DNA of 64,000 bases from Bacteroidota bacterium (lineage in GTDB: Bacteria; Bacteroidota; Bacteroidia; UKL13-3). The notes beneath the pieces were generated by a model. The model saw nothing but the letters and a program-made list of their open reading frames with translations, searched no databases and had not been told where the DNA came from. The stretch spans positions 1-64,000 of the forward strand of contig JAUXUD010000053.1 in assembly GCA_030680835.1 (NCBI GenBank), given 5' to 3'. This document shows, piece by piece, positions 1-64,000 of the stretch. How positions within the stretch are numbered: position 1 is the stretch's first letter; each line of letters starts with the position of its first letter. The position numbers and the translations under genes are program-made.

Positions 1-94
1 TTCCTCTTTTTTAGTAATTGTTCCCATTTTTTCGTGCTATTTTTTCAAAGAAAAACAGAAAAAAGAAAGCGATTCCCAGAAGGGCGAAGAGAGG

Positions 95-163
95 CTGTCA
101 AGGTTTTTTGAACAAAAATTTTGGAACAAAATTATTTTCGAAAACTGTGCATGACCTTGACAG
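95..163. repeat. Inverted repeat, 10-bp arms
   Basis: CTGTCAAGGT at 95-104 is exactly inverted as ACCTTGACAG at 154-163, with an AT-rich spacer of about 49 bases. It may be a protein binding site or part of a mobile-element end. Function is not determined. Confidence 0.45.
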
Positions 164-354
164 ATGGGTGCAGATGGATTGTGAAAGCCCGATACCTTTG
201 CTTTCCTTTTTGCTGTTTGTGGAAAAATGAAGTGATTGACTTTCTGCCTGCCTTTTAAATAGTGCGGTGGGAAGGTAAAGGAGCCTTCAGCGTGCGGTAG
301 GAAGATCAGATGCAATGAAATTGCGTATGACGTGCTTGCGAGCCTCCCGCGAGT

Positions 355-468
355 GCAGTTCCCGGAGGAAGCACAGAGTACGAAGTACGGGAGCGACCTA
401 TGTTTTAACACAAGGGTTTGGCGTTGTTTTTGAATAAAAACCATGACAAACCCGCAGCCGGGAACTGC
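355..468. repeat. Inverted repeat, 11-bp GC-rich arms
   Basis: GCAGTTCCCGG at 355-365 is exactly inverted as CCGGGAACTGC at 458-468. The arms are embedded in a GC-richer stretch that differs from the surrounding AT-rich DNA. I cannot assign a function. Confidence 0.45.
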
Positions 469-590
469 GAGCACGGCGAGCCTCAATAATAGCAACCGTC
501 AGACTGGAAGTCTCTTTTCAGAATGAGTGAATACTTGGAGCGAATTCGGGAATGTGGCTTACAGGATGCAGGAGGTTGCTGCTGAGTGGA

Positions 591-720
591 AGTTCACTAC
601 CTGCATACCCTATGACAAGCTGCAAAGCACCCAAAGGGTCAGGCAGTGCTTGTATGCCTTAATAGAAGGCAATAGATACAAGCTCTGCCTGGGCTTGGCA
701 TTGGGTATGCGTGGTGAACT
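591..720. repeat. 130-bp imperfect palindrome
   Basis: The outer arms are AGTTCAC (591-597) and GTGAACT (714-720), continued inward by CATACCC and GGGTATG. The inner arms pair CAGGCAG (640-646) with CTGCCTG (685-691), GCTTGTAT (648-655) with ATACAAGC (676-683), and CCTT with AAGG around a five-base loop. The whole could fold into one long interrupted hairpin. It could be a small non-autonomous palindromic element or a structured RNA. It ends about 125 bases before the methyltransferase gene. Confidence 0.5.
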
Positions 721-763
721 GGAACGAGCACCGATTTACCGTGTTTCTTTAAGTATTAAGAAG

Positions 764-798
764 TTTTTTGAAAGCCTAAATAATTTTAATTACTTTCG
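764..798 (+). promoter_or_regulatory. Candidate Bacteroidota promoter for the methyltransferase cassette
   Basis: TTTTTTG at 764-770 is followed after exactly 20 bases by TACTTTCG at 791-798. This matches the TTTG-N19/20-TAnnTTTG pattern of Bacteroidota housekeeping promoters with one mismatch in the -7 element. It would start transcription near 805, about 40 bases before the ATG at 846. Confidence 0.4.
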
Positions 799-845
799 TT
801 TGATTCCAGTTTAACCGAAAAGTATAATTGAGGTGATTTTACAAA

Positions 846-1640
846 ATGGGAAGCAGAAAGAACATATATCAATCTTTTTTTGATTTCAAGGGACCAAATT
901 ATAATTCATATGCAAGGTATCCATCTGAAGGATTAGAAAAATGTATTTATATTCTTAAAGAAAAGCTTAAACATATAAAGAAGGATATCAGTTTACTCGA
1001 TATTGGATCAGGACTTGGGGTACCAGCTATAAAGATTGCCTTAACAATTCCAAATGTTCATTTCACACTTAATGATATCTCTATTTCACTTTTAGAATCA
1101 TGTGAGAGGAAATGGCCGAAATCGATAAACAAGCCAACTTTGGTTTGCGGAAATTTCTTGAAAACATATTTTAATTTCAATAATTTTGATGTAGCATTTT
1201 GTTCCTTTATGCTCCATCTAATTAATGACCAATATTCATTTTTCAAAAAGGTGTATGAAATTTTAAAAAAGGATGGAGTAGTTTTTATTGTCACTCATGA
1301 TCCAAAGGATATTTCATCATTAATTTTCCATAAATACTTCCCTCGATTTAATGAGATTGATCAAATTAGGATGAAACCAATTGGAAAAATAACAGCAATG
1401 TTGGAAGATATTGGATTTAAAGAAATTGAGGTAAAACGAATTGAGTATCAAATAACATATGATAGTATAGAAGAATTAATAGAAATAATTGAAAAGAAGG
1501 ATTTTTCAGCCTTTGCTCATTACAACACTGAAGAATATGAAGTTGCTAAAGAGGTTTTTTATGATCGATTAAAATCATTAGAAGGAGTATACCATAGTAG
1601 CAGTATTATGAGTTGCATAATTGCAAAAAAAATAGCATGA
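846..1640 (+). CDS. Class I SAM-dependent methyltransferase
   Basis: A 264-residue cytosolic protein with the Rossmann methyltransferase core. Motif I is LLDIGSGLGVPAIKIAL at about residues 50-66, an acidic residue ends strand 2 (TLNDIS), and the post-II/IV strand reads VAFCSFMLHLI. The overall shape is that of small-molecule methyltransferases rather than DNA methylases, because no NPPY/DPPY motif is seen. The substrate cannot be named. It is the first gene of a plus-strand trio and overlaps the next gene by four bases (ATGA), which implies translational coupling. The coding sequence is very AT-rich, consistent with acquired DNA. Confidence 0.85.
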   Translation: MGSRKNIYQSFFDFKGPNYNSYARYPSEGLEKCIYILKEKLKHIKKDISLLDIGSGLGVPAIKIALTIPNVHFTLNDISISLLESCERKWPKSINKPTLVCGNFLKTYFNFNNFDVAFCSFMLHLINDQYSFFKKVYEILKKDGVVFIVTHDPKDISSLIFHKYFPRFNEIDQIRMKPIGKITAMLEDIGFKEIEVKRIEYQITYDSIEELIEIIEKKDFSAFAHYNTEEYEVAKEVFYDRLKSLEGVYHSSSIMSCIIAKKIA

Positions 1641-2356
1641 AAAAATTCAATGAGCTATGGTCAAAAATCGAGAAACAAGTAATTTATTTTGTACTGTTTA
1701 TTTTTCTTAGCGCACAAATTGTAAGCAATTTCATTCCGAAGGTTGATGAATTTATAAATGGTTCTGGAAATCTTATTTTAATTTCTTTTATTCTTCTATT
1801 TATTTTTAAATATATTGAAGAAAGATTAGCGAAAATAGAGTCTATTTCTCCAGAAATTGGCGAATCATTTGGTGATTCTTTTCGAATAGCCCTTAAAGAT
1901 GCGAAAGAAATTAACAATGTAGATATTTTTGCACACACGGGTGGTAAATATTATTTATTTTTTAAAGATGAGAAAATTAAAATAAAAAAATTACGTCTAT
2001 TGTTATGTGGTAAGGAATGGATTCAAAATTCAATTAACAGCACCAGCAAAGTACATAAAAAAACAGCCGTTCAGGAATTATCTAATTCAATTGAAAAATG
2101 GAATTCGTTAAAAAAAGCTGGGTTCATTGAAGAATTGGAAATTTACTTTTATAATCACCAACCCTCCTTTCATTTTATGACTTTAGATAAGAATAAATTA
2201 TTTTGGGGTCTTTATGCTCCTACTAAAGGTAATACAGGCATAAAAACCCTGAATAATTTTATTTTCAATAAATACTCTTATGCGCATAAAAGTCTTCTAA
2301 ATGACCTAACAATTTTCTTCGATTCAACGATTAAATTTTCTGACCTAAAACACTGA
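1637..2356 (+). CDS. Membrane protein with two N-terminal helices and a possible degenerate PLD-like domain
   Basis: I chose the ATG at 1637, which overlaps the upstream stop as ATGA; an upstream TTG at 1613 is less likely. The 239-residue protein has two hydrophobic helices (about residues 12-30 and 40-58), then a soluble part of about 180 residues. The pattern HTGGKYY, a strand like RLLLCGKEW, and a late FHFMTLDKNKLFWGLY segment recall the degenerate phospholipase-D-like sensor domains seen in some regulators. No complete HxK(x)4D motif is present, so catalysis is doubtful. Family assignment is tentative. It sits between a methyltransferase and a HAD phosphatase, so it may be the membrane sensor or effector of that cassette. 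Confidence 0.7.
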   Translation: MKKFNELWSKIEKQVIYFVLFIFLSAQIVSNFIPKVDEFINGSGNLILISFILLFIFKYIEERLAKIESISPEIGESFGDSFRIALKDAKEINNVDIFAHTGGKYYLFFKDEKIKIKKLRLLLCGKEWIQNSINSTSKVHKKTAVQELSNSIEKWNSLKKAGFIEELEIYFYNHQPSFHFMTLDKNKLFWGLYAPTKGNTGIKTLNNFIFNKYSYAHKSLLNDLTIFFDSTIKFSDLKH

Positions 2357-2396
2357 GATGATATAAGTTATAGTTTTTTCAATCAAATAAATTATA

Positions 2397-3230
2397 ATGA
2401 AACATTGTAATTACAAAATGGTGTGCATAGATGTTGATGGAACATTGGTGAATGATGATAAATTTATTTCTGAAATAACAAAACGAGAATTAATTAGGGT
2501 CTATTCTAATTATAAGATTTATTTTATTTTGGTTTCATCCAGAATGCCTAAAAGCTTGTACATAATAATTAAGGAGCTTGGTATTACCGAATTATTTATT
2601 TGTTATAATGGAGCACTAGTGATTGATGGCAAATTAGAATTCGGGGAAAGAAAGTTTTTATTTGAATCCTCTATTGATATTAATGATGCTAAAAAAATTA
2701 TAAATTATACTTCGACATTTGATTGCCATCTTGGATTGTATCATTTTGATGATTGGATCGTTAATAAAATTGATAAATGGGCTTTAATGGAAATTAAAGG
2801 AACAAAAGTCACTCCTATAGTTTCGAACTTGGAGAATACCTTAGCTCAATGGAAAAAAGAGGGTACTGCTCCGCATAAAATAATGATACGTGGATTATCT
2901 GAAAACTTAAATAAAATTGAACCTTTTCTTAATATCAATTTTAAAAATATTATAACTTTTGAAAGGATAAGGGACACAACATTTGAAATTACCCCAATAA
3001 ATGTTTCAAAAGCCACAGGTATTGAAATTGTTTCTACTCTTTTAAACATAAAAAAAAATGAAATAATGGGAATTGGAGATAATATTAATGATTTAGAAAT
3101 GTTAAGATATGTAGGTTATGGTATTGCAATGGCAAATTCTCCCCAAATACTTAAGAATGTAGCAAAGGAGATAACATCGTCAAATAATAAGGATGGAATT
3201 GCAAAAGCACTCTTAAAACATTTCCCGTAA
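2397..3230 (+). CDS. Cof-type HAD-superfamily phosphatase
   Basis: A 277-residue soluble protein with all HAD signatures. Motif I is CIDVDGTLVNDD near the N terminus, with the nucleophile and acid/base aspartates. Motif II is the Ser of FILVSSRMP, motif III a Lys in VSKATGIEIV, and motif IV GIGDNINDLEML. The C2B-type cap between motifs II and III (about residues 85-190) places it in the Cof/YidA group, which dephosphorylates sugar phosphates, nucleotides or similar small molecules. It begins 40 bases after the membrane-protein gene and ends the plus-strand trio, convergent with the nuclease operon. Its real substrate and its reason for being on an island are unknown. Confidence 0.85.
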   Translation: MKHCNYKMVCIDVDGTLVNDDKFISEITKRELIRVYSNYKIYFILVSSRMPKSLYIIIKELGITELFICYNGALVIDGKLEFGERKFLFESSIDINDAKKIINYTSTFDCHLGLYHFDDWIVNKIDKWALMEIKGTKVTPIVSNLENTLAQWKKEGTAPHKIMIRGLSENLNKIEPFLNINFKNIITFERIRDTTFEITPINVSKATGIEIVSTLLNIKKNEIMGIGDNINDLEMLRYVGYGIAMANSPQILKNVAKEITSSNNKDGIAKALLKHFP

Positions 3231-3294
3231 TTAACTAAAGCATATTGCGACTCTGTTTGAACTATAGAGAAGTATACCAAAAAGGACCTAAAAA

Positions 3295-3311
3295 GTCGAA
3301 GGACCTTCGAC
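3295..3311. terminator. Small hairpin between convergent cassettes
   Basis: GTCGAAGG and CCTTCGAC form a perfect 8-bp inverted repeat around one base, in the 92-base gap between the HAD gene and the opposing nuclease gene. There is no clear T run, so it may be only a weak two-way terminator or a binding site. Confidence 0.3.
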
Positions 3312-3322
3312 AATGCTTAAAT

Positions 3323-4096
3323 TTAGAGAGAATTGTTTCTACCTGTTGTCCTCAGACTCTTAACCTTTTTTCGGGAGAACGTAACCGAACCGCTGTAAAA
3401 CAAATCATAGATGATATTAATCCAATATCGCTCTTCAAGTGATCTTTTTATATTATTAGCCTGACGATTCGGTTTTCCAGAAATCATTAAACTGGGAGCA
3501 ATATGCAGTGGATAATTCTGGATACCCATATTTACTACGTATTCTTTTTTCAGTTCGTTTAACACACCAATAAAATTAATAAGTAATTCTGGGTACGGGG
3601 TGAATTGCTTTACCTCGCAAAAACTCAATAAGTCCTCATTGTTAACGTAACAAAATCTTTGCCTTGAATCGTAATATTCAGTCGTAATTTTAATACTATC
3701 TTTTTTGATAACAGAAATATCTGGGGATGTGAAAATGGTTGGGTCTTGTGAAGATTGCACAGCTAGATTATGTTGAATTTCAAATATTTGTTCTTTGCCA
3801 TCAACTTCAAAAGAGGCTTCAAAGTTAGAAAAATTAGATTGCACTCCACTGGGAGAACATTTATACTTATACTTTCCGCCTTGAAGATTACGAATGACTA
3901 ATGTATAGCCATTATGCTCATAAAATTGAACTATGTAGTTAAAGCAAGCCATCTCAAAATAATCGCTAATTCGCTTAGCTTGATTACTAACGGTTGCTTT
4001 AAATCTATTTGCGAATTTATTAATTTCCTCTTCCAGCAGTTTTTGGTCTTTAAAAGGGGAGATCGTCTTCTTTACTGGTGTTGTCTCTTTGTTCAT
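3323..4096 (-). CDS. Predicted PD-(D/E)XK-type nuclease, 257 aa
   Basis: I do not recognise a named family. Two motifs suggest a restriction-endonuclease-like core: a TSPDISVI strand at about residues 125-132, preceded by FEIQHNL, and a SFCEVKQF strand at about 160-167. Together they give the D...ExK arrangement of PD-(D/E)XK nucleases, with an upstream Glu in a plausible helix. A long helix follows (PELLINFIGVLNELK), then a basic C-terminal tail with RKKVKSLR. The N terminus overlaps the end of the upstream gene by 47 bases in another frame, so it is tightly coupled to it. It is the last gene of the KAP operon and may be that operon's DNA- or RNA-cutting effector (inference). Confidence 0.6.
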   Translation of the reverse strand: MNKETTPVKKTISPFKDQKLLEEEINKFANRFKATVSNQAKRISDYFEMACFNYIVQFYEHNGYTLVIRNLQGGKYKYKCSPSGVQSNFSNFEASFEVDGKEQIFEIQHNLAVQSSQDPTIFTSPDISVIKKDSIKITTEYYDSRQRFCYVNNEDLLSFCEVKQFTPYPELLINFIGVLNELKKEYVVNMGIQNYPLHIAPSLMISGKPNRQANNIKRSLEERYWINIIYDLFYSGSVTFSRKKVKSLRTTGRNNSL

Positions 4097-4538
4097 TGGT
4101 ATTTAGGACTATTTTGAGATCGATTAGATTTTTAAGAAATTCCTTTGTTTCTAAATACTCCATTACGGTATTGGGTATTGAAAACTTCTGAATAAGTTTG
4201 TTATAGCTCATTACTACGGCCAATATCTGATTCCTTTCATCGGCATTTAGATCATATTTGCCAATCTGAACTGTCTGGGCTTCGCTTTTCTTGGTTACAG
4301 TGTCATAGAAATGTATGGCCCCATCAAAATTAGTGACAACTCTCCGATAAAAAATGGAAAGGGAAAGTAGTACTTCAACGGTTTTAATACTGTTTTTAAG
4401 GGGTTTATACTTTTGAACATTGATAATTAGGTATGTTGCGTCCTTAAACCTGTCCTGGAATTCCTTATAGATTTGATTTGCCAGATCGAACGGTAGCTTA
4501 TAGGTTAAAATATTTATTGTTGATGTTTCTTTAGCCAT
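4050..4538 (-). CDS. Hypothetical 162-aa protein ending in an SSB-like DDLPF tip
   Basis: The function is unknown. The body looks mixed alpha/beta without a recognisable domain. The striking feature is the C terminus, a flexible polar linker ending in SKEDDLPF. This is the acidic-hydrophobic tip that single-stranded DNA-binding proteins use to recruit repair and replication enzymes (E. coli SSB ends DDDIPF). A related OB fold is not obvious from the sequence. The final 47 bases overlap the start of the downstream nuclease gene, so the tip is encoded inside the overlap. The KAP gene lies 105 bases upstream on the same strand. One inference is that the protein bridges the system to the host's SSB-interaction network. 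Confidence 0.65.
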   Translation of the reverse strand: MAKETSTINILTYKLPFDLANQIYKEFQDRFKDATYLIINVQKYKPLKNSIKTVEVLLSLSIFYRRVVTNFDGAIHFYDTVTKKSEAQTVQIGKYDLNADERNQILAVVMSYNKLIQKFSIPNTVMEYLETKEFLKNLIDLKIVLNTNEQRDNTSKEDDLPF

Positions 4539-4643
4539 AGAATTAGCTTTGTTAGTAGGCTCTATTTAGGGACTTCTGTAAACAAATATAACATGGAAAT
4601 TGGTGATTGACAATTAAACAGCCTGAAACAAATGCCAAATTTA

Positions 4644-6845
4644 TTAATAAGCAACAACCATTTCGATAACTTTAAAAAGTGAAAGCGCATAGTCTGTTGG
4701 CATACTCACATTACTGCCCATAATAGTAACACTTATAGAATTCTCCCCGCAATCATTAATTCTCTCTTTAACTTCAGATAAGTTATGAAGAGTAGAAATA
4801 CCCTTAGTATACTCGATTATTAAGAGGATAAGGTTTTGAATATGGCCTTCTGGTTCTATTTTTATAGAGGGAAATATCTTACTGAATATGTTTCTTGCTA
4901 GCTGATAACGGTAATATAAAATCTTGATTTGACGAGGAGTAGCTTGTGCATACAATGCCAAGAATTCTTGAATCGCATCATATTCTGCCTTTGTTAGCTC
5001 AAATTTTGTTTGTATATTTATGCTCAGTTCTTCGGCTATTGAAACCTCGTCTGGTTTTGGCAACGAATCTTTCCTCTTCGCCATACTATCATTCTCTGAA
5101 TCAATTTCGGTATATTCTTCCTCTTCCCCCTCCTCTACGTTAATTTTATTGTCATATCCTTCTGTATATTTATGAGCAAATGCTCTAAAAATCTCTTTTC
5201 GTTCATAAAGGGTTAAAGAGCTAAGTTTTATTCCTGATATAAATAACTTATCCATATACTCTCTTATGAGGTCACTAACGACTTGGTTTTTTTTCTCAGA
5301 GGACGTATCGTTTACTGTATGCTTAAGTGAATAATCTTTTTCCATCAAATCGTGATACTTGCATTGTATTGCTCTTTTTAGAATTCGTTCATCAATTGCA
5401 GCTATTACAATTACTCGAGCAGCAATTTCTTCATCCTCAAGCATAATGCGCAATGCATCGATGATCCTTATAATTTGATCTTCACTACAACGGTCAATGT
5501 CATCTACAAACAAAACGATTTTTTTCTGACTGGTGGTGACTATCCAGGTGAGCAGAAGACTTTTCAATTCACTCTGTATTTCTGCTTGCACCCCCAAATG
5601 TCCTTTCATGTTTGGTTTTTGATAGTACTTGTCAAAAAGTGCTTTTGCCTTAGTGTTAATGGAAAAGAGTATTTCTGAAATATACTTTATAGCACTTATG
5701 CCAAAGGCAATCGTCCCAGTTATTGCTATTCCTATTATCGTCTTATCCTTTGGATCATAAACCAACGAGCCGTTTCTAATTAATAAAGCCACTAATCCAC
5801 TTAAAAAAACAAAGCCAAAGATTGTTTTAATCAATGGTGTCCATCCAGACCTCTGTATATTTAGCAATATACTTTTTCGTAATTGGTGATACTTTCTTCT
5901 AACTTTATAGAATATAACATTTTCTTTTTCCTCCTTTTTTTCTTCAAAGTATTTTTTCGAAAATTCTTCATACAAATATGCCCATGACGCAGGAGTGTCT
6001 TGATACTTCCATGCGTGAAAGCTGACCCTTTCGAAATGATCCGACCCCTTCAGTGACATTACCTTCCATGCTTCATCCATTAAAAAAGTCTTTCCAATGC
6101 CCCACTGCCCAAAAACTCCAAACATATTGCCTCTTTTAATTCCGCCTAAGTTAGATACAATCTTTGCGACCTCTTCTGCCAAATCCTTCACTCCGATCAC
6201 GCCATCTTCAGGTTCATTTATCGAATATTGAACATGTTTTCTGGAAATACTGACTTTCTCCACGTTGGGTTTATGGGCAATATTACCTGACCCCTTCAAA
6301 GCATTTCTATAAATTGATGTATTAGTGAGCATTTTTTGAAAATGACCCTCATCAATAACAAATAAAACATTTAAACCATGACTTATTATCAATTCATCAA
6401 TTATCTGTTTATCCTTTTCAAGAAATATTTTTAAACTCGATATAACATCATCCCCATAATACTTCTGGTACTTTGTTTCGTGAACTTCAATATCAGCATT
6501 TAACGTTTTGCACACGTTCTCATAGAAAGTGGTTAATTGTTCGGAATTATTTTGTTCTGAGCCCCAAACAACTTCAAGATAACATTCTGGATTTTCCTCT
6601 TCGTCAAATACGATTACAAAGCCGATAGAACGTGTACGATTATTTTTGTCGCCCTTTTTATAAAATGATAGGAATATATATTCGTCATTTCCTTGGAACC
6701 AATATCCTTTTTGTAAACGTATTGATGACGATTGTACAGAATCTTTGTTTCGAAGCCAAAATGTAAACCCTGGCCGCTTCCTTTTGTAATCAAGAAGAAA
6801 TTGCAAAATTTCTTCGCTCAATTCAATTACTTTTTCTTCGCTCAT
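4644..6845 (-). CDS. KAP-family P-loop NTPase with membrane segments
   Basis: A 733-residue protein. The first 200 residues form an unassigned domain. The Walker A motif GVFGQWGIGKT is at about residues 240-252 and the Walker B motif KIVLFVDDIDRCSEDQ at about 440-455, with the D-D-I-D-R signature of KAP NTPases. As is typical for KAP proteins, two hydrophobic helices (about 345-363 and 372-392) are inserted between Walker A and B and should anchor it in the inner membrane. An acidic linker (EEGEEEEY) lies near residue 570. KAP NTPases are known for sporadic distribution and for phage exclusion (for example PifA of F plasmid). It heads the operon with the DDLPF protein and the nuclease. Confidence 0.9.
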   Translation of the reverse strand: MSEEKVIELSEEILQFLLDYKRKRPGFTFWLRNKDSVQSSSIRLQKGYWFQGNDEYIFLSFYKKGDKNNRTRSIGFVIVFDEEENPECYLEVVWGSEQNNSEQLTTFYENVCKTLNADIEVHETKYQKYYGDDVISSLKIFLEKDKQIIDELIISHGLNVLFVIDEGHFQKMLTNTSIYRNALKGSGNIAHKPNVEKVSISRKHVQYSINEPEDGVIGVKDLAEEVAKIVSNLGGIKRGNMFGVFGQWGIGKTFLMDEAWKVMSLKGSDHFERVSFHAWKYQDTPASWAYLYEEFSKKYFEEKKEEKENVIFYKVRRKYHQLRKSILLNIQRSGWTPLIKTIFGFVFLSGLVALLIRNGSLVYDPKDKTIIGIAITGTIAFGISAIKYISEILFSINTKAKALFDKYYQKPNMKGHLGVQAEIQSELKSLLLTWIVTTSQKKIVLFVDDIDRCSEDQIIRIIDALRIMLEDEEIAARVIVIAAIDERILKRAIQCKYHDLMEKDYSLKHTVNDTSSEKKNQVVSDLIREYMDKLFISGIKLSSLTLYERKEIFRAFAHKYTEGYDNKINVEEGEEEEYTEIDSENDSMAKRKDSLPKPDEVSIAEELSINIQTKFELTKAEYDAIQEFLALYAQATPRQIKILYYRYQLARNIFSKIFPSIKIEPEGHIQNLILLIIEYTKGISTLHNLSEVKERINDCGENSISVTIMGSNVSMPTDYALSLFKVIEMVVAY

Positions 6846-6946
6846 GTTTAATAATTATCAATCGAAGATATATATTGTCTTTTACAACTTTTATTTTATC
6901 TTAGCACCACAAGGTAAACGGCCTTAATTCGCCAAGCGTTAATAAT

Positions 6947-8173
6947 TCAGAGCTCGGTCGCGGCCAATTTATCCTTTAATGCTTGGATGTCACCGCTTAT
7001 TTTACCATCCAATATTTTAGCATAATGCTGCGTAGTTCTAAGGTTTGTATGACCTAATAATTTTGATACTGTTTCAATGGGGACTCCATTGCTTAACATC
7101 ACTGTTGTTGCGAAAGTATGGCGGGCAATATGGGAGGTCAATACTTTTTTGATTTCACATAAATCAGCTACTTCTTTTAAATATGCATTCATTCTTTGGT
7201 TTGTGGGTACCGGAAGTACCTTACCTCTAACTAAGCACGTCGGGTGATTTTTGTATTTCTCCACTAAGTCTCTTGCCACCGGAAGAAGGGGAATCCTGGT
7301 ATCGATGTCAGTTTTCTGCCTGAAAGTAAATATCCAATCTTCACCATCAATACCAATCTTGATATCGGATGGTTTTAGTTTTTGTACGTCAACATATGCC
7401 AGGCCGGTATAGCAGCAGAAAAGGAATATATCCCTGATGTGACTGAGCCTTTCGATTTCAAATACCTTATTCTTTAATTTTTCCATTTCCTGCATGGTAA
7501 GAACTTCACGTTTTACTTCCTTTTTAGGTAACTTAAAATCGACAAACGGATTTTTTGTCATCCAACCCTGCTTTAAACAAATAATTACAATTTTTCGAAA
7601 GTTGCCCAGGTATTTGGCTGCAGTGTTTTGATTGCAGTTCCTTACGGTTTTAAAATAATGTGAATAGCTGGAAACAAAATCATAGTCGATCTGATCTACT
7701 TCCATATCAGGTTTCTGGTACTTCCATAAGATGAAGCTACGTGTATGTTCCAGCGATGTCTTATACCTCACAAGCGTTAACGGTGCAAATTCTTTATCAA
7801 CCAATTCAGCAAATCTGTCATTATGTTCCTGGAATACTTCCAAAATCATTTTGGATTTTTCTTTTTTGCCCAGGAGTGAATTTTTTACCATTTGGCCGGT
7901 AAGCTCATTATTGGATTGTAACGCTTGATTACGGACATCAAATACTTTGAATTGCAATGTATCGAGGAATGCATTAATTGACTTAGCTTCCTCCTTGGTG
8001 CCTGTCATTCTTCCGGCATGGGAATTCCATTTTTCAGGATCACAACTTCTGGAAGTTGTGAGTTCTGTTCGACTACCGTTAATCGTGATCCGGAGATAAA
8101 TAGGGATAGGTCCGGCAGAATAATTCTTCGGACATTTTAAATAAAATAACAAATTGAAGTTCTTTTCCAGCAT
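6947..8173 (-). CDS. Tyrosine recombinase / integrase of the island
   Basis: A 408-residue integrase of the Bacteroidota conjugative-transposon type: an arm-binding domain (about 5-90), a SAM-like core-binding domain (about 105-215), and a catalytic domain (about 225-400). The H-x-x-R box is HIARHTF near residue 347, the second His is in LGHTNL near 373, and the Tyr nucleophile is in QHYAKI near 382. The usual first catalytic Arg is replaced: the box reads CYTGLAYVDV, with Ala where classical enzymes have Arg, as reported for IntDOT-like integrases. The gene lies about 250 bases from the tmRNA 3' end, the expected place for an integrase that uses ssrA as attachment site. Confidence 0.93.
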   Translation of the reverse strand: MLEKNFNLLFYLKCPKNYSAGPIPIYLRITINGSRTELTTSRSCDPEKWNSHAGRMTGTKEEAKSINAFLDTLQFKVFDVRNQALQSNNELTGQMVKNSLLGKKEKSKMILEVFQEHNDRFAELVDKEFAPLTLVRYKTSLEHTRSFILWKYQKPDMEVDQIDYDFVSSYSHYFKTVRNCNQNTAAKYLGNFRKIVIICLKQGWMTKNPFVDFKLPKKEVKREVLTMQEMEKLKNKVFEIERLSHIRDIFLFCCYTGLAYVDVQKLKPSDIKIGIDGEDWIFTFRQKTDIDTRIPLLPVARDLVEKYKNHPTCLVRGKVLPVPTNQRMNAYLKEVADLCEIKKVLTSHIARHTFATTVMLSNGVPIETVSKLLGHTNLRTTQHYAKILDGKISGDIQALKDKLAATEL

Positions 8174-8195
8174 ACTTTTTTAATTTTAGGGTTAG

Positions 8196-8227
8196 CAAAA
8201 TTAGAATTGAAAGTATGCGTAAACAAG
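8196..8227 (-). promoter_or_regulatory. Integrase promoter
   Basis: Reading the minus strand, CTTG at about 8227-8224 is followed after 20 bases by TAATTTTG (8203-8196), a perfect TAnnTTTG -7 box. The predicted start of transcription is near 8189, giving a leader of about 16 bases before the ATG at 8173. Confidence 0.5.
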
Positions 8228-8363
8228 ATGTTCAGCTATTGAACAGGTTGTATTTCAGATTTTTATGTATGTTCTGGTGAGTTAAATTGCAATTTATCAC
8301 TACTCACCGAATCACTCACTTTTATTTTGGGCAATTTTGATATATTTTGATATTCCCCAAAAC

Positions 8364-8398
8364 AAAAAAACCTGTAAATGCTTTGATTCACAGGTTTT
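8364..8398 (-). terminator. Intrinsic terminator downstream of tmRNA
   Basis: On the minus strand, AAAACCTGT pairs with ACAGGTTTT around a 14-base loop, and the stem runs into a T tract. It lies 25 bases after the tmRNA 3' end and faces the integrase. Confidence 0.7.
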
Positions 8399-8422
8399 AG
8401 TTTGGATTAAATATCAGTTCAG

Positions 8423-8787
8423 TGGAGGTGCAGGGATTCGAACCCTGGTCCGGAAGCGCAATGGTCATGCTTTCTACACGTTTAGCACAACATTATATTC
8501 AGGTTAGGCAGGTTGCCATGCTTACCAACCAAACCTATATCCCCTTGTGTACTGTTTATGTGCCAGTGGCATACACACAACAGACCCTATCTGATGACGG
8601 TTCTGGTGGAAATGCGATAAGATAAACACTCCCGAACCGAAAGCTTACTTAATCTTCCTGATTAAGCAGCCATTGCGAATTGAGTTTCGCCAACTATAGT
8701 TTTGGAAATTGAGATTATAGTGCCAACTGTCCAATGCACTACATGCTTACATGCCAATCAATCACCCCGTCAATACCGGTCACCCCC
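8423..8787 (-). ncRNA. ssrA: tmRNA (transfer-messenger RNA)
   Basis: Rescues stalled ribosomes by trans-translation. The 5' end GGGGGTG (8787-8781) pairs with CACCTCC at the 3' end (8430-8424), and the T arm CAGGGTTCGAATCCCTG lies next to it. CCA is not encoded. The tag frame, at 8691-8662, reads GGC GAA ACT CAA TTC GCA ATG GCT GCT TAA, giving the tag GETQFAMAA. This has the GE...A(L/M)AA form known from Bacteroidota. The 3' end faces the integrase and is the probable insertion target of the island. Length is about 365 nt, usual for a one-piece tmRNA. Confidence 0.95.
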
Positions 8788-8807
8788 ATGAATTAAAGAA
8801 CTAGCGG

Positions 8808-8815
8808 CAAAGGTA
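8808..8815 (-). promoter_or_regulatory. Candidate -7 box for ssrA
   Basis: On the minus strand this reads TACCTTTG, a perfect TAnnTTTG element, 20 bases before the mature tmRNA 5' end. A -33 element at standard spacing is not evident, so the call is tentative. Confidence 0.4.
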
Positions 8816-8902
8816 GGGAAAGAAATGGGAAATGGGATAGGGGAAATGAGAAAACAAGAATTTGATACGTAAATGCGTAAATACAATTCCTTGCGGATGC
8901 CC

Positions 8903-9400
8903 TTATACCAACTCAACCAAAACCGTATTCTTCTCCACTGCCTGCTTCACTGCCACACCAACACGTTTCACCGTCCCATCCTGGTCGGCTTTAATGATAT
9001 TTTCCATTTTCATGGCTTCGAGTACCAGTAAGGGTTCGCCTTTTTTGATGACATCGCCTTCTTTTACATTTATTTGCAACACCATTCCGGGCATCGGGGC
9101 TTTAATTAAATTCGACTTGCTTACCATGAGCTTGTCCATGCCCAGTTGACTTAACAAGGCATCGAAACGGTCTTTAATTTCAACCTCATGTTTTGCACCA
9201 TTAACCAGAATAAACATGCCTTTTCCATTTTCGGTTTTGCTCAGCAATTCAATGGTAAAACTTTGATTGTTAATTAAAACATGATATTTATTGGGTTCAA
9301 GTTTTATGGTATCGGCATTAACAGCTTTACCATTCACCATGGCAGTACCTGCTATCAGATTGAATGCAAAATCCTGATTGTTTACTTTAATATTTAGCAT
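8903..9400 (-). CDS. Biotin carboxyl carrier protein (acyl-CoA/pyruvate carboxylase type)
   Basis: A 165-residue protein starting at ATG 9400 (MLNIKV); an upstream TTG is less likely. The last 75 residues form a biotinyl domain: IKAPMPGMVLQINVKEGD, then LVLEAMKMEN with the biotin-accepting Lys near residue 129, then DGTVKRVGV. The N-terminal 90 residues are a linker/assembly region like that of small-subunit carriers of propionyl- or methylmalonyl-type carboxylases in Bacteroidota. It carries CO2 between biotin carboxylase and carboxyltransferase subunits, which are not in this window. It is divergent from the M1 peptidase gene. Confidence 0.85.
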   Translation of the reverse strand: MLNIKVNNQDFAFNLIAGTAMVNGKAVNADTIKLEPNKYHVLINNQSFTIELLSKTENGKGMFILVNGAKHEVEIKDRFDALLSQLGMDKLMVSKSNLIKAPMPGMVLQINVKEGDVIKKGEPLLVLEAMKMENIIKADQDGTVKRVGVAVKQAVEKNTVLVELV

Positions 9401-9445
9401 GTTTTTACGCAAATTATTGTTTTATTGCGATGTATTTGTAAATGT

Positions 9446-12040
9446 ATGAGAATTAATTTAATGCTCTTTTTGCTTTGTACGCTCGCTTTTATGGCCTGCA
9501 AAATAAACAAAAAGCCGGACTCTGTAAAGGATCAAACAGTAGAAAAAGTAATTTTGGAGGAAGTTTTAATTACTCCGCACAAAAAAACGGAGGCAGGAAC
9601 CTATCATCCCGCTGAAAAACGTATTGTTGATTTATTGCATACACGTCTTGAAATTTCCTTCGATTATCCCCGTCAGTGGGTTTATGGGAAAGCAACCTTG
9701 TGGATGAAACCTTATTTTCATGCGATTCAAAGTGTTGAACTGGATGCAAAGGGATTTACCATAAATCAGGTAGGTTTGATTCATGCACAAGACACCCTGC
9801 CGGTATGGTTTCAATACGACAGTACCCGCTTGTATATTAAACTACCCCTCTTAAAATCAAGCAAAGATACTTTTGTACTTTATATAGATTATATCGCAAA
9901 GCCCAATGAGCTGGCCAATGAAGGGGGTTATGCCATCACGGATTCACGGGGAATTTATTTCGTAAATCCAATGGGAACAGATCCCAATAAACCCCGCGAA
10001 ATATGGACACAGGGGGAAACACAATACAATTCATGCTGGTTTCCCACAAATGATGTACCCAACGAAAAACATACCCAGGATATTTTTATAACCCTTGATG
10101 ATAAAGATGTGAGTTTAAGCAATGGCTTATGGGTGGGTTCAGTTAAACAAAAAAATGGCAAAAGAACCGACCATTGGCAGCAGTTAAAGCCGCATGCTCC
10201 CTATTTAACCATGCTGGTGGTGGGTGAATTTAGTATTGTAAAAGATCAGTGGCATGGCATGGAAGTGAGTTATTATGTTGAACCCAAATATGAACCGTAT
10301 GCAAGAATGATTTTTGGGAAAACGCCTCAAATGATAGATGTGTTTTCTAAGCTCACAGGTGTGGATTATCCATGGGATAAATTTAGTCAGGTGGTATGCC
10401 GTGATTTCGTGAGCGGAGCCATGGAAAACACTTCGGCAGTATTGCATTACGAAGCGGTACAGCATGATGCCAGGGAGCATTTGGACAACCCGCATGAGGA
10501 TATTATAGTACATGAGTTGTTTCACCACTGGTTTGGAGATTATGTTACCTGCAACAGCTGGAGTAACCTGCCTTTAAATGAAAGTTTTGCTACTTATGGT
10601 GAGTATTTATGGAATGAATTTACCTATGGAAAGCAATATGCAGATATGTTATTCAGCAGGAACCTGGATGCCTATCTGCGTTCAAAAAGCAAGCATGGGG
10701 TTTCACCCATCAGAACTGTTTATAAGGACGCTGATGAGTTGTTTGATGTGGTGAGTTATCAAAAAGGAAGCTGGATAATACATATGCTCCGCAAGCAGAT
10801 TGGTGATGCTGCATTTTTTAAAGGACTGAACCTGTATCTTACTCAGAATAAATTTGGAACTGCCGATATACATCACCTGCGGCATGCAATGGAACAGGCA
10901 AGTGGCGAGGATTTAAATCTGTTTTTTACACACTGGTTTTTGGGTAAAGGTCACCCCGAACTGGCCATGAATTATTATTTTGACAAGCCACGCAAAAAGC
11001 TGATGCTTGAAATTAGGCAGGTGCAGGACAGTAGTTTTGGGGTGTTTAATATTCCCACACAATTGAGTTATGCATTTGACAACGGGGATCAAAAACCAAT
11101 GGTTAAAACCATCCATATTGACATTAACAGCAGGTATGAATTGATTGCAATAGATTGCGAAAATGAAGATCAGATGATGCGTGATTTGGCGCTTATTTAT
11201 CTTGATCCCAATGGCAATTTATTGGGTTCACTAAAAGAAAACAAATCACCTGGGGCCTGGTTGAATCAATTAATATTTGGAGAATCCTATTTGGCCAAAC
11301 AAAGGGCGTTGCGGCAGATAATGGCATTTAAGGAAGATAGTTTAAAACCTATCGTAAGTTCTGCAATTGAATTTTTCTTTAACCGGGAAGAATATTATTA
11401 CAAACTAAATGGAATAATGCTTATAAATAACCATGAGGAATTGTTTGAGTCTTTTGAAAATAAAATTTTGGAACTGGCAGTCTTTCCAGGCGAAGCCTGG
11501 GTAAGAAATGAAGCCCTAAAAGTGTTGGGTCAAAGAAAAAATAAAATGTATTTTCCTGTTTTTACAAACGCGTTGAAAGATTCATCAAATGCAGTAGTGA
11601 GCTCAGCTTTATACGGAATTCAGGCAATGGATTCAGACACGGTTTTGGACTTTTGTTTGTCTTTGGAAAAATTGCAAAGCGGACAGGTGCAAAAAACAAT
11701 ATCAGATATATATGCAGATAATTCAAAGGACAATAAGAATGAATATTTTAAAAGTATTATTGGAAAATACGGACTGAACCGGAATAGCATTTTATATAAT
11801 TACGGAGTATATTTAAAACAACAGGATGATCCGATTATCCTTGAAGGATTATACGTCCTTCAAAACTATTATAAACAATGCAGTGATTTAAACAAAAATA
11901 TGGTAATGCTAAAAGTATTTAAGGGGATTAAAAAGGAAGTTGAATCAAACGATCCTGAAAAGGAAACCGAAATTCGCAAACAATTAATAACCGACCTCAA
12001 TAATTTTGAAAACATACTGAAAGAATCACTCGAAAGATAA
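9446..12040 (+). CDS. M1-family zinc aminopeptidase, probable lipoprotein
   Basis: Start ATG 9446 gives a short N-terminal signal ending at a Cys (LCTLAFMAC), so it is probably a lipoprotein. The N-terminal beta domain is followed by the catalytic domain with the exopeptidase motif SGAMEN (about residue 322) and the zinc site HELFHHWFGD near 354, with the third ligand in LNESFATYGEY about 20 residues on. The C-terminal 250 residues look like HEAT-type helical repeats (for example VRNEALKVLGQRKN). The role is trimming N-terminal residues from peptides in the periplasm or at the surface. The last 15 bases overlap the convergent DUF1223 gene. Confidence 0.93.
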   Translation: MRINLMLFLLCTLAFMACKINKKPDSVKDQTVEKVILEEVLITPHKKTEAGTYHPAEKRIVDLLHTRLEISFDYPRQWVYGKATLWMKPYFHAIQSVELDAKGFTINQVGLIHAQDTLPVWFQYDSTRLYIKLPLLKSSKDTFVLYIDYIAKPNELANEGGYAITDSRGIYFVNPMGTDPNKPREIWTQGETQYNSCWFPTNDVPNEKHTQDIFITLDDKDVSLSNGLWVGSVKQKNGKRTDHWQQLKPHAPYLTMLVVGEFSIVKDQWHGMEVSYYVEPKYEPYARMIFGKTPQMIDVFSKLTGVDYPWDKFSQVVCRDFVSGAMENTSAVLHYEAVQHDAREHLDNPHEDIIVHELFHHWFGDYVTCNSWSNLPLNESFATYGEYLWNEFTYGKQYADMLFSRNLDAYLRSKSKHGVSPIRTVYKDADELFDVVSYQKGSWIIHMLRKQIGDAAFFKGLNLYLTQNKFGTADIHHLRHAMEQASGEDLNLFFTHWFLGKGHPELAMNYYFDKPRKKLMLEIRQVQDSSFGVFNIPTQLSYAFDNGDQKPMVKTIHIDINSRYELIAIDCENEDQMMRDLALIYLDPNGNLLGSLKENKSPGAWLNQLIFGESYLAKQRALRQIMAFKEDSLKPIVSSAIEFFFNREEYYYKLNGIMLINNHEELFESFENKILELAVFPGEAWVRNEALKVLGQRKNKMYFPVFTNALKDSSNAVVSSALYGIQAMDSDTVLDFCLSLEKLQSGQVQKTISDIYADNSKDNKNEYFKSIIGKYGLNRNSILYNYGVYLKQQDDPIILEGLYVLQNYYKQCSDLNKNMVMLKVFKGIKKEVESNDPEKETEIRKQLITDLNNFENILKESLER

Positions 12041-12796
12041 TTGTTCCGTTGCAAAAACTTCGTAGGTTTGCTGGTGCTGGATGAAGACGAGGAGCCTGAA
12101 ATTTTCGAGGTTAAAATCGCGTTTGATACCCATTTTAACAATGCCCTGTTTTTCTTTTAAGGGTATGCTGATCATTTTTCGGGCTACATTGTGATGGTGT
12201 AAAATTTTGTCTTTGTTTTCACCGGCTGTAACCATATTATTAATTCTTTTCTGAACCAATACCACATTTAAATTTGTGGAATCGATATCGCCCCAGATTT
12301 TATATCCAACAACGATGCTGTCTTCATTGTCTGCAGGGGTTACACCGGTTCTCATAAAATGTTTTGAAGGTTTACTCAGGGTTTCCTGAATTTTCATCCC
12401 GATGCTTTTTTTGTCGGTACCCGCGTAATCTTTTTCACTGCCGTTAACAAAGGCCATAGGTGTATACAGTGCAGGAAGATGTTTTTTAAATACATAGTTT
12501 TGTTGGCGCAAGCTATATGCCGAATCACTGAAAGGATCCACCCAGCCGGATCGGTTCCAGATGACCACATGATAATCGAGCACATAAACAGGCATTTTAT
12601 TGCTGTCGCTGATTTCAATAATTTCCCGCATAAAATCGTCTGCAAAGGGACAACTTCCGCAACCTTCAGACGAAAATAATTCGATTAAAACGGAGGGTTT
12701 AAATAATTCTCCCGAGGGTTGCTCCCCTTCTTTTTGGGCAATTACTGAACCCAGGAAAATAAAACTAAAAAGGAGTGATAAATATGTTTTTTTCAT
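12026..12796 (-). CDS. DUF1223 thioredoxin-like secreted protein
   Basis: A 256-residue protein with an N-terminal signal peptide (LLFSFIFLGSVIAQ). The body matches the DUF1223 pattern: VLIELFSSEGCGSCPFAD with a C46-x-x-C49 pair, then DYHVVIWNRSGWVDPFSD and LYTPMAFVNG. DUF1223 proteins are exported thioredoxin-fold proteins of uncertain function, possibly thiol-disulfide chemistry in the periplasm. The start overlaps the stop of the M28 peptidase gene by four bases (ATGA), so the two are co-translated. The 3' end overlaps the M1 peptidase gene on the other strand. Confidence 0.85.
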   Translation of the reverse strand: MKKTYLSLLFSFIFLGSVIAQKEGEQPSGELFKPSVLIELFSSEGCGSCPFADDFMREIIEISDSNKMPVYVLDYHVVIWNRSGWVDPFSDSAYSLRQQNYVFKKHLPALYTPMAFVNGSEKDYAGTDKKSIGMKIQETLSKPSKHFMRTGVTPADNEDSIVVGYKIWGDIDSTNLNVVLVQKRINNMVTAGENKDKILHHHNVARKMISIPLKEKQGIVKMGIKRDFNLENFRLLVFIQHQQTYEVFATEQLSFE

Positions 12797-14538
12797 TTAA
12801 AAAATAACTTTTGTGAGTCAACCTTTAACCCATCAACAAAAAGTGTGCAATAATATAAACCTTTGGCATTAAATCCATGTTCAAAAAGTACTTCATTGAT
12901 TTCCTGCGATAAAGAAACCGGTAATTGTTTCACAGATTTACCCTGCATATCAAATATTTCAATCTTGCCCATTCTATTTACTGAAGGGTTTTTCACCCAT
13001 ACACTGAAGCTTAATGTTTCATCAACAGGATTGGGACTCACAGGTAAAAGTTGCACGTTCATTTGTTTTTCAATCGTTTTTTGAATCCCTGCTGCAGGCA
13101 CTCCCAATACTTTTACATATTGTTCGGGAGCAAATAAGCTTTCTATATTTTCGGCATCATACCGCGCTACTGAAACAAAATATATACTGTCGGTTTTAAC
13201 ATGATAGGTTTTGAAATCTACCTGACCGCTTACTGTATACAATGTATCAAAATCATTTTTACGGCTTCTTAATCCAATGCGGTAATTATTGGGCGCAAGC
13301 GGATTTTTGATAATCACGGTTAATCCATTTCCATCATTTACCAGATTAAATTCAGGTGCATTGGGACCATTGGCTGCCATTGCCATGGCTGTACCGTTGA
13401 GCCAGCAATTCCGCTGCAGGTAAGTGGTGCTTACATAATAGCTGTCTATCAATCCATCGCTGTTAACATCCATGCCCAGAATATCGCGTGTGCTATGCTG
13501 ACGGTCAACATAACCTGCTTGGGGATTGGCATCTCCATGTTCGTTTGCGCTGGTAAACCGGATGGCACTATAATTTTGGGTACGGAAGGGTATATGGTCA
13601 CCACCACGTCCGGTGCGGTCTTCAGCATTCATGATATTTACAATAGTTTTGACCGGCATTTTGGGAATCATTTCTTCCTCAAACTCCAGTTTTACAAAGC
13701 GTGCCAAACCTTTATGATTTGAAAAATTTGTACCTGCCGAGAAAATCCTGACATTGATGCTGTCTCTTTCATTTTCACCCGGGCAACCGGGAGGAGAAGC
13801 TGTTTTACCACAAATAATTCCCCCCACAATATCATTATTAAATACGGCATGTATGGGAATTGAACCGGCTTTGCAATATTTGGCGAATGCCTCCGCACCG
13901 GCCAGGCCTTGCTCTTCGCCAATGGTTAACATGAACACCAATGTGCGTTTGTAGGTATTGGCACTCATTACCCTTGCGAGTTCCAAAACCAATGCACAAC
14001 CACTGCCATTATCTTCCATCCCCTGAGCCAGGCAAAGGGTATCACAGGTTGATTCGCAACGACTGTCGATATGGGCTTCAACAAAAACAAAACCTTTTGC
14101 ACTGGTATCCGTTCCAGGCAGAACAGCCATGATATTGCGGTGTCGGCCCGATGTACATACCAGTTTATCGAACTGAAAAAAGGAAACCAGTAAACGATTT
14201 GCATTTTTGGCTGAAAATCTTTCGAATTGCTGATGGGCCCACCTGCGGGCAGCACCAATACCGGTTGTTGGAGATACTGTGTCTGAACCTGTATTGCGGG
14301 TATAAAACTGGCTCATCCGGTTCAGATAATACAACATGGAATCGGTATTCACCCCTGCATAGAGCCCGTTAATAATTGCATTTTTGGCAGTTGCGGTTGG
14401 CGAACTATTGTAAACAGCGGGATTGTAATTGCCCTTCAATATATTTTCAACAAGCGGATTTGTAAACAGGTAATTGGTTTGCGCTTCGCAGCGAAACAGC
14501 AATTCACATAATATCAGAAGTAAAATAATTTTTTTCAT
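12793..14538 (-). CDS. Secreted M28-family zinc metallopeptidase with T9SS sorting domain
   Basis: A 581-residue protein with a signal peptide (LLLILCELLFRCEA). The M28 catalytic domain has the metal ligands expected for a two-zinc aminopeptidase: EAHIDSRC near residue 154, MEDNGSG near 170 with the bridging Asp, and IGEEQGLAG near 206 with the catalytic Glu pair. A fibronectin-like segment lies around residues 410-480. The last 80 residues look like a T9SS type A sorting domain (PVSPNPVDETLSF ... KGLYYCTLFVDG). It should be secreted across the outer membrane by the type IX system and degrade peptides. It is followed by the DUF1223 gene in the same operon. Confidence 0.92.
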   Translation of the reverse strand: MKKIILLLILCELLFRCEAQTNYLFTNPLVENILKGNYNPAVYNSSPTATAKNAIINGLYAGVNTDSMLYYLNRMSQFYTRNTGSDTVSPTTGIGAARRWAHQQFERFSAKNANRLLVSFFQFDKLVCTSGRHRNIMAVLPGTDTSAKGFVFVEAHIDSRCESTCDTLCLAQGMEDNGSGCALVLELARVMSANTYKRTLVFMLTIGEEQGLAGAEAFAKYCKAGSIPIHAVFNNDIVGGIICGKTASPPGCPGENERDSINVRIFSAGTNFSNHKGLARFVKLEFEEEMIPKMPVKTIVNIMNAEDRTGRGGDHIPFRTQNYSAIRFTSANEHGDANPQAGYVDRQHSTRDILGMDVNSDGLIDSYYVSTTYLQRNCWLNGTAMAMAANGPNAPEFNLVNDGNGLTVIIKNPLAPNNYRIGLRSRKNDFDTLYTVSGQVDFKTYHVKTDSIYFVSVARYDAENIESLFAPEQYVKVLGVPAAGIQKTIEKQMNVQLLPVSPNPVDETLSFSVWVKNPSVNRMGKIEIFDMQGKSVKQLPVSLSQEINEVLFEHGFNAKGLYYCTLFVDGLKVDSQKLFFK

Positions 14539-14554
14539 AACCGGGATGTTTATT

Positions 14555-14562
14555 CAAAGATA
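14555..14562 (-). promoter_or_regulatory. Candidate -7 box for the M28 peptidase operon
   Basis: The minus strand reads TATCTTTG, a perfect TAnnTTTG element, 16 bases before the ATG at 14538. No clear TTTG is seen at the usual distance upstream. Confidence 0.35.
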
Positions 14563-14715
14563 TTTAATTTGAGGAAATCCGGATACTTTTCAACCGCAAC
14601 CTTAACACAGAATCATCCGGATAAATCAGCAAAAAGGATTTTTGTCACATTTAGTTGTAAAAAAAAACATTTTATTTGTAAAGCTGTTAACCTATTTAAA
14701 CTAAACAATTACCCA

Positions 14716-15624
14716 TTGGGAACATTTTCAATTAAGGACATTGAGGCCGTTACAGGTATTAAAGGACATACCTTGCGCATCTGGGAGCAGCGATACGCGA
14801 TTGTTAATCCCAAACGTACCGAAACAAACATTCGTTTTTACGACGATTGTGATATGAAATCACTGCTCAATATAAAATTATTAAACGAAAATGGCTATAA
14901 AATTTCTGAGATTTCCAAATTAAGCAAGAATCAGATTTCAGAAAAAGTTATTGAAATTACCCATCAGATTTCAGATTTTCAGGGTCATATCCGTTCTTTC
15001 ATATCCGCCATGATGAGCTTTGATGAGCCGGGCTTTCACAAGTTGTTGGGTATGTATATTTGTCAGTTTGGTATTGAGGAAGCTTTTATAAAAATTGTAT
15101 TTCCTTTTCTTACCCAGGTGGGCATGTTATGGCAGGTTGGGTCTATTCAGCCTTCTCACGAGCATTTTGCTTCAAACCTGATTAAGCAAAAATTGTATGT
15201 AGCCATTGATTCGCAGGTGGGAAAATATGCCGAACACAGAAAGCGGTTTTTATTATTTTTACCCGAAACCGAAAAGCATTCCATGCCGCTTTTATTTGCC
15301 AATTATATCATTCGTTCTCGCGGACATGAAGTGTTATATTTAGGGCAGGAAGTTCCGCTTGTTGATTTGCAAAATGCATTTGAAAATGAAAATCCGGATT
15401 ATATTTTAACTATGATGACCAGTGCCCAACCTGAAATTGATAAACAGGCTTTCATTAATTTTTTGGTTAACAACTGGAAAGGAGCCAAAATATTGCTAAC
15501 CGGAACGCAGTTTAATTGTCCGAATTTGCAATTGTGTTCCAGGTCGCTGAAGTTAAATTCAATGGATGAGTTTGTTTGTTTTATTAATACTTTGTCACCT
15601 TCCTGGGCTGTTTCAGGAGGGTAG
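14716..15624 (+). CDS. MerR-type regulator with B12-binding domain (CarH/LitR-like)
   Basis: The frame is open from TTG 14569 with no ATG before the DNA-binding domain. I chose TTG 14716 (MGTFSIKD) because the MerR helix-turn-helix begins there: FSIKDIEAVTGIKGHTLRIWEQRY, including the hallmark LRIWEQRY. A helical B12-proximal domain (about residues 95-190, with FPFLTQVGMLWQVG) follows. The C-terminal Rossmann-like domain has PETEKHSMP, with the His that can be the lower cobalt ligand, and SRGHEVLYLGQEVP. This is the architecture of cobalamin-dependent light-sensing repressors of carotenoid genes. Light sensing here is inferred from the family. It is divergent from the M28 peptidase operon. 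Confidence 0.87.
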   Translation: MGTFSIKDIEAVTGIKGHTLRIWEQRYAIVNPKRTETNIRFYDDCDMKSLLNIKLLNENGYKISEISKLSKNQISEKVIEITHQISDFQGHIRSFISAMMSFDEPGFHKLLGMYICQFGIEEAFIKIVFPFLTQVGMLWQVGSIQPSHEHFASNLIKQKLYVAIDSQVGKYAEHRKRFLLFLPETEKHSMPLLFANYIIRSRGHEVLYLGQEVPLVDLQNAFENENPDYILTMMTSAQPEIDKQAFINFLVNNWKGAKILLTGTQFNCPNLQLCSRSLKLNSMDEFVCFINTLSPSWAVSGG

Positions 15625-15732
15625 GAGTGTAGGATTGCAGGAGTGTATGAGGGTAGGAGTGTAGGAGCGTATGAGTTTAACCCACCCTCCTATCTTCCTA
15701 CCCTCCTATCTTCCCACCCTCCTACACTCATC
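15615..15732. repeat. Mirror-like purine/pyrimidine repeat between convergent genes
   Basis: The first half on the plus strand consists of degenerate copies of AGGAGGGTAGGAGTGT and similar units. The second half contains the same units inverted (ACCCTCCTATCTTCC and similar). The array fills the gap between two convergent stop codons and even supplies the last codons of the MerR-B12 gene. It can fold into a large imperfect hairpin and probably serves as a two-way terminator. Confidence 0.6.
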
Positions 15733-16425
15733 TTACCTGCCTTGTTGCATTACATTTAACACATTAACCAGTTCGGTTTCGGTTACAATTTGATAACCGG
15801 GCGGAATTTCAAAATACCTGTCTTCGATGGGTAAGGGCATTACCATTTTTACGGTTAGGGTTCTGTTAATGTTAGCTTCAAAAGTACTATACTGCATTAA
15901 AAAACCATCGATCATTTTAAAGGCTTCATCACCTTCAGTAGTATAGGGCGGCAAGTCCCTTGTAAACCAACATTCTGATTTGTTACTAATGCCATTTTTA
16001 GTTTTAATGATAAAAGCTTTATGGCAAATATAACCTGCAATTTTTTTTGTATCGTTTACCAGTTCAATTTTTATATCGATACGTGCGGTATCTGTTTTCA
16101 ATGAATTTATTACTTCAACCATTTCACTATCGCTTTTTCGCATAGCAAATTTTTTGCCGTAAATATTAAGTAATATGATTGTTTCTTTTTTTGTTTTATC
16201 TGTAATGGTAACATTTTTACCAAAAGGTCCGGCACCCATTTCCAATCTGCATTTTTCATTTTTAAAATAGAAAGTTGCATCATGTGGTAATTGATGCTCA
16301 TGTTCTTTCATCTCAGCAGTTAAATTCTGATAAGTAATATCATAAAATAATTTCCCTTCGGTAACTTTGGGTTGTGACCTGAGTAAAACAGGAATAAAAA
16401 AGAAAAGCAATATTATTTTTCGCAT
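15733..16425 (-). CDS. Exported DUF4412/GLPGLI-like protein
   Basis: A 230-residue protein from ATG 16425, which begins a clear signal peptide (MRKIILLFFFIPVLLRSQ); an upstream GTG is in frame but adds residues before it. The mature part begins with EGKLFYDITYQN and continues as beta strands, with DTKKIAGYICHKAF and SECWFTRDLPPY. This pattern resembles the GLPGLI/DUF4412 proteins common in Bacteroidota, which are periplasmic or outer-membrane proteins of unknown function. It lies 24 bases downstream of the crotonase gene on the same strand. Confidence 0.7.
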   Translation of the reverse strand: MRKIILLFFFIPVLLRSQPKVTEGKLFYDITYQNLTAEMKEHEHQLPHDATFYFKNEKCRLEMGAGPFGKNVTITDKTKKETIILLNIYGKKFAMRKSDSEMVEVINSLKTDTARIDIKIELVNDTKKIAGYICHKAFIIKTKNGISNKSECWFTRDLPPYTTEGDEAFKMIDGFLMQYSTFEANINRTLTVKMVMPLPIEDRYFEIPPGYQIVTETELVNVLNVMQQGR

Positions 16426-16449
16426 GGGCTTGTTTTTGAACACTCAAAT

Positions 16450-17229
16450 TTACCAGCTAAATTTTTCCTTGTTTAAAAAAGCGGCAATTCCTTTTTTGCA
16501 ATCTGTGGAAGCCCGTGCCTGCGCGTTCATTTTGACAGCAAAATCAAGCGCTTCATTTAATGTAAGATCGGGCACTTTTGCCATCATTAATTTTGTCATG
16601 GTTAAACTTTGTCCGGATGTCTGTTTGCATAGTCTTACGGCAAAATTATGAACCTCCTCTTCTATCATAATAGGATCATAAACCGCACTGATTAAATGAT
16701 AAAAAAGGGCGCGGTTGGCATCGAAAACATCTCCGGTAAGGAGGATTTGTTTGGCAACTTTTTCGCCGACTTGTCTTAATAAAAACACCATAACCACTGC
16801 GGGGATAAATCCGATTTTCACTTCGGTATATGCGAATTTTGCCATGGTAGTTGCAAAACTAAAATCACAAATGGTTGCGAGCCCGCATCCCCCTGCATAT
16901 GCTGCACCTTCCACTCTCGAAATGATAACCTTTGAAGAGAGATAGATCTGCTGATACAATTCGGCGAGATGTTTGCTGTCGGCAATATTTTCTTCGTAAG
17001 AATTGCTCTGTAATTTTTGCAGGGAAGCCAGGTCTGCACCCGAACAAAATGCTTCCCCGTTGGCTTTAATAACAATCACCTTGCAGGTATTATCAGATTG
17101 CGCAATTTTTAGCTTTGTTTTAATTTCACTTACAAATTCAAAACTTAACGCATTTCTTTTTTCGGGCCGGTTCAGGGTAATATAACCCACTCGGTCAATT
17201 ACTTCATATAATACCAAATCATCATTCAT
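16450..17229 (-). CDS. Enoyl-CoA hydratase/isomerase (crotonase) family
   Basis: A 259-residue protein from ATG 17229; the start overlaps the end of comEC by eight bases. The crotonase fold is shown by YITLNRPEKRNALS, EAFCSGADLASL (first oxyanion-hole loop), EGAAYAGGCGLATICDF (second loop) and YTEVKIGFIPA, which carries a catalytic-type Glu. The last segment resembles methylglutaconyl-CoA hydratases of leucine breakdown, but the exact substrate cannot be fixed. It adds water to, or isomerises, an enoyl-CoA in the cytosol. Confidence 0.88.
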   Translation of the reverse strand: MNDDLVLYEVIDRVGYITLNRPEKRNALSFEFVSEIKTKLKIAQSDNTCKVIVIKANGEAFCSGADLASLQKLQSNSYEENIADSKHLAELYQQIYLSSKVIISRVEGAAYAGGCGLATICDFSFATTMAKFAYTEVKIGFIPAVVMVFLLRQVGEKVAKQILLTGDVFDANRALFYHLISAVYDPIMIEEEVHNFAVRLCKQTSGQSLTMTKLMMAKVPDLTLNEALDFAVKMNAQARASTDCKKGIAAFLNKEKFSW

Positions 17230-19297
17230 CCTGCAATGATACTTTAAACGCGCCATTTTTTGAAATATCGTGTACAGGTATTTTATAAATGGCAGCTATT
17301 TTTAATAGTGCTCTCTTTTTTTTGAAAGGAATATTTGCGTTTAAAATCAGGTGTTTTACCTTGTTATTTTTCAATATTTCATCCAGGTTCAGGTATAGTT
17401 TGCCCTGAACCAAAATCCATTCGAAATGCATATTTTTGAGAGTGCATTTTTTTATAAACACACCCAGCATTTTGTGTTCAGCCAGTTGTATGCTGTAATT
17501 TTGGATTGGCTGTAAGACTTCTTTTTGATGTGTGATACCGCTTTTACACATAAAACCCTGCATGGGGTAAGCTCGTGCATTGGGGTTAATTAGTAAGGCA
17601 CTATCCGTAATTAATAGCGCCTCATTTCCCCGTATAATTTGTATGGCCAAATGATTTTTGATGTGATAAACCAGAAAGTTGTTTTGTGTGCAATTTTGAT
17701 ATGCCTGATACGTGCGCAGTATGAAAAGAACGAGTAGTGTGATGAGCCCAAGCTTTAGAAAAGGAATATCCCTTTTAATAAAGAATAAAACGGTACACAG
17801 GCAAAACAGGTAAATTAAAATCATCATCCCTGATGAAATATAAATATTATCGATATAGGAAAATGGCAGGAGTTCAATCTGGTGTGCCAAAAAATTTGAA
17901 CTGTAAATGAGCCATTGTATTAGCAGTCCGAGCCAGTATGCCAGTAAATGAAATTTACTGATAATTAGTAATAAAATTCCCGCATATATAATAAGGGTAG
18001 TTAGGGGAATAATCAGCAAATTGGCAAGTAAAAAGTAGTTTGGAAATTGGTGAAAATAATAAAGACTCATGGGGAAAGTTAGTGTTTGTGCTGCCAGAGA
18101 AACAGCGATAACTTTCCATACAGAATCCCCGACCCTTGAAGTAAAATCAAACAGGTTATAAAGAGGCTGATAAAAGGCAATAATTCCCAATACAGCTGCA
18201 TAGCTTAATTGAAACCCCACATTGGCAATCAGGGAGCTGTCGAATATCAATAACATAAAAGCAGAAGCGGCCAGGCTGTTAAATGCACTGCTTCTGCGTT
18301 TGATGAGTCCGCCAATTACCAGAAAACAAAGCATAATCGTTGCCCTTAAAATGGAAGGTGACAATCCGCACAGGAGTGAATACAACCAGATACCACCGAG
18401 TAACAAAACAGGTTTTAACCATCTGAGTTGTTTTAATTTGTCCATGGGCGACAATACCCAACCCAGCACAATAAAAATCAAACCCACATGCATGCCGCTT
18501 ACGGCAAGTACATGCAAAGTTCCGGTTCTGCTGTATGATATAAATACATCCGGGTCTATATCATCATCAAAACCAAACAACAAAGCTTCACCTACACCTA
18601 TTTCATTTTTACCGCTCACGTACTTTTGTAGTGTTTGTTTGATAAAATCCTGACTTTTATAAGCCAGCTCAAATAACCAGAAACCTTCATTTTTATTGAT
18701 GTTTATATAGCAATTCGGTTTGATATAGGTTTGATAATAAATATGTTTGAAACCCAGGTATTTTTTGAAATTAAATTCTTCGGGATTTTGAGGCAAAGAA
18801 ATTTCCTGTATTTGGGATTTAATTATTAACAAGTCGCCATAATGCAATTTGAGTACATTACTGTCTTTTTTAAAGTAAAGCAATAGGTTAAAGGGGTTTG
18901 TCCGGAAGTTTTTCAGGCTGTCAAACGCTCCCAATACCAATGCCTGAGCCTTATAAGAGTTTTTCCCGCAAATAACAGGTTCATTAATTTTCAACAGGTA
19001 AAGGCTATTTTTTGATAAAGCAATCTCATTTTGTGAAAAAGGTTTATTTTGTATGTAGTGGATGGTCATTCCAAATGAAAATAATAATACATTAAGCATG
19101 AAACCCGGCCACCATAATCGAGAGTAATTATTTATTTTTTTGAAGCCGATCCAGGCGGTAATGGCTGAGAGTATTAATAATGACAGGCAAACCGGAAGAT
19201 CCGTATGTATATTCAGTTGGAAAATAATCCCGGCAATCAAGGGGATTATAAAACGGATAAAAGGCACTTGTTGCCAAAAACTAGCCATCATTAGCAT
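17222..19297 (-). CDS. comEC: ComEC/Rec2 DNA-uptake channel protein
   Basis: A 691-residue inner-membrane protein with many hydrophobic helices. The N-terminal DUF4131-like region (about 30-190) has an OB-type extracytoplasmic segment. The competence core starts with GEALLFGFDDD and the signature TGTLHVLAVSGMHVGLIF near residue 265, followed by LCGLSPSILRATIM. The metallo-beta-lactamase-like domain of longer ComEC proteins is replaced by a short C-terminal part of about 160 residues. The role is passage of single-stranded DNA across the inner membrane during natural transformation. The downstream crotonase gene overlaps its stop. Confidence 0.92.
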   Translation of the reverse strand: MLMMASFWQQVPFIRFIIPLIAGIIFQLNIHTDLPVCLSLLILSAITAWIGFKKINNYSRLWWPGFMLNVLLFSFGMTIHYIQNKPFSQNEIALSKNSLYLLKINEPVICGKNSYKAQALVLGAFDSLKNFRTNPFNLLLYFKKDSNVLKLHYGDLLIIKSQIQEISLPQNPEEFNFKKYLGFKHIYYQTYIKPNCYININKNEGFWLFELAYKSQDFIKQTLQKYVSGKNEIGVGEALLFGFDDDIDPDVFISYSRTGTLHVLAVSGMHVGLIFIVLGWVLSPMDKLKQLRWLKPVLLLGGIWLYSLLCGLSPSILRATIMLCFLVIGGLIKRRSSAFNSLAASAFMLLIFDSSLIANVGFQLSYAAVLGIIAFYQPLYNLFDFTSRVGDSVWKVIAVSLAAQTLTFPMSLYYFHQFPNYFLLANLLIIPLTTLIIYAGILLLIISKFHLLAYWLGLLIQWLIYSSNFLAHQIELLPFSYIDNIYISSGMMILIYLFCLCTVLFFIKRDIPFLKLGLITLLVLFILRTYQAYQNCTQNNFLVYHIKNHLAIQIIRGNEALLITDSALLINPNARAYPMQGFMCKSGITHQKEVLQPIQNYSIQLAEHKMLGVFIKKCTLKNMHFEWILVQGKLYLNLDEILKNNKVKHLILNANIPFKKKRALLKIAAIYKIPVHDISKNGAFKVSLQDE

Positions 19298-19315
19298 GTG
19301 TGTTCAAAACAATTG

Positions 19316-19345
19316 TTGACTTAATTTAATGTTTTATTAGCTTTG
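19316..19345 (+). promoter_or_regulatory. Promoter of the 147-aa membrane protein gene
   Basis: TTG at 19316-19318 is followed after 19 bases by TAGCTTTG (19338-19345), a perfect -7 box. The predicted transcript starts near 19352, giving a leader of about eight bases before ATG 19360. Confidence 0.55.
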
Positions 19346-19359
19346 AATAAAAAATCACT

Positions 19360-19803
19360 ATGTACGAAATATTACTTCCTGCACACAATTTACTGCGTTG
19401 GGTATTTTTAGCAGTTGCTTTGTATACTATTTTCAGGGCATTGCAGGGTACGCGGAACCAAAGCCCGTTTGGCAAAGACGATAATTTTGCCGGTGCAATA
19501 TTTTTAGCAACCACACATATACAGTTACTGGTTGGACTCATTTTATGGTTTATCAGTAACCATGTTCAAACGGCAATTGCCGATATGGCAACATCTATGC
19601 ACAATCCGGAAACCCGAAAATTATTAATTGAACACCCATTAACTATGATAATTGCTGTTGTAATTATTCAGGTAGGACGCATCAAATCGAAGAAAGCCTA
19701 TGCCGATCTGGATAAACACAAAAGATGTTTGTGGTATTACAGCATTGGGCTGATACTGGTACTGTCGAGAATTCCCTGGGGTGCCCCGATGTTCAGGGTA
19801 TAG
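19360..19803 (+). CDS. Conserved four-helix membrane protein, 147 aa
   Basis: No named function. Four hydrophobic helices are visible: LLRWVFLAVALYTIF, IQLLVGLILWFI, MIIAVVIIQVGRI and SIGLILVLSRIPW. Histidines lie at helix edges: PAHNLLRW, TTHIQLLVG and IEHPLTMI. They could bind a metal or heme, as in cytochrome b-like membrane proteins, but this is speculative. The gene is short, has a good promoter and is separate from its neighbours. Related proteins of this shape are widespread in Bacteroidota, to my knowledge without an assigned role. Confidence 0.75.
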   Translation: MYEILLPAHNLLRWVFLAVALYTIFRALQGTRNQSPFGKDDNFAGAIFLATTHIQLLVGLILWFISNHVQTAIADMATSMHNPETRKLLIEHPLTMIIAVVIIQVGRIKSKKAYADLDKHKRCLWYYSIGLILVLSRIPWGAPMFRV

Positions 19804-19830
19804 ATTTACGCCCCGATAGCTAAAGGGGTA

Positions 19831-20006
19831 AGATGTAAGATGTACGATGTACGATGTACGAATTACGATGTACAATGTACGCTTGCCTATCGTAACTTTA
19901 GTGAAGGCAGGATGTACAATGTACGATGTACAATGTACGATGTACGATGTATGATGTACAATGTACGCTTGCCTGTCGTAACTTTAGTGAAGGCAGGATG
20001 TACAAT
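19831..20006. repeat. TACGATG simple-sequence array with two 50-base hairpin units
   Basis: Degenerate 7-base units (TACGATG/TACAATG) surround two near-identical 50-base blocks (19871-19920 and 19957-20006, one mismatch). Each block contains CTTGCCT and AGGCAGG arms that can pair. The array fills most of the 310-base gap between convergent genes (19804-20113). Just before it, 19810-19829 contains CCCCGATAGCTAAAGGGG, another palindrome-like element. No gene is seen in the gap. Confidence 0.7.
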
Positions 20007-20113
20007 ATGTGATTCGAAATGCAGTGATTTAATTTATAAAGCATCATGAACAATATGCTTTGTATGGTGAAAGAAATTACGATTTAATTATGATTTTTAA
20101 TGAATTATTCCAA

Positions 20114-21052
20114 TCAGTTGCCGTCGGCCAGGGAGGCGCCTATGTTGAATCTTACCAGACGTTTAAACTGGTTGATGCGTTCTTCAAGTTCCGATTGTTG
20201 TAAATCGATAATTCTTTCGGTTCCGAATCGCTCGACACAAAAAGATGCCATTGCAGAGCCGTATATGATGGCATTTTTCATATTTTCGAAACTGATATCA
20301 CCGGTTTTGGCCAGGTATCCGATAAATCCACCCGCAAAGGTATCCCCCGCACCTGTTGGATCAAAAACTTCTTCTAATGGTAAGGCGGGTGCAAAAAATA
20401 CTTCTTTACCCGAAAACAGCAAGGCTCCGTTCTCACCTTTTTTGATAATTAAAAATTTAGGTCCCATCGCCTGAATTTTGGCAGCAGCTTTCACGAGTGA
20501 ATATTCTCCCGATAAAATGCGAGCTTCCTCATCGTTAATTGCAAGCACATCTACCAATTTCAGGGTTTCCTTTAAATCATCCAATGCAATTTCCATCCAG
20601 AAGTTCATGGTATCCATCACAATTAATCGCGGACGTTTTACAAGTCTTTCGATTACAGTTTGCTGAACCTTAGGGGTAAGATTCCCCAACATTAAAAACT
20701 CACAATTCTGGTAATTTTCAGGAATGATGGGGTCGAAATCACCCAGTACATTAAGTTCGGTAATAAGGGTATCGCGGGTATTCATATCAGTATGGTATTT
20801 ACCGCTCCAGAAAAACGATTTTTCTCCTTGTTTCACCTGAAGACCTTCGGTGTTAACACCGTGATTATTCAGGTGTTGGACAAATTCAACAGGAAAATCT
20901 TCGCCCACAACACCGACTAAATTTGTTTTTTGAGTAAAGTAAGAAGCGGCTAAGGAAATATAGGAAGCGGCACCTCCAACAATTTTATCTGTTTTACCAA
21001 AAGGAGTTTCAATGGCATCAAAGGCCACACTTCCAACGACTAATAGACTCAT
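20114..21052 (-). CDS. PfkB-family carbohydrate kinase
   Basis: A 312-residue cytosolic ribokinase-fold enzyme. The N-terminal glycine pair is in KIVGGAASYISLAASYF. The C-terminal PfkB signature DPTGAGDTFAGGFIGYLA, near residue 233, carries the anion-hole GAGD with the catalytic Asp. ATP-site residues lie in LIIKKGENGALL. It phosphorylates a sugar, nucleoside or similar alcohol with ATP. The exact substrate cannot be read from the sequence; adenosine- or ribokinase-like activities are possible. It is a monocistronic gene, convergent with the 147-aa protein gene across the repeat array. Confidence 0.88.
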   Translation of the reverse strand: MSLLVVGSVAFDAIETPFGKTDKIVGGAASYISLAASYFTQKTNLVGVVGEDFPVEFVQHLNNHGVNTEGLQVKQGEKSFFWSGKYHTDMNTRDTLITELNVLGDFDPIIPENYQNCEFLMLGNLTPKVQQTVIERLVKRPRLIVMDTMNFWMEIALDDLKETLKLVDVLAINDEEARILSGEYSLVKAAAKIQAMGPKFLIIKKGENGALLFSGKEVFFAPALPLEEVFDPTGAGDTFAGGFIGYLAKTGDISFENMKNAIIYGSAMASFCVERFGTERIIDLQQSELEERINQFKRLVRFNIGASLADGN

Positions 21053-21160
21053 AGATAGTTTATTTTATTTATTTATCCGGCAAATATTGCATTTTTAAAA
21101 TTGAAATCCTATCATTGCATCCCCGAAAGGGAAAAATTCCTTCTTTGGAATTGAGAAAAT

Positions 21161-21234
21161 TCCTTCTTAGCTCAGCTGGTTAGAGCACATGACTGTTAAT
21201 CATGGGGTCCTTGGTTCGAGTCCAAGAGAGGGAG
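21161..21234 (+). tRNA. tRNA-Asn (anticodon GTT)
   Basis: The acceptor arms TCCTTCT (21161-21167) and AGAGGGA (21227-21233) pair with one G-U. The D arm has AGCTCAGCTGGTTAGAGC. The anticodon stem CATGA/TCATG encloses CTGTTAA with GTT at 21195-21197. The T arm is CTTGG-TTCGAGT-CCAAG. The discriminator is G and CCA is not encoded. The 3' half of this gene is repeated after the next gene. Confidence 0.95.
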
Positions 21235-21235
21235 C

Positions 21236-21262
21236 AAAAAGGCCGCAGTCGCGGCCTTTTTT
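21236..21262 (+). terminator. Intrinsic terminator of tRNA-Asn
   Basis: AAAAAGGCCGC-AGTC-GCGGCCTTTTTT follows the tRNA immediately and ends in six T. It sits between the tRNA and the GIY-YIG gene, so the latter is probably expressed by read-through or from its own promoter. Confidence 0.85.
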
Positions 21263-21266
21263 ATAA

Positions 21267-21560
21267 ATGGTAACTGCATTTGTTTACATATTGTATTCCA
21301 AAAGTATTAAAAAGCATTACATTGGATTTACAACTGAATCTATACTTATAAGAGTTGACAGGCATAATTCAAACTATTATGATGGTAAATTCACAACTCA
21401 AGGTAAACCTTGGGAATTGGTTTTTTCTATTGAATGCAAAGATGAAAAATTGGCAAGAAAAATCGAAAATCATATTAAAGCCATGAAAAGCAGTAAGTAC
21501 ATTGAAAATCTAATTAACTATCCAGAAATATCCGAGAAATTAATTGCCAGATATTTGTAA
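21267..21560 (+). CDS. GIY-YIG nuclease, UPF0213/YhbQ-like, 97 aa
   Basis: A single-domain protein. It begins with TAFVYILYSKSIKKHYIGFT, which matches the GIY...YIG strands (VYI and YIG). Next come R30-like VDRHNSNYYDGK with the helical Arg, then TTQGKPWELVF and the metal-binding Glu in KDEKLARKIENHIK. The domain is complete. Free-standing GIY-YIG proteins of this size are common in Bacteroidota, often near rRNA or tRNA genes. The start is five bases after the T run of the tRNA terminator, and the stop lies at the first base of the duplicated tRNA half. It probably cuts DNA at a tRNA-derived site (inference). Confidence 0.88.
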   Translation: MVTAFVYILYSKSIKKHYIGFTTESILIRVDRHNSNYYDGKFTTQGKPWELVFSIECKDEKLARKIENHIKAMKSSKYIENLINYPEISEKLIARYL

Positions 21561-21617
21561 CTGTTAATCATGGTCCCGATAGCTATCGGGATTGGTTCGA
21601 GTCCAAGAGAGGGAGCA
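21560..21617 (+). pseudogene. Partial tRNA-Asn 3' half with inserted palindrome
   Basis: The anticodon arm and T arm of tRNA-Asn are repeated, but the 5' half is missing. The variable region GGTCC is replaced by TCCCGATAGCTATCGGGA, a perfect 18-base palindrome. It cannot form a tRNA. A related CCCCGATAGCTA sequence occurs at 19811, so the palindrome may be a dispersed repeat. Confidence 0.8.
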
Positions 21618-21662
21618 TAGGCAGAGGCGAGTGTGGAGTGTGAGAGCGAGGCCAATGAATTT

Positions 21663-21699
21663 AAAAGGGTTTAGACCATGTTTGGTTTAAACCCTTTTT
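21663..21699 (+). terminator. Intrinsic terminator after the tRNA-Asn element
   Basis: AAAAGGGTTTA at 21663-21673 pairs with TAAACCCTTTT, with further GACC/GGTT pairing near the loop, and ends in a T run. It may have been the original terminator of the tRNA gene before the GIY-YIG insertion. Confidence 0.65.
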
Positions 21700-22212
21700 G
21701 TTTGCATACTGTTTGGAGTTGAATCTGCCTTTTCATGATATCAATTTTTTGGTTAATTCAATTAATTCATACACGCATTTCCTGCTAAAGAGTATTGATG
21801 TTACTATTATATGAATGAATTCTAAGATGTAGCATTTTTAATCAGCTCATATAGTTTGTTTATCACTTCGTATGGTGTATAACAGATGTTTATAATGACT
21901 TCTGAGGATTATAATTTTAATTCAAAAAAATGCAAAGAACCGGCGGCATTTTTGAAGCTAAAATTACCCAATTTTTATACTTATACAATTGATACCCTGT
22001 TTGTTTCTTTCAAAAACCTAAGAAATATCATTTTATTTAATTTTAATGCTAATTTATTTTGTCTGTATACTTTCTTCAAATTAATAGTATCGCTTATGTT
22101 ACTGCTATTTTAACAATGTAAAAACCCGACAAAATTTAGTGACTACTGGAACACACTTTTAAAAAGTACAGGGCGGAACCGAAAAGCCAAACGAGTAGGA
22201 ACAAGGCAAAAG
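21700..22212. other. AT-rich gap, no supported gene
   Basis: A 75-residue frame at 21886-22113 is Phe/Leu-rich and has no protein-like pattern, so I leave it out. The last 50 bases before the next gene contain a purine-rich leader (around 22165-22205) that may be part of the 5' untranslated region. Nothing else is recognised. Confidence 0.4.
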
Positions 22213-23241
22213 ATGAAAAAAATAACATTTCTATTATTTTTAATATTTGCTTTCGCAAATATTAGTAAGGCTCAAAGGGTTATATTAATTAAAAACCCAG
22301 GTTCGAGTACACCCCTTTTTGCAAACTCTTTTTATGATGCTGTTAATATTGCTTCACCCGGGGCTTCTATTTATTTACCCGGTGGTATCCTGCTGTTTAA
22401 TAATTCAACTATTAATATTCAAAAGCCCCTTAATATTTATGGAGTTGGTTATCGTATGGATTCTACCTTGGATAATGGGGGTCCTACAATTTATGATTAT
22501 CCGATTTATTTGGATACAAGTGCTGCAGGAACCTTGATAACAGGACTGAGAGGAGGTTCGATAATTATCAAATCCTCCAATACAAGTATCATCAGATGCA
22601 AGGTTGATATTCAGTTTGGTTATGCGTGTTCTAATGTACTGCTTGCAGAAAACATTATCGGGTCTTGCAATTCTTATGGGTATAATTTAACAGCAGTGGT
22701 ATTTAGGAATAATATATTCTCCAATACGCTTAATAGTTTTACCAATACAAACTTTTATAATAATGTTTTTCTACTCTCAAGTTACTATATTCTTTATAGT
22801 ATGAATTTAAATACACTTGCAAACAATATATTTTGTTCCCAAGGTGTATCTTCAAGTGGAATAACCAGTAGTTGTTATGGAAATTTATTGAGAAATAATT
22901 TATTTATAAGAAGTGATTCAGTAAGTATCCTTCATTTCAATAATGGAATTTCCGCATCCTCATCCGGAAATATTTTCAATCAGCCACTTTCCACTATTTT
23001 CACAAACTATAGTGGTACGGGTGTTTGGAATGAAAGTCAAAACTTTCATCTAAAACCGGGATGTATGGGTATCAATAAAGGATCAGATACCACCGACATA
23101 GGAATTTATGGGGGAGATTTTCCATTTAAAGAAGGTGCTCAACCTTTTAATCCAAGAATTTCAAAGGTGTCAATTCCGAATAATACCAATTCCAGTGGTT
23201 TATTACCTGTGAAGATTACAATTCAAGCACAGGACAGGTAA
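22213..23241 (+). CDS. Secreted right-handed beta-helix protein
   Basis: A 342-residue protein with a signal peptide (FLLFLIFAFANISKAQ). Short Asn-rich strands recur: INIQKPLNIYGVG, GGSIIIKSSNTSIIRCKV, VVFRNNIFSNTLNSFTN and FYNNVFLLSS. They fit a pectate-lyase-like parallel beta helix (about residues 60-290). The end (GSDTTDIGIYGGDFPF, then PFNPRISKVSIPNN) resembles the conserved tail of Bacteroidota surface beta-helix proteins. No catalytic residues are assigned and no T9SS domain is seen. It lies 16 bases upstream of the EYWFD-repeat gene and is surely in one operon with it. Confidence 0.75.
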   Translation: MKKITFLLFLIFAFANISKAQRVILIKNPGSSTPLFANSFYDAVNIASPGASIYLPGGILLFNNSTINIQKPLNIYGVGYRMDSTLDNGGPTIYDYPIYLDTSAAGTLITGLRGGSIIIKSSNTSIIRCKVDIQFGYACSNVLLAENIIGSCNSYGYNLTAVVFRNNIFSNTLNSFTNTNFYNNVFLLSSYYILYSMNLNTLANNIFCSQGVSSSGITSSCYGNLLRNNLFIRSDSVSILHFNNGISASSSGNIFNQPLSTIFTNYSGTGVWNESQNFHLKPGCMGINKGSDTTDIGIYGGDFPFKEGAQPFNPRISKVSIPNNTNSSGLLPVKITIQAQDR

Positions 23242-23257
23242 ATTAATTTCAAGAAAA

Positions 23258-25783
23258 ATGAAAAGACTAACACTATTTTGTCTTTCTTCAATTTTATTTT
23301 TGCAATTAATTAAGGCACAAAATACAGTTATTAAATTTGAGTATTGGTTTGATTATGTATATGGTAACAGAATAACACAAACACTTAGCCCGCAGCCCAC
23401 TCAAAATATAGTTCAAAACCTGAATGTAGCGTCAATAGGTTTGGGTTTTCACTATTTGAATATGCGGTTTCAAAGTAGCGATAGTGTATGGAGTTGCGTT
23501 CAATCAAACCTGATACATAAAGTGAAACTTCCTTTTTTGCCTCTGTTAGCTGCATATGAATATTGGTTTGACAATAATTATGCAACAAAAACCAGGCTCA
23601 CTCTTAATGGTACACAAGAACAAAGCCTGATTCAAAGCCTGAATACAGATTCGTTAACTCCCGGTTTTCATTATTTAAATATGCGTTTCCAAAGTACCGA
23701 CAGCGTTTGGAGCGGCGTTCAATCTAACTTATTTAATAAAATAAAACCGTCTATTATAGCACAATTAACAGCATATGAATATTGGTTTGATGATAAATAT
23801 GCATCAAAGGTGCGGCTAGCACTCAATGGCACCCAGGAACAAACGCTGATTCAAAGCCTGAATGTTGATTCATTAACTCCGGGTTTTCATTATTTGAATA
23901 TGCGATTTCAAAGTGCCGATAGTGTTTGGAGCAATGTTCAATCGAAACTATTTAATAAACTAAAACCACCTCTGATACCGCAATTAACTAAATACGAATA
24001 TTGGTTTGATACCGCTTATAATAATCATGTTTCATTGAATATTATTCCGTCGGTTCAAATATTAAATTTAGACACAATTTTTTCAATAATTAACTTAAAA
24101 AAAGGTTATCATGTATTACATACGCGCTATGCGACTATTAATGATATATGGAGTTCAGTAAGTACGGATACTTTTTATAGCAAAAGTTTATTATTAATTG
24201 ATAGTATTTTGGGTTCGTTATGCGCAAACGATAGTTTAAAAATCAGATTTAAAAAAACTGCCACCTATATTACAGGCAATATATTTTCTATCCAGTTAAG
24301 CGACAGCAGTGGTTCCTTTAGCACCCCCCTAAACATTGGAAATAAAGCAGGCACAACAAATGGTACTGATAGTATCATGTGTTTTTTACCTGCATCACTT
24401 GCAAATTCAAATCAATATAAACTCAGAATCTTGTGTTCAAACATTTCCGACACAAGCAATGAATCGTATGCGTTTGCGATAAATAATGCACCATTCGTTT
24501 CAGCCATTTTGCCAACAGGGCCAATAACTTTTTGTGCGGGTGATAGTGTTAACCTATATATAAATGCCCAAGGCGGATACAGATACCGCTGGATGCTTAA
24601 TGGGAATAATACCGTAAACAATGCAGATACGCTTGCTTCATTAAAGGTGAAAACAAGCGGAACATACAATGTGAAAGTTACAAACAGTACAGGTTGCACA
24701 TCCTTAATGTATGACAAACAGGTAAGTGTTATTGCAAAGCCCGCTACAACAGCCATTAGTGGTAATACAAATGTGCTTGTTGGTTCAACACAAAATTACT
24801 CAGTTACCAATACCAACGGATCCGTATATAACTGGAGTATCTTTAATGGTACGCAAACCGGAGGAGGAACAACAAATGCCATAACTGTATTATGGCCTTC
24901 AACACCTGGTTCGGGGCTTATTAAAGTTGTTGAAACCAACAGTACCGGATGCAATGGAGATACAATAACATTACTTGTAAATCTGGGTAGTTATACTTTA
25001 AATGTGACTCCGCTATATTTATCTTATTCCAACACAGCTTCAACCAAAAAAGTAACAGTAAGCAGTAATACCAGTTGGTCCGTTAATGCCAGCCATACAT
25101 GGATTACTTTAAACAAAACTTCCGGTAATGGAAACGACAGTATGAATATTACAGTTACAGCCAACACTGGCGAAACAAGCCGAACCGGAACCGTTACGTT
25201 TCAAGCGGGTTCGCAGAGTCAGATTGTAAATATCAAACAGGACAGCACACCTGCAATACCCGACCAACTGAGTCTTGGGAAAGACACCCTAAATTTTTTG
25301 TTTAATGGAGGTACCCAGAATGTGAATGTAAGCAGTAACAAAAGCTGGACAGTAAACCATTCGGCGAGCTGGCTAAACATTAACCCAATGAGTGGATCAA
25401 ACAATGGTGTACTTGGGGTAACGGCACAAGTGAATGGTACCAGCAATCAGCGTTCGGTTACTGTATTTGTAACTGCTGGTGCTTTAACGCGAAATCTGGT
25501 GGTAGTGCAGCAGAAAACAACAGGAACTGAAGAAATTAATTTATCAGACAAAGTCAAGGTTTATCCAAACCCAACTGATGGAACATTATACATCAACAAT
25601 GAGAGTGAGGAAAACATTCAAATAAAAATGATTGATTTAAGTGGCAAATTGATTGATGAATTTATTTTGAATTTTAAAACGCTGCAACAAATGAATTATG
25701 AATATTTATCTGATGGAATTTATCTGATTCAACTCATTTCACCTGATAAGGTAATGCAAAGAAAAATTGTAATTACGAAATAA
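23258..25783 (+). CDS. EYWFD-repeat surface protein with BACON domains and T9SS type A domain
   Basis: An 841-residue secreted protein. After the signal peptide come four imperfect repeats of about 80 residues. Each starts with EYWFD, and the first three contain GFHYLNMRFQS.DSVWS. An Ig/PKD-like region follows (about 340-575). Two BACON-like domains (about 580-665 and 675-755) contain SNTSWSVNASHTWITLNK and SNKSWTVNHSASWLNI. The C-terminal 75 residues are a T9SS type A sorting domain (VKVYPNPTDGTLYI ... DGIYLIQLIS). BACON domains often bind carbohydrate or mucin. The protein is probably attached to the surface by T9SS, and with the upstream beta-helix protein may form a surface adhesion unit. 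Confidence 0.87.
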   Translation: MKRLTLFCLSSILFLQLIKAQNTVIKFEYWFDYVYGNRITQTLSPQPTQNIVQNLNVASIGLGFHYLNMRFQSSDSVWSCVQSNLIHKVKLPFLPLLAAYEYWFDNNYATKTRLTLNGTQEQSLIQSLNTDSLTPGFHYLNMRFQSTDSVWSGVQSNLFNKIKPSIIAQLTAYEYWFDDKYASKVRLALNGTQEQTLIQSLNVDSLTPGFHYLNMRFQSADSVWSNVQSKLFNKLKPPLIPQLTKYEYWFDTAYNNHVSLNIIPSVQILNLDTIFSIINLKKGYHVLHTRYATINDIWSSVSTDTFYSKSLLLIDSILGSLCANDSLKIRFKKTATYITGNIFSIQLSDSSGSFSTPLNIGNKAGTTNGTDSIMCFLPASLANSNQYKLRILCSNISDTSNESYAFAINNAPFVSAILPTGPITFCAGDSVNLYINAQGGYRYRWMLNGNNTVNNADTLASLKVKTSGTYNVKVTNSTGCTSLMYDKQVSVIAKPATTAISGNTNVLVGSTQNYSVTNTNGSVYNWSIFNGTQTGGGTTNAITVLWPSTPGSGLIKVVETNSTGCNGDTITLLVNLGSYTLNVTPLYLSYSNTASTKKVTVSSNTSWSVNASHTWITLNKTSGNGNDSMNITVTANTGETSRTGTVTFQAGSQSQIVNIKQDSTPAIPDQLSLGKDTLNFLFNGGTQNVNVSSNKSWTVNHSASWLNINPMSGSNNGVLGVTAQVNGTSNQRSVTVFVTAGALTRNLVVVQQKTTGTEEINLSDKVKVYPNPTDGTLYINNESEENIQIKMIDLSGKLIDEFILNFKTLQQMNYEYLSDGIYLIQLISPDKVMQRKIVITK

Positions 25784-25787
25784 AATT

Positions 25788-25832
25788 AAATTCCCGCTGG
25801 GTTGTTAAAAAGACCGGCGGGAATTTATTTTC
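25788..25832 (+). terminator. Intrinsic terminator
   Basis: AAATTCCCGCTGG (25788-25800) pairs with CCGGCGGGAATTT (25814-25826) as a 13-bp stem with one wobble, followed by a T-rich tail. It lies five bases after the EYWFD gene stop. Confidence 0.85.
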
Positions 25833-26404
25833 CTGATAAAAAGCGCATGTTTAGCACATAACTTTAGAATTCGCTAATTTTTTATCCATGAATCATTTAA
25901 TCCTTTAGGTTCCCGGATGTTCATTATCCTCAAAAGTTTACACTTTGGTTTATACTGCTATAAAATATCTTCTATTTTAGAATAAAATTTTCTGAATAAA
26001 TAAGAAGTTAATTTTAATAAAAGTCTTAATTCTATTGAATTTAATTGAATTGGCTGAGCAATATAATTTTCAAAATAAAATTGAAATGAATAATTAAATC
26101 CGGCTACATTTTTTTAGGAATGCTAGTATTTTACAAGGAATATTTTGCCTTTGTTTAGATTGAAATTAAATACACATTACCTTTAAATAGCGCATATGAA
26201 ATATGCGAAGATATTAAAACTGCTTGACTGACAATCATTTCCGCTTACAACATTTAACATTGTTTCCTGAATTGGTTTTTTATTCAAAGAATGGAGTTAT
26301 CCACAAGTAAAAAGGATGAGATGAAGTTTTGAGCCTGCATTTCTTTCTGTTTATAGAAACACGCAATACCTTTACACACTTGAAATACAAAGCCATACTC
26401 AACC
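25833..26404. other. Gap upstream of the adhesin operon
   Basis: No gene is seen in these 570 AT-rich bases. A weak -7-like TACCTTTA lies at 26367-26374, about 30 bases before ATG 26405, and could be the operon promoter. A good -33 element is missing. The length suggests room for regulation of the large surface protein. Confidence 0.35.
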
Positions 26405-29400
26405 ATGAATACAATTACTGATATGGAATATCGAATTTTCAATTTTAAAAAGGGCTATAGATTTACGATCTTATTTGCATTGATGCTATTTCTGGCTAGC
26501 ACTGGTTTTAGTAAGCATACAGCAATGATCCTGAGTGCTCCGCCACCCACTCCGATTGTGGCAAATCCGGATACGGGATTTGTAAACAGTTATAGTGGCA
26601 ATTCGACGCTCCTGAATATTTTTGCGAACGATTCATTTAATAATGTTCCGGTTGTGGGTTCAGCCATGAAAGTGACAGTTGCTCCAACCAACAGCCATAT
26701 CAGTGTTGATACCCTAACAGGAATTGTGAGCGTTACTCCGGGAATTCCCGCAGGCGTTTATTCTATTAATTATAGTATTTGTGATACATCTGACCTGAGT
26801 AATTGCTCAGCTACTGTTTTAATTATCAATGTGAGTGCACCCATTATAATAGCCAATACAGAATCGGCTTCTGTAAACGGTTATAACGGAAGTGTGAATT
26901 TGCTGGATGTTTTTGCAAATGACAGCATTCATGGAAATATTGTTACTGCCGGTTCGGTTACTGCAAGTATTGTTACAGCAGCAAGCCATGCAGGTATTAC
27001 CTTAAATGTGGGTACGGGCATTGTAAGTGTTGCCGCCAATACCATCAGCGGAAATTACAGCATTGTTTACCGAATTTGTGATACATTGAATACATCTAAC
27101 TGTGATACGTCGATTGTTTATATTACGGTTTTACCGCCTCCTATTATTGCGAGTCCGGATTATGTTGCCGTGAATAGTTATAATGGCGGCTTAAATATTT
27201 TAAACATTTATGCCAACGACAGCATTAACAATATAACAGTTACACCCGGACGTGTAACTTTGAGTGTTTTATCGGCACCCAGCGAACCCGGAATTTTCCT
27301 GAATTCCAGCAATGGCAGAGTGAGTGTATTTCCGATGACCCCTGCAGGTATTTATACTTTTATTTATCGCATTTGTGATACATTGAATACCGCCAATTGT
27401 GATACTGCCTTAATAACTTTAAATGTATATCCGCCACCCATAATTGCCAATGATGATAATGGAACTGTAAACGGATATAATGGGAATAGTAATCTTTTAA
27501 ATGTATTCAGCAATGACAGTCTGAACAACAAAGGCACCAGCCTCGGTTCGGTAAATTTAAGTGTTGTAACTACTGCGGGTAATCCGGGTATCGTATTAAA
27601 TTTAACTACAGGTATTGTAAATGTGGGTTCAGGAATTCCGGCAGGTTTATACACGATAGTATACAAAATTTGTGATACGCTGAATGCGGCAAACTGCGAT
27701 ACAGGGATAATCAGTATAAATGTGAGTGCGCCATTGATCCGGGCTAAGGCCGATAATGGAAGTGTAAACGGAAATGATGGCAATCCGGCTCTACTGAATG
27801 TACTGTCAAATGACAGTTTAAATGGTGCGGGTTTTATAGCAGGAGCAGTTAATTTAAGTTTGCTTACCGCAGCTTCTCATTCAGGAATTGTTCTTAATTT
27901 GGGTACCGGAGTTGTAAGTGTTGCTGGAATTATTCCTGCGGGTATATATACACTCCAATATAAAATTTGTGATACGCTGAATCCCGGGAATTGTGATAGT
28001 GCCATCGCTACCATAAATGTTACCGCACCGGTTATAGTAGCAAATTCCGACAATGGATCCGTTAATGGAACCGGAAATTTAAACCTGTTAAATGTTTTAA
28101 GCAACGACAGTTTTAACAGTGCACCGGCACAAACAGGTAAAGTTTTAATTACAGTGGTAACACCTGCAAGTTTTGCAGGAATTACTTTGGATACGCTAAC
28201 GGGCATAGTAAGTGTGACCCCGGCACCAACGGGATCTTACTCTATTGTATACAGACTATGTGACAGCACCAATACAGGCAATTGCGATACCTCAATTGTA
28301 TTTGTAACGGTAGTTCCGCCAGCTATTGATGCAACCCATGATACTACTTTGGTTGATGGTTACTCCGGTTCGGGCACTGCAATAAATGTGCTGGCAAACG
28401 ATAGCCTGGGGGGCAACCTGATCAATTCAGGGGCAGTATATATCAGTATATTAGTGCCTTCGGGTCATCCCGGAATTGTATTGAATACACTAACAGGTTT
28501 TTTGAGTGTGGCATCGCATATACCGGCAGATACTTTTTCGATACAATATAAAATATGTGATACATTAAATCCATTAAATTGTGATTCTGCCATCTTATAT
28601 ATACAGGTAGTTGCTCCCGTAATGGATGCAGTTAATGACAGCTTTTATGTGAATGGTTATAATGGATCGCTGAACCTTTTAAAAGTAATCAGCAACGACC
28701 GTATTGGTGCCGATACCGTACATCAGGGTCCTGTTATCATAAGTGTTATAACTCCTTCGGGGTACGCCGGAATTGTACTGGATACCGCAACCGGATTTGT
28801 GAATGTGAATCCGCTTCTTCCTCTGGGAACCTATACAATAAAATATTTAATCAATGATACCCTGAATGCAGGTAATATGGATAGTGCAATTGCATTGATT
28901 ACTATTATTCCGCCACCTATTGTTGCCTCAACAGATATTGATACCATTAACGGTTACAATAATTACCCTGCATTATTAAATGTACTGAACAATGACAGCA
29001 TTAATAATATACCGGCAACAGCCGCTGCAATTTCTTTGAACCTGATCACACCCGCCAGTCATCCCGGGATCCTGCTAAACGACACTACAGGTATCATCAG
29101 TATTGTGGCACCTGTTCCTCCCGGAATTTATACCATCAGTTATGATATTTGCGATACCTTTTATACGGGTAGTTGCGATACCACCACGGATACCATTCGG
29201 GTAATAAGTCCTGCCATTATAGCTTTAAATGACAGTATTACTGTTAGCGGGTATAATGTTGGTTTTGGCCTGCTCAATGTGCTGGCCAATGATACCATGA
29301 ACAATACGGTTATAACTGCTGCATTGGTGAATTTAAAGGTGTTGAGTCCGGCCAGTAACCCGGGAGTGACACTGGATACGGCCACAGGGTTTGTGATTTT

Positions 29401-32400
29401 TACCAGCCGGATACCAGCAGGAATTTATTATATTGAATACCGGATTGCGGATAGTATGAATGCATCAAACTGTGATACTGCCCTGATAAAAATTGAAGTG
29501 AATGCACCAACTGTTATTGCCGTTAACGATACCGCACTGGTGGATGGTTATACCGGAAGCAGTTCTTTAATAAATGTTCTTACCAACGACCGTGTAAATG
29601 GCGTTCAACCGGTATTGGGTACAACCATTAAACTCAGTGTATTTATTGGTTCAGGACAAACAGGCATTGAACTGGATACAAATACAGGATTTTTAAATGT
29701 TGCCCCTTATACAACTACCGGGAATTATACCATTACTTATATAATCAGTGATACGCTGAACGCAGGAAACAGTGATACAGCAACATTGCTTATACAGATT
29801 TTAAATCCACTTGTATTTGCCAATCCTGATTATGCAAGCATTAATGGATATGATGGGAACCTGAACCTGTTAAATGTGTTTTCAAATGACAGTTTCAGCA
29901 GTACGGTAGTAACTCCTGCACGGGTGAATTTTACATTGGTTACATCGGCATCCCACCCGGGAGTAGTATTGAATATGGCCAATGGAAGAATCAGTGTTTT
30001 TCCCATGACTCCTGCAGGAATTTATACAATTGTATACCGGATTTGTGATACCATGAATACTACAAATTGTGATACTGCCCTTGTAAGTATAAATGTATCT
30101 ACGCCTGTAATCAGAGCAACAAATGATAGTGGTACTGTAAATGGATATACCGGTGCAACCAGTCTGTTGAATATTTTTACGAACGATACAATACATCTTA
30201 CTGTAGCAAATGCAGCTTTGGTGAAGTTAAAAGTACTGATTCCTTTTGGTAATGCCGGACTAAAACTGGATACAGTGACTGGCATTGTTAGCGTTGCACA
30301 ACCGGTACCTGCCGGAATTTATACCATGCAATATCAGATATGCGACACTTTGAATACGGCCAATTGTGCCACGGCATTTGTAATACTCAACATATCCGCA
30401 CCTTCAATTGTTGCCACCCATGATACCGGTACAGTTATAGGGTATGCACCTGTAAGCAATCTGGTGAATATTTTTACAAACGACAGCATCCATCTCACAC
30501 CCGCAAATGCTTCAATAATAAAATTAAAGGTGTTGTTGCCATTTGGCAATCCTTTGATCATGCTGGATACACTGACTGGCATTGTAGGAATCGGACCTGC
30601 AGCGGCAGCAGGAATTTATATACTTCAATATGAAATTTGTGATACCCTGAATCCGGGTAACTGCGATACCGCTTATGTGAACGTAAGTATATTGGCTCCA
30701 TCCATTATTGCCACGAATGATACCGGATATGTAAGCGGGTATACCGGATCATCCACTCTTTTAAATGTACTGAATAATGATAGCATCAATGGCAATGTTG
30801 CAGACACAGGCTCTGCAAATATATACACCCTGATACCCTCTGGAAATGCAGGGGTATTACTCGATACGATAACAGGCATTGTAAGTGTTGCCCCAGCAAC
30901 TCCGGCCGGAATTTATACCATTCAATACCGCATCAGTGATACCGTTGATGCAAATAATTGTGATACTGCAATCGTGGTTATAAACGTAGGTTCAGGGATA
31001 TTGGCTGCAACAGATGACACGGGTATAACTAACGGATACCCCGGAATGATAGGCATGCTTAATGTTCTGGACAATGACAGTTTGAATGGAGCCATTGCCT
31101 ATGCGGGTCTGGTAAAACTACAACTGCTCACCGGATCGGGCAATCCGGGAGTTACATTAGATACCCTCACCGGTATTATAGACATTGCTCCGCGAACTGC
31201 TGCCGGGACTTATTCTATTTGTTATATAATTACAGATACGCTGAATTTGAGCAATTCTGATACTGCTTGTGTGGATATCACGGTTTATGCGCTGGGCCCT
31301 GTAGCAAATCCGGATTTTGTCTATACCGGATCCGGAACTGCAATAGTGATTGATCCATTGATAAATGATTTTGATATGGATACCAATATTAATATAGCTT
31401 CCATTAATATTATGATCCCGCCCTTGCATGGTATTGCATTGGCTGATACCAATACCGGCACGATTACCTATACTCCGGATATTACGTGGGCAGGTGATGA
31501 TACTTTATATTATTCTATATGTGATTCGGGCATGGTGCCTGTTTTGTGTGATACTTCATTTATTGTAATTAATACACGAGATAGCCTAAGTGTAAATGCG
31601 ATTTTTACGACCGATTTAAAATGTTACGGCGACTCAAACGGATCTGTTGGAATAATTGTTCAGGGAGGTTACCCGCCCTATAATATAAGCTGGAATACGG
31701 TGCCGGTTCAAACCGGAAATATAGCAATCAATCTGAAGGCAGGTATTTACATGGCCACCATAACTGATACAAGTAATAAATCGATAGCAGTGAGCGTAAC
31801 CATAAATGAACCCTTGCCCCTTTCGGCAGTTAACAGCAATACTGAACCCAAATGTTATGGCAATTTTAATGGCAGTATCAATATAAATGTAAACGGCGGA
31901 ACCCCCCCGTATACTTATTTCTGGAATACCGGAAGCATTATGAAAGATCTGGCTAATATAAGTTCAGGCAATTATAATGTAACGATTACTGATAGCAACG
32001 GTTGTATTTTACAAAAGAGTGTAACCTTAAGTGAGCCCGCCCCATTAAGCATATCTGCCGTAACAATAAAGGATGTAGTGTGTAAATCGTCACCGGAAGG
32101 GGCCATTGTACTGAGTGTAACAGGAGGTGTTTTACCATATAAATATTTATGGAATACCGGGGATACCGGCATGAACCTTAGAAATGTTCCCAATGGACAA
32201 TATATCATTACAGTTACTGACTCTAATGTTTGCACATCACAAAAAAATTATACAATCAATTATTCGAAGGAAAGTTGTGAGAATGACGTATTCATTCCAC
32301 AGGGATTTTCACCTGATGAAGATGGCACCAATGATGTTTTTAAGATTGAAGGAATAGAAAAATATCCTGATAATTATCTGAGAATATATAACCGTTGGGG

Positions 32401-32572
32401 AGGATTGGTTTTTGAAATGCATGGATACAATAATACCTGGAAGGGAACTGTGGAAGCGGGTGTTGTAATAGGCGGGGGTGACCAGCGGTTGCCAACCGGG
32501 ACTTATTTCTATATTCTGGATTTGGCGGCAGGAATTAAAACAATATCCGGATATTTTTATATCAGTAAATAA
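26405..32572 (+). CDS. Giant repeat adhesin with SprB-like repeats and T9SS type B domain
   Basis: A 2055-residue secreted protein. After a signal region come 16 tandem repeats of about 97 residues and one divergent cadherin-like unit. Each repeat starts like VNGYNGNSNLLNVFSNDS and ends with a strand YRICDTLNTSNCDT. A Cys pair in that strand is kept in most repeats and lost together in several (units 8, 11 and 16), which suggests a disulfide. Three SprB-like repeats follow (about 1738-1955): KCYGDSNGS, KCYGNFNGS and CKSSPEGA, each with a GG.PPY or similar turn. The last 95 residues are the gliding-motility-associated type B sorting domain (FIPQGFSPDEDGTNDVF, YNRWGGLVFE). It leads an operon with PorP/SprF- and OmpA-like proteins. 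Confidence 0.93.
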   Translation: MNTITDMEYRIFNFKKGYRFTILFALMLFLASTGFSKHTAMILSAPPPTPIVANPDTGFVNSYSGNSTLLNIFANDSFNNVPVVGSAMKVTVAPTNSHISVDTLTGIVSVTPGIPAGVYSINYSICDTSDLSNCSATVLIINVSAPIIIANTESASVNGYNGSVNLLDVFANDSIHGNIVTAGSVTASIVTAASHAGITLNVGTGIVSVAANTISGNYSIVYRICDTLNTSNCDTSIVYITVLPPPIIASPDYVAVNSYNGGLNILNIYANDSINNITVTPGRVTLSVLSAPSEPGIFLNSSNGRVSVFPMTPAGIYTFIYRICDTLNTANCDTALITLNVYPPPIIANDDNGTVNGYNGNSNLLNVFSNDSLNNKGTSLGSVNLSVVTTAGNPGIVLNLTTGIVNVGSGIPAGLYTIVYKICDTLNAANCDTGIISINVSAPLIRAKADNGSVNGNDGNPALLNVLSNDSLNGAGFIAGAVNLSLLTAASHSGIVLNLGTGVVSVAGIIPAGIYTLQYKICDTLNPGNCDSAIATINVTAPVIVANSDNGSVNGTGNLNLLNVLSNDSFNSAPAQTGKVLITVVTPASFAGITLDTLTGIVSVTPAPTGSYSIVYRLCDSTNTGNCDTSIVFVTVVPPAIDATHDTTLVDGYSGSGTAINVLANDSLGGNLINSGAVYISILVPSGHPGIVLNTLTGFLSVASHIPADTFSIQYKICDTLNPLNCDSAILYIQVVAPVMDAVNDSFYVNGYNGSLNLLKVISNDRIGADTVHQGPVIISVITPSGYAGIVLDTATGFVNVNPLLPLGTYTIKYLINDTLNAGNMDSAIALITIIPPPIVASTDIDTINGYNNYPALLNVLNNDSINNIPATAAAISLNLITPASHPGILLNDTTGIISIVAPVPPGIYTISYDICDTFYTGSCDTTTDTIRVISPAIIALNDSITVSGYNVGFGLLNVLANDTMNNTVITAALVNLKVLSPASNPGVTLDTATGFVIFTSRIPAGIYYIEYRIADSMNASNCDTALIKIEVNAPTVIAVNDTALVDGYTGSSSLINVLTNDRVNGVQPVLGTTIKLSVFIGSGQTGIELDTNTGFLNVAPYTTTGNYTITYIISDTLNAGNSDTATLLIQILNPLVFANPDYASINGYDGNLNLLNVFSNDSFSSTVVTPARVNFTLVTSASHPGVVLNMANGRISVFPMTPAGIYTIVYRICDTMNTTNCDTALVSINVSTPVIRATNDSGTVNGYTGATSLLNIFTNDTIHLTVANAALVKLKVLIPFGNAGLKLDTVTGIVSVAQPVPAGIYTMQYQICDTLNTANCATAFVILNISAPSIVATHDTGTVIGYAPVSNLVNIFTNDSIHLTPANASIIKLKVLLPFGNPLIMLDTLTGIVGIGPAAAAGIYILQYEICDTLNPGNCDTAYVNVSILAPSIIATNDTGYVSGYTGSSTLLNVLNNDSINGNVADTGSANIYTLIPSGNAGVLLDTITGIVSVAPATPAGIYTIQYRISDTVDANNCDTAIVVINVGSGILAATDDTGITNGYPGMIGMLNVLDNDSLNGAIAYAGLVKLQLLTGSGNPGVTLDTLTGIIDIAPRTAAGTYSICYIITDTLNLSNSDTACVDITVYALGPVANPDFVYTGSGTAIVIDPLINDFDMDTNINIASINIMIPPLHGIALADTNTGTITYTPDITWAGDDTLYYSICDSGMVPVLCDTSFIVINTRDSLSVNAIFTTDLKCYGDSNGSVGIIVQGGYPPYNISWNTVPVQTGNIAINLKAGIYMATITDTSNKSIAVSVTINEPLPLSAVNSNTEPKCYGNFNGSININVNGGTPPYTYFWNTGSIMKDLANISSGNYNVTITDSNGCILQKSVTLSEPAPLSISAVTIKDVVCKSSPEGAIVLSVTGGVLPYKYLWNTGDTGMNLRNVPNGQYIITVTDSNVCTSQKNYTINYSKESCENDVFIPQGFSPDEDGTNDVFKIEGIEKYPDNYLRIYNRWGGLVFEMHGYNNTWKGTVEAGVVIGGGDQRLPTGTYFYILDLAAGIKTISGYFYISK

Positions 32573-32589
32573 AATTGGAAACCAGAAAA

Positions 32590-33504
32590 ATGAAACGAAT
32601 AATTATCAGTTTTAGTTTTATGTTGGGTGTATTCCAGCTTCTCGCACAGCAGGATCCCCTGTATGGACAATACATTTTCAACAATGCCATTATCAATCCG
32701 GCCCAGGCTGGGGTTCAGGATGTAAATCAATGCGGAATTCTGGCGCGAAGACAATGGCTGGGTATGGATGGTGCGCCTGCAACCAATTCTATTTTCATCA
32801 ATACAAGTCTGCCGAAAAATCTGGGTTTTGCAGGAGGAATTTACAGTGACCGGATTGGTCCGATCCGTGACCTTACTTTTCAGGCTGATGTAGCTGCCCA
32901 TGTGCCCATAAACAGCAACTGGACATTTTCCGGAGGCATCAGAACCATGGCATCTAACCTCAGTGTGAACCTCACTTCACTACAAACCAACCAAACCGGA
33001 GATCCCAATTTTAACACCAATTTCAATTCCGGGACGTATTTCAATATGGGTGCAGGTGTATTGTTTTACAGTGAAAAGATTTTTGCAGGTGCATCGTTTC
33101 CACGACTGTTTACGAGAGAAGTAAATGACGGTAAAACTGCCATCAGTAAATATCAAAATCATTTGTATATCTATGGCGGAACTGAATTAAAGGTAAATGA
33201 AGATTTTACATTTAAACCCAGTATTTTGTTTAAGCGGGTATCGGATGCGCCATTGCAATTCGACCTGAATTTTGTTTTTGATTATAAAGATGTACTGGCT
33301 GCAGGTCCAATGATCCGGTCGAGAGACGCGATTGGTTTCCTGCTTGGTTATAAAATTACATCTAAAATATATGTTGGTTACATGTACGAATACCCGTTAA
33401 CCGATTTGCGTCTGGCCACAAAACAAACGCATGAACTCTCTCTGCGTATGTTATGGCAAACGAAATACAAAAAGCGGGTTAAATCACCACGTTATTTCCT
33501 TTAA
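32590..33504 (+). CDS. PorP/SprF-family outer-membrane protein
   Basis: A 304-residue protein from ATG 32590; a TTG 15 bases earlier is in frame. It begins with a signal peptide and then the family hallmark QQDPLYGQYIFNNAIINPAQAG. RRQWLGMDGAPATNSIFIN and a run of amphipathic beta strands to the C terminus follow. PorP/SprF proteins are outer-membrane partners that help secrete or attach specific T9SS type B cargo, as SprF does for SprB. Its position 17 bases after the giant type B adhesin gene makes that adhesin its likely client. Confidence 0.93.
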   Translation: MKRIIISFSFMLGVFQLLAQQDPLYGQYIFNNAIINPAQAGVQDVNQCGILARRQWLGMDGAPATNSIFINTSLPKNLGFAGGIYSDRIGPIRDLTFQADVAAHVPINSNWTFSGGIRTMASNLSVNLTSLQTNQTGDPNFNTNFNSGTYFNMGAGVLFYSEKIFAGASFPRLFTREVNDGKTAISKYQNHLYIYGGTELKVNEDFTFKPSILFKRVSDAPLQFDLNFVFDYKDVLAAGPMIRSRDAIGFLLGYKITSKIYVGYMYEYPLTDLRLATKQTHELSLRMLWQTKYKKRVKSPRYFL

Positions 33505-33554
33505 CGTTCAGCAAATGAGTTTATCAGTCTCAACAGATATAAAAGGCCAGTCGA

Positions 33555-36272
33555 ATGAAAAATTATAAGTTTAATAAACATCTCCTGTGTTTGGGTCTGG
33601 GATGCCTGTTGTTTTTAAATTATCAGCAGTCCAGCGCACAGGTAGAGAAGGCAATGAAATATGCCTGGTTTTTTGACTATGAGCGTGCAGAGAAATTCCT
33701 TACCGATTCAAAAAACGAATTGAACGACACCATGGTAATGCAGCTTGCAGATGTATTATACCAGCAGGGAAAATATCCGCAAGCATTGTATTATTATAAA
33801 ATAGCAGGTAAAAAAGGGGCTCTTAAAACCCGGCAGGCACAACGTAATTATGTGTTTGCTTCAACCATGATGCGCGAAAAGTCGCCCTATTATAAGAAGA
33901 CGAATTATTTTAACAACAATTATTTTCTGTATACCGTAATTGATACTTTTGCAGGCAATTCCCTTAACGAAGATTTCTCATCTTTCTATTGGAATGAAAT
34001 GCTGTTTGTTACCACATCCAGGAGGACAAGTAACAATGATAAATCGTTTCAGTACGTGTATACCAAAATGCCTTATCTGGATGTTTATCCTTTTACAGAA
34101 AAAGGCAAGCGTCTGCCTTATCCTTCATATTTGCCCAAAACCATCAATACGGCAATGCACGACGGACCGATTGCCATTTCAAAGGACACTAATTTAATTG
34201 TGATCACGAGAAATTATTCAAAGGCAAATGCGAAGGATATTCAAAATCTGTATCTCAGTTATTATATGCGCGATGCCCGGAAAAAATGGAGCAAAGCCCA
34301 ATTATTTAATTTTTCCAATCCGGGTTTTTCAACACAGCATCCTTATTATAATGAGGCAAACAAAGAATTGTATTTCTCTTCTGATATGCCGGGAGGATAT
34401 GGAGGTTTTGACTTATATAAAACACGCTGGAATGGAACAGACTGGAGCCGGCCGATTAATCTGGGTGCGGAAATAAATTCAGAATTTGATGAAGTATTTC
34501 CCGGGTTTACACCCGAAGGAGATTTATTATACTCCAGCAATCACATAGAAACTACAGGGGGGTTGGATATCATATTATTCCGCGATAACAAACGGTATTT
34601 ATTGAATGAACCTTTCAATACCATTTACGATGATTTTGGACTCATATTTAAATCAGACAAAGAAGGTTATTTTTCTTCCAACCGGTTCTCCAATAAATTT
34701 GATGACAATATATATCATTTCACAATTAGTGAACCGGAAAAACAAACACTCTATGTAAAAACCTATGATGCCGAAACCGGAACAGAACTGGACGGGGTTA
34801 AAGTGCTTTTTTCAAGTCAGGATGGCATTTATAAATTTGAACTAACAACCCGGGCGGGATTTAACAATCTTTTGATTCATGATTCGGCCGACAGCAGGTT
34901 GCCTGTAGAGATAGCAGCATCCAAAGCAGGTTATGCAAATCTGAATGTTAATAATACCGAATATGTAATCAGGGAAGGTAAAATGATTAAGGAATTATTT
35001 CTTAATAAAATTCCTTTGTATGCGGGCGACGATTATTATGAGGCAGAAGACAACCAGCAAAGCAGTAAATTCCCAAGTGTATTCATCAACGACAATATGT
35101 ATGGTTCAGCCCTAAGGGATAATGATGTATTTTTGCATGTGTTAAACAATCCGCTGGAAGGATATCTTAAAGTAGATCCTGTAGATGGAAAGATAAAACT
35201 CGCATCCGGGGTAAATCCGGGTAACTATAATTTTAATTATGTGATTTGCAGTCAGAAATCACCTGAATTGTGTGATACGGCAAAGGTGGTGATTATTGTT
35301 AGAGCGATAGCAAAAGCAGAAGGTACCTTTGCCGAAAGGATCATCAGACGAATAAATTCCTTTGCCGGCAAAAAGGAGCCGGATATGCCGGTAATTCCAG
35401 GTATCAGGGTAGTAAATGATACCGGATATACAACAGTTAATGGAGGCTATATTTTGAATGTACGCAATAACGACCGGATAAACGGGAAAAAAGCAACCGG
35501 CAATAATACGGTTATCAGAAATGAAAGAAGTGATCATCCGGATATAGTTTTGAACCGTAAAACAGGTGCAATTAATATGAAAAAAGGGGTAAGCGCAGGC
35601 ACCTATCATTTATATTATGATTTGCATGAACGAGGAAACAAGGCAGAGATGGGGCAGGGCGCCGTTACAATCGTGGTAAGAAAAGGTGCTCAAATACCTA
35701 TGAAAGGATCCAGGAAAAATGTTCAGTTGCTTTCTGATAAAAATGTATTGTATTTTCATAATGATGAACCCAGAACCTTTCAGATGCTCAGACCGGCATT
35801 CAATTACCAGAATTCATATGAATCATACCTGAAACAGACGGATAAGTTTTACGAAAGATCAGTTGACAGCAGGGCAAGTTTGGAGGCCTTTTTTACCAAT
35901 CATGTGGAAGGAGGTTATGAAGAATTAAATGGTATTCTGGAGATGGTTCAGAACCGGCTCAACCAGGGTGTACAGATTGAAATACTGGTCAGTGCCTACT
36001 GCAGTCCGATTGCATCTACGGAATACAACAGTAAACTTGCAGACCGGCGTCTGCTTTCGGTTATCCGGTATTTAAAGAAGTGGAATGATGGAGCTTTATG
36101 GGATGCCATTGAAACCAACCGGATTACATTTTGGGAACATTCTGTGGGCGAACTGGAAGCTCCTAAAGATGTATCAGAGGATTACAATAAACTCAATGAA
36201 TCGGTATTTGGAATTAAGGCATCGCGTGAGCGGAGAGTTAGTATAACAGTAAATGTATTGGGTTTAAATTAA
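33555..36272 (+). CDS. OmpA/PD40-type cell-envelope protein sharing the adhesin repeat
   Basis: A 905-residue protein. Signal peptide and TPR-like helices (about 20-120) come first, then PD40/WD40-like propeller motifs (ELYFSSDMPGGYGGFDLY near 275, LLYSSNHIETTGG near 325). A carboxypeptidase-regulatory-like domain follows (about 400-480). Two copies of the upstream adhesin's repeat lie at about 510-585 and 618-710, for example VVNDTGYTTVNGGYILNVRN. The C-terminal OmpA-like domain contains EYNSKLADRRLLSVIRYL with the Asn/Arg pattern that binds peptidoglycan. This is the PorE/PorW-like arrangement often paired with PorP/SprF. It likely anchors the adhesin complex to the cell wall. Confidence 0.88.
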   Translation: MKNYKFNKHLLCLGLGCLLFLNYQQSSAQVEKAMKYAWFFDYERAEKFLTDSKNELNDTMVMQLADVLYQQGKYPQALYYYKIAGKKGALKTRQAQRNYVFASTMMREKSPYYKKTNYFNNNYFLYTVIDTFAGNSLNEDFSSFYWNEMLFVTTSRRTSNNDKSFQYVYTKMPYLDVYPFTEKGKRLPYPSYLPKTINTAMHDGPIAISKDTNLIVITRNYSKANAKDIQNLYLSYYMRDARKKWSKAQLFNFSNPGFSTQHPYYNEANKELYFSSDMPGGYGGFDLYKTRWNGTDWSRPINLGAEINSEFDEVFPGFTPEGDLLYSSNHIETTGGLDIILFRDNKRYLLNEPFNTIYDDFGLIFKSDKEGYFSSNRFSNKFDDNIYHFTISEPEKQTLYVKTYDAETGTELDGVKVLFSSQDGIYKFELTTRAGFNNLLIHDSADSRLPVEIAASKAGYANLNVNNTEYVIREGKMIKELFLNKIPLYAGDDYYEAEDNQQSSKFPSVFINDNMYGSALRDNDVFLHVLNNPLEGYLKVDPVDGKIKLASGVNPGNYNFNYVICSQKSPELCDTAKVVIIVRAIAKAEGTFAERIIRRINSFAGKKEPDMPVIPGIRVVNDTGYTTVNGGYILNVRNNDRINGKKATGNNTVIRNERSDHPDIVLNRKTGAINMKKGVSAGTYHLYYDLHERGNKAEMGQGAVTIVVRKGAQIPMKGSRKNVQLLSDKNVLYFHNDEPRTFQMLRPAFNYQNSYESYLKQTDKFYERSVDSRASLEAFFTNHVEGGYEELNGILEMVQNRLNQGVQIEILVSAYCSPIASTEYNSKLADRRLLSVIRYLKKWNDGALWDAIETNRITFWEHSVGELEAPKDVSEDYNKLNESVFGIKASRERRVSITVNVLGLN

Positions 36273-36343
36273 CAATTTTATTTTACCTTTTTTTGGTTTA
36301 AACATCCATTTTACTGAGTTTGGTTAAATGGTGGCAGTTATTT

Positions 36344-37744
36344 TTATTTCTGCAGTGCATCTTCTATCTGTTTGTAAATAATTTCCTTGCCCGGTCTTTG
36401 TGCCGGTGCAGCAATAAATTTACCTGATTTATCAATCAAAAAGTAACTTGGAATGGTGCTGATCTGATAATTTTTTGCTGTGTTGGATTCATTGTTTTTG
36501 CACAATAAGTTAATTCCGGAAATCTGATTTTTTTCCTGGCTCATTCTCCAGCTTTCTTCATCTTCATCAATTGAAATATTAATGAAAACTATATCCTTTC
36601 CTTCAAAATATTTTTTTAGTTTTTCGCTTGCAGGAATTTCTGCCAAACAAGGCCGGCACCAGCTGGCCCAAAAATCGATATAAACTACTTTGCCTAAAAA
36701 CGATTCCAGTGAAACTTTTCTACCCTGTAAATCGGGCAATGTAAAACCGGGAGCCTTTGAACCCACTGTAAAAGGGCGTTTTTCGTTGTATATAGCCAGT
36801 AAATACTTGAATTCAGGCTGGTCTCCATAAGTTTTATCAGCTTTTGTATATATGGTTGTAGCATCGTTAAAATCTCCAAATTGAATGACTTCATGCCAGA
36901 GCTGTAATTGAAAAGTTTTGAGGGCCTTGCCTGTAAAATAATTTGCGCTAAAATCGTAAGCCTGTACCGCATTGGGTCTTTGACGGGAACCATTAAACTG
37001 GTTCAGGAAATAGTATTTTAAAAAATAACGGTATTCCGGTGAATGAATAAATTTATCATTATTAACTTCAATATTTTTTAAAAACAGATAGTAATTCGAA
37101 TCAACATCGAGCCTTTTGTTTTCGATACCCCGCATGGTATAATACCATTCGGGGTAGTTTATTTTGATGTTTTCAAACTGAAAAATATTTTCAGCAAGCT
37201 GCCATTGATAGAAACTTTCGGGCAGCACAGATTTATTTTGTTTCAGGTATTTAATTTTTATTGCAGAAAGACTGTCACAATATTTTTTGAAATCATCTGC
37301 ATTTCGGTTGGTCATCTGATTTATGATTTCGAGCGAAAAAGAAGGACTTTCAAGGCTTTTGATAAAGTGTTGGGTTTGTTTAATTGTAAAATTTGCCGCT
37401 GCCGAGCCGCTGCCTGAGAATACATATCTTTCTTTTCCTTTTTCTTTTTTAAGAATAACATACAAGCTGTCGTTTGCCCCTGCATAAAACCGGAGGACTG
37501 TTTTTAAAGAAAGCAGGGTTACAATTTGTCCTTCCCAAAAATCGGCTTTCATTTTAAAAACGCCTTTGCTGTTTACAGCAAAAAGTGCTTCATTAATTTC
37601 TGTTTGAAAAGGGGTGGCAACGTATTGAAGGCGGACGGTTTCGTTTGAAATTGCAGGTAAGGTGCCTGAAAATGTAAAAGTTTTTGCTTTTGCTGAAAAC
37701 AGAAACCCGGTTAATACAATCAGCAGAAATCTAACTTTTTTCAT
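36344..37744 (-). CDS. TlpA-like thiol-disulfide oxidoreductase with N-terminal DUF4369-like domain
   Basis: I chose ATG 37744, which starts a typical signal peptide (MKKVRFLLIVLTGFLFSAKA). The 466-residue protein has a beta-rich N-terminal domain (about 20-120), then a helical middle (about 130-310). The C-terminal thioredoxin/AhpC-TSA domain has PGFTLPDLQGRKVSLESF, then VYIDFWASWCRPCLAE with the redox pair C-R-P-C near residue 366, and IPSYFLIDKSGK. It acts in the periplasm in thiol reduction, for example in cytochrome maturation or stress repair. It lies just after the Maf gene on the same strand. Confidence 0.9.
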   Translation of the reverse strand: MKKVRFLLIVLTGFLFSAKAKTFTFSGTLPAISNETVRLQYVATPFQTEINEALFAVNSKGVFKMKADFWEGQIVTLLSLKTVLRFYAGANDSLYVILKKEKGKERYVFSGSGSAAANFTIKQTQHFIKSLESPSFSLEIINQMTNRNADDFKKYCDSLSAIKIKYLKQNKSVLPESFYQWQLAENIFQFENIKINYPEWYYTMRGIENKRLDVDSNYYLFLKNIEVNNDKFIHSPEYRYFLKYYFLNQFNGSRQRPNAVQAYDFSANYFTGKALKTFQLQLWHEVIQFGDFNDATTIYTKADKTYGDQPEFKYLLAIYNEKRPFTVGSKAPGFTLPDLQGRKVSLESFLGKVVYIDFWASWCRPCLAEIPASEKLKKYFEGKDIVFINISIDEDEESWRMSQEKNQISGINLLCKNNESNTAKNYQISTIPSYFLIDKSGKFIAAPAQRPGKEIIYKQIEDALQK

Positions 37745-37769
37745 GGGGTAAAAATACGTGAATGGATTC

Positions 37770-38336
37770 TTAATTTTTCTTAAAAACTTTGAGTTCATCA
37801 TAAATTCTGCTTAAGGGCAATCCCATAACATTATAAAAGCAGCCATTAATTTTCTCAACCGCTATATACCCAAACCAGTCCTGAATTCCATAACTGCCAG
37901 CTTTGTCGAAGGGTTGATAGCTATTCACATAATGCATGATTTCTTCATCACTTAACTTTTTACAGGTTACATCACTGCATTCGTAAAATACTTTTTCCAT
38001 GGAATTGCTTCGCAAACAAATACCTGTAAAAACTTTGTGGGTTTTTCCGCAAATAAGTTTTAACATATTAAAAGCTTCTTCTTCATCAGCAGGTTTGTTT
38101 AATACCTGGTTATTAATCCATACGAGGGTATCTGCTGTCAGCAAGATTTCATCATTGGCAATCGCTTCCGGAAAAGCATCGGCTTTCTTTTTTGCCAGAA
38201 ACATGGCAATTACTTCAGGATTTAGAGTGGGTTCAAAATGCTCTTCAATTTCGTATGCCGTTAGCCGGTACTCCATTTCAAGGCCTTTAATTAATTCATG
38301 CCTGCGGGGTGATTTGGTTGCCAGGATTATTCTCAT
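37770..38336 (-). CDS. maf: Maf/YhdE-family nucleotide pyrophosphatase
   Basis: A 188-residue cytosolic enzyme of the usual Maf length. It begins with RIILATKSPRRHELI, the phosphate-binding S-x-R-R loop. The catalytic acidic residues are in LLTADTLVW and the substrate loop in KAGSYGIQDWFGYIAVEKI, with the conserved Lys and Gln. It hydrolyses non-canonical nucleoside triphosphates such as dTTP/UTP or modified forms, preventing their incorporation. The downstream thioredoxin-like gene follows by 25 bases. Confidence 0.93.
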   Translation of the reverse strand: MRIILATKSPRRHELIKGLEMEYRLTAYEIEEHFEPTLNPEVIAMFLAKKKADAFPEAIANDEILLTADTLVWINNQVLNKPADEEEAFNMLKLICGKTHKVFTGICLRSNSMEKVFYECSDVTCKKLSDEEIMHYVNSYQPFDKAGSYGIQDWFGYIAVEKINGCFYNVMGLPLSRIYDELKVFKKN

Positions 38337-38368
38337 ATGTTTTTAAGTTTTAAGTATTGTTTACAGGA

Positions 38369-39520
38369 TTAATCAAGTAATTCAACCCAAATAAATTGTC
38401 CGCCACTGAATCTGAATATATCTTTTCCTACAATAATTTCATCGCCCTCACTGATCTTCTTCATGTCAACATCGTTAGTTGAAGTATGAATGGAACCTTT
38501 TGTTTGCAATGCAATCCTCAGGTATTGCTCATTTACGCCCTTTTTGGTTCCGCACATAATTATATGCACAGGCTTTCTGAGCCTTCGCAATAGTGCCATA
38601 TCCCGCACATCGCTGTCATCTGCAAGTAAAACAATATCGGTATAATCACGATATGAAATCATGGCCTTGCTGATTGCTTCAATATCGTTTTCAGGGTCGT
38701 CTCCCCCTTCACCTAATTTTCGTACTTCTTCAATATCTCTTTTTAATTTCCGGTAATCTTTAGCTTCATAAGGGTGTATGCCACCCGTTCTCCCAACAAC
38801 TTTTTTGTCATCCGTCAGGTTATCCCCATCGTTAAAAAGTATATAATATTTTATCCTGCCATTTTCATAATTCAGTTTGAACCAAACCAATAACTGACCA
38901 ATATACGGAAACATGCTTCCGGTCATATCAACCACCAACAGTACCTTTTTCCATTCTTTTTTTCTGTTAAAAACGTTAAACAGGGTAGAATCCCGGATCT
39001 TGTATTCACCCGTCAGGAATTTGTCGAATTTTAAAGTGGTTTCCTTGGTAGGACTTTCGTATGTAACATAGCCCTTTTTATCAAAATGTGCGTAGCTGCC
39101 TACCAATTCTCCTTTTTCAAACTGACCTTCCGTTAAAACAAATCCGTTTTGATCAAAATTCCGCTCATAACCGCTTTTCAATCCGGCCTTATAAAATTCT
39201 TCAACTTTCGTACTGCAGTTTGGATAAAATTCTACCCGTGGTCCTTCCAGCACTCCGTTGTCATACGTATTGCTGTATTCTATACAATCCTGGTTATCAA
39301 AGAACTGTATTTCCAATCCTTCTTTTTCTCCGTTTTTATAATATACTTCATATTTAAGATCCCCATTGGTCCAGAAATACTTCCAGAATCCTGATTTTTG
39401 TCCATTGGCAAGGGTTAGATTTATAGTATCCCCATCAACAATTGCAAATGTTTGAGCCAGACTAGCAAAACTGCCTGATCCAAGAAAAATGAGAATAAAA
39501 CATCGAAATATAATATGCAT
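38369..39520 (-). CDS. Exported protein with MORN-type repeats and a vWA-like domain
   Basis: A 383-residue protein from ATG 39520, the first residue of a signal peptide (FRCFILIFLGSGSFASLAQ). Residues about 35-170 hold MORN/YwqK-like repeats: LTLANGQKSGFWKYFWTNGD, GVLEGPRVEFYPN and GQFEKGELVGSYAHF. From about 190 a von Willebrand A-like fold begins with LLVVDMTGSMFPYIG, a D-x-T-x-S metal site, followed by YILFNDGDNLTDD and IVLLADDSDVRDM. The combination suggests a periplasmic or surface protein-protein interaction module. Function is unknown. The promoter at 39527-39558 places the transcript start almost at the ATG. Confidence 0.75.
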   Translation of the reverse strand: MHIIFRCFILIFLGSGSFASLAQTFAIVDGDTINLTLANGQKSGFWKYFWTNGDLKYEVYYKNGEKEGLEIQFFDNQDCIEYSNTYDNGVLEGPRVEFYPNCSTKVEEFYKAGLKSGYERNFDQNGFVLTEGQFEKGELVGSYAHFDKKGYVTYESPTKETTLKFDKFLTGEYKIRDSTLFNVFNRKKEWKKVLLVVDMTGSMFPYIGQLLVWFKLNYENGRIKYYILFNDGDNLTDDKKVVGRTGGIHPYEAKDYRKLKRDIEEVRKLGEGGDDPENDIEAISKAMISYRDYTDIVLLADDSDVRDMALLRRLRKPVHIIMCGTKKGVNEQYLRIALQTKGSIHTSTNDVDMKKISEGDEIIVGKDIFRFSGGQFIWVELLD

Positions 39521-39526
39521 TTGCTC

Positions 39527-39558
39527 CAAATATAATTGTAGCATTCTGGTACGCCAAA
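39527..39558 (-). promoter_or_regulatory. Strong promoter immediately upstream of ATG 39520
   Basis: On the minus strand TTTG (39558-39555) is followed after 20 bases by TATATTTG (39534-39527). Only six bases separate the -7 box from the start codon, so the mRNA would be leaderless or nearly so. Confidence 0.6.
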
Positions 39559-39672
39559 TAAAATTGTTTTTTTGAATGCCAGTGCGGGAATTATGAATTA
39601 TGAGCGTAGTTTGTGGAAACATAGTTGTGATTTATGTTATAAAGATTAATTTTATCAAATAAATTTTGAGTT

Positions 39673-42414
39673 ATGGCGGGTTTTAAATTGAAGCCGATAA
39701 TAAATTTGTTGGCAATAATTGCAGTTGGAATTAATGTATTTGAGTTTGAAAAAACATTTAAGCATTCAGGAGAGCGCTCAGGTATGGAAGCGAATATGCC
39801 CAAAAGGTTAGCCTGGATGCATAAAACTTTGGCTGATCCTCTGAATGGTATGATTCCTGGTGATATCCGTATGAAGGAACTTGAATTTGCAGAAGGAATT
39901 CCCGTAGAAAGAATATTAAATAAATCTATCGGGCAATGGGTTCAGCAAGGGCCTTTTAATATAGGAGGCAGAACGCGTGCCATTGCTTTGGATTTGAATA
40001 ATGAAAATACAATTATCGCGGGTGCTGCCATGGGTGGGATCTGGCGCAGTACGAATAATGGAAACACATGGATGAAATCTTTAATGGATCCGGAAGTATT
40101 TAATGTTTCGTGTATTACTCAGGATATACGGGTCGGGAAAAGAAATATATGGTATGCCGGTACAGGGGAGTTGTATGGAGGCAATATTCCAGGTGCTTAT
40201 TATGCAGGCAACGGAATGTACAAATCGGTAAACGGGGGGATAAGCTGGACAAAAGTGGGAACCTATTCCATCCCGCTGGGTTCAATTGGCAATAGCTGGT
40301 CGGCGGTGCATAGCGTAGCCGTGAATCCAGTTATTGATACGGCTGATGTTGTTTTTGTTGCCAATTTTGATGGCATTTTCAGAAGTTTGAATGGGGGCCT
40401 CACATGGAGCAGAAGGAGAGGAGGAACCATGAGCGGATATAGCTACTGGACAGATATAAAAATAAGCAAAGCAGGTATAATTTATGCCAGCTTGTCTTCG
40501 GGTGGAAGTCATGCCGGAATATGGCGCTCAAATGATAACGGAACCAGCTGGACCAATATTACCCCATCCTGGTTTAATAATGCAGCCACCAGCAGGATTA
40601 TTATTGCAATGGCACCATCAGATGAAAACCAGGTGTACTTTTTGGCAAACACACCCGGAAAAGGCAGCAGGTCGTTTAATTTTGAAGGAGGTGAAGAATG
40701 GAATAGTTTCTGGAAATATAAATATGTAAGCGGAGATGGTTCAGGAACGGGTGGAATTTGGGAAGACAGAAGTATCCATTTGCCAAAAATTGGTGGGGCA
40801 TTTGGAGATTTTATTTCGCAGTCGGGCTATTGCATGGGCATTGGGATTAAGCCCGATGATGCCAATGTAATTTACCTGGGAGGAACCAATTTATACCGCT
40901 CTACTGATGGATTTGCAAGTGCATTAAACACTACATGGATTGGGGGCTATCAACCCGGAACTTTTTTGCCTGATTTTAAAATATATGAGCAACACCACCC
41001 CGATCAGCATGGCGTAATTTTTTATTCTTCAAATCCCAAAAAAATGATTTCGGTTCATGATGGTGGAATATCATTAACAACAGATAATACAGCTTCCAAT
41101 ATTAACTGGACTTCATTAAACAACGGTTATTTAACCACGCAGTTTTATACGGTAGCCATTGATCATGTAAGCAGCAATAAAATAATAATTGGCGGATTGC
41201 AGGATAATGGAACCTTGTTTACAAATTCAAATGCAACAACTGCCAGTTGGAGTTTACCTTTAAGTTACGATGGTTCTTTTTGTTATGTGGCACCTAATGC
41301 GGGCGAATATTATATGTCTATTCAGCAAGGCAGGGTGATGCGCCTGATACTTGATACCAATGGTGTTTTAAAGCAATTTGCACGTATTGATCCGAGAGGT
41401 GTTGACAAAAACAAATACCAGTTTATCAATCCGTATACACCGGATGCAAATGACTGGAAAGTATTGTATATACCTGCTGGGAATAGTGTTTGGAGAAATA
41501 GTGATGTAAGTGCAATTCCTTTAAAAACGCAGGCCGACAGTACAAGCTATACGCTCAACTGGCAGGAATTAACGCACACATTATTACCGGTAGCCGGAGA
41601 TGAAATCACCTCAATACTGAGTTCGAAACTGCAGAAGGATGTGCTGTATTACGGCACGGCAAAAGGGAATTTATTCAGGTTAAAAAATGCATCAGACACA
41701 TCTGTAGTTCCGGTAAATATCAAGGGAACAAATTTCCCAGGAGGCTATCTAAACTGCATTGCACAACATCCTTCCGACAGTAATAAATTATATATTGTTT
41801 TTACAAATTATAATATTTTAAGTGTGTTTTATTCATCAAACGGAGGCGCAAGCTGGGTACCCATTTCGGGTAATCTGGAACAGGATGTTTCAGGTATAGG
41901 CAATGGACCTTCATGCCGATGGATAACATTGGTGCCGGTTCAGGACAGCCTGATTTATTATTTGGGAACCAGTACAGGTTTATATGCAAGCAAACAGATT
42001 AATGGAATGCAAACACAATGGAGCTGGCAGGCATACGGACAAATAAAAAACAATATTGTGATGATGATGGATCATCGTACAACAGACGGATTGCTTGCTG
42101 TGGCAACTTATGGAGCCGGAATGTTTACGGCAAAAATTACCACAACAAATGAGAATACGGGCCTTTCAAAAAATGAACCGTTGCAAACAATAAAAATATA
42201 TCCGAATCCTGCCAATGAAAAGTTGAAAATTGAATTTCCGAATGGGGATACACAAGGAGAATTTGAAATATTCGCATTGGGCGGTGAAAAAGTTTTAAGC
42301 GGAAAATATATGAATAACCAGACTATAGATATTGCTGATTTACCACAAAGCATTTACATCATCCGGGTTCAAACCGAAAATAAAAAATATTATAAAAAGT
42401 TTGTGAAGTTTTAA
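39673..42414 (+). CDS. Secreted BNR/Asp-box propeller protein with T9SS type A domain
   Basis: A 913-residue protein with an N-terminal hydrophobic signal (INLLAIIAVGINVF). Asp-box (BNR) motifs repeat through the first 300 residues: GIWRSTNNGNTWMK, GMYKSVNGGISWTKVG, GIFRSLNGGLTWSR and GIWRSNDNGTSWTN. Another, VFYSSNGGASWVPISG, lies near 725. This indicates one or two beta propellers of the sortilin/VPS10 or glycosidase-like kind, though no sialidase catalytic set is seen. The last 75 residues are a T9SS type A sorting domain (IKIYPNPANEKLKIEF ... QSIYIIRVQ). It is exported to the cell surface or medium. The substrate or partner is unknown. Confidence 0.88.
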   Translation: MAGFKLKPIINLLAIIAVGINVFEFEKTFKHSGERSGMEANMPKRLAWMHKTLADPLNGMIPGDIRMKELEFAEGIPVERILNKSIGQWVQQGPFNIGGRTRAIALDLNNENTIIAGAAMGGIWRSTNNGNTWMKSLMDPEVFNVSCITQDIRVGKRNIWYAGTGELYGGNIPGAYYAGNGMYKSVNGGISWTKVGTYSIPLGSIGNSWSAVHSVAVNPVIDTADVVFVANFDGIFRSLNGGLTWSRRRGGTMSGYSYWTDIKISKAGIIYASLSSGGSHAGIWRSNDNGTSWTNITPSWFNNAATSRIIIAMAPSDENQVYFLANTPGKGSRSFNFEGGEEWNSFWKYKYVSGDGSGTGGIWEDRSIHLPKIGGAFGDFISQSGYCMGIGIKPDDANVIYLGGTNLYRSTDGFASALNTTWIGGYQPGTFLPDFKIYEQHHPDQHGVIFYSSNPKKMISVHDGGISLTTDNTASNINWTSLNNGYLTTQFYTVAIDHVSSNKIIIGGLQDNGTLFTNSNATTASWSLPLSYDGSFCYVAPNAGEYYMSIQQGRVMRLILDTNGVLKQFARIDPRGVDKNKYQFINPYTPDANDWKVLYIPAGNSVWRNSDVSAIPLKTQADSTSYTLNWQELTHTLLPVAGDEITSILSSKLQKDVLYYGTAKGNLFRLKNASDTSVVPVNIKGTNFPGGYLNCIAQHPSDSNKLYIVFTNYNILSVFYSSNGGASWVPISGNLEQDVSGIGNGPSCRWITLVPVQDSLIYYLGTSTGLYASKQINGMQTQWSWQAYGQIKNNIVMMMDHRTTDGLLAVATYGAGMFTAKITTTNENTGLSKNEPLQTIKIYPNPANEKLKIEFPNGDTQGEFEIFALGGEKVLSGKYMNNQTIDIADLPQSIYIIRVQTENKKYYKKFVKF

Positions 42415-42488
42415 ATCGTACATCGTACATCGTACATCGTATATTGTACATCGTACATCGTACATCGTACATTGTACATCGTACATCA
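42415..42488. repeat. Tandem 7-base array (GTACATC) between convergent genes
   Basis: About ten near-exact copies of ATCGTAC/GTACATC fill the gap between two stop codons. The unit is the reverse complement of the TACGATG unit at 19831-20006. Its GTAC cores let the array fold on itself, so it may terminate transcription from both sides. Confidence 0.75.
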
Positions 42489-42490
42489 TG

Positions 42491-43105
42491 CTACACTTTA
42501 ACCCATTCTTTCAGTTTAAAATCATACTGTTTAATTACCCGGGCAGGGTTACCTACTGCGATACTAAAAGGAGGTATACTTTTTGTGACAATGGCACCGG
42601 CGGCAATTACGCAGTGTTTACCAATTGTAACACCTGCTGTTACCACTACGTTTGCGCCCAACCAGCAGTCGTCTTCAATAATGATCGGAGCCGTGGTAAC
42701 AGCCTGTTTATGGATTGGAACATGAACATCTTCATAGCCATGGTTCAAACCACTCATCACAATATTCTGTGCTAAAATTACATGATTTCCAACACGAACC
42801 GGACCTATTAAAACATTGCTGATGCCGATACGTGTATCGTGTCCGATGATTACATCGCCAACTCCATTATTGATGGTGCAAAAATCTTCTATCGTACTGT
42901 TTTTTCCAAGTGCAAAAGAATTAAAGGGCAATACATCCATTCTGGTTTTCCATCTTATGGTGCTTCCTTTGGCAACCTGATGATAGAACGGATTTACAAA
43001 CCATTTAACCCAGGTTCTGGGCCTGGCCTGGCCACGTGGTATTAACATCCAGTGGACAAACTTTTTTAATTTTTTATTTGATTTAATGGTGCTTGCGATA
43101 GACAT
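42491..43105 (-). CDS. Hexapeptide-repeat acyltransferase (WcaF/maltose-acetyltransferase type)
   Basis: A 204-residue left-handed beta-helix enzyme. Hexad repeats run from about residue 55 to 185: NSTIEDFCTINNGVGDVIIG, TRIGISNVLIGPVRVG, NHVILAQNIVMSG, then DCWLGANVVVTAGVTIGKHC. The catalytic His is probably in LNHGYEDVHVPIHKQ. It should O-acetylate a sugar residue of the exopolysaccharide made by the neighbouring genes. It is the second gene of a two-gene minus-strand operon with a glycosyltransferase (four-base gap). Confidence 0.9.
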   Translation of the reverse strand: MSIASTIKSNKKLKKFVHWMLIPRGQARPRTWVKWFVNPFYHQVAKGSTIRWKTRMDVLPFNSFALGKNSTIEDFCTINNGVGDVIIGHDTRIGISNVLIGPVRVGNHVILAQNIVMSGLNHGYEDVHVPIHKQAVTTAPIIIEDDCWLGANVVVTAGVTIGKHCVIAAGAIVTKSIPPFSIAVGNPARVIKQYDFKLKEWVKV

Positions 43106-43109
43106 ATTT

Positions 43110-44309
43110 TCAGAATAATTGAGGTTTCACTTTTTTTATGGCTTTATAGATTTCAGCTACGCTGTTTTCCCAGGTATGCGACTGGGCGAATATAATGCGT
43201 TCCTGTTGTTTTTCATGTGTGTTTTCTATAAGTGCTTTTTCAATCAAAGGCACATATTCATCCTTGTTTTTTGCAAGATAGGTATGTTCTTTAAATATGT
43301 TCATGGCAATGGTTTCAGTAGCAACGGTTGGCTTTCCCATCGCAAGATACTCATCAATTTTTCTGGGATAATTACCAATGGTAACTTCATTTAGCATTTG
43401 CGGATTGATGGCAACATCAAATGCTGCAAGGTATTGAGGTAACATCTCAGCACTTTTTGAACCCAGAAAATGTACATTGGGTAACTGATGAATATCCGAA
43501 TTTCGAAATCCTTCATCTTCAGGTCCGATTAAAACAATCTGCCATTGGGGTCTGAGTTTGGCAATGGTTGATATAATTTCAATATTAAGACGAAGTGTAT
43601 ACAATGCTCCGATATAACCGATAACAGGTTTGGAAATCGTTTTTATATCATCAGGAATGTCTGTAATTTTATCCGGATTGAATGCACTTACATCGCAACC
43701 CTGACCCACATAAAAACTATTGGCATTATATTTTAATGCCACATCTCTTAGGTAGGTTGAATTGGCACAAACCAAATCGCTTTTCGCAAACAGTTTGGGC
43801 TCTATTATATGACCATGTTTATACCAGTAACGAACGCTCATCATATTATCCCGGATATAATAAATTGAACAAACAGGATTGAGCATTTCTTTTAGATGAA
43901 AGCTTCGGAACATATCATTGTCGTTGAACAATAAATAATCTTTAAAGGCCAGTCTTTTTGCTGCTTTTTTGATTTGACCGGCAAAGCGTTTATTGTTGAT
44001 AAAGTTAAAAAACCGGAACAAAAAAGTAAAAGGAAGCCAGTTTATTGACTCTAACAGCGTATCCGGATACAGATTCCATAAATTTTTCTTAATTTCTACT
44101 AAATTTTCTTTTTTGTTTTTTAGCATGTCAATCCGTTTTACCACGTTTGGCAAGTGTTTCTCCCTTTTTAGAGAGTTTCTGTCGAACGCATAATTTACAT
44201 ATAAAACCCGGTTTTGTTTCGAAAATTCATATGCAATATTTATACAATTGCTGCCGATAGCCATATCGAAAGGTTGGAGCCCCACTACAATAATGTCGCG
44301 ATTTTTCAT
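43110..44309 (-). CDS. Glycosyltransferase, GT-B fold (GT1/GT4-like)
   Basis: A 399-residue cytosolic enzyme. The N-terminal domain is IIVVGLQPFDMAIGSNCINI. The C-terminal nucleotide-sugar domain has PVIGYIGALYTLRLNIEII, WQIVLIGPEDEG, VHFLGSKSAEMLPQYLAAFD and the acidic loop YPRKIDEYLAMGKPTVAT with the conserved Glu. It resembles TuaH-like transferases of capsule clusters. It transfers a sugar onto the growing lipid-linked repeat unit; donor and acceptor are unknown. It is divergent from the export/co-polymerase genes. Confidence 0.88.
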   Translation of the reverse strand: MKNRDIIVVGLQPFDMAIGSNCINIAYEFSKQNRVLYVNYAFDRNSLKREKHLPNVVKRIDMLKNKKENLVEIKKNLWNLYPDTLLESINWLPFTFLFRFFNFINNKRFAGQIKKAAKRLAFKDYLLFNDNDMFRSFHLKEMLNPVCSIYYIRDNMMSVRYWYKHGHIIEPKLFAKSDLVCANSTYLRDVALKYNANSFYVGQGCDVSAFNPDKITDIPDDIKTISKPVIGYIGALYTLRLNIEIISTIAKLRPQWQIVLIGPEDEGFRNSDIHQLPNVHFLGSKSAEMLPQYLAAFDVAINPQMLNEVTIGNYPRKIDEYLAMGKPTVATETIAMNIFKEHTYLAKNKDEYVPLIEKALIENTHEKQQERIIFAQSHTWENSVAEIYKAIKKVKPQLF

Positions 44310-44484
44310 TTTTTATTAAAAATATTATATCACTTCAAAAAAACGAAATAAAAACAGATTATTTCAATTGTCAAAATAATAGACACCTTTTTTTTTGGGG
44401 TTAATAACTGTCTGCATCTGTTACGCACAGGAGTATTTACTTTGTTGTAATAATAATATGCAAAGTGTATCCAGTTCAAACCAT

Positions 44485-45255
44485 ATGAAAAACTTCAGGC
44501 AATGGGTATCAATAATAGTTGGCATGATGGCATTGACTGGCAGTCTTAAAGCACAGTGGCCAATGCGGCATGCTCCGGATTCCATGTTGCTAAATCCAAG
44601 GTTTGATATTGAAGTTTTATTGCCAAGTTTTGATTCTTTGTATGAAATCGCAAAGGCAAATAATCCAACAGTAAAACAGGAAGCAGCATCCATGCGTTCA
44701 GCCCAATGGACTGTGAACTATACGCGCTGGATATGGGCTCAGAATGTAAGTGTTTTTTACAATTACAACGTGGGTAGTTTGCCCATTTTCGCGTATACTG
44801 ATTTTCAACTGCAGAGATTGATTCAGGTTAAAGAAGGCTGGCGTGGCGGGGTGATGGTTCAGCTTTCTATTTTTGATGTTTTGGGTCAGCGGGGCAGGAT
44901 TAATGAACAAAGAGAAAAAGTGATCTTTCAAAAATACAAGCGTGATGCAGAAGCCCTTGAGTTGAGAAGAAAATTGGGTCAGTTTTGGGCTGATGTGGTT
45001 GGCTATAACAGACTTTATAAAGGCAGGAATGAGGACTTGTTAACGCAGACTATTGCTTGTTCGATTGCAGAAAAGGAATTCAGGGAAGGTGCGATTCATA
45101 TTTCGGAATATTCACGTCAAAAAAATGTGATGGCAGATGCGGAAGCTGCTTTTCAGGAATCGTTTAGGTTTTATTACAGTTCTTTATTGCAATTTGAAGC
45201 CATTATGGGGGTGCCATTGGAAAGTATCATGATTAAACCTAAACCCAAAAAATAA
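44485..45255 (+). CDS. Short TolC/OEP-like outer-membrane protein
   Basis: I chose ATG 44485, which starts a signal peptide (VSIIVGMMALTGSLKAQ); ATG 44458 and TTG 44395 are alternatives. The 256-residue mature protein has the TolC pattern: FDSLYEIAKANNPTVKQEAA, VNYTRWIWAQNVSVFYNYN with beta-barrel-like strands, then long helices (LELRRKLGQFWADVVGYNRL, EFREGAIHISEYSRQKNV, FQESFRFYYSSLLQFEAIMG). It covers only about one TolC repeat, half the usual length. It lies five bases before the chain-length co-polymerase gene and may form or assist the exit channel for the polysaccharide. Confidence 0.75.
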   Translation: MKNFRQWVSIIVGMMALTGSLKAQWPMRHAPDSMLLNPRFDIEVLLPSFDSLYEIAKANNPTVKQEAASMRSAQWTVNYTRWIWAQNVSVFYNYNVGSLPIFAYTDFQLQRLIQVKEGWRGGVMVQLSIFDVLGQRGRINEQREKVIFQKYKRDAEALELRRKLGQFWADVVGYNRLYKGRNEDLLTQTIACSIAEKEFREGAIHISEYSRQKNVMADAEAAFQESFRFYYSSLLQFEAIMGVPLESIMIKPKPKK

Positions 45256-45260
45256 AGTCA

Positions 45261-47462
45261 ATGACATTTATTCAATTTTTACGTGTACTTACGAAAAACC
45301 TGAAATGGCTTATCATCTTTCCTGTGCTGGTGGCTGTTTTGGTGTATTTCCTTACGTCAAAAATGCCTAAAGAATATCAAACCCAGACTTCTGTTTATAC
45401 AGGTATTGCATCTGGATATGGTTTAACTAGTGGTGAAGATCAGGTAAGAAACGACTTTTTTACCATCAACAATGCATTTGATAATTTGCTGGCCACTGTT
45501 ACTGCCCGTCAAACCCTTGAAGATGTTGCGGTGAAATTGCTTGCCCAGCATCTGTTATTGGAAATGCCCGACCCGCTAATACTGGGAGAGAAAAGTTTTA
45601 TTGAACTTAAAAATACCATAACTGATGAAAGAGCGTTGATGGTTGTGCCCGGGAATTTTGTTGCTACCGTTGATAAAATTACCAAGTATAAAAACTCATC
45701 AACTGATAATATCGTTGTTAAATTATTGTCGGATCCGAAAGGCCATTATAGCCTTTACAATATCAATAAAAATTTAACCTCATCGCGTAAGTCAACATCC
45801 GATTTTGTCGACCTTTCGTATAAATCTGATGATGCCGGTGTATGTATCAATACCCTCAAATTTATTACCGAAGGGTTTATTGAAAAGTACAAAACGCTAA
45901 AAGGGTCTGAAACGGTAAACGTAATTAAATGGTTTGAAGCCCGCTTAAAAGATGCAGCTGCCGATTTAAATAACTCTGAAAACAAACTGAAAGATTTTGG
46001 AATCAGGAATAAGATTATTAATTACTATGAGCAGGCAAAAGCAGTAGCGATTGAGAACGAAACCAACGAAACGGAATACTATAAAGAGTTAATGGCCTAT
46101 GAGTCGCACAAACGTGCGGTTGCCAGACTGGAGAATCAATTGGAATCCCGTGAGATTTTACTGCGCAACAATCAGGAATTAAACAAACTGCGTAAACAAA
46201 TTGCAAGTGCCAATGAAGAATATGAACGGGCTAAAATATACAGCAATTCACCCGAGAAAGTGGCGGTACTTTCTACAAAAGTGGATGCTCTCCGGCAGGA
46301 ACTCAGAATATGGGTATTGCAATATTACAGCTTAAACAATACCATCGAATCGGTGCCTCAGGCGGTGGTGCTGGAAAGCTGGCTGAAAGAAATAATTGGT
46401 CAGGATGCATCAGAAGCCCGCTTACAGGTATTTATTGACCGGAGAAAAGAATTTGACCGCAAGTACAATGAATTTTCTCCATTAAATATGCAGGTGAGCC
46501 GATTGGAGCGTGAAATTAGCGTAGCAGAAAAACAATACCTGGAAATTTTACATGGCTACCACCTGGCCAAATTGCGTCAGCAAAATATTGAAATGTCAAA
46601 TAACCTTCAGGTGATGGACAACCCTGTATTTCCTACCAAACCTTTGCCTTCAAAACGTTTGCTACTGATTGTGCTTTCTTTTTTGGCCGCATTCTTCTTC
46701 CTGCTCGTTTACTTTATTGCGCGGGAGTTGCTTGACAGCTCAATTAAAAACACAGAAAGAGCCGAAGAGTTTACAGGATTAAAAACATTCAGTGCACTTC
46801 CAAACCGTTTATCCATGAGTAATTCACTCTATATGGGCAGGGTAGAAAACACTTTACTGGATTATGCAGTTTCGAATTTAAAAATTGAACTTGAAAACAA
46901 TCCCCAGGCAGGTGCCAATTATTTGATAACAGTTATCAGTTCAAGGGAAATGGAAGGTAAAACATATGCAGCACAGCGTTTGGCTGAAAAGTTGTATAGC
47001 CTTGATTACTCCGTATTGCTGATTTCAAATGATGATAATATTGAGGATGCTGAAACAGATGACCGTAAATTCAGGACGCTTCGTTATGATATTACAAGCA
47101 AGTTTTTTAATGCAAAAACCGAAGAAAATATTTTGCCGGAATTTTCGAGGGTAAACAGAAATGCCTATAATTTTATCATTGTTGAAATTCCTGCCATCAG
47201 CATAAATGCATTGCCTAACCAGTTAATTAAAAATTCACGACTGTCGTTATTGGTGCTGGATGCGCGCAGAAGCTGGACGGATTCGGATGAGAATATATTA
47301 AAACTGTTTAGAAAGGCATCAACCGATGAGAACAAGATAATGGTTTGGTTGAATTTTGTTGAACCCGAAAACCTGGAGAATATGGTTGGTGCCATGCCTA
47401 AACCCAAGAAAATACAATCCCGTCCGGCTCTAAAACAAGAGGAAGAAGAAGTTGCCTCATAG
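45261..47462 (+). CDS. Wzz/GumC-like polysaccharide co-polymerase with degenerate kinase domain
   Basis: A 733-residue inner-membrane protein. The first helix is LIIFPVLVAVLVYFL (about 15-32). A long periplasmic part with coiled coils follows (about 200-440). The second helix is LLLIVLSFLAAFFFLLVYFI (about 472-492). The cytoplasmic C-terminal domain resembles a BY-kinase but is eroded: the Walker A site reads ISSREMEGKT without the usual glycine pattern, the Walker B equivalent is FIIVEIPAI with Glu for Asp, and the tail (QEEEEVAS) lacks a Tyr cluster. It probably sets chain length and links synthesis to export, without kinase activity. Confidence 0.88.
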   Translation: MTFIQFLRVLTKNLKWLIIFPVLVAVLVYFLTSKMPKEYQTQTSVYTGIASGYGLTSGEDQVRNDFFTINNAFDNLLATVTARQTLEDVAVKLLAQHLLLEMPDPLILGEKSFIELKNTITDERALMVVPGNFVATVDKITKYKNSSTDNIVVKLLSDPKGHYSLYNINKNLTSSRKSTSDFVDLSYKSDDAGVCINTLKFITEGFIEKYKTLKGSETVNVIKWFEARLKDAAADLNNSENKLKDFGIRNKIINYYEQAKAVAIENETNETEYYKELMAYESHKRAVARLENQLESREILLRNNQELNKLRKQIASANEEYERAKIYSNSPEKVAVLSTKVDALRQELRIWVLQYYSLNNTIESVPQAVVLESWLKEIIGQDASEARLQVFIDRRKEFDRKYNEFSPLNMQVSRLEREISVAEKQYLEILHGYHLAKLRQQNIEMSNNLQVMDNPVFPTKPLPSKRLLLIVLSFLAAFFFLLVYFIARELLDSSIKNTERAEEFTGLKTFSALPNRLSMSNSLYMGRVENTLLDYAVSNLKIELENNPQAGANYLITVISSREMEGKTYAAQRLAEKLYSLDYSVLLISNDDNIEDAETDDRKFRTLRYDITSKFFNAKTEENILPEFSRVNRNAYNFIIVEIPAISINALPNQLIKNSRLSLLVLDARRSWTDSDENILKLFRKASTDENKIMVWLNFVEPENLENMVGAMPKPKKIQSRPALKQEEEEVAS

Positions 47463-47473
47463 ATTTTAGGACC

Positions 47474-48802
47474 ATGTCAGCTTTAATACAGATTTTTAAA
47501 AGTAAAAGTTTTTCATCACTTATTGGGAATGGATTCGGTGCATTACTCGGGTTTGTTACTTTAGCTTTACTGGCAAGGTTTCTGCCCAAGGATATATTTG
47601 GTCCCTGGCTTGTTTTTCTGGCTATTTATGGGATTTTTGAAACCCTGCGGATTGGTATGGTAATGAATGCTCTGGTTAAAAATCTGGCCCAGGCACACGA
47701 CCCGGAGGAGGAAGCTTTGGTTATCGGGTCTTCAGTATTCATTACATTATTGCTAACAGCAATTTTTATTGTATTGATAATTGTTCTTTATTTCATTTTT
47801 GGAGCGATTAATCTGTTTCCGCAATACCTGTTTTTTTTTAAGTGGTTCATCGTAATGGCTATTTTAACCACCCCCCATAATTACGCAACCTGGTATCTCA
47901 ATGCAAAACTGAATATTGTATCCATGAGTATGATTCGGATACTCAATCAACTTGTATTTATTGCTTATATCTGGTTTGTCATACGTTATGATCCGAATAT
48001 TCATAAGGTATTTATCGGTTATGCCTTATCACACATCGCAGTGAGTATTATGGCGGTATTTATGGGTTGGAGCGGCCTACAGCATATTTTTAAATACACC
48101 CGTGATTATATGCTTAAGATATTTCACTTTGGTAAATTCAGCATGGGAACATTAATTGGTTCAAACCTGTTGAGAAATTCGGATACTTTTATTATCGGCA
48201 GCAGTTTTTTGGGTGGAGCAGGAGTTGCACTTTATAATGTGCCCGGCCGGATTATAGAAATTGTAGAAATGCCCTTAAGGAGTTTTGCTGTAACAGAACT
48301 TCCAAAGTTCGCAAAACTTTATGCCGATAAAGCCTATGATACGCTAAGATCTGAATTTGAGCGAAAAGCAGGACTTGTATTTTTTCTTTTACTGCCCATT
48401 TCTATAGTAAGTTTTGTTTTTGCAGATTATATTGTATTGCTGATCGGAGGAAAGAATTACGCAGAATCGGCCATTATATTAAGAGTATTTGCCAGTTATA
48501 TGGCCATACTTCCGTTGGATAAATTTGCCGGTGTAATGCTGGATACAATTAATAAGCCCAATTTAAATTTTTACAAAGTAATGATCCAGTTAACTGTAAA
48601 TATTATTGGAGATTATCTGGGAATTTTAATATTTGGAAACCTCGAATCCGTTGCATTTGTGTCTACCCTAACATTTATTGCAGGCATGTTATTTGGTTAC
48701 CACCAGTTGAAAAAAGCAATAGGGGTGAGTTTCAGAAACGTGATAAAATTTGGATGGATAGAATTTGTAAATAAAATTCAGTTGATTATTAATAGAAAAT
48801 AA
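47474..48802 (+). CDS. Polysaccharide flippase, Wzx/MATE-like
   Basis: A 442-residue protein with about twelve hydrophobic helices and the polysaccharide-transporter arrangement. It begins SLIGNGFGALLGFVTLALLARFLPKDIFG, typical of Wzx proteins (the Gly-rich first helix and the L-x-P-x-x-F-G loop). GTLIGSNLLRNSDTFIIGSSF and ALYNVPGRIIEIVEMPL, near the middle, match the second half. It flips lipid-linked repeat units from the cytosolic to the periplasmic side of the inner membrane. It lies between the co-polymerase and the polymerase/ligase, the expected order for a Wzx/Wzy pathway. Confidence 0.9.
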   Translation: MSALIQIFKSKSFSSLIGNGFGALLGFVTLALLARFLPKDIFGPWLVFLAIYGIFETLRIGMVMNALVKNLAQAHDPEEEALVIGSSVFITLLLTAIFIVLIIVLYFIFGAINLFPQYLFFFKWFIVMAILTTPHNYATWYLNAKLNIVSMSMIRILNQLVFIAYIWFVIRYDPNIHKVFIGYALSHIAVSIMAVFMGWSGLQHIFKYTRDYMLKIFHFGKFSMGTLIGSNLLRNSDTFIIGSSFLGGAGVALYNVPGRIIEIVEMPLRSFAVTELPKFAKLYADKAYDTLRSEFERKAGLVFFLLLPISIVSFVFADYIVLLIGGKNYAESAIILRVFASYMAILPLDKFAGVMLDTINKPNLNFYKVMIQLTVNIIGDYLGILIFGNLESVAFVSTLTFIAGMLFGYHQLKKAIGVSFRNVIKFGWIEFVNKIQLIINRK

Positions 48803-48803
48803 A

Positions 48804-50243
48804 TTGAGACCGGGTGCAGCAACCTTAAGTAACCGAACCGACAATTTTGTAATTGGCGGCTTAATTGTAATGACAGGCGTAATTATGGCTGTGGTGTTAG
48901 CCGCAGGTGATATAGGTCTGGGAAGTCTTGTTGCCTTTTTACCGGTGCTTGTGGGTATTATCGGACTTATTATTTCCAATCCTTATTACGGACTGTTGTT
49001 TTATCTCCATTACTCATTTTTCTTTATTGGTTTGAACCGTTACATAATAGGTATTCCTTTAGGATTGTCAATAGACGGGGTATTGTTTTTAACAACTTTA
49101 TCAATGATTTTCAGGCTTAATAAGGAGAATGTTAAAAAACTAAACACAGGCGTATTTTATACCACACTAATATGGTTTTTATATACTTTATCCGAACTCT
49201 TCAATCCTGAGGCAACAAACATGCAAGCCTGGTTTTATGCAGTACGTGGAGTATCTCTTTATGCAGTTCAAACAATTCCTTTAACGTTATTATTGCTTGA
49301 TAAAAAAGAACATCTCAACGGGTTCATTAAAACCGTTTTAATATGGGGTTTGGTGAGTTCGGCCTGGGGATGGAAACAGGTAAATATAGGTACTGACCCC
49401 TTTGAAGACGGCTGGTTGGAATCGGGAGGTAAAATTACCCATGTATTGTTCGGGCAATTGCGTGCATTTTCATTTTTTTCGGATGCTGGGCAGTTCGGGG
49501 TAACCATGGCATATATTGCTTTTCTTGCCGGAATTTTAGGTTTGGGACCCTATAGTTTCAATAGAAAAATGGCCTACTTTGTTATCAGTTTCATTTGTTT
49601 AATGGGCATGGGTGTATCGGGTAGCAGGGGTCCGATATTTGTTATTTTATTCGGGGGTTTAACATATTTGTTATTAATCAGAAGTTACCGGATTTTGATA
49701 CCCGGACTTGCAATAACCATTGTAATTTTTATATTCCTAAAATTTACATTTATTGGAAACGCCAATTATCAGATATACCGGATTCGGAGCGCCCTCGATC
49801 CTAAAGAAGCATCGTTACTGGTACGCTTAACCAATCAGGATAAAATAAGTGCTTACCTGGCCGACCGGCCCTTTGGAGCCGGGATTGGAACTACCGACGT
49901 ATGGGCGCTTCGATTTTATCCGGGAAGTACACTTACCAATCTGCCAACCGACAGTTGGTTTGTTAAAATATGGGTTGAAAATGGGGTAGTGGGGCTAATA
50001 TTTTACGCATTTTCTCTTGCGTTTGTTATCGTGTTTGGGGTAGTTAAGTTAAGGTTATTAAAGAACCCGGATACCAAACAAAAAATGATTGCCCTTTATG
50101 GGGGGTTTCTGGGAATTGTTGCTGCCAGTTTCGGTAATCCTGTGTTTGGTCAGGCGCCCCTGGGAGCCATTATGTATATATCTATGACCATGTTGTGTAC
50201 GGCAGAAAAATACGATGAAGCCATACCTGAATTAAAGACATAA
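48804..50243 (+). CDS. O-antigen polymerase/ligase (Wzy/WaaL-like)
   Basis: A 479-residue inner-membrane protein with about eleven hydrophobic helices. TTG 48804, one base after the flippase stop, is the likely start. The next in-frame ATG (48870) would cut into the first helix. The Wzy_C signature region is visible: GVSGSRGPIFVILFGGLTYL, then the large periplasmic loop with YLADRPFGAGIGTTDVWALR and NLPTDSWFVKIWVENG. It polymerises or ligates the repeat units in the periplasm. It sits between the flippase and the first of several glycosyltransferase genes. Confidence 0.87.
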   Translation: MRPGAATLSNRTDNFVIGGLIVMTGVIMAVVLAAGDIGLGSLVAFLPVLVGIIGLIISNPYYGLLFYLHYSFFFIGLNRYIIGIPLGLSIDGVLFLTTLSMIFRLNKENVKKLNTGVFYTTLIWFLYTLSELFNPEATNMQAWFYAVRGVSLYAVQTIPLTLLLLDKKEHLNGFIKTVLIWGLVSSAWGWKQVNIGTDPFEDGWLESGGKITHVLFGQLRAFSFFSDAGQFGVTMAYIAFLAGILGLGPYSFNRKMAYFVISFICLMGMGVSGSRGPIFVILFGGLTYLLLIRSYRILIPGLAITIVIFIFLKFTFIGNANYQIYRIRSALDPKEASLLVRLTNQDKISAYLADRPFGAGIGTTDVWALRFYPGSTLTNLPTDSWFVKIWVENGVVGLIFYAFSLAFVIVFGVVKLRLLKNPDTKQKMIALYGGFLGIVAASFGNPVFGQAPLGAIMYISMTMLCTAEKYDEAIPELKT

Positions 50244-50244
50244 A

Positions 50245-51159
50245 ATGGCAGACATACCTTTAGTTAGTATCATCACCGTAAACTATAATGGATTGATCCA
50301 TACAGAGGCATTTTTGAAATCTCTTCAAAAAATTACCTATTCCAATATAGAAATTTTTGTGGTCGACAATGCATCATCAGAATCGGTTGCTCCCTTAAAG
50401 CAACAATTTCCATACATTCATTTACTGGAGAGTAGCGAGAATTTAGGTTTTGCTGGTGGTAATAATCTGGCTATACGAAAAGCCAATGGAAAATATTTTT
50501 TTTTACTAAATAACGATACCGAATTAGACCCAGGTTTTCTTGAACCCATTGTTGCATTAATGGAATCAAATCCCTTAATCGGTATTGCATCATCTAAACT
50601 GGTGTATTATTCAAAGCCCGAATTGGTTCAGTTTGCGGGCAGCAAGGGCATAAATCTTTATACAGGCAGAGGTTTTGCAATCGGACACCTCGAAACGGAC
50701 AGGCCGGCTTTCGATGCGGTTTACCGTACCCAATTGGCCCATGGTGCTGCCATGTTGATCAGCAGAAAGGTAGTTGAAAAAATTGGATTGATGGCTGATC
50801 TTTATTTTCTGTATTATGAAGAAACGGATTTTTGTGAACGTGTAAAAGCTGCAGGATTTGAAATTTGGTATTGCGGATTATCCAAAGTTTACCATAAAGA
50901 ATCTATGTCGGTGGGAAAAGAGAATCCTATGAAAACTTATTATTTAACGCGCAACCGCCTGATTTTTACCCGCAGAAATGCTGTAGGATTTCAGAAAATT
51001 GCTGCTTTGTTATTTTTTTATCTTGTTGCATTTCCTAAAGGTGTTCTCAAATACGTGAGGAAAAAAGAATATAAATTGCTGGCGGCTTTTATCCGAGGCG
51101 CATTGTGGAATTTGTATCATTTTAACGTATATCATAATTCGGGTTTGATTATAAAATAA
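50245..51159 (+). CDS. Glycosyltransferase family 2, rhamnosyltransferase-like
   Basis: A 304-residue GT-A enzyme. VSIITVNYNGLIHTEAFLKS starts the nucleotide-binding fold. VVDNASSES, NLGFAGGNNLAI and FFLLNNDTELDPGF, with the metal-binding acidic pair, are typical of rhamnosyltransferase-type GT2 proteins. YYEETDFCERVKAAGF holds the catalytic base region. A short C-terminal hydrophobic stretch (IAALLFFYLVAFPKGV) may tether it to the membrane. It starts one base after the polymerase stop. Donor and acceptor sugars are unknown. Confidence 0.9.
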   Translation: MADIPLVSIITVNYNGLIHTEAFLKSLQKITYSNIEIFVVDNASSESVAPLKQQFPYIHLLESSENLGFAGGNNLAIRKANGKYFFLLNNDTELDPGFLEPIVALMESNPLIGIASSKLVYYSKPELVQFAGSKGINLYTGRGFAIGHLETDRPAFDAVYRTQLAHGAAMLISRKVVEKIGLMADLYFLYYEETDFCERVKAAGFEIWYCGLSKVYHKESMSVGKENPMKTYYLTRNRLIFTRRNAVGFQKIAALLFFYLVAFPKGVLKYVRKKEYKLLAAFIRGALWNLYHFNVYHNSGLIIK

Positions 51160-51253
51160 ACTGCTTAAAATATTATTTAAACGGCGGCTTTTAATCAAAA
51201 ATGAATAATTTATAAAAAGTCAATTTTTTTTAATAGCCTTGCAATACGAAATT

Positions 51254-52441
51254 ATGTTATCGAACCTTTATTATATACTTGAACTAATCCTGCTGTTTTA
51301 CCTGGCATTTAATGTTTGCTATGTTGCTGTGTTTAGCATTGCCGGGATATTTTATAAAAAAACAGATTTCAGTAAAATTGAGATTTTAAAGCACAACAGA
51401 TTTGCAATACTTATACCCGCATACAAACACGATGAAGTAATCTTAAATACCGTTGAACATTGTCTGAACCAAAATTACCCGGTTGAAAAATTTGATGTAA
51501 TTATTATTGCGGATTCGCTGCAGCAATTAACAATGGCTGAATTGCTGATAATGCCTGTAAAGCTGATTCCGGTACAGTTTGAAGTAAGTACAAAGGCAAA
51601 CTCGCTCAACACAGCTTTAGGACTTCTTCCCGAAGATATATACGATTATTGTTTGGTACTGGATGTTGACAATGTAATGGAGCCGGATTTTCTAAAGAAA
51701 ATAAATGCACGTTTGCAAAACGATGAAGTAATATTACAGGCGCATCGAACAGCTAAAAATTTAAATACACCCTTTGCAATTTTAGACGGAATCAGCGAGG
51801 AAATAAACAATCACATATTTAGAAAAGGGCATATTGTGCTTGGAGTTACATCAGCATTGTCGGGTTCGGGGCAGGCAATGAAATTTAACGAATTTAAGAA
51901 AGCCATGGAAGGCATTCATTCACCGGTTGAAGATAAAGAACTGGAATTTTTTCTCGTTAGAAATCAGGTTAAGGTAATATATGAAAATGATGCGCTGGTA
52001 TATGATGAAAAAGTACAGGATGCACAGGTTTTTGCAAGGCAGCGCAGGAGATGGGTTGCCTCTCAGTTTTTTGATTTCAATTCGATATTGATAGAAGGCA
52101 TAGCCAACTTAATTCTTAAAGGAAATATTGATTTTTTCGACAAAGCGGTTCAACGCATTCTATTGCCAAGAGTATTATTGTTAGGTCTGTCTTTTTTTGC
52201 TGCATTTCTGGTTTTTGTACCCTTTTCATTTTTTGGATTTGTATTCTTTTGTTTATTCCTGCTTTGTACGCTCAGTTACTTAATTGCGATTCCTTCAAGT
52301 TACTTTAATATAAACACACTTAAAGCTGCCATGCGTGTGCCTCAGGCGTTTGTTTTAATGGTTGTGGCAATGGCCAAAAGCAAGGGTGCCAACAAATCAT
52401 TTATACATACAGAACATTCAAACACTCCCAAAGAAAAATAA
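51254..52441 (+). CDS. Membrane glycosyltransferase family 2 (processive-synthase-like)
   Basis: A 395-residue protein from ATG 51254; TTG 51239 is an in-frame alternative. An N-terminal helix (YILELILLFYLAFNV) is followed by a GT2 domain: FAILIPAYKHDEVIL, VIIIADSLQQ, LVLDVDNVMEPDFL with the D-x-D, VEDKELEFFL, and QRRRWVASQF with the (Q/R)xxRW motif seen in hyaluronan- and cellulose-synthase-like enzymes. Two or three C-terminal helices (LLLGLSFFAAFLVFVPF and following) anchor it. An 94-base gap separates it from the preceding gene, so it may have its own promoter. Confidence 0.88.
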   Translation: MLSNLYYILELILLFYLAFNVCYVAVFSIAGIFYKKTDFSKIEILKHNRFAILIPAYKHDEVILNTVEHCLNQNYPVEKFDVIIIADSLQQLTMAELLIMPVKLIPVQFEVSTKANSLNTALGLLPEDIYDYCLVLDVDNVMEPDFLKKINARLQNDEVILQAHRTAKNLNTPFAILDGISEEINNHIFRKGHIVLGVTSALSGSGQAMKFNEFKKAMEGIHSPVEDKELEFFLVRNQVKVIYENDALVYDEKVQDAQVFARQRRRWVASQFFDFNSILIEGIANLILKGNIDFFDKAVQRILLPRVLLLGLSFFAAFLVFVPFSFFGFVFFCLFLLCTLSYLIAIPSSYFNINTLKAAMRVPQAFVLMVVAMAKSKGANKSFIHTEHSNTPKEK

Positions 52442-52479
52442 CACGGAATCAGCTGCGGGTTATAATTTTATATTAACAA

Positions 52480-53622
52480 ATGAAAATAGGTATAGAGGCA
52501 CAACGTATTTTTAGAAAGAAAAAGCACGGTATGGATATGGTTGCGCTCGAACTGATCAGACATTTACAGCAAATTGAAAGTGATGATGAATTTGTAGTTT
52601 TTGTAAAACCGGATGAAGATTCGGCCTGTTTACAGGAAAGCAAAAATGTAAAAATTGTAAATGTAAAACCGGCCTCTTACCCGGTATGGGAACAAATTTT
52701 ATTACCTGCAGCGGCAAAAAAAGAAGGGATTGATTTATTGCATTGTACCAGTAATACAGCACCATTATTTATGAGCATGCCTCTGGTATTAACCCTTCAT
52801 GATATTATCTATCTTGAAAAGTTGAATTTTAAAGAGGGAACTACTTATCAAAAATTCGGGAATTTATACCGGCGCTGGAATGTACCTGCAATTGTTGGAA
52901 AAGCAAAAGCCATTATAACGGTTTCTGAATTCGAGAGACAGAAAATATTGGCTCATTTTAAAATGCCCGAAAGCAATGTTCATACCATATATAACGGAGT
53001 CGGAAATCATTTTTGCAAAATCACCGACAAAAATTTATTGGTTCAGGCTAAAGAGAAATTTCAATTGCCCGATAAATATATTTTTTATCTGGGAAATACC
53101 GATCCCAAAAAAAATGTAAGCGGTGTGATTAAAGCATTGAGCATTTTAAAGGCTAAGGGAATTCTGCCCTGCAAGTTATTAATGCTTGATATTGACAGGG
53201 AGTTCCTGACCCATATTGCAGGACAAATTGGGGATCCCTCAATTTTGAATGAAATTGTTTTCACTGGTTATGTTTCTAATAAAGATTTACCTGCTATTTA
53301 TAGTCAGGCGAGTATGTTTTTATATCCTTCGCTCCGCGAAAGTTTTGGAATACCCATGATAGAAGCCATGAGATGTGAAGTTCCGATTATTACTTCCAAC
53401 ACTTCCTGCATGCCCGAGATTGCAGGTGATGCTGCTCTTTTTGTGAATCCGTTTAATGCAGGTGAAATTGCAGATGCCATTGTAAGATTATACCATGATA
53501 CCGGTTTGCAAAATTCATTGGTTGCAAAAGGTAAAATCAGAGCCGAAATATTTTCGTGGGATAAAAACGCAATGCAAACAATTGATTTATACAGACAAGT
53601 AGTTAATTCCGCAAAAAGTTAA
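52480..53622 (+). CDS. Glycosyltransferase family 4
   Basis: A 380-residue GT-B enzyme. The N-terminal half has KIGIEAQRIFRKKKHGMDMV and LVLTLHDIIYLEK. The C-terminal half has IFYLGNTDPKKNVSGVIKAL (donor phosphate region), FLYPSLRESFGIPMIEAMRC with the E-x7-E motif, then VPIITSNTSCMPEIAGDAA. The pattern is like mannosyl-/GT4-type transferases of polysaccharide clusters. It is placed between a GT2 and a methyltransferase gene on the same strand. Confidence 0.9.
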   Translation: MKIGIEAQRIFRKKKHGMDMVALELIRHLQQIESDDEFVVFVKPDEDSACLQESKNVKIVNVKPASYPVWEQILLPAAAKKEGIDLLHCTSNTAPLFMSMPLVLTLHDIIYLEKLNFKEGTTYQKFGNLYRRWNVPAIVGKAKAIITVSEFERQKILAHFKMPESNVHTIYNGVGNHFCKITDKNLLVQAKEKFQLPDKYIFYLGNTDPKKNVSGVIKALSILKAKGILPCKLLMLDIDREFLTHIAGQIGDPSILNEIVFTGYVSNKDLPAIYSQASMFLYPSLRESFGIPMIEAMRCEVPIITSNTSCMPEIAGDAALFVNPFNAGEIADAIVRLYHDTGLQNSLVAKGKIRAEIFSWDKNAMQTIDLYRQVVNSAKS

Positions 53623-53680
53623 CAGGAATTATTATTTTAGCCTTAATTTTAAAATTCGAATCAACATCAAATCACTTAAA

Positions 53681-54448
53681 ATGACTAAAGAATACGTTAA
53701 ATACACTACTTACAGCGATATTGAAGATTTAAAACGGCTTGATTTTATTGTAAATGCAATCAAAGCATTAAATAATCCTGATGCAAAAGTGCTTGATATT
53801 GGATGTGGAAACGGAAATATTAGTCTGGCTTTGGGTTCAATCGGTTATGCAGTTACGGGTGTGGATATTGACCAAACCAGTATTAATACCGCTTCTGCCA
53901 GAAATACATTCAGTAATGTAAGGTTTGAGGTGCTGGATGCCAATTCATTTTCGATGATTGATGCTTTTGATGCAGTTGTTTGCAGTGAGGTTTTGGAACA
54001 TTTAAACAAACCGTATGAATTGCTGGAAAGTATTTATCGTATTTTAAAACCGGGAGGCGTTTTTGCCGCTACGGTTCCCAACGGTTATGGCCCGCGTGAA
54101 GTTTTGATTACAAGACCCATGCAATGGCTGAAAAGAAAAGGCTGGGACAAGCCCATTATTATTTTTAAAAAAATGTTGGGTTATGATGCAAAAACCCTTC
54201 AAAGCTCTAACGAAGATTTAACCCATGTTCAGTTTTTTAGTGTAGGGGCTTTTACCCGCCTGTTGAGCGGAGTTGGATTTAAAAAACTCGATTTCGAAAA
54301 TGCAGATTTTCTGGAACGGATTTTTCCGTTTTCATTATTAACGCGCAGAATAAAATTATTGCAGCGTTTTGATTGCTGGATAGTGGATTTTTTACCCCGG
54401 CATTTCACCTGTGGATTTTATACTTCCTGGACCAAAGTTGGTAAATAA
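53681..54448 (+). CDS. Class I SAM methyltransferase of the polysaccharide cluster
   Basis: A 255-residue protein. Motif I is KVLDIGCGNGNISLALG near residue 38, motif II VTGVDIDQTSI, and motif IV FDAVVCSEVLEHLN, followed by RILKPGGVFAATVPNG. It matches the UbiG/Methyltransf_11-23 group. In this position it may methylate a sugar or terminal residue of the polysaccharide, which sometimes caps chain growth (inference). It is three bases before the next glycosyltransferase. Confidence 0.88.
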   Translation: MTKEYVKYTTYSDIEDLKRLDFIVNAIKALNNPDAKVLDIGCGNGNISLALGSIGYAVTGVDIDQTSINTASARNTFSNVRFEVLDANSFSMIDAFDAVVCSEVLEHLNKPYELLESIYRILKPGGVFAATVPNGYGPREVLITRPMQWLKRKGWDKPIIIFKKMLGYDAKTLQSSNEDLTHVQFFSVGAFTRLLSGVGFKKLDFENADFLERIFPFSLLTRRIKLLQRFDCWIVDFLPRHFTCGFYTSWTKVGK

Positions 54449-54451
54449 CCC

Positions 54452-55621
54452 ATGAGTTACCTTGAAATAATTTTTTGGATCGGCATTTCAATAGTAATTT
54501 ACAGCTATATTGGATATGGCCTGTTACTTTATTTTCTGGTAAAAATAAAAAAATTATTTTTTGCAAAACAAACTTTTGATCCAAACTTCGAACCCGAAGT
54601 TACCCTGGTAGTACCCTGCTTTAATGAAGCCGATTATATTGAAGAAAAAATAAAAAATAGCCTGGCTTTGGATTATCCCAAAAACAAGCTGAAATTTATT
54701 TTTATCAGTGATGGTTCAAATGATGATACCCATGAACGTGTGAAAAAATATCCTGAAATTCTTGCTCTGCATGAGGATGCCCGTAATGGAAAAGCGGCGG
54801 CAATGAACCGGGCCATGCATTTTGTGAAAACCCCCATTGTATTTTTTTGTGATGCCAATACCACTTTAAATCCGGAGGCAATCAGGGAAATGGTAAAGCA
54901 TTATGCCGATCCCAAGGTGGGTGCTGTAACGGGCGAAAAAAGAATCATCAACAGTGATAAAGAAAATGCCAGCGGAGCCGGAGAAGGCATTTACTGGAAG
55001 TATGAAAGTTTTTTAAAACAACTGGATTCTGATTTTTTTACCATTGTGGGTGCAGCAGGAGAATTAATGAGTTACCGAACCGGATTGTATAAGGAGTTAC
55101 CTAAAGATAGTTTGCTTGATGATTTGATGCAAAGCATGCAGATTGCCAATGAGGGTTACCGGGTTATTTACGAAAAAAATGCTTTTGCTGATGAAACGGC
55201 AAGCGCCAATGTTGGAGAAGAATTAAAAAGGAAAGTGAGAATTGCAGCAGGTGCATTTCAAAGTATGAGCCGTTTGCCAAATTCTTTTAACCTGCTCACC
55301 AATTTCAGGGTGGCGTTTTTGTTTATCTCGCACCGGGTTTTGCGCTGGACACTTGCTCCCTTGTCGTTGCTGGTTTTGTTAATTGTAAATACAGCATTAA
55401 TCTTTACGCATGGAGGCATTTATAATTACCTGTTAATTGCACAGGTTATATTTTATTCAATGGCTTTATTGGGTTGGTACCTTGCCAATAAACAGGTAAA
55501 AGTAAAGGCGCTTTTTGTGCCCTATTATTTCTTTATTATGAACCTGTGTATGTATTTAGGGTTGATCCGATTCTTACGCGGAAAACAAAGTGCAAACTGG
55601 GAACGGGCCAAACGTGCCTAA
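54452..55621 (+). CDS. Membrane glycosyltransferase family 2
   Basis: A 389-residue protein. An N-terminal helix (IIFWIGISIVIYSYIGYGLL) precedes the GT2 domain: VTLVVPCFNEADYIEEKI, FIFISDGSNDDTHERV, ARNGKAAAMNRAM, VFFCDANTTLNPEAI with D-x-N in place of the classical D-x-D, and LLDDLMQSMQIANEGYRV. Three C-terminal helices follow. The enzyme resembles the CESA-like GT2 group. It is the last gene of the plus-strand polysaccharide operon and is convergent with the aminotransferase gene over a 20-base gap. Confidence 0.88.
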   Translation: MSYLEIIFWIGISIVIYSYIGYGLLLYFLVKIKKLFFAKQTFDPNFEPEVTLVVPCFNEADYIEEKIKNSLALDYPKNKLKFIFISDGSNDDTHERVKKYPEILALHEDARNGKAAAMNRAMHFVKTPIVFFCDANTTLNPEAIREMVKHYADPKVGAVTGEKRIINSDKENASGAGEGIYWKYESFLKQLDSDFFTIVGAAGELMSYRTGLYKELPKDSLLDDLMQSMQIANEGYRVIYEKNAFADETASANVGEELKRKVRIAAGAFQSMSRLPNSFNLLTNFRVAFLFISHRVLRWTLAPLSLLVLLIVNTALIFTHGGIYNYLLIAQVIFYSMALLGWYLANKQVKVKALFVPYYFFIMNLCMYLGLIRFLRGKQSANWERAKRA

Positions 55622-55641
55622 CAGCAGAACAAACAATTATA

Positions 55642-56706
55642 CTATTGTAATTTCATAACCCAATTATTTACATCAGCTTCTTTTCCGGTTTGTATGCCAT
55701 AAATAGTTTTAAATAACCAATTAGACACCACTCTTTTTTCAGGATCAGGCAATACATAATCGGTACCTTTATATCCAATAGCTGCAATTTTTGCGATGAT
55801 GGCCGCAGTACCGGTTCCAAATACATCGCTTAATTTATTTTGTTTGGCAGCTTCAATCATTTCGATAATGGAAATATCTCTTTCCTGCACCTCATAACCC
55901 TGTGCTTTTAACAACTGAATACAACTATCGCGGGTAATACCGGGTAATATATTTCCATCCAGTTTTGGCGTTAATACAATTTTATCTTCCAGTACAAAGA
56001 ACAGGTTCGTAGTACCCGATTCTTCGGCATATTCATGGGTAGCACCGTCTGTCCATATAATCTGATCATAACCTTCTTTTTTTGCTTCCATAGAAGGCAA
56101 CATGCTGATGCCATAATTGCCGGCTGCTTTTGCATTGCCTGCCATTCCGTTGGCAGCACGAACAAATTTTTGTTCTACTTTAACCTTTATAGGTTTTGGA
56201 TAATAACTATTAACCGGACAACAAAAAATAATAAACGAATAATTATTGCTGGCACGAACACCAACAAAATCATCGGTAGCAAACATAAACGGACGTAAAT
56301 ACAGGGCGGATCCTTCTTTTGTCGGAATCCAATTCTGGTCCAAAACAACCAGTTGACTTAATCCATCAATAAATAATTCTTCTGTAATTGCGGGCATTCC
56401 CATTCTATAGGCCGAATGGTTAAACCGGTTAAAATTATCCAAAGGCCTGAATAATTGCGGCTTGCCTTCCGGGTTCTTAAAGGCTTTCATTCCCTCAAAA
56501 ATAGACTGACCATAATGAAGTGCAGAAAGCGAAGGGGCAATGGAAATATTTCCATAAGGTTCAATTGAAGGCTCCTGCCATTTACCATCCTTATAATCAA
56601 CCCTGAACATATGATCAGAAAATATTTTTCCAAATTCAATGTTTTCAAAATCACATAAATGTATTTGTGATTGAGGATTTTTGTTAATTTTTATAGAACT
56701 TGCCAT
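55642..56706 (-). CDS. ilvE: Branched-chain amino acid aminotransferase
   Basis: A 354-residue fold-type IV PLP enzyme of the long BCAT type. Visible signatures are GQSIFEGMKAFKN, LYLRPFMFATDDFVGV, MAGNAKAAGNYG with the PLP-binding Lys region, YAEESGTTNLFFV and LPGITRDSCIQLL, then GTGTAAIIAKIAAIGYKG. It interconverts Leu, Ile and Val with their 2-oxo acids. Its ATG is only three bases from the ATG of the divergent 159-residue protein gene, so each promoter must lie within the other's coding sequence. Confidence 0.95.
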   Translation of the reverse strand: MASSIKINKNPQSQIHLCDFENIEFGKIFSDHMFRVDYKDGKWQEPSIEPYGNISIAPSLSALHYGQSIFEGMKAFKNPEGKPQLFRPLDNFNRFNHSAYRMGMPAITEELFIDGLSQLVVLDQNWIPTKEGSALYLRPFMFATDDFVGVRASNNYSFIIFCCPVNSYYPKPIKVKVEQKFVRAANGMAGNAKAAGNYGISMLPSMEAKKEGYDQIIWTDGATHEYAEESGTTNLFFVLEDKIVLTPKLDGNILPGITRDSCIQLLKAQGYEVQERDISIIEMIEAAKQNKLSDVFGTGTAAIIAKIAAIGYKGTDYVLPDPEKRVVSNWLFKTIYGIQTGKEADVNNWVMKLQ

Positions 56707-56709
56707 CGT

Positions 56710-57189
56710 ATGAATAATGAATTACAAATTGCAGATAATTTTTTAGCACCGCTTTTTGATGAACTTTACGTGGTCAAAGAAAAAGATTTTTCGATACAAT
56801 ACAACAGACTTGGATCAGGTTATCACAAACTATTATTGCTGGTTGACACACAAGATATTGATTACTTGGAGAATGCCGAGCTAGAACTGCTTAAATCAAT
56901 TATTGATAAAGGTTTAAGAAAAAAATTTGATGATGTATGGTTGTTGAACTTAAATAGCTATAAAACAACTAGTTTACAAGATTTAATAGACTATTTTAAA
57001 CCATTTCAAATAATAGTATGGGGTTGTGAAAACTGGCTAAAAAAAGAAAATATCAAGCTTGAAGTGCATCAGCAAGGCATGATTAAGAGTGTGGATTTCT
57101 TAAAAGCAAATGCTTTGAACACCTATTTAAGTGATAATGCCATGAAAGGAAAATTATGGAAAGCACTTCAGAAAATGTTTTTTAACTAA
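56710..57189 (+). CDS. Hypothetical 159-aa protein
   Basis: I chose ATG 56710 (MNNELQIADN); the frame continues upstream over the aminotransferase start. The protein is soluble, alpha/beta, with HKLLLLVDTQ, FDDVWLLNLNSYK, FQIIVWGCENWL and a C-terminal helix GKLWKALQKMFF. The central ...IIVWG... strand and the terminal K-x-LW-x-x-L helix faintly recall the psi (HolD) subunit of DNA polymerase III, but I would not assign it. It lies 11 bases before rdgB and is probably co-transcribed with it. Confidence 0.65.
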   Translation: MNNELQIADNFLAPLFDELYVVKEKDFSIQYNRLGSGYHKLLLLVDTQDIDYLENAELELLKSIIDKGLRKKFDDVWLLNLNSYKTTSLQDLIDYFKPFQIIVWGCENWLKKENIKLEVHQQGMIKSVDFLKANALNTYLSDNAMKGKLWKALQKMFFN

Positions 57190-57200
57190 AAAATTAAGGA

Positions 57201-57785
57201 ATGAAAGTAATTTTCGCTTCGCACAATAAAAATAAAACCAGGGAAATTGCTTCATTATTGCATGGATTGATACAGGTATATTCGCTTGAGGATATCGGTT
57301 TTTTTGAAGAGATTATGGAAACGGGTTCAACCCTGGAAAAAAATGCGCTGATTAAGGCGCAAACCATATACAAACATACCGGAATGAATTGTTTTGCCGA
57401 CGATACCGGATTAATGGTTGATGCATTAAACGGACAACCTGGTGTACATAGTGCCCGGTATGCCGGAGAACAAAAAAGTTCGGCAGATAATTTAATTAAA
57501 TTACTGGAAAAATTAAAAGGCAAAGAAAACAGAAAGGCGTATTTTAAAACGATTATTTGCCTGATTTTAAAAGGAAAAGTTCATTATTTTGAAGGCATAT
57601 TACCTGGGAAAATTACTCAGGAAATGAGCGGAAAGGAAGGATTTGGTTATGATCCGATTTTTATTCCTGCGGGATTTTCAAAGACACTTGCAGAAATGAC
57701 GCTGGAAGAAAAAAATGCAATCAGCCATAGGGCCATTGCATTTAAAGCCATGCGAAATTTTTTTATAGAAAATATTAATTCCTGA
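57201..57785 (+). CDS. rdgB: RdgB/HAM1 non-canonical purine NTP pyrophosphatase
   Basis: A 194-residue enzyme of standard length. FASHNKNKTREIASLL carries the substrate-binding T/SxNxxK motif. NCFADDTGLMVDAL has the catalytic/metal Asp. PGVHSARYAGE and GFGYDPIFIPAG are the family blocks, and AISHRAIAFKAM has the late S-H-R motif. It hydrolyses dITP, XTP and similar nucleotides, keeping them out of DNA. The 3' end overlaps the convergent WecA-like gene by 11 bases. Confidence 0.95.
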   Translation: MKVIFASHNKNKTREIASLLHGLIQVYSLEDIGFFEEIMETGSTLEKNALIKAQTIYKHTGMNCFADDTGLMVDALNGQPGVHSARYAGEQKSSADNLIKLLEKLKGKENRKAYFKTIICLILKGKVHYFEGILPGKITQEMSGKEGFGYDPIFIPAGFSKTLAEMTLEEKNAISHRAIAFKAMRNFFIENINS

Positions 57786-58887
57786 ACGATTTCCCGCGAA
57801 GACTCTCTTCAATCTCTTCCTGCATGCTGTCATCTGCTTCGAGGTCAGAAATTTTGTGACGGTAAAAGTAAACGGGCAATTGTCCAACTACCAGAGCCAA
57901 AGAGCAAATAATACCTAAAACAATATAAGCTGGGTAATCTTTAACCGCAAAAGCAATGATAATAAAAAGCACATTCACACCGCCCAGGGTTAAGCTAACC
58001 TGTTTATGTCCCAAACCGGTTTTTATAAGCCAGTGATGCAGATGGTTTTTATCCGCTTTAAAGGGTGAGCGTTTTTTGGTTGCGCGCAAAATAAAAACGC
58101 GCAGGGTATCATATAAGGGAACAACCAGAATTCCAATAGCAATACCCGGAGCCGACCGCAAATTAAGAATTGAGTTGGATGCAGGAGAATTGGATTCGAT
58201 AAAAAATATGGCAAAAATAGCCAGAAGGAACCCAACCGTGAGTGAACCGGCATCACCCATAAAAATTTTAGCCGGGTGAAAATTAAAAAACAGAAAACCC
58301 AGTAAAGCCCCCGACAGTGAAAAAGCCATCATGCTCCAGCCAATATCATTGTTTAAATAAAAACAGAAAGCAAATGTTAAACTGATAATCAAACCTAAGG
58401 TTCCTGCCAATCCATCAACGCCATCAATCAGATTAAATGAGTTGGTGATCACTATAATGGTAAAAACAGTTAGCAGTATCGAAGCCCAAAGTGGAATTTC
58501 ATTGATTCCGAAAACACCGTGTAAATCTGAAATTCTGATTTTTGTATATACCGTTACCATTCCTGCAGCTACCAGTTGTATCAGAAGTTTTTTCATCGGA
58601 GAAAGCATGATGATATCATCCTTTAATCCACTGAAAAATAACAGGATTAATGCAGCTTCAATATACTGCAAACCGTACATATTCGAAAAGTCGGTCCAAA
58701 CCAAAACCGATAAAACAAAGGAAACAAAAATGGCAAGACCGCCCAGACGCGGAATTTTAACTGTATGAATTTTTCTTTCTTCAGGTTTGTCGTAAAGCCC
58801 TTTCAGCTTTGCAACGGTAATAATCGACGGTATGGCAAAAACAACAATTAGAAATGAAGTAATTACCAATAAAATAATATTAATCAT
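57775..58887 (-). CDS. WecA/TagO-like undecaprenyl-phosphate sugar-phosphate transferase
   Basis: A 370-residue inner-membrane protein with about ten helices. Family blocks are IPRLGGLAIFVSF, FSGLKDDIIMLSPMKK with the D-D-x-x-M metal-binding loop, NSFNLIDGVDGLAGTLG, AKIFMGDAGSLTVGFLL and KNHLHHWLIKTGLGHKQ. These are the MraY/WecA-type catalytic loops. It transfers a HexNAc-1-phosphate to undecaprenyl phosphate. It may start the repeat unit built by the polysaccharide cluster a few kilobases to the left, or initiate another glycan. Confidence 0.92.
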   Translation of the reverse strand: MINIILLVITSFLIVVFAIPSIITVAKLKGLYDKPEERKIHTVKIPRLGGLAIFVSFVLSVLVWTDFSNMYGLQYIEAALILLFFSGLKDDIIMLSPMKKLLIQLVAAGMVTVYTKIRISDLHGVFGINEIPLWASILLTVFTIIVITNSFNLIDGVDGLAGTLGLIISLTFAFCFYLNNDIGWSMMAFSLSGALLGFLFFNFHPAKIFMGDAGSLTVGFLLAIFAIFFIESNSPASNSILNLRSAPGIAIGILVVPLYDTLRVFILRATKKRSPFKADKNHLHHWLIKTGLGHKQVSLTLGGVNVLFIIIAFAVKDYPAYIVLGIICSLALVVGQLPVYFYRHKISDLEADDSMQEEIEESLRGKSFRN

Positions 58888-59004
58888 TATATTTTAGCTG
58901 TAAGCTGGTGGTATAAAGTGCAAAGTATTAAGAAAAAGTTAATTTTCAAAGCTTTTTCTCAAAGTGCTTTGTAAGATAACCCAATGATGACCCCTTTCAC
59001 TGTA

Positions 59005-59036
59005 TTTAAAAAATTAAAGCTTTCAACTTATATTTG
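59005..59036 (+). promoter_or_regulatory. Candidate promoter of the YqgE-like gene
   Basis: TATATTTG (59029-59036) is a perfect -7 box. TTTA at 59005-59008, 20 bases upstream, could be a weak -33 element. Only five bases separate the box from ATG 59042, so the transcript may be leaderless. Confidence 0.45.
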
Positions 59037-59041
59037 CATGG

Positions 59042-59617
59042 ATGGAAATAAAGGAAACTCGTTTTCAATTTATCCCGAAAAGAGGAGAATTACTGGTAAG
59101 TGAACCTTTTTTGGCGGATCCCAATTTCAGGAGATCTGTTGTATTGCTGTGCGAACATGAGGAGCAGGGAAGCGTGGGTTTTATCCTGAACCGCTTGTTG
59201 AATCTAACAACTGAAGAAGTGATTCCGGGCTTGCTCAATATTCCATTCCCTGTATTTTATGGCGGTCCGGTAGAACAAAACACCCTGCATTTTATACATA
59301 CTGCAGGTGAACTTATTGAGGATTCGCTTCCTATAACAGAGGGAATATACTGGGGAGGAGACATTGAATCAATAAATGCCTTGTTGCTGGCAGGGAAAGT
59401 GAAGCCTGGAGATTTTAAATTTTTTATTGGATACAGCGGCTGGGGTGAGGGACAATTAAATGCTGAAATTGCCCTAAAAGCCTGGTGGGCCACTCCTTCA
59501 AATCCCGCCATCGTGTTTACCGACGATTTGGAAGAAATGTGGAGAAGTGTTGTGAAAAATTTAGGTCAGGATTTTGCATACCTGGCCAATTCACCTATTG
59601 ATTATAACTGGAACTAA
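59042..59617 (+). CDS. YqgE/AlgH family protein (UPF0301)
   Basis: A 191-residue soluble protein of usual length. Family blocks are GELLVSEPFLADPNFRRSVV, EEQGSVGFILNRLL, FPVFYGGPVEQNTLHFIH, IYWGGDIESI and FIGYSGWGEGQLNAEI. The biochemical role of this family is unsettled; AlgH was named from alginate regulation in Pseudomonas. The start at ATG 59042 is fixed by the lack of other Met codons and a -7 box just upstream. Its last bases overlap the convergent TatD-like gene. Confidence 0.92.
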   Translation: MEIKETRFQFIPKRGELLVSEPFLADPNFRRSVVLLCEHEEQGSVGFILNRLLNLTTEEVIPGLLNIPFPVFYGGPVEQNTLHFIHTAGELIEDSLPITEGIYWGGDIESINALLLAGKVKPGDFKFFIGYSGWGEGQLNAEIALKAWWATPSNPAIVFTDDLEEMWRSVVKNLGQDFAYLANSPIDYNWN

Positions 59618-60272
59618 TGCCAAAAACCTGCTGGTAATTCTGCTGAATTTGTTGCCTGAATGCTGCTTCCTTTATTTTAACAATTTTCAAAGCTTCCCTG
59701 TATACACGTTCAACCGGCATCCGGTGGGTATCTGTTTCCAGAAATATTCTGTGCGGACTTAAAAAATCTAATGTGGCTTTTACCTTAGCCGGGTTTCGAA
59801 ATTGCCCGGGTCCAAAAGAAAAATAAACATGCTCCATTTTTGCCAGTGCCTGGGTTTGAAGCAGATTGCCTTCATATCCATGCAAAATAAACGGAGTATT
59901 TATTTTTTTAATAACCGGAATGAGCTCATAAAAAGATTTTACGCAATGAACGATAACGGGTTTATTAAATTTTTGGGCAAGTAAGGTTTGCTTTTCAAAA
60001 AAGTATATCTGTTTATCCCAAAGGGGTTTTAATTTATCCAGGCCTATTTCTCCAACAGCCTGCAAGCCGGGTTCAGCCAATATTTGCAAAATAGTTTTTT
60101 CGGTTTGATCCCAGGAATATTTTGAAACAAACCAGGGGTGAATTCCATAACTAAAGCCGCATTGGGTATTTGTTGGTTTTTGAGGAAACAAATAGGCATT
60201 TCTTATTACAAACTCATTTAATGCCAAGGGTTTAAAGTGTGTATGAATATTAATAAAATCGCTGATTAACAT
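59595..60272 (-). CDS. TatD-family metal-dependent hydrolase
   Basis: A 225-residue protein from ATG 60272 (MLISDFINIHTH); an earlier in-frame ATG adds a non-conserved extension. The TIM-barrel metal ligands are visible: INIHTHFK (H-x-H), VGEIGLDKL (Glu), PVIVHCVKSF and FILHGYEG (His residues), and IFLETDTHRMP (Asp). It is shorter than usual TatD proteins (about 255-265), and the substrate-side segments look divergent. TatD proteins are DNA exonucleases/DNases in quality control. It overlaps the convergent YqgE gene by 23 bases. Confidence 0.87.
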   Translation of the reverse strand: MLISDFINIHTHFKPLALNEFVIRNAYLFPQKPTNTQCGFSYGIHPWFVSKYSWDQTEKTILQILAEPGLQAVGEIGLDKLKPLWDKQIYFFEKQTLLAQKFNKPVIVHCVKSFYELIPVIKKINTPFILHGYEGNLLQTQALAKMEHVYFSFGPGQFRNPAKVKATLDFLSPHRIFLETDTHRMPVERVYREALKIVKIKEAAFRQQIQQNYQQVFGISSSYNQ

Positions 60273-60343
60273 ATTGCGGGCCTTATAAAGCAAAAAAGGA
60301 AAGTGCAATTTCTAATAAAAATAGATATATAAAATAATAAACT

Positions 60344-60351
60344 TATTTTTG
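60344..60351 (+). promoter_or_regulatory. Candidate -7 box for the desaturase gene
   Basis: TATTTTTG matches TAnnTTTG and lies 14 bases before ATG 60366. A -33 element at the normal distance is not clear. Confidence 0.4.
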
Positions 60352-60365
60352 TTTAAATTTTTTCA

Positions 60366-61346
60366 ATGAATACAACACACAAACAGTCACGTATAGAAGT
60401 AATGAACCTGATCGGGCAATCTGTTGAGCAAATCGCTTCCGATTATTTAAAACCGATTGAAACCAACTGGCAGGCATCGGAATTGCTGCCCTTAACTTCC
60501 GACAGCACATTTATTGCAGATTTAAAAGATATACAGGAGCAGGCTCAAAACCATTCATACGATTTACTGGCAGTTTTAGTGGCAGATACCATTACCGAAG
60601 AAGCTTTGCCTACTTACGAAAGCTGGCTTTCGGGTTTGGTTGGTGTTGATCAGGTGGGGAACAATGGCTGGATGAAATGGATGCGCAGCTGGGCTGCCGA
60701 AGAAAACCGCCATGGAGATGTGTTAAACCGTTATTTGTTTTTGTGCGGACGCATCAATATGCGCGAATTTGAAGCGTCAACCCAATATTTAATTGCCGAT
60801 GGTTTTGATAATGGAGCTGCCAACGACCCATACCGGAATTTTGTATATACCAGTTTTCAGGAAATGGCCACCAATGTTTCGCACCGTAGGGTAGCCACAT
60901 TGGCCAAACAGGATGGAAATGCAATACTTTCAAAACTATGCGGCTTGGTGGCTGCCGATGAAGCGCGTCATGCCAAGGCATATAAAAACTTTGTATCCCG
61001 CATTATGGAGGTTGATCCCAACGAAATGATGCTTGCCTTTGAAGATATGATGCGTAAAAAAATTGCCATGCCTTCGCAATGTTTACGCGAGCTGGGCGGA
61101 AAGCTCAATAGCTTTTCAAATTTTAGCGATGCGGCAACCCGTTTGGGCGTTTATACTTCGTTTGATTATGTTGAAATTTTACGCACACTGCTGGATGAAT
61201 GGAAGATTGATAATGTACGCGGACTTTTGGAAAATGGAGAAAAAGCAAGAGATTACCTAATGGCCCTGCCCGATAGATTGGCACGTATTGCAGAAAGAAT
61301 GAAAGTGCCAACTACCGAATATAAATTTGGCTGGATTTTGGCGTAA
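60366..61346 (+). CDS. Acyl-[acyl-carrier-protein] desaturase (DesA/FAB2 type)
   Basis: A 326-residue soluble di-iron enzyme. The two E-x-x-H iron motifs are plain: AAEENRHGDVLNRYL near residue 118 and VAADEARHAKAYKNF near 200. Further Glu ligands lie in ITEEALPTYESWL and SFQEMATNV. It introduces a double bond into acyl-ACP, controlling membrane fluidity. The stop codon abuts a 68-base perfect palindrome shared with the tig gene end. Confidence 0.93.
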   Translation: MNTTHKQSRIEVMNLIGQSVEQIASDYLKPIETNWQASELLPLTSDSTFIADLKDIQEQAQNHSYDLLAVLVADTITEEALPTYESWLSGLVGVDQVGNNGWMKWMRSWAAEENRHGDVLNRYLFLCGRINMREFEASTQYLIADGFDNGAANDPYRNFVYTSFQEMATNVSHRRVATLAKQDGNAILSKLCGLVAADEARHAKAYKNFVSRIMEVDPNEMMLAFEDMMRKKIAMPSQCLRELGGKLNSFSNFSDAATRLGVYTSFDYVEILRTLLDEWKIDNVRGLLENGEKARDYLMALPDRLARIAERMKVPTTEYKFGWILA

Positions 61347-61414
61347 ATAAAAAAAATCCCCCCTCGGTAGGGACAGGTCGCGACCTGTCCCTACCGAGGG
61401 GGGATTTTTTTTAT
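61347..61414. terminator. 68-base perfect palindrome, two-way terminator
   Basis: Arms of 34 bases are perfectly complementary, with the centre between 61380 and 61381 (core GGGACAGGTCGCGACCTGTCCC), flanked by A and T tracts. It starts at the base after the desaturase stop and includes the stop of the opposing trigger factor gene. On either strand it gives a very stable hairpin followed by T, ideal for termination both ways. Confidence 0.85.
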
Positions 61415-62841
61415 GCCGTTGCTATTTCTTCATGCTCGTGATCATGTTCTTCGTGGGCATGTTCGTGGTCGTGGTGTTTGTGGTTATGGGTTTCCATGAT
61501 GGCAAAGAATTCTTCTGCACTTACTTCGTTGGGAACAATGGTAATGGTTTGCATCAGGTATTCGTTAACCTTTGATCGTGCGGCCACATTAATCATCCGG
61601 CTTCTAAAATCTTCTTTTTTCAGCTGGGGTTCAACAATGCTCAATAACAATTCATCGCTGATGCCCTGGTTTCCGTAGGCACCAAACATATTTTTGGTGT
61701 GGGCTATGGCAGCGGCTAAAATCTCATCCTCATCAATTTTAATCCCATTGCTCACCAGGATTTTTTCTTCGAGAATATGGTTTTTAAGATATTTGGCTTC
61801 GGGGATATAAGCCAGGTCCACGTTTTCAGTATTAAACTTATCCTTATGCCTGTCTATCAACCAGCGTTTCAAAAATGCATCCGGCAAATGAATATCATGT
61901 TTGGCAACCAGGCTGTCAAACAATTCATGCTCCAGTAAATGCTGTGCCTGCTGATCGAAATAAGCCTTAAGTTCATCGGCAATTTTTGCACGAAATTCGG
62001 TTTCGGTTGTAACCACATCTTTGCCGTAAATCTTATCAAAGAATTCCTGGTTCAACTCCGAATTTGTGGTACGTTTAATTTCTTTTATGATTAGCTTGAA
62101 ATTCGGGCTTAAATCAATGACGCCCGGTTTTTGTACGCTTAAAGCATGACTCATTTCTGCTTCATCATTATTAAACAGGGTAAAAATATTTACCGTTAAT
62201 TCAGCTCCTTTTTCCAGTGAGATAAATTGATTTTTTAACGCTTCGTCCTTGATGGTATTAATGGCAATTGGAACGGAATCAGCATTTACACCTCCCTCTA
62301 ATACACTGCCTTCATCAGTTAATTCGGTTAAACCCACATAAATCATGTCGTTTTCGGCAACGGCATCTGCATCTGTTAACTGTCCCATACGCTTTACCAT
62401 ACGGTCCATTTCTTCATCGAGCATTTTATCGGTAATGGTAACGCTGTATTTCGAATAGGTATCGGCGGCGCTGATGTTTAAATCAATTTCGGGTGCAAGA
62501 CCCAAATCAAAGCTAAAGGTATACGATGCGGTTCTGCTTAATTCATCTATTTTGGTATCTTCGGTTAATACGGGCTGACCCAAAATATTAAGTTTGTTTT
62601 CATCAATATAATCAAATAATCCTTTACTTGCCAAACCATTTATTTCTTCAAGCAACAGGCTGTTACCCACCATTTTTTCAATCATGCTTTTGGGAGCGTG
62701 TCCGGCCCTGAAACCGGGGATATTGGCTTTTTTGCTGTAATCTTTTAATTTCTTCTCATAAGTAGGAAGATAATCTTCGGTGTTGATGTGAACGGAAATA
62801 ACTCCGTTTAAAGCATCTTTTTTTTCAAATGTTACATTCAT
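61411..62841 (-). CDS. tig: Trigger factor with His-rich C-terminal tail
   Basis: A 476-residue ribosome-associated chaperone. The ribosome-binding loop is NIPGFRAGHAPKSMIEKMVG (about residues 40-60), matching the GFRxGxxP signature. The PPIase-like middle (about 155-260) looks divergent, as is common in Bacteroidota. The C-terminal helical domain includes FFDKIYGKDVVTTETEFRAK and HDIHLPDAFLKRWL. The last 27 residues are unusual: HNHKHHDHEHAHEEHDHEHE holds ten His among acidic residues, a likely metal-binding tail like that of SlyD. It is convergent with the desaturase gene. Confidence 0.93.
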   Translation of the reverse strand: MNVTFEKKDALNGVISVHINTEDYLPTYEKKLKDYSKKANIPGFRAGHAPKSMIEKMVGNSLLLEEINGLASKGLFDYIDENKLNILGQPVLTEDTKIDELSRTASYTFSFDLGLAPEIDLNISAADTYSKYSVTITDKMLDEEMDRMVKRMGQLTDADAVAENDMIYVGLTELTDEGSVLEGGVNADSVPIAINTIKDEALKNQFISLEKGAELTVNIFTLFNNDEAEMSHALSVQKPGVIDLSPNFKLIIKEIKRTTNSELNQEFFDKIYGKDVVTTETEFRAKIADELKAYFDQQAQHLLEHELFDSLVAKHDIHLPDAFLKRWLIDRHKDKFNTENVDLAYIPEAKYLKNHILEEKILVSNGIKIDEDEILAAAIAHTKNMFGAYGNQGISDELLLSIVEPQLKKEDFRSRMINVAARSKVNEYLMQTITIVPNEVSAEEFFAIMETHNHKHHDHEHAHEEHDHEHEEIATA

Positions 62842-62942
62842 CTCTTTTGTTCTTTCAATACTGGCTGCACAATAGTAAGACCTAAAGTTGATCTTGATTT
62901 TGTGATTTACCCGGAAAACCTCTCAGGCTTTTTAAATACTAT

Positions 62943-63001
62943 AGAAAGAGTAACAGAAAGAGAAAGAGTGTAATTCTCTTTCTCTTTCTGTTACTCTTTC
63001 T
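62943..63001. repeat. Perfect 26-bp inverted repeat next to tRNA-Leu
   Basis: AGAAAGAGTAACAGAAAG... at 62943-62968 is exactly inverted at 62976-63001 around a seven-base loop. One arm is purine-rich and the other pyrimidine-rich. It lies just downstream of the tRNA-Leu gene and may end its transcript, although a T run does not follow. Confidence 0.7.
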
Positions 63002-63008
63002 TTTGTTG

Positions 63009-63090
63009 TGCGCATGGAGGGACTCGAACCCCCACGCCTTACGGCACCAGATCCTAAGTCTGGCACGGCTACCAATTACGCCACATGCGC
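63009..63090 (-). tRNA. tRNA-Leu (anticodon TAG)
   Basis: Minus strand 82 nt. The acceptor GCGCATG pairs perfectly with CATGCGC. The anticodon stem CCAGA/TCTGG encloses CTTAGGA with TAG (63056-63054). A class II variable arm TGCCGTAAGGCG is present, and the T arm is GGGGG-TTCGAGT-CCCTC with one weak pair. CCA is not encoded. Confidence 0.93.
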
Positions 63091-63200
63091 CTTTTTTAAA
63101 AGGGATGCAAATATATGCATATATAGGTGATAAAAAGAAAATTTTAAAAATATAAAAAAAACTTAAATTGAGCCGTTGATATTTTAGCAGCGAAATAAAC

Positions 63201-64000
63201 ATGGTGGTTCACATAATAGATACAGAAAAAGAGAATAAGGAAATCGTAAAGGAATACCGCAATTTGTTGCGGAGCATCAGGAGGAACTTAACAAAAGAAG
63301 AACGTAAAAAAATAAGGGAAGCCTTTGAACTTTCGCTGGAGGCACACAAAAATATGCGCCGCAAAAGTGGTGAACCCTATATACTTCACCCCCTGGCGGT
63401 GGCGCAAATTTGTGCTGCCGAAATGGGTTTGGGTGTTACCAGTGTAATATGTGCCTTGTTACACGATACCGTTGAGGATACAGAAATTACCCTGGATTTA
63501 ATCAAGTTAAAATTTGGCGAACGGGTTTCAGTAATTATTGATGGATTAACAAAAATTTCGGGCGTATTCGATCAGCCCGACCGAAGCATTCAGGCAGAGA
63601 ATTTCAAGAAAATGCTGCTTACCCTCAGCGACGATGTGCGGGTAATATTAATAAAACTGGCCGACCGCATGCACAATATGCGAACGCTCGATTCTATGAG
63701 TCCGAAATCGCAGTTGAAAATTGCTTCTGAAACTGCTTATGTTTATGCGCCACTTGCCCACAGGCTTGGTTTATATGCCGTAAAAACAGAACTGGAAGAT
63801 CTTGCTACCAAGTATTTGCAAGCCGATAATTATATATATGTAAAGAATAAGCTAAACGAAACCAAAACCCAACGAAACAAATACATCCGCTCATTCATTG
63901 AACCCCTGATTGAGGACATGGATAAGCAAGGTTTGGTGTATGACGTAAAGGGAAGACCCAAAAGCATTCATTCGATTTTAAGCAAAATGAAAAAGCAAAA
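63201..64000 (+). CDS. RelA/SpoT homologue, (p)ppGpp hydrolase/synthetase, partial
   Basis: Open from ATG 63201 to the window end without a stop (266 codons seen). The N-terminal HD hydrolase domain is clear: RRKSGEPYILHPLAVAQI with the first His, then ALLHDTVEDTEIT with the HD pair and the E-D motif, and VRVILIKLADRMHNMRTLD. ETAYVYAPLAHRLGLYAVK leads into the linker, and DVKGRPKSIHSILSKMKK begins the synthetase domain. The intact HD motif means hydrolase activity is likely. It makes and degrades the stringent-response alarmone. The rest of the synthetase, TGS and ACT domains lie outside the window. Confidence 0.95.
   Translation, partial: MVVHIIDTEKENKEIVKEYRNLLRSIRRNLTKEERKKIREAFELSLEAHKNMRRKSGEPYILHPLAVAQICAAEMGLGVTSVICALLHDTVEDTEITLDLIKLKFGERVSVIIDGLTKISGVFDQPDRSIQAENFKKMLLTLSDDVRVILIKLADRMHNMRTLDSMSPKSQLKIASETAYVYAPLAHRLGLYAVKTELEDLATKYLQADNYIYVKNKLNETKTQRNKYIRSFIEPLIEDMDKQGLVYDVKGRPKSIHSILSKMKKQ

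Follow-up and report, generated by a model that had tools for sequence, protein, structure and literature searches.

A small GIY-YIG nuclease gene within a tRNA-Asn gene as a probable member of a family of minimal homing-type elements in Bacteroidota

Introduction

In a genome of Bacteroidota bacterium (lineage UKL13-3; GenBank assembly GCA_030680835.1, contig JAUXUD010000053.1), a very small GIY-YIG nuclease gene lies between an intact tRNA-Asn gene and a second, interrupted 3' part of the same tRNA. This raises the question of how such an arrangement could have arisen and whether the nuclease has a part in it. A preliminary description of the locus had proposed a minimal homing element that cuts a tRNA gene at the anticodon loop and rebuilds the gene it enters. 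Here we analysed the locus in its window, that is, the first 64,000 nucleotides of the contig on the forward strand, and compared it with related loci. Genomes and loci are designated by the letters G and L, the source genome being G000.

According to our analysis, the locus probably belongs to a family of minimal GIY-YIG homing-type elements that are free-standing, target tRNA genes and occur throughout the phylum; we put the probability of this reading at about 0.64.

Organization of the tRNA-Asn locus

The following features were delineated in the window:

21161..21235, + strand: intact tRNA-Asn(GTT) gene (ARAGORN; Rfam tRNA, 66.3 bits; genome-wide DNA search)
21236..21263, + strand: putative element-type terminator of the rho-independent type (GGCCGCAGTCGCGGCC and a T run), separating the nuclease gene from the regenerated tRNA end (sequence)
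21267..21560, + strand: GIY-YIG nuclease gene, 97 aa (Pfam PF01541, 4.8e-11, 43 bits, the Pfam cut-off being 22.6 bits)
21560..21573, + strand: left piece of the second tRNA copy, ACTGTTAATCATGG, tRNA nt 32-45, 14/14 identical
21574..21591, + strand: perfect 18-nt palindrome TCCCGATAGCTATCGGGA in place of tRNA nt 46-50 (GGTCC) (sequence)
21592..21617, + strand: right piece of the second tRNA copy, TTGGTTCGAGTCCAAGAGAGGGAGCA, tRNA nt 51-75 and one further base, 26/26 identical
21663..21700, + strand: putative ancestral tRNA-Asn terminator (gggtttagacc...ggtttaaaccc, T run), displaced 3' of the element (flank match in relatives)

The components named in the preliminary description, including the two identical blocks of 14 and 26 bases and the 18-base palindrome that splits the second copy, are all present as described. 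Local alignment of the second copy with tRNA-Asn gave a score of 25, whereas none of 2000 shuffles exceeded 12, and the left piece overlaps the last base of the nuclease stop codon. The intact tRNA-Asn is uninterrupted, with no intron according to ARAGORN and Rfam, and is the only full-length tRNA-Asn match found by DNA search of the source genome. The unit has a length of about 350 bases and holds one very small nuclease gene, its only ORF of at least 50 aa, together with a spare tRNA end; it has no integrase. The start of the duplication, which had been placed in the anticodon loop, is in exact terms the last stem base before the loop, and in relatives it varies from tRNA nt 1 to about 55; a copy start at the anticodon loop was therefore rejected as a diagnostic feature. 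It is the palindrome, located in the variable loop in the window, that is the constant feature.

The terminator behind the second copy differs from the type found behind the intact tRNA. The latter type also follows the intact tRNA-Asn in G014 and G007, as well as in G006, which has no nuclease there. Downstream of the element, window positions 21665-21715 (flank query 106-156) match G009 directly behind its empty tRNA-Asn gene (79%) and G014 behind its array (88%), and the flank 3' of the second copy is homologous to the flank of the empty tRNA-Asn in G001 (85%). Because the right piece (21592-21617) is joined to a flank found behind empty tRNA-Asn genes in relatives, we interpret it as the 3' end that the host tRNA-Asn gene originally had. 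A genome-contig scan detected one relative sharing the tRNA-Asn architecture, a Cryomorphaceae MAG (L028); in this MAG and in the tRNA-Asn elements of G005 the palindrome occupies the same tRNA position as in the window.

Irregular loci were observed 3' of tRNA-Asn in two other genomes. In G005, an apparent tyrosine-integrase gene lies behind tRNA-Asn (L040, G005:C51:66807) and the GIY array is located about 33.5 kb downstream of it (L006, G005:C51:100379-100826), as if a large integrative element had inserted between the two. In L047 (G007:C4), an odd degenerate repeat (tatacagctaggta / tacataacttagtata) follows a truncated GIY-YIG remnant.

Empty, filled and scarred alleles

Comparison of the tRNA-Asn locus among relatives, as the preliminary description had suggested, revealed empty alleles. 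In the same genus, G001, G004, G008, G009, G010, G012, G013 and G018 have tRNA-Asn with neither a nuclease gene nor a second tRNA half nearby.

The best allele series was found at the elongator tRNA-Met (eMet) locus of another genus, where all alleles have a common 5' flank. G042 is empty, its tRNA being followed by ...ataaatcaaaggcttacaagttttaaatcttgtaagcc. In the filled allele of G038, the tRNA is followed by a scarred piece, a terminator, the GIY gene and then a further tRNA piece whose T loop contains TCCCGATGCATCGGGA; this last piece is fused to attataaatcaaaggcttacaag..., which is the ancestral flank. In the series, the last copy continues into the 3' flank aaaggcttacaag... that is also found behind the empty tRNA, and other sequence lies behind the intact tRNAs of filled alleles. 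G039 is filled up to the contig end, and G041 has a truncated GIY gene. In G041 and G036 the intact tRNA leads directly into a different terminator (aaagctacttc...gaggtagctttttt), and in G038 and G039 this same terminator precedes the gene, behind one scarred piece. The most parsimonious reading of these alleles is an insertion into the tRNA gene with replacement of the tRNA 3' part. Homing elements are expected to be present or absent at one defined site, with the empty allele carried by close relatives; this pattern was found both in this series and among the tRNA-Asn genes.

The proposal of an element that enters and rebuilds a tRNA gene is upheld by the empty alleles and by the ancestral 3' flank joined to the interrupted copy. 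A cut in the anticodon loop is not supported, either as a general rule or for the window: the palindrome occupies the variable loop here, and in other lineages the D loop, the T loop or the anticodon arm. Persistence of the second tRNA half in relatives without the nuclease, which had been named as grounds for abandoning the proposal, does occur at times; at the clean locus, G043, the gene is gone but a scarred piece and the last nuclease codons remain, and this allele is therefore a deletion scar.

Variants of the architecture were also found. In G052 almost the whole tRNA is duplicated: the second tRNA-Leu begins at nt 7 and extends to the 3' end, and CCCCGATAGCCATCGGGG stands in place of the D-loop AAT. 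Four loci (L283, L281 and L306 at tRNA-Arg, L309 at tRNA-Ser) have a mirror form in which a palindrome-scarred 5' part and the gene precede the intact tRNA, suggesting that the element here re-supplies the tRNA 5' part. In all cases it is the partial copy that bears the palindrome scar.

Distribution of the family and linkage to tRNA genes

A protein search of the same genus gave 23 matches in 12 of 19 genomes, most of them with a tRNA directly upstream according to ARAGORN (Asn, Met, Val, Ala, Leu, Arg, Asp). Wider searches were performed with a profile built from 16 proteins. At the order level it matched 49 of 64 genomes, all of the family of the source genome, and in the phylum sample it matched 121 of 296 genomes and 76 of 140 genera. 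The 312 loci fetched contained 214 GIY-YIG ORFs, of which 161 scored at least 63 bits.

Among these 161 close genes, 93 start no more than 150 nt 3' of a same-strand tRNA. The tRNAs concerned represent 17 identified isoacceptors and one copy without a readable anticodon; with tRNA-Phe (G289) this makes about 19. Sufficient downstream sequence was available for 88 of the 93 genes; a tRNA-like piece was detected in 73 of the 88, and its best library match had the isotype of the adjoining tRNA in 61 of the 73. Several of the 12 mismatches reflect either confusion within the library or a genuine tRNA next to the gene. Isotypes agreed in 45 of 50 cases of the order-level subset (label permutation: mean 7.7, maximum 17), and no tRNA on the opposite strand was found close by. 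By our reading, 59 of the other 68 genes have a tRNA-like piece scoring at least 13 on one side. Most of these genes are inner array units or lie at contig ends, and since a score of 13 is close to the shuffled maximum, the weakest of the 59 are uncertain. GIY-YIG paralogues below 63 bits were linked to a tRNA in only 4 of 33 cases. The suggestion that such an element could explain the small GIY-YIG genes found near RNA genes of Bacteroidota survived these tests, with fragments matching the neighbouring tRNA throughout the phylum.

With the single window protein as query, tblastn against 50,697 phage records gave no match at 1e-3; a plasmid collection and one viral-contig scan likewise gave no match.

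Target fidelity and position of the palindrome

On a tree of 124 proteins, the isotype labels require 35 changes (minimum 19), against a mean of 91 after shuffling, and none of 200 shuffles was as low. The clusters for fMet, Ala, Val, eMet and Asn mix host families. Given a short alignment with many weakly supported forks, we regard the clustering as secure but not the order of branching; a few labels were assigned manually. The label changes on the tree indicate that lineages keep one target while spreading between hosts, as homing elements are expected to do.

The position of the palindrome is constant within isotype clades. It replaces the anticodon arm (tRNA nt 28-44) in Ala, Arg(tct), Lys and several Val elements, and lies at nt 37-46 in fMet elements, in the variable loop in the Asn group of the window, in the T loop in most eMet elements and in the T arm in Asp and Gly elements. 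Its centre varies and is still palindromic, and its ends are usually TCCCG...CGGGA, with outer letters common to isotypes; the pairing counts are partly circular, as the sequences were picked as palindromes, and only the diversity at one position is informative.

In the downstream copy the candidate cleavage site is destroyed by the palindrome, and the upstream tRNA is intact. At most loci the 3' part of the intact tRNA is identical to the displaced one. We considered whether the element brings a recoded, uncuttable tRNA end, and rejected this as a general feature, as it was seen only at tRNA-Met of the source genome and not in G005, G014 or G052. At that locus (L018/L003, G000:C35), the T stem and acceptor end of the intact tRNA-Met beside the second GIY-YIG gene are unusual, and the displaced copy is canonical, in the form seen in the relative G010. 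The unusual end is possibly a foreign one brought by the element; no donor with this tRNA-Met variant was found.

Features of the nuclease

Proteins of the family have a size of about 80-105 aa. The family columns Y, Y-x-G, R29, H33, E67 and K71 are invariant in 16 relatives, and the AlphaFold model of the window nuclease has a pLDDT of 93.6. By sequence and fold, it comes closest among solved proteins to those of UPF0213 and to the structure-specific nuclease Slx1; I-TevI is a more distant match. Homing enzymes of the I-TevI type have a separate DNA-binding domain, for which 97 aa leave little room.

Among relatives, dN/dS was mostly 0.07-0.4 (0.07-0.3 for most close pairs; median 0.31), a comparison that indicates purifying selection on the nuclease. 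Together with the Pfam match, the invariant columns and the model, this points to an intact catalytic core under selection, as in free-standing GIY-YIG homing elements. The GIY proteins at tRNA-Asn are only 44-51% identical between species, compared with 86-91% for the adjoining kinase; this gap is consistent with separate arrivals or fast evolution.

Palindromes across the genome

The palindrome core CCCGATAGCTATCGGG (window 21575-21590) is a genome-wide REP-like palindrome, with 43 exact sites in the source genome and none for the reversed control. About nine of the cores lie in tRNA-derived pieces. Other copies (L059-L093) are often located at the tips of other hairpins and in simple repeats, and in L074 and L092 the core is apparently in frame within ORFs.

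These observations lend themselves to an explanation in which the palindrome, as a REP-like sequence, is the true mobile unit. The Slx1-like nuclease would then act on hairpins or cruciforms and not on a sequence-defined site, and tRNA genes would be favoured because their arms fold. Copies with the GIY gene would be autonomous, and solo tRNA-palindrome copies and the genome-wide palindromes would be non-autonomous, as a GIY-YIG counterpart of REP/RAYT. The number and hairpin-tip location of the cores speak for it, as do the replacement or extension of tRNA arms by palindromes, the resemblance to UPF0213 proteins and Slx1, and the outer letters common to isotypes. However, the exact palindrome is absent from many nuclease-bearing genomes and present in some without the nuclease (12 copies in G037, which has no nuclease match). 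Its count showed no clear relation to the nuclease across genomes and was rejected as a proxy for it. Moreover, each isotype lineage keeps its own palindrome position, as would fit a target defined by sequence. We regard this explanation as unlikely.

Solo scars and tandem arrays

Of the 30 tRNA loci in the source genome, 7 include a tRNA piece directly next to a palindrome, and only two of the 7 have a nuclease gene; solo tRNA copies with a palindrome thus outnumber nuclease-bearing units. Tandem arrays were found in G062 (eight matches, 410-bp period), G357 (five matches, 315 bp) and G289 (381 bp, 3' of tRNA-Phe); as these genomes consist of a single contig, the arrays are not assembly errors. 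In G289 the first GIY unit behind tRNA-Phe seems to be interrupted by an apparent transposase gene and the later units are intact (L327, G289:C1:545400-545920).

The frequency of nuclease-free partial copies, and the clear growth of arrays by unequal exchange, would also be expected if tandem tRNA duplicates simply decayed and gathered REP palindromes, with the GIY-YIG gene as a vertically inherited passenger. Such a passive origin is already disfavoured by the empty, filled and scarred alleles at a single locus. It is also at odds with the isotype-specific nuclease lineages across host families, the different terminators behind the intact tRNA and at the ancestral position, the purifying selection and the single palindrome position of each lineage, and we consider it improbable.

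L301 (G095:C14) has a run of some ten tRNA-Asn-like pieces in tandem between its GIY-YIG genes; each piece measures roughly 70 bp and contains ATCCCGACGTGTCGGGAT. Such repeats beside the gene recall RNA antitoxin repeats and, with the isotype specificity, could point to a toxin-antitoxin-like pair of an isotype-specific nuclease acting on the tRNA itself and a tRNA-like palindromic transcript as decoy. We regard this as very improbable: among the solved relatives matched, those whose activity is known (Slx1 and I-TevI) cleave DNA, many copies retain too little of the tRNA to serve as a mimic, and presence is patchy.

Discussion

Comparison among genomes reveals the entry of the element into a tRNA gene, the regeneration of that gene, isotype fidelity, selection on the nuclease and decay. 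Cleavage and homing by the nuclease are what we infer from these patterns.

The closest known system is phage SegB, together with other free-standing phage GIY-YIG homing endonucleases, and it offers a precedent for the proposed mechanism. In T4 and T6, SegB is a GIY-YIG homing endonuclease that cuts inside tRNA genes at the motif RAWTSGAAC (PMC13096335), the reverse complement of which is, by our reading, the tRNA T-loop consensus. It is inherited preferentially and drives tandem amplification of the tRNA-segB segment (PMC2988022, PMC13096335), and its homologues show no preference for particular isotypes (PMC13096335). Both SegB and the window element have the GIY-YIG fold and a free-standing gene adjoining tRNA genes (intronless homing). 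SegB resides between tRNAs of phage genomes, whereas the elements described here are found in bacterial chromosomes, encode proteins of only about 80-105 aa and form isotype-specific lineages. No replacement tRNA end or palindrome scar has been described for SegB, whereas the present element has both.

Tyrosine-recombinase integrative elements and prophages likewise enter a tRNA gene, whose 3' end they rebuild, and the displaced end persists downstream as a direct repeat. However, they span tens of kb and have identical att repeats, in contrast to the roughly 350 bp, lack of a recombinase and palindrome-altered repeat of the present element; the single 97-aa GIY-YIG ORF and the palindrome-interrupted repeat rule out such an element here. 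Group I introns with homing endonucleases in bacterial tRNA genes are also nuclease-driven insertions; a group I intron or other known RNA was rejected, as Rfam gave a significant score for tRNA only and ARAGORN predicted an uninterrupted tRNA. The UPF0213/YhbQ and Slx1 proteins, the nearest solved relatives, are not known as tRNA-linked mobile elements. REP/RAYT systems and the Rickettsia palindromic elements also have short palindromes scattered in the genome, in hairpins and ORFs. REP/RAYT depends on a Y1 (HUH) transposase, whereas here the enzyme is of the GIY-YIG type and the palindromes of the units are tied to one tRNA position; it was ruled out because the GIY-YIG gene is the sole unit ORF of at least 50 aa and no Y1 transposase is present. 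In the open-licence literature (subscription journals were outside the scope) we found no description of the architecture or the family, and no paper printing the palindrome. The proposed way of working of the element resembles that of homing endonucleases and tRNA-targeting integrative elements, but its anatomy matches neither, as it lacks both an intron and a recombinase, supplies the tRNA end itself and leaves a palindrome as a scar.

Within the proposed homing-type family, one unit comprises a tRNA 3' part, a terminator, the GIY-YIG gene, a short stretch of the same tRNA and the palindrome. The comparisons place it inside a tRNA gene, between the 5' part and the original 3' part; since the unit carries a 3' part of its own as a substitute, the upstream gene is left whole. 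The original 3' part, now displaced, persists downstream and bears the palindrome as a scar, at a position that is fixed within each lineage, and units build tandem arrays and decay to solo scars. The nuclease would break a tRNA gene that is still uninterrupted, close to the site that the palindrome now occupies, and repair templated by a copy with the element would bring the element in, with the tRNA 5' side and the 3' part with its flank as homology arms. The palindrome would be part of the element, would remove the target in the downstream copy and may serve as a structural signal for the Slx1-like nuclease. It counts against this scheme that the regenerated upstream tRNA should be a target too, its 3' part being identical to the displaced one at most loci. 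The little room for a DNA-binding domain and the lack of phage, plasmid or viral-contig matches to the single protein also count against it. As solo copies outnumber nuclease-bearing units, the tRNA copy could have a separate origin at some loci.

A broader scheme, which we consider doubtful, may also be put forward. Here a bare Slx1-like GIY-YIG nuclease would recognise the hairpin-forming arms of one tRNA gene, insert itself with a self-complementary tag and hand the gene a new end; it would also spread nuclease-free tRNA and palindrome tags, perhaps including the genome-wide palindromes, as its non-autonomous dependants.

In conclusion, the proposed family of homing-type elements, if confirmed, would explain why small orphan GIY-YIG genes are so frequent in the phylum (121 of 296 sampled genomes) and why they lie beside tRNA genes, as well as the origin of the tRNA fragments and short palindromes near them. 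The elements would be among the smallest selfish elements of chromosomes, and would spare the host by rebuilding an essential gene. The sister lineages, each tied to a different tRNA gene, would form a natural series of nucleases that may help to learn how such a tiny enzyme finds its site.
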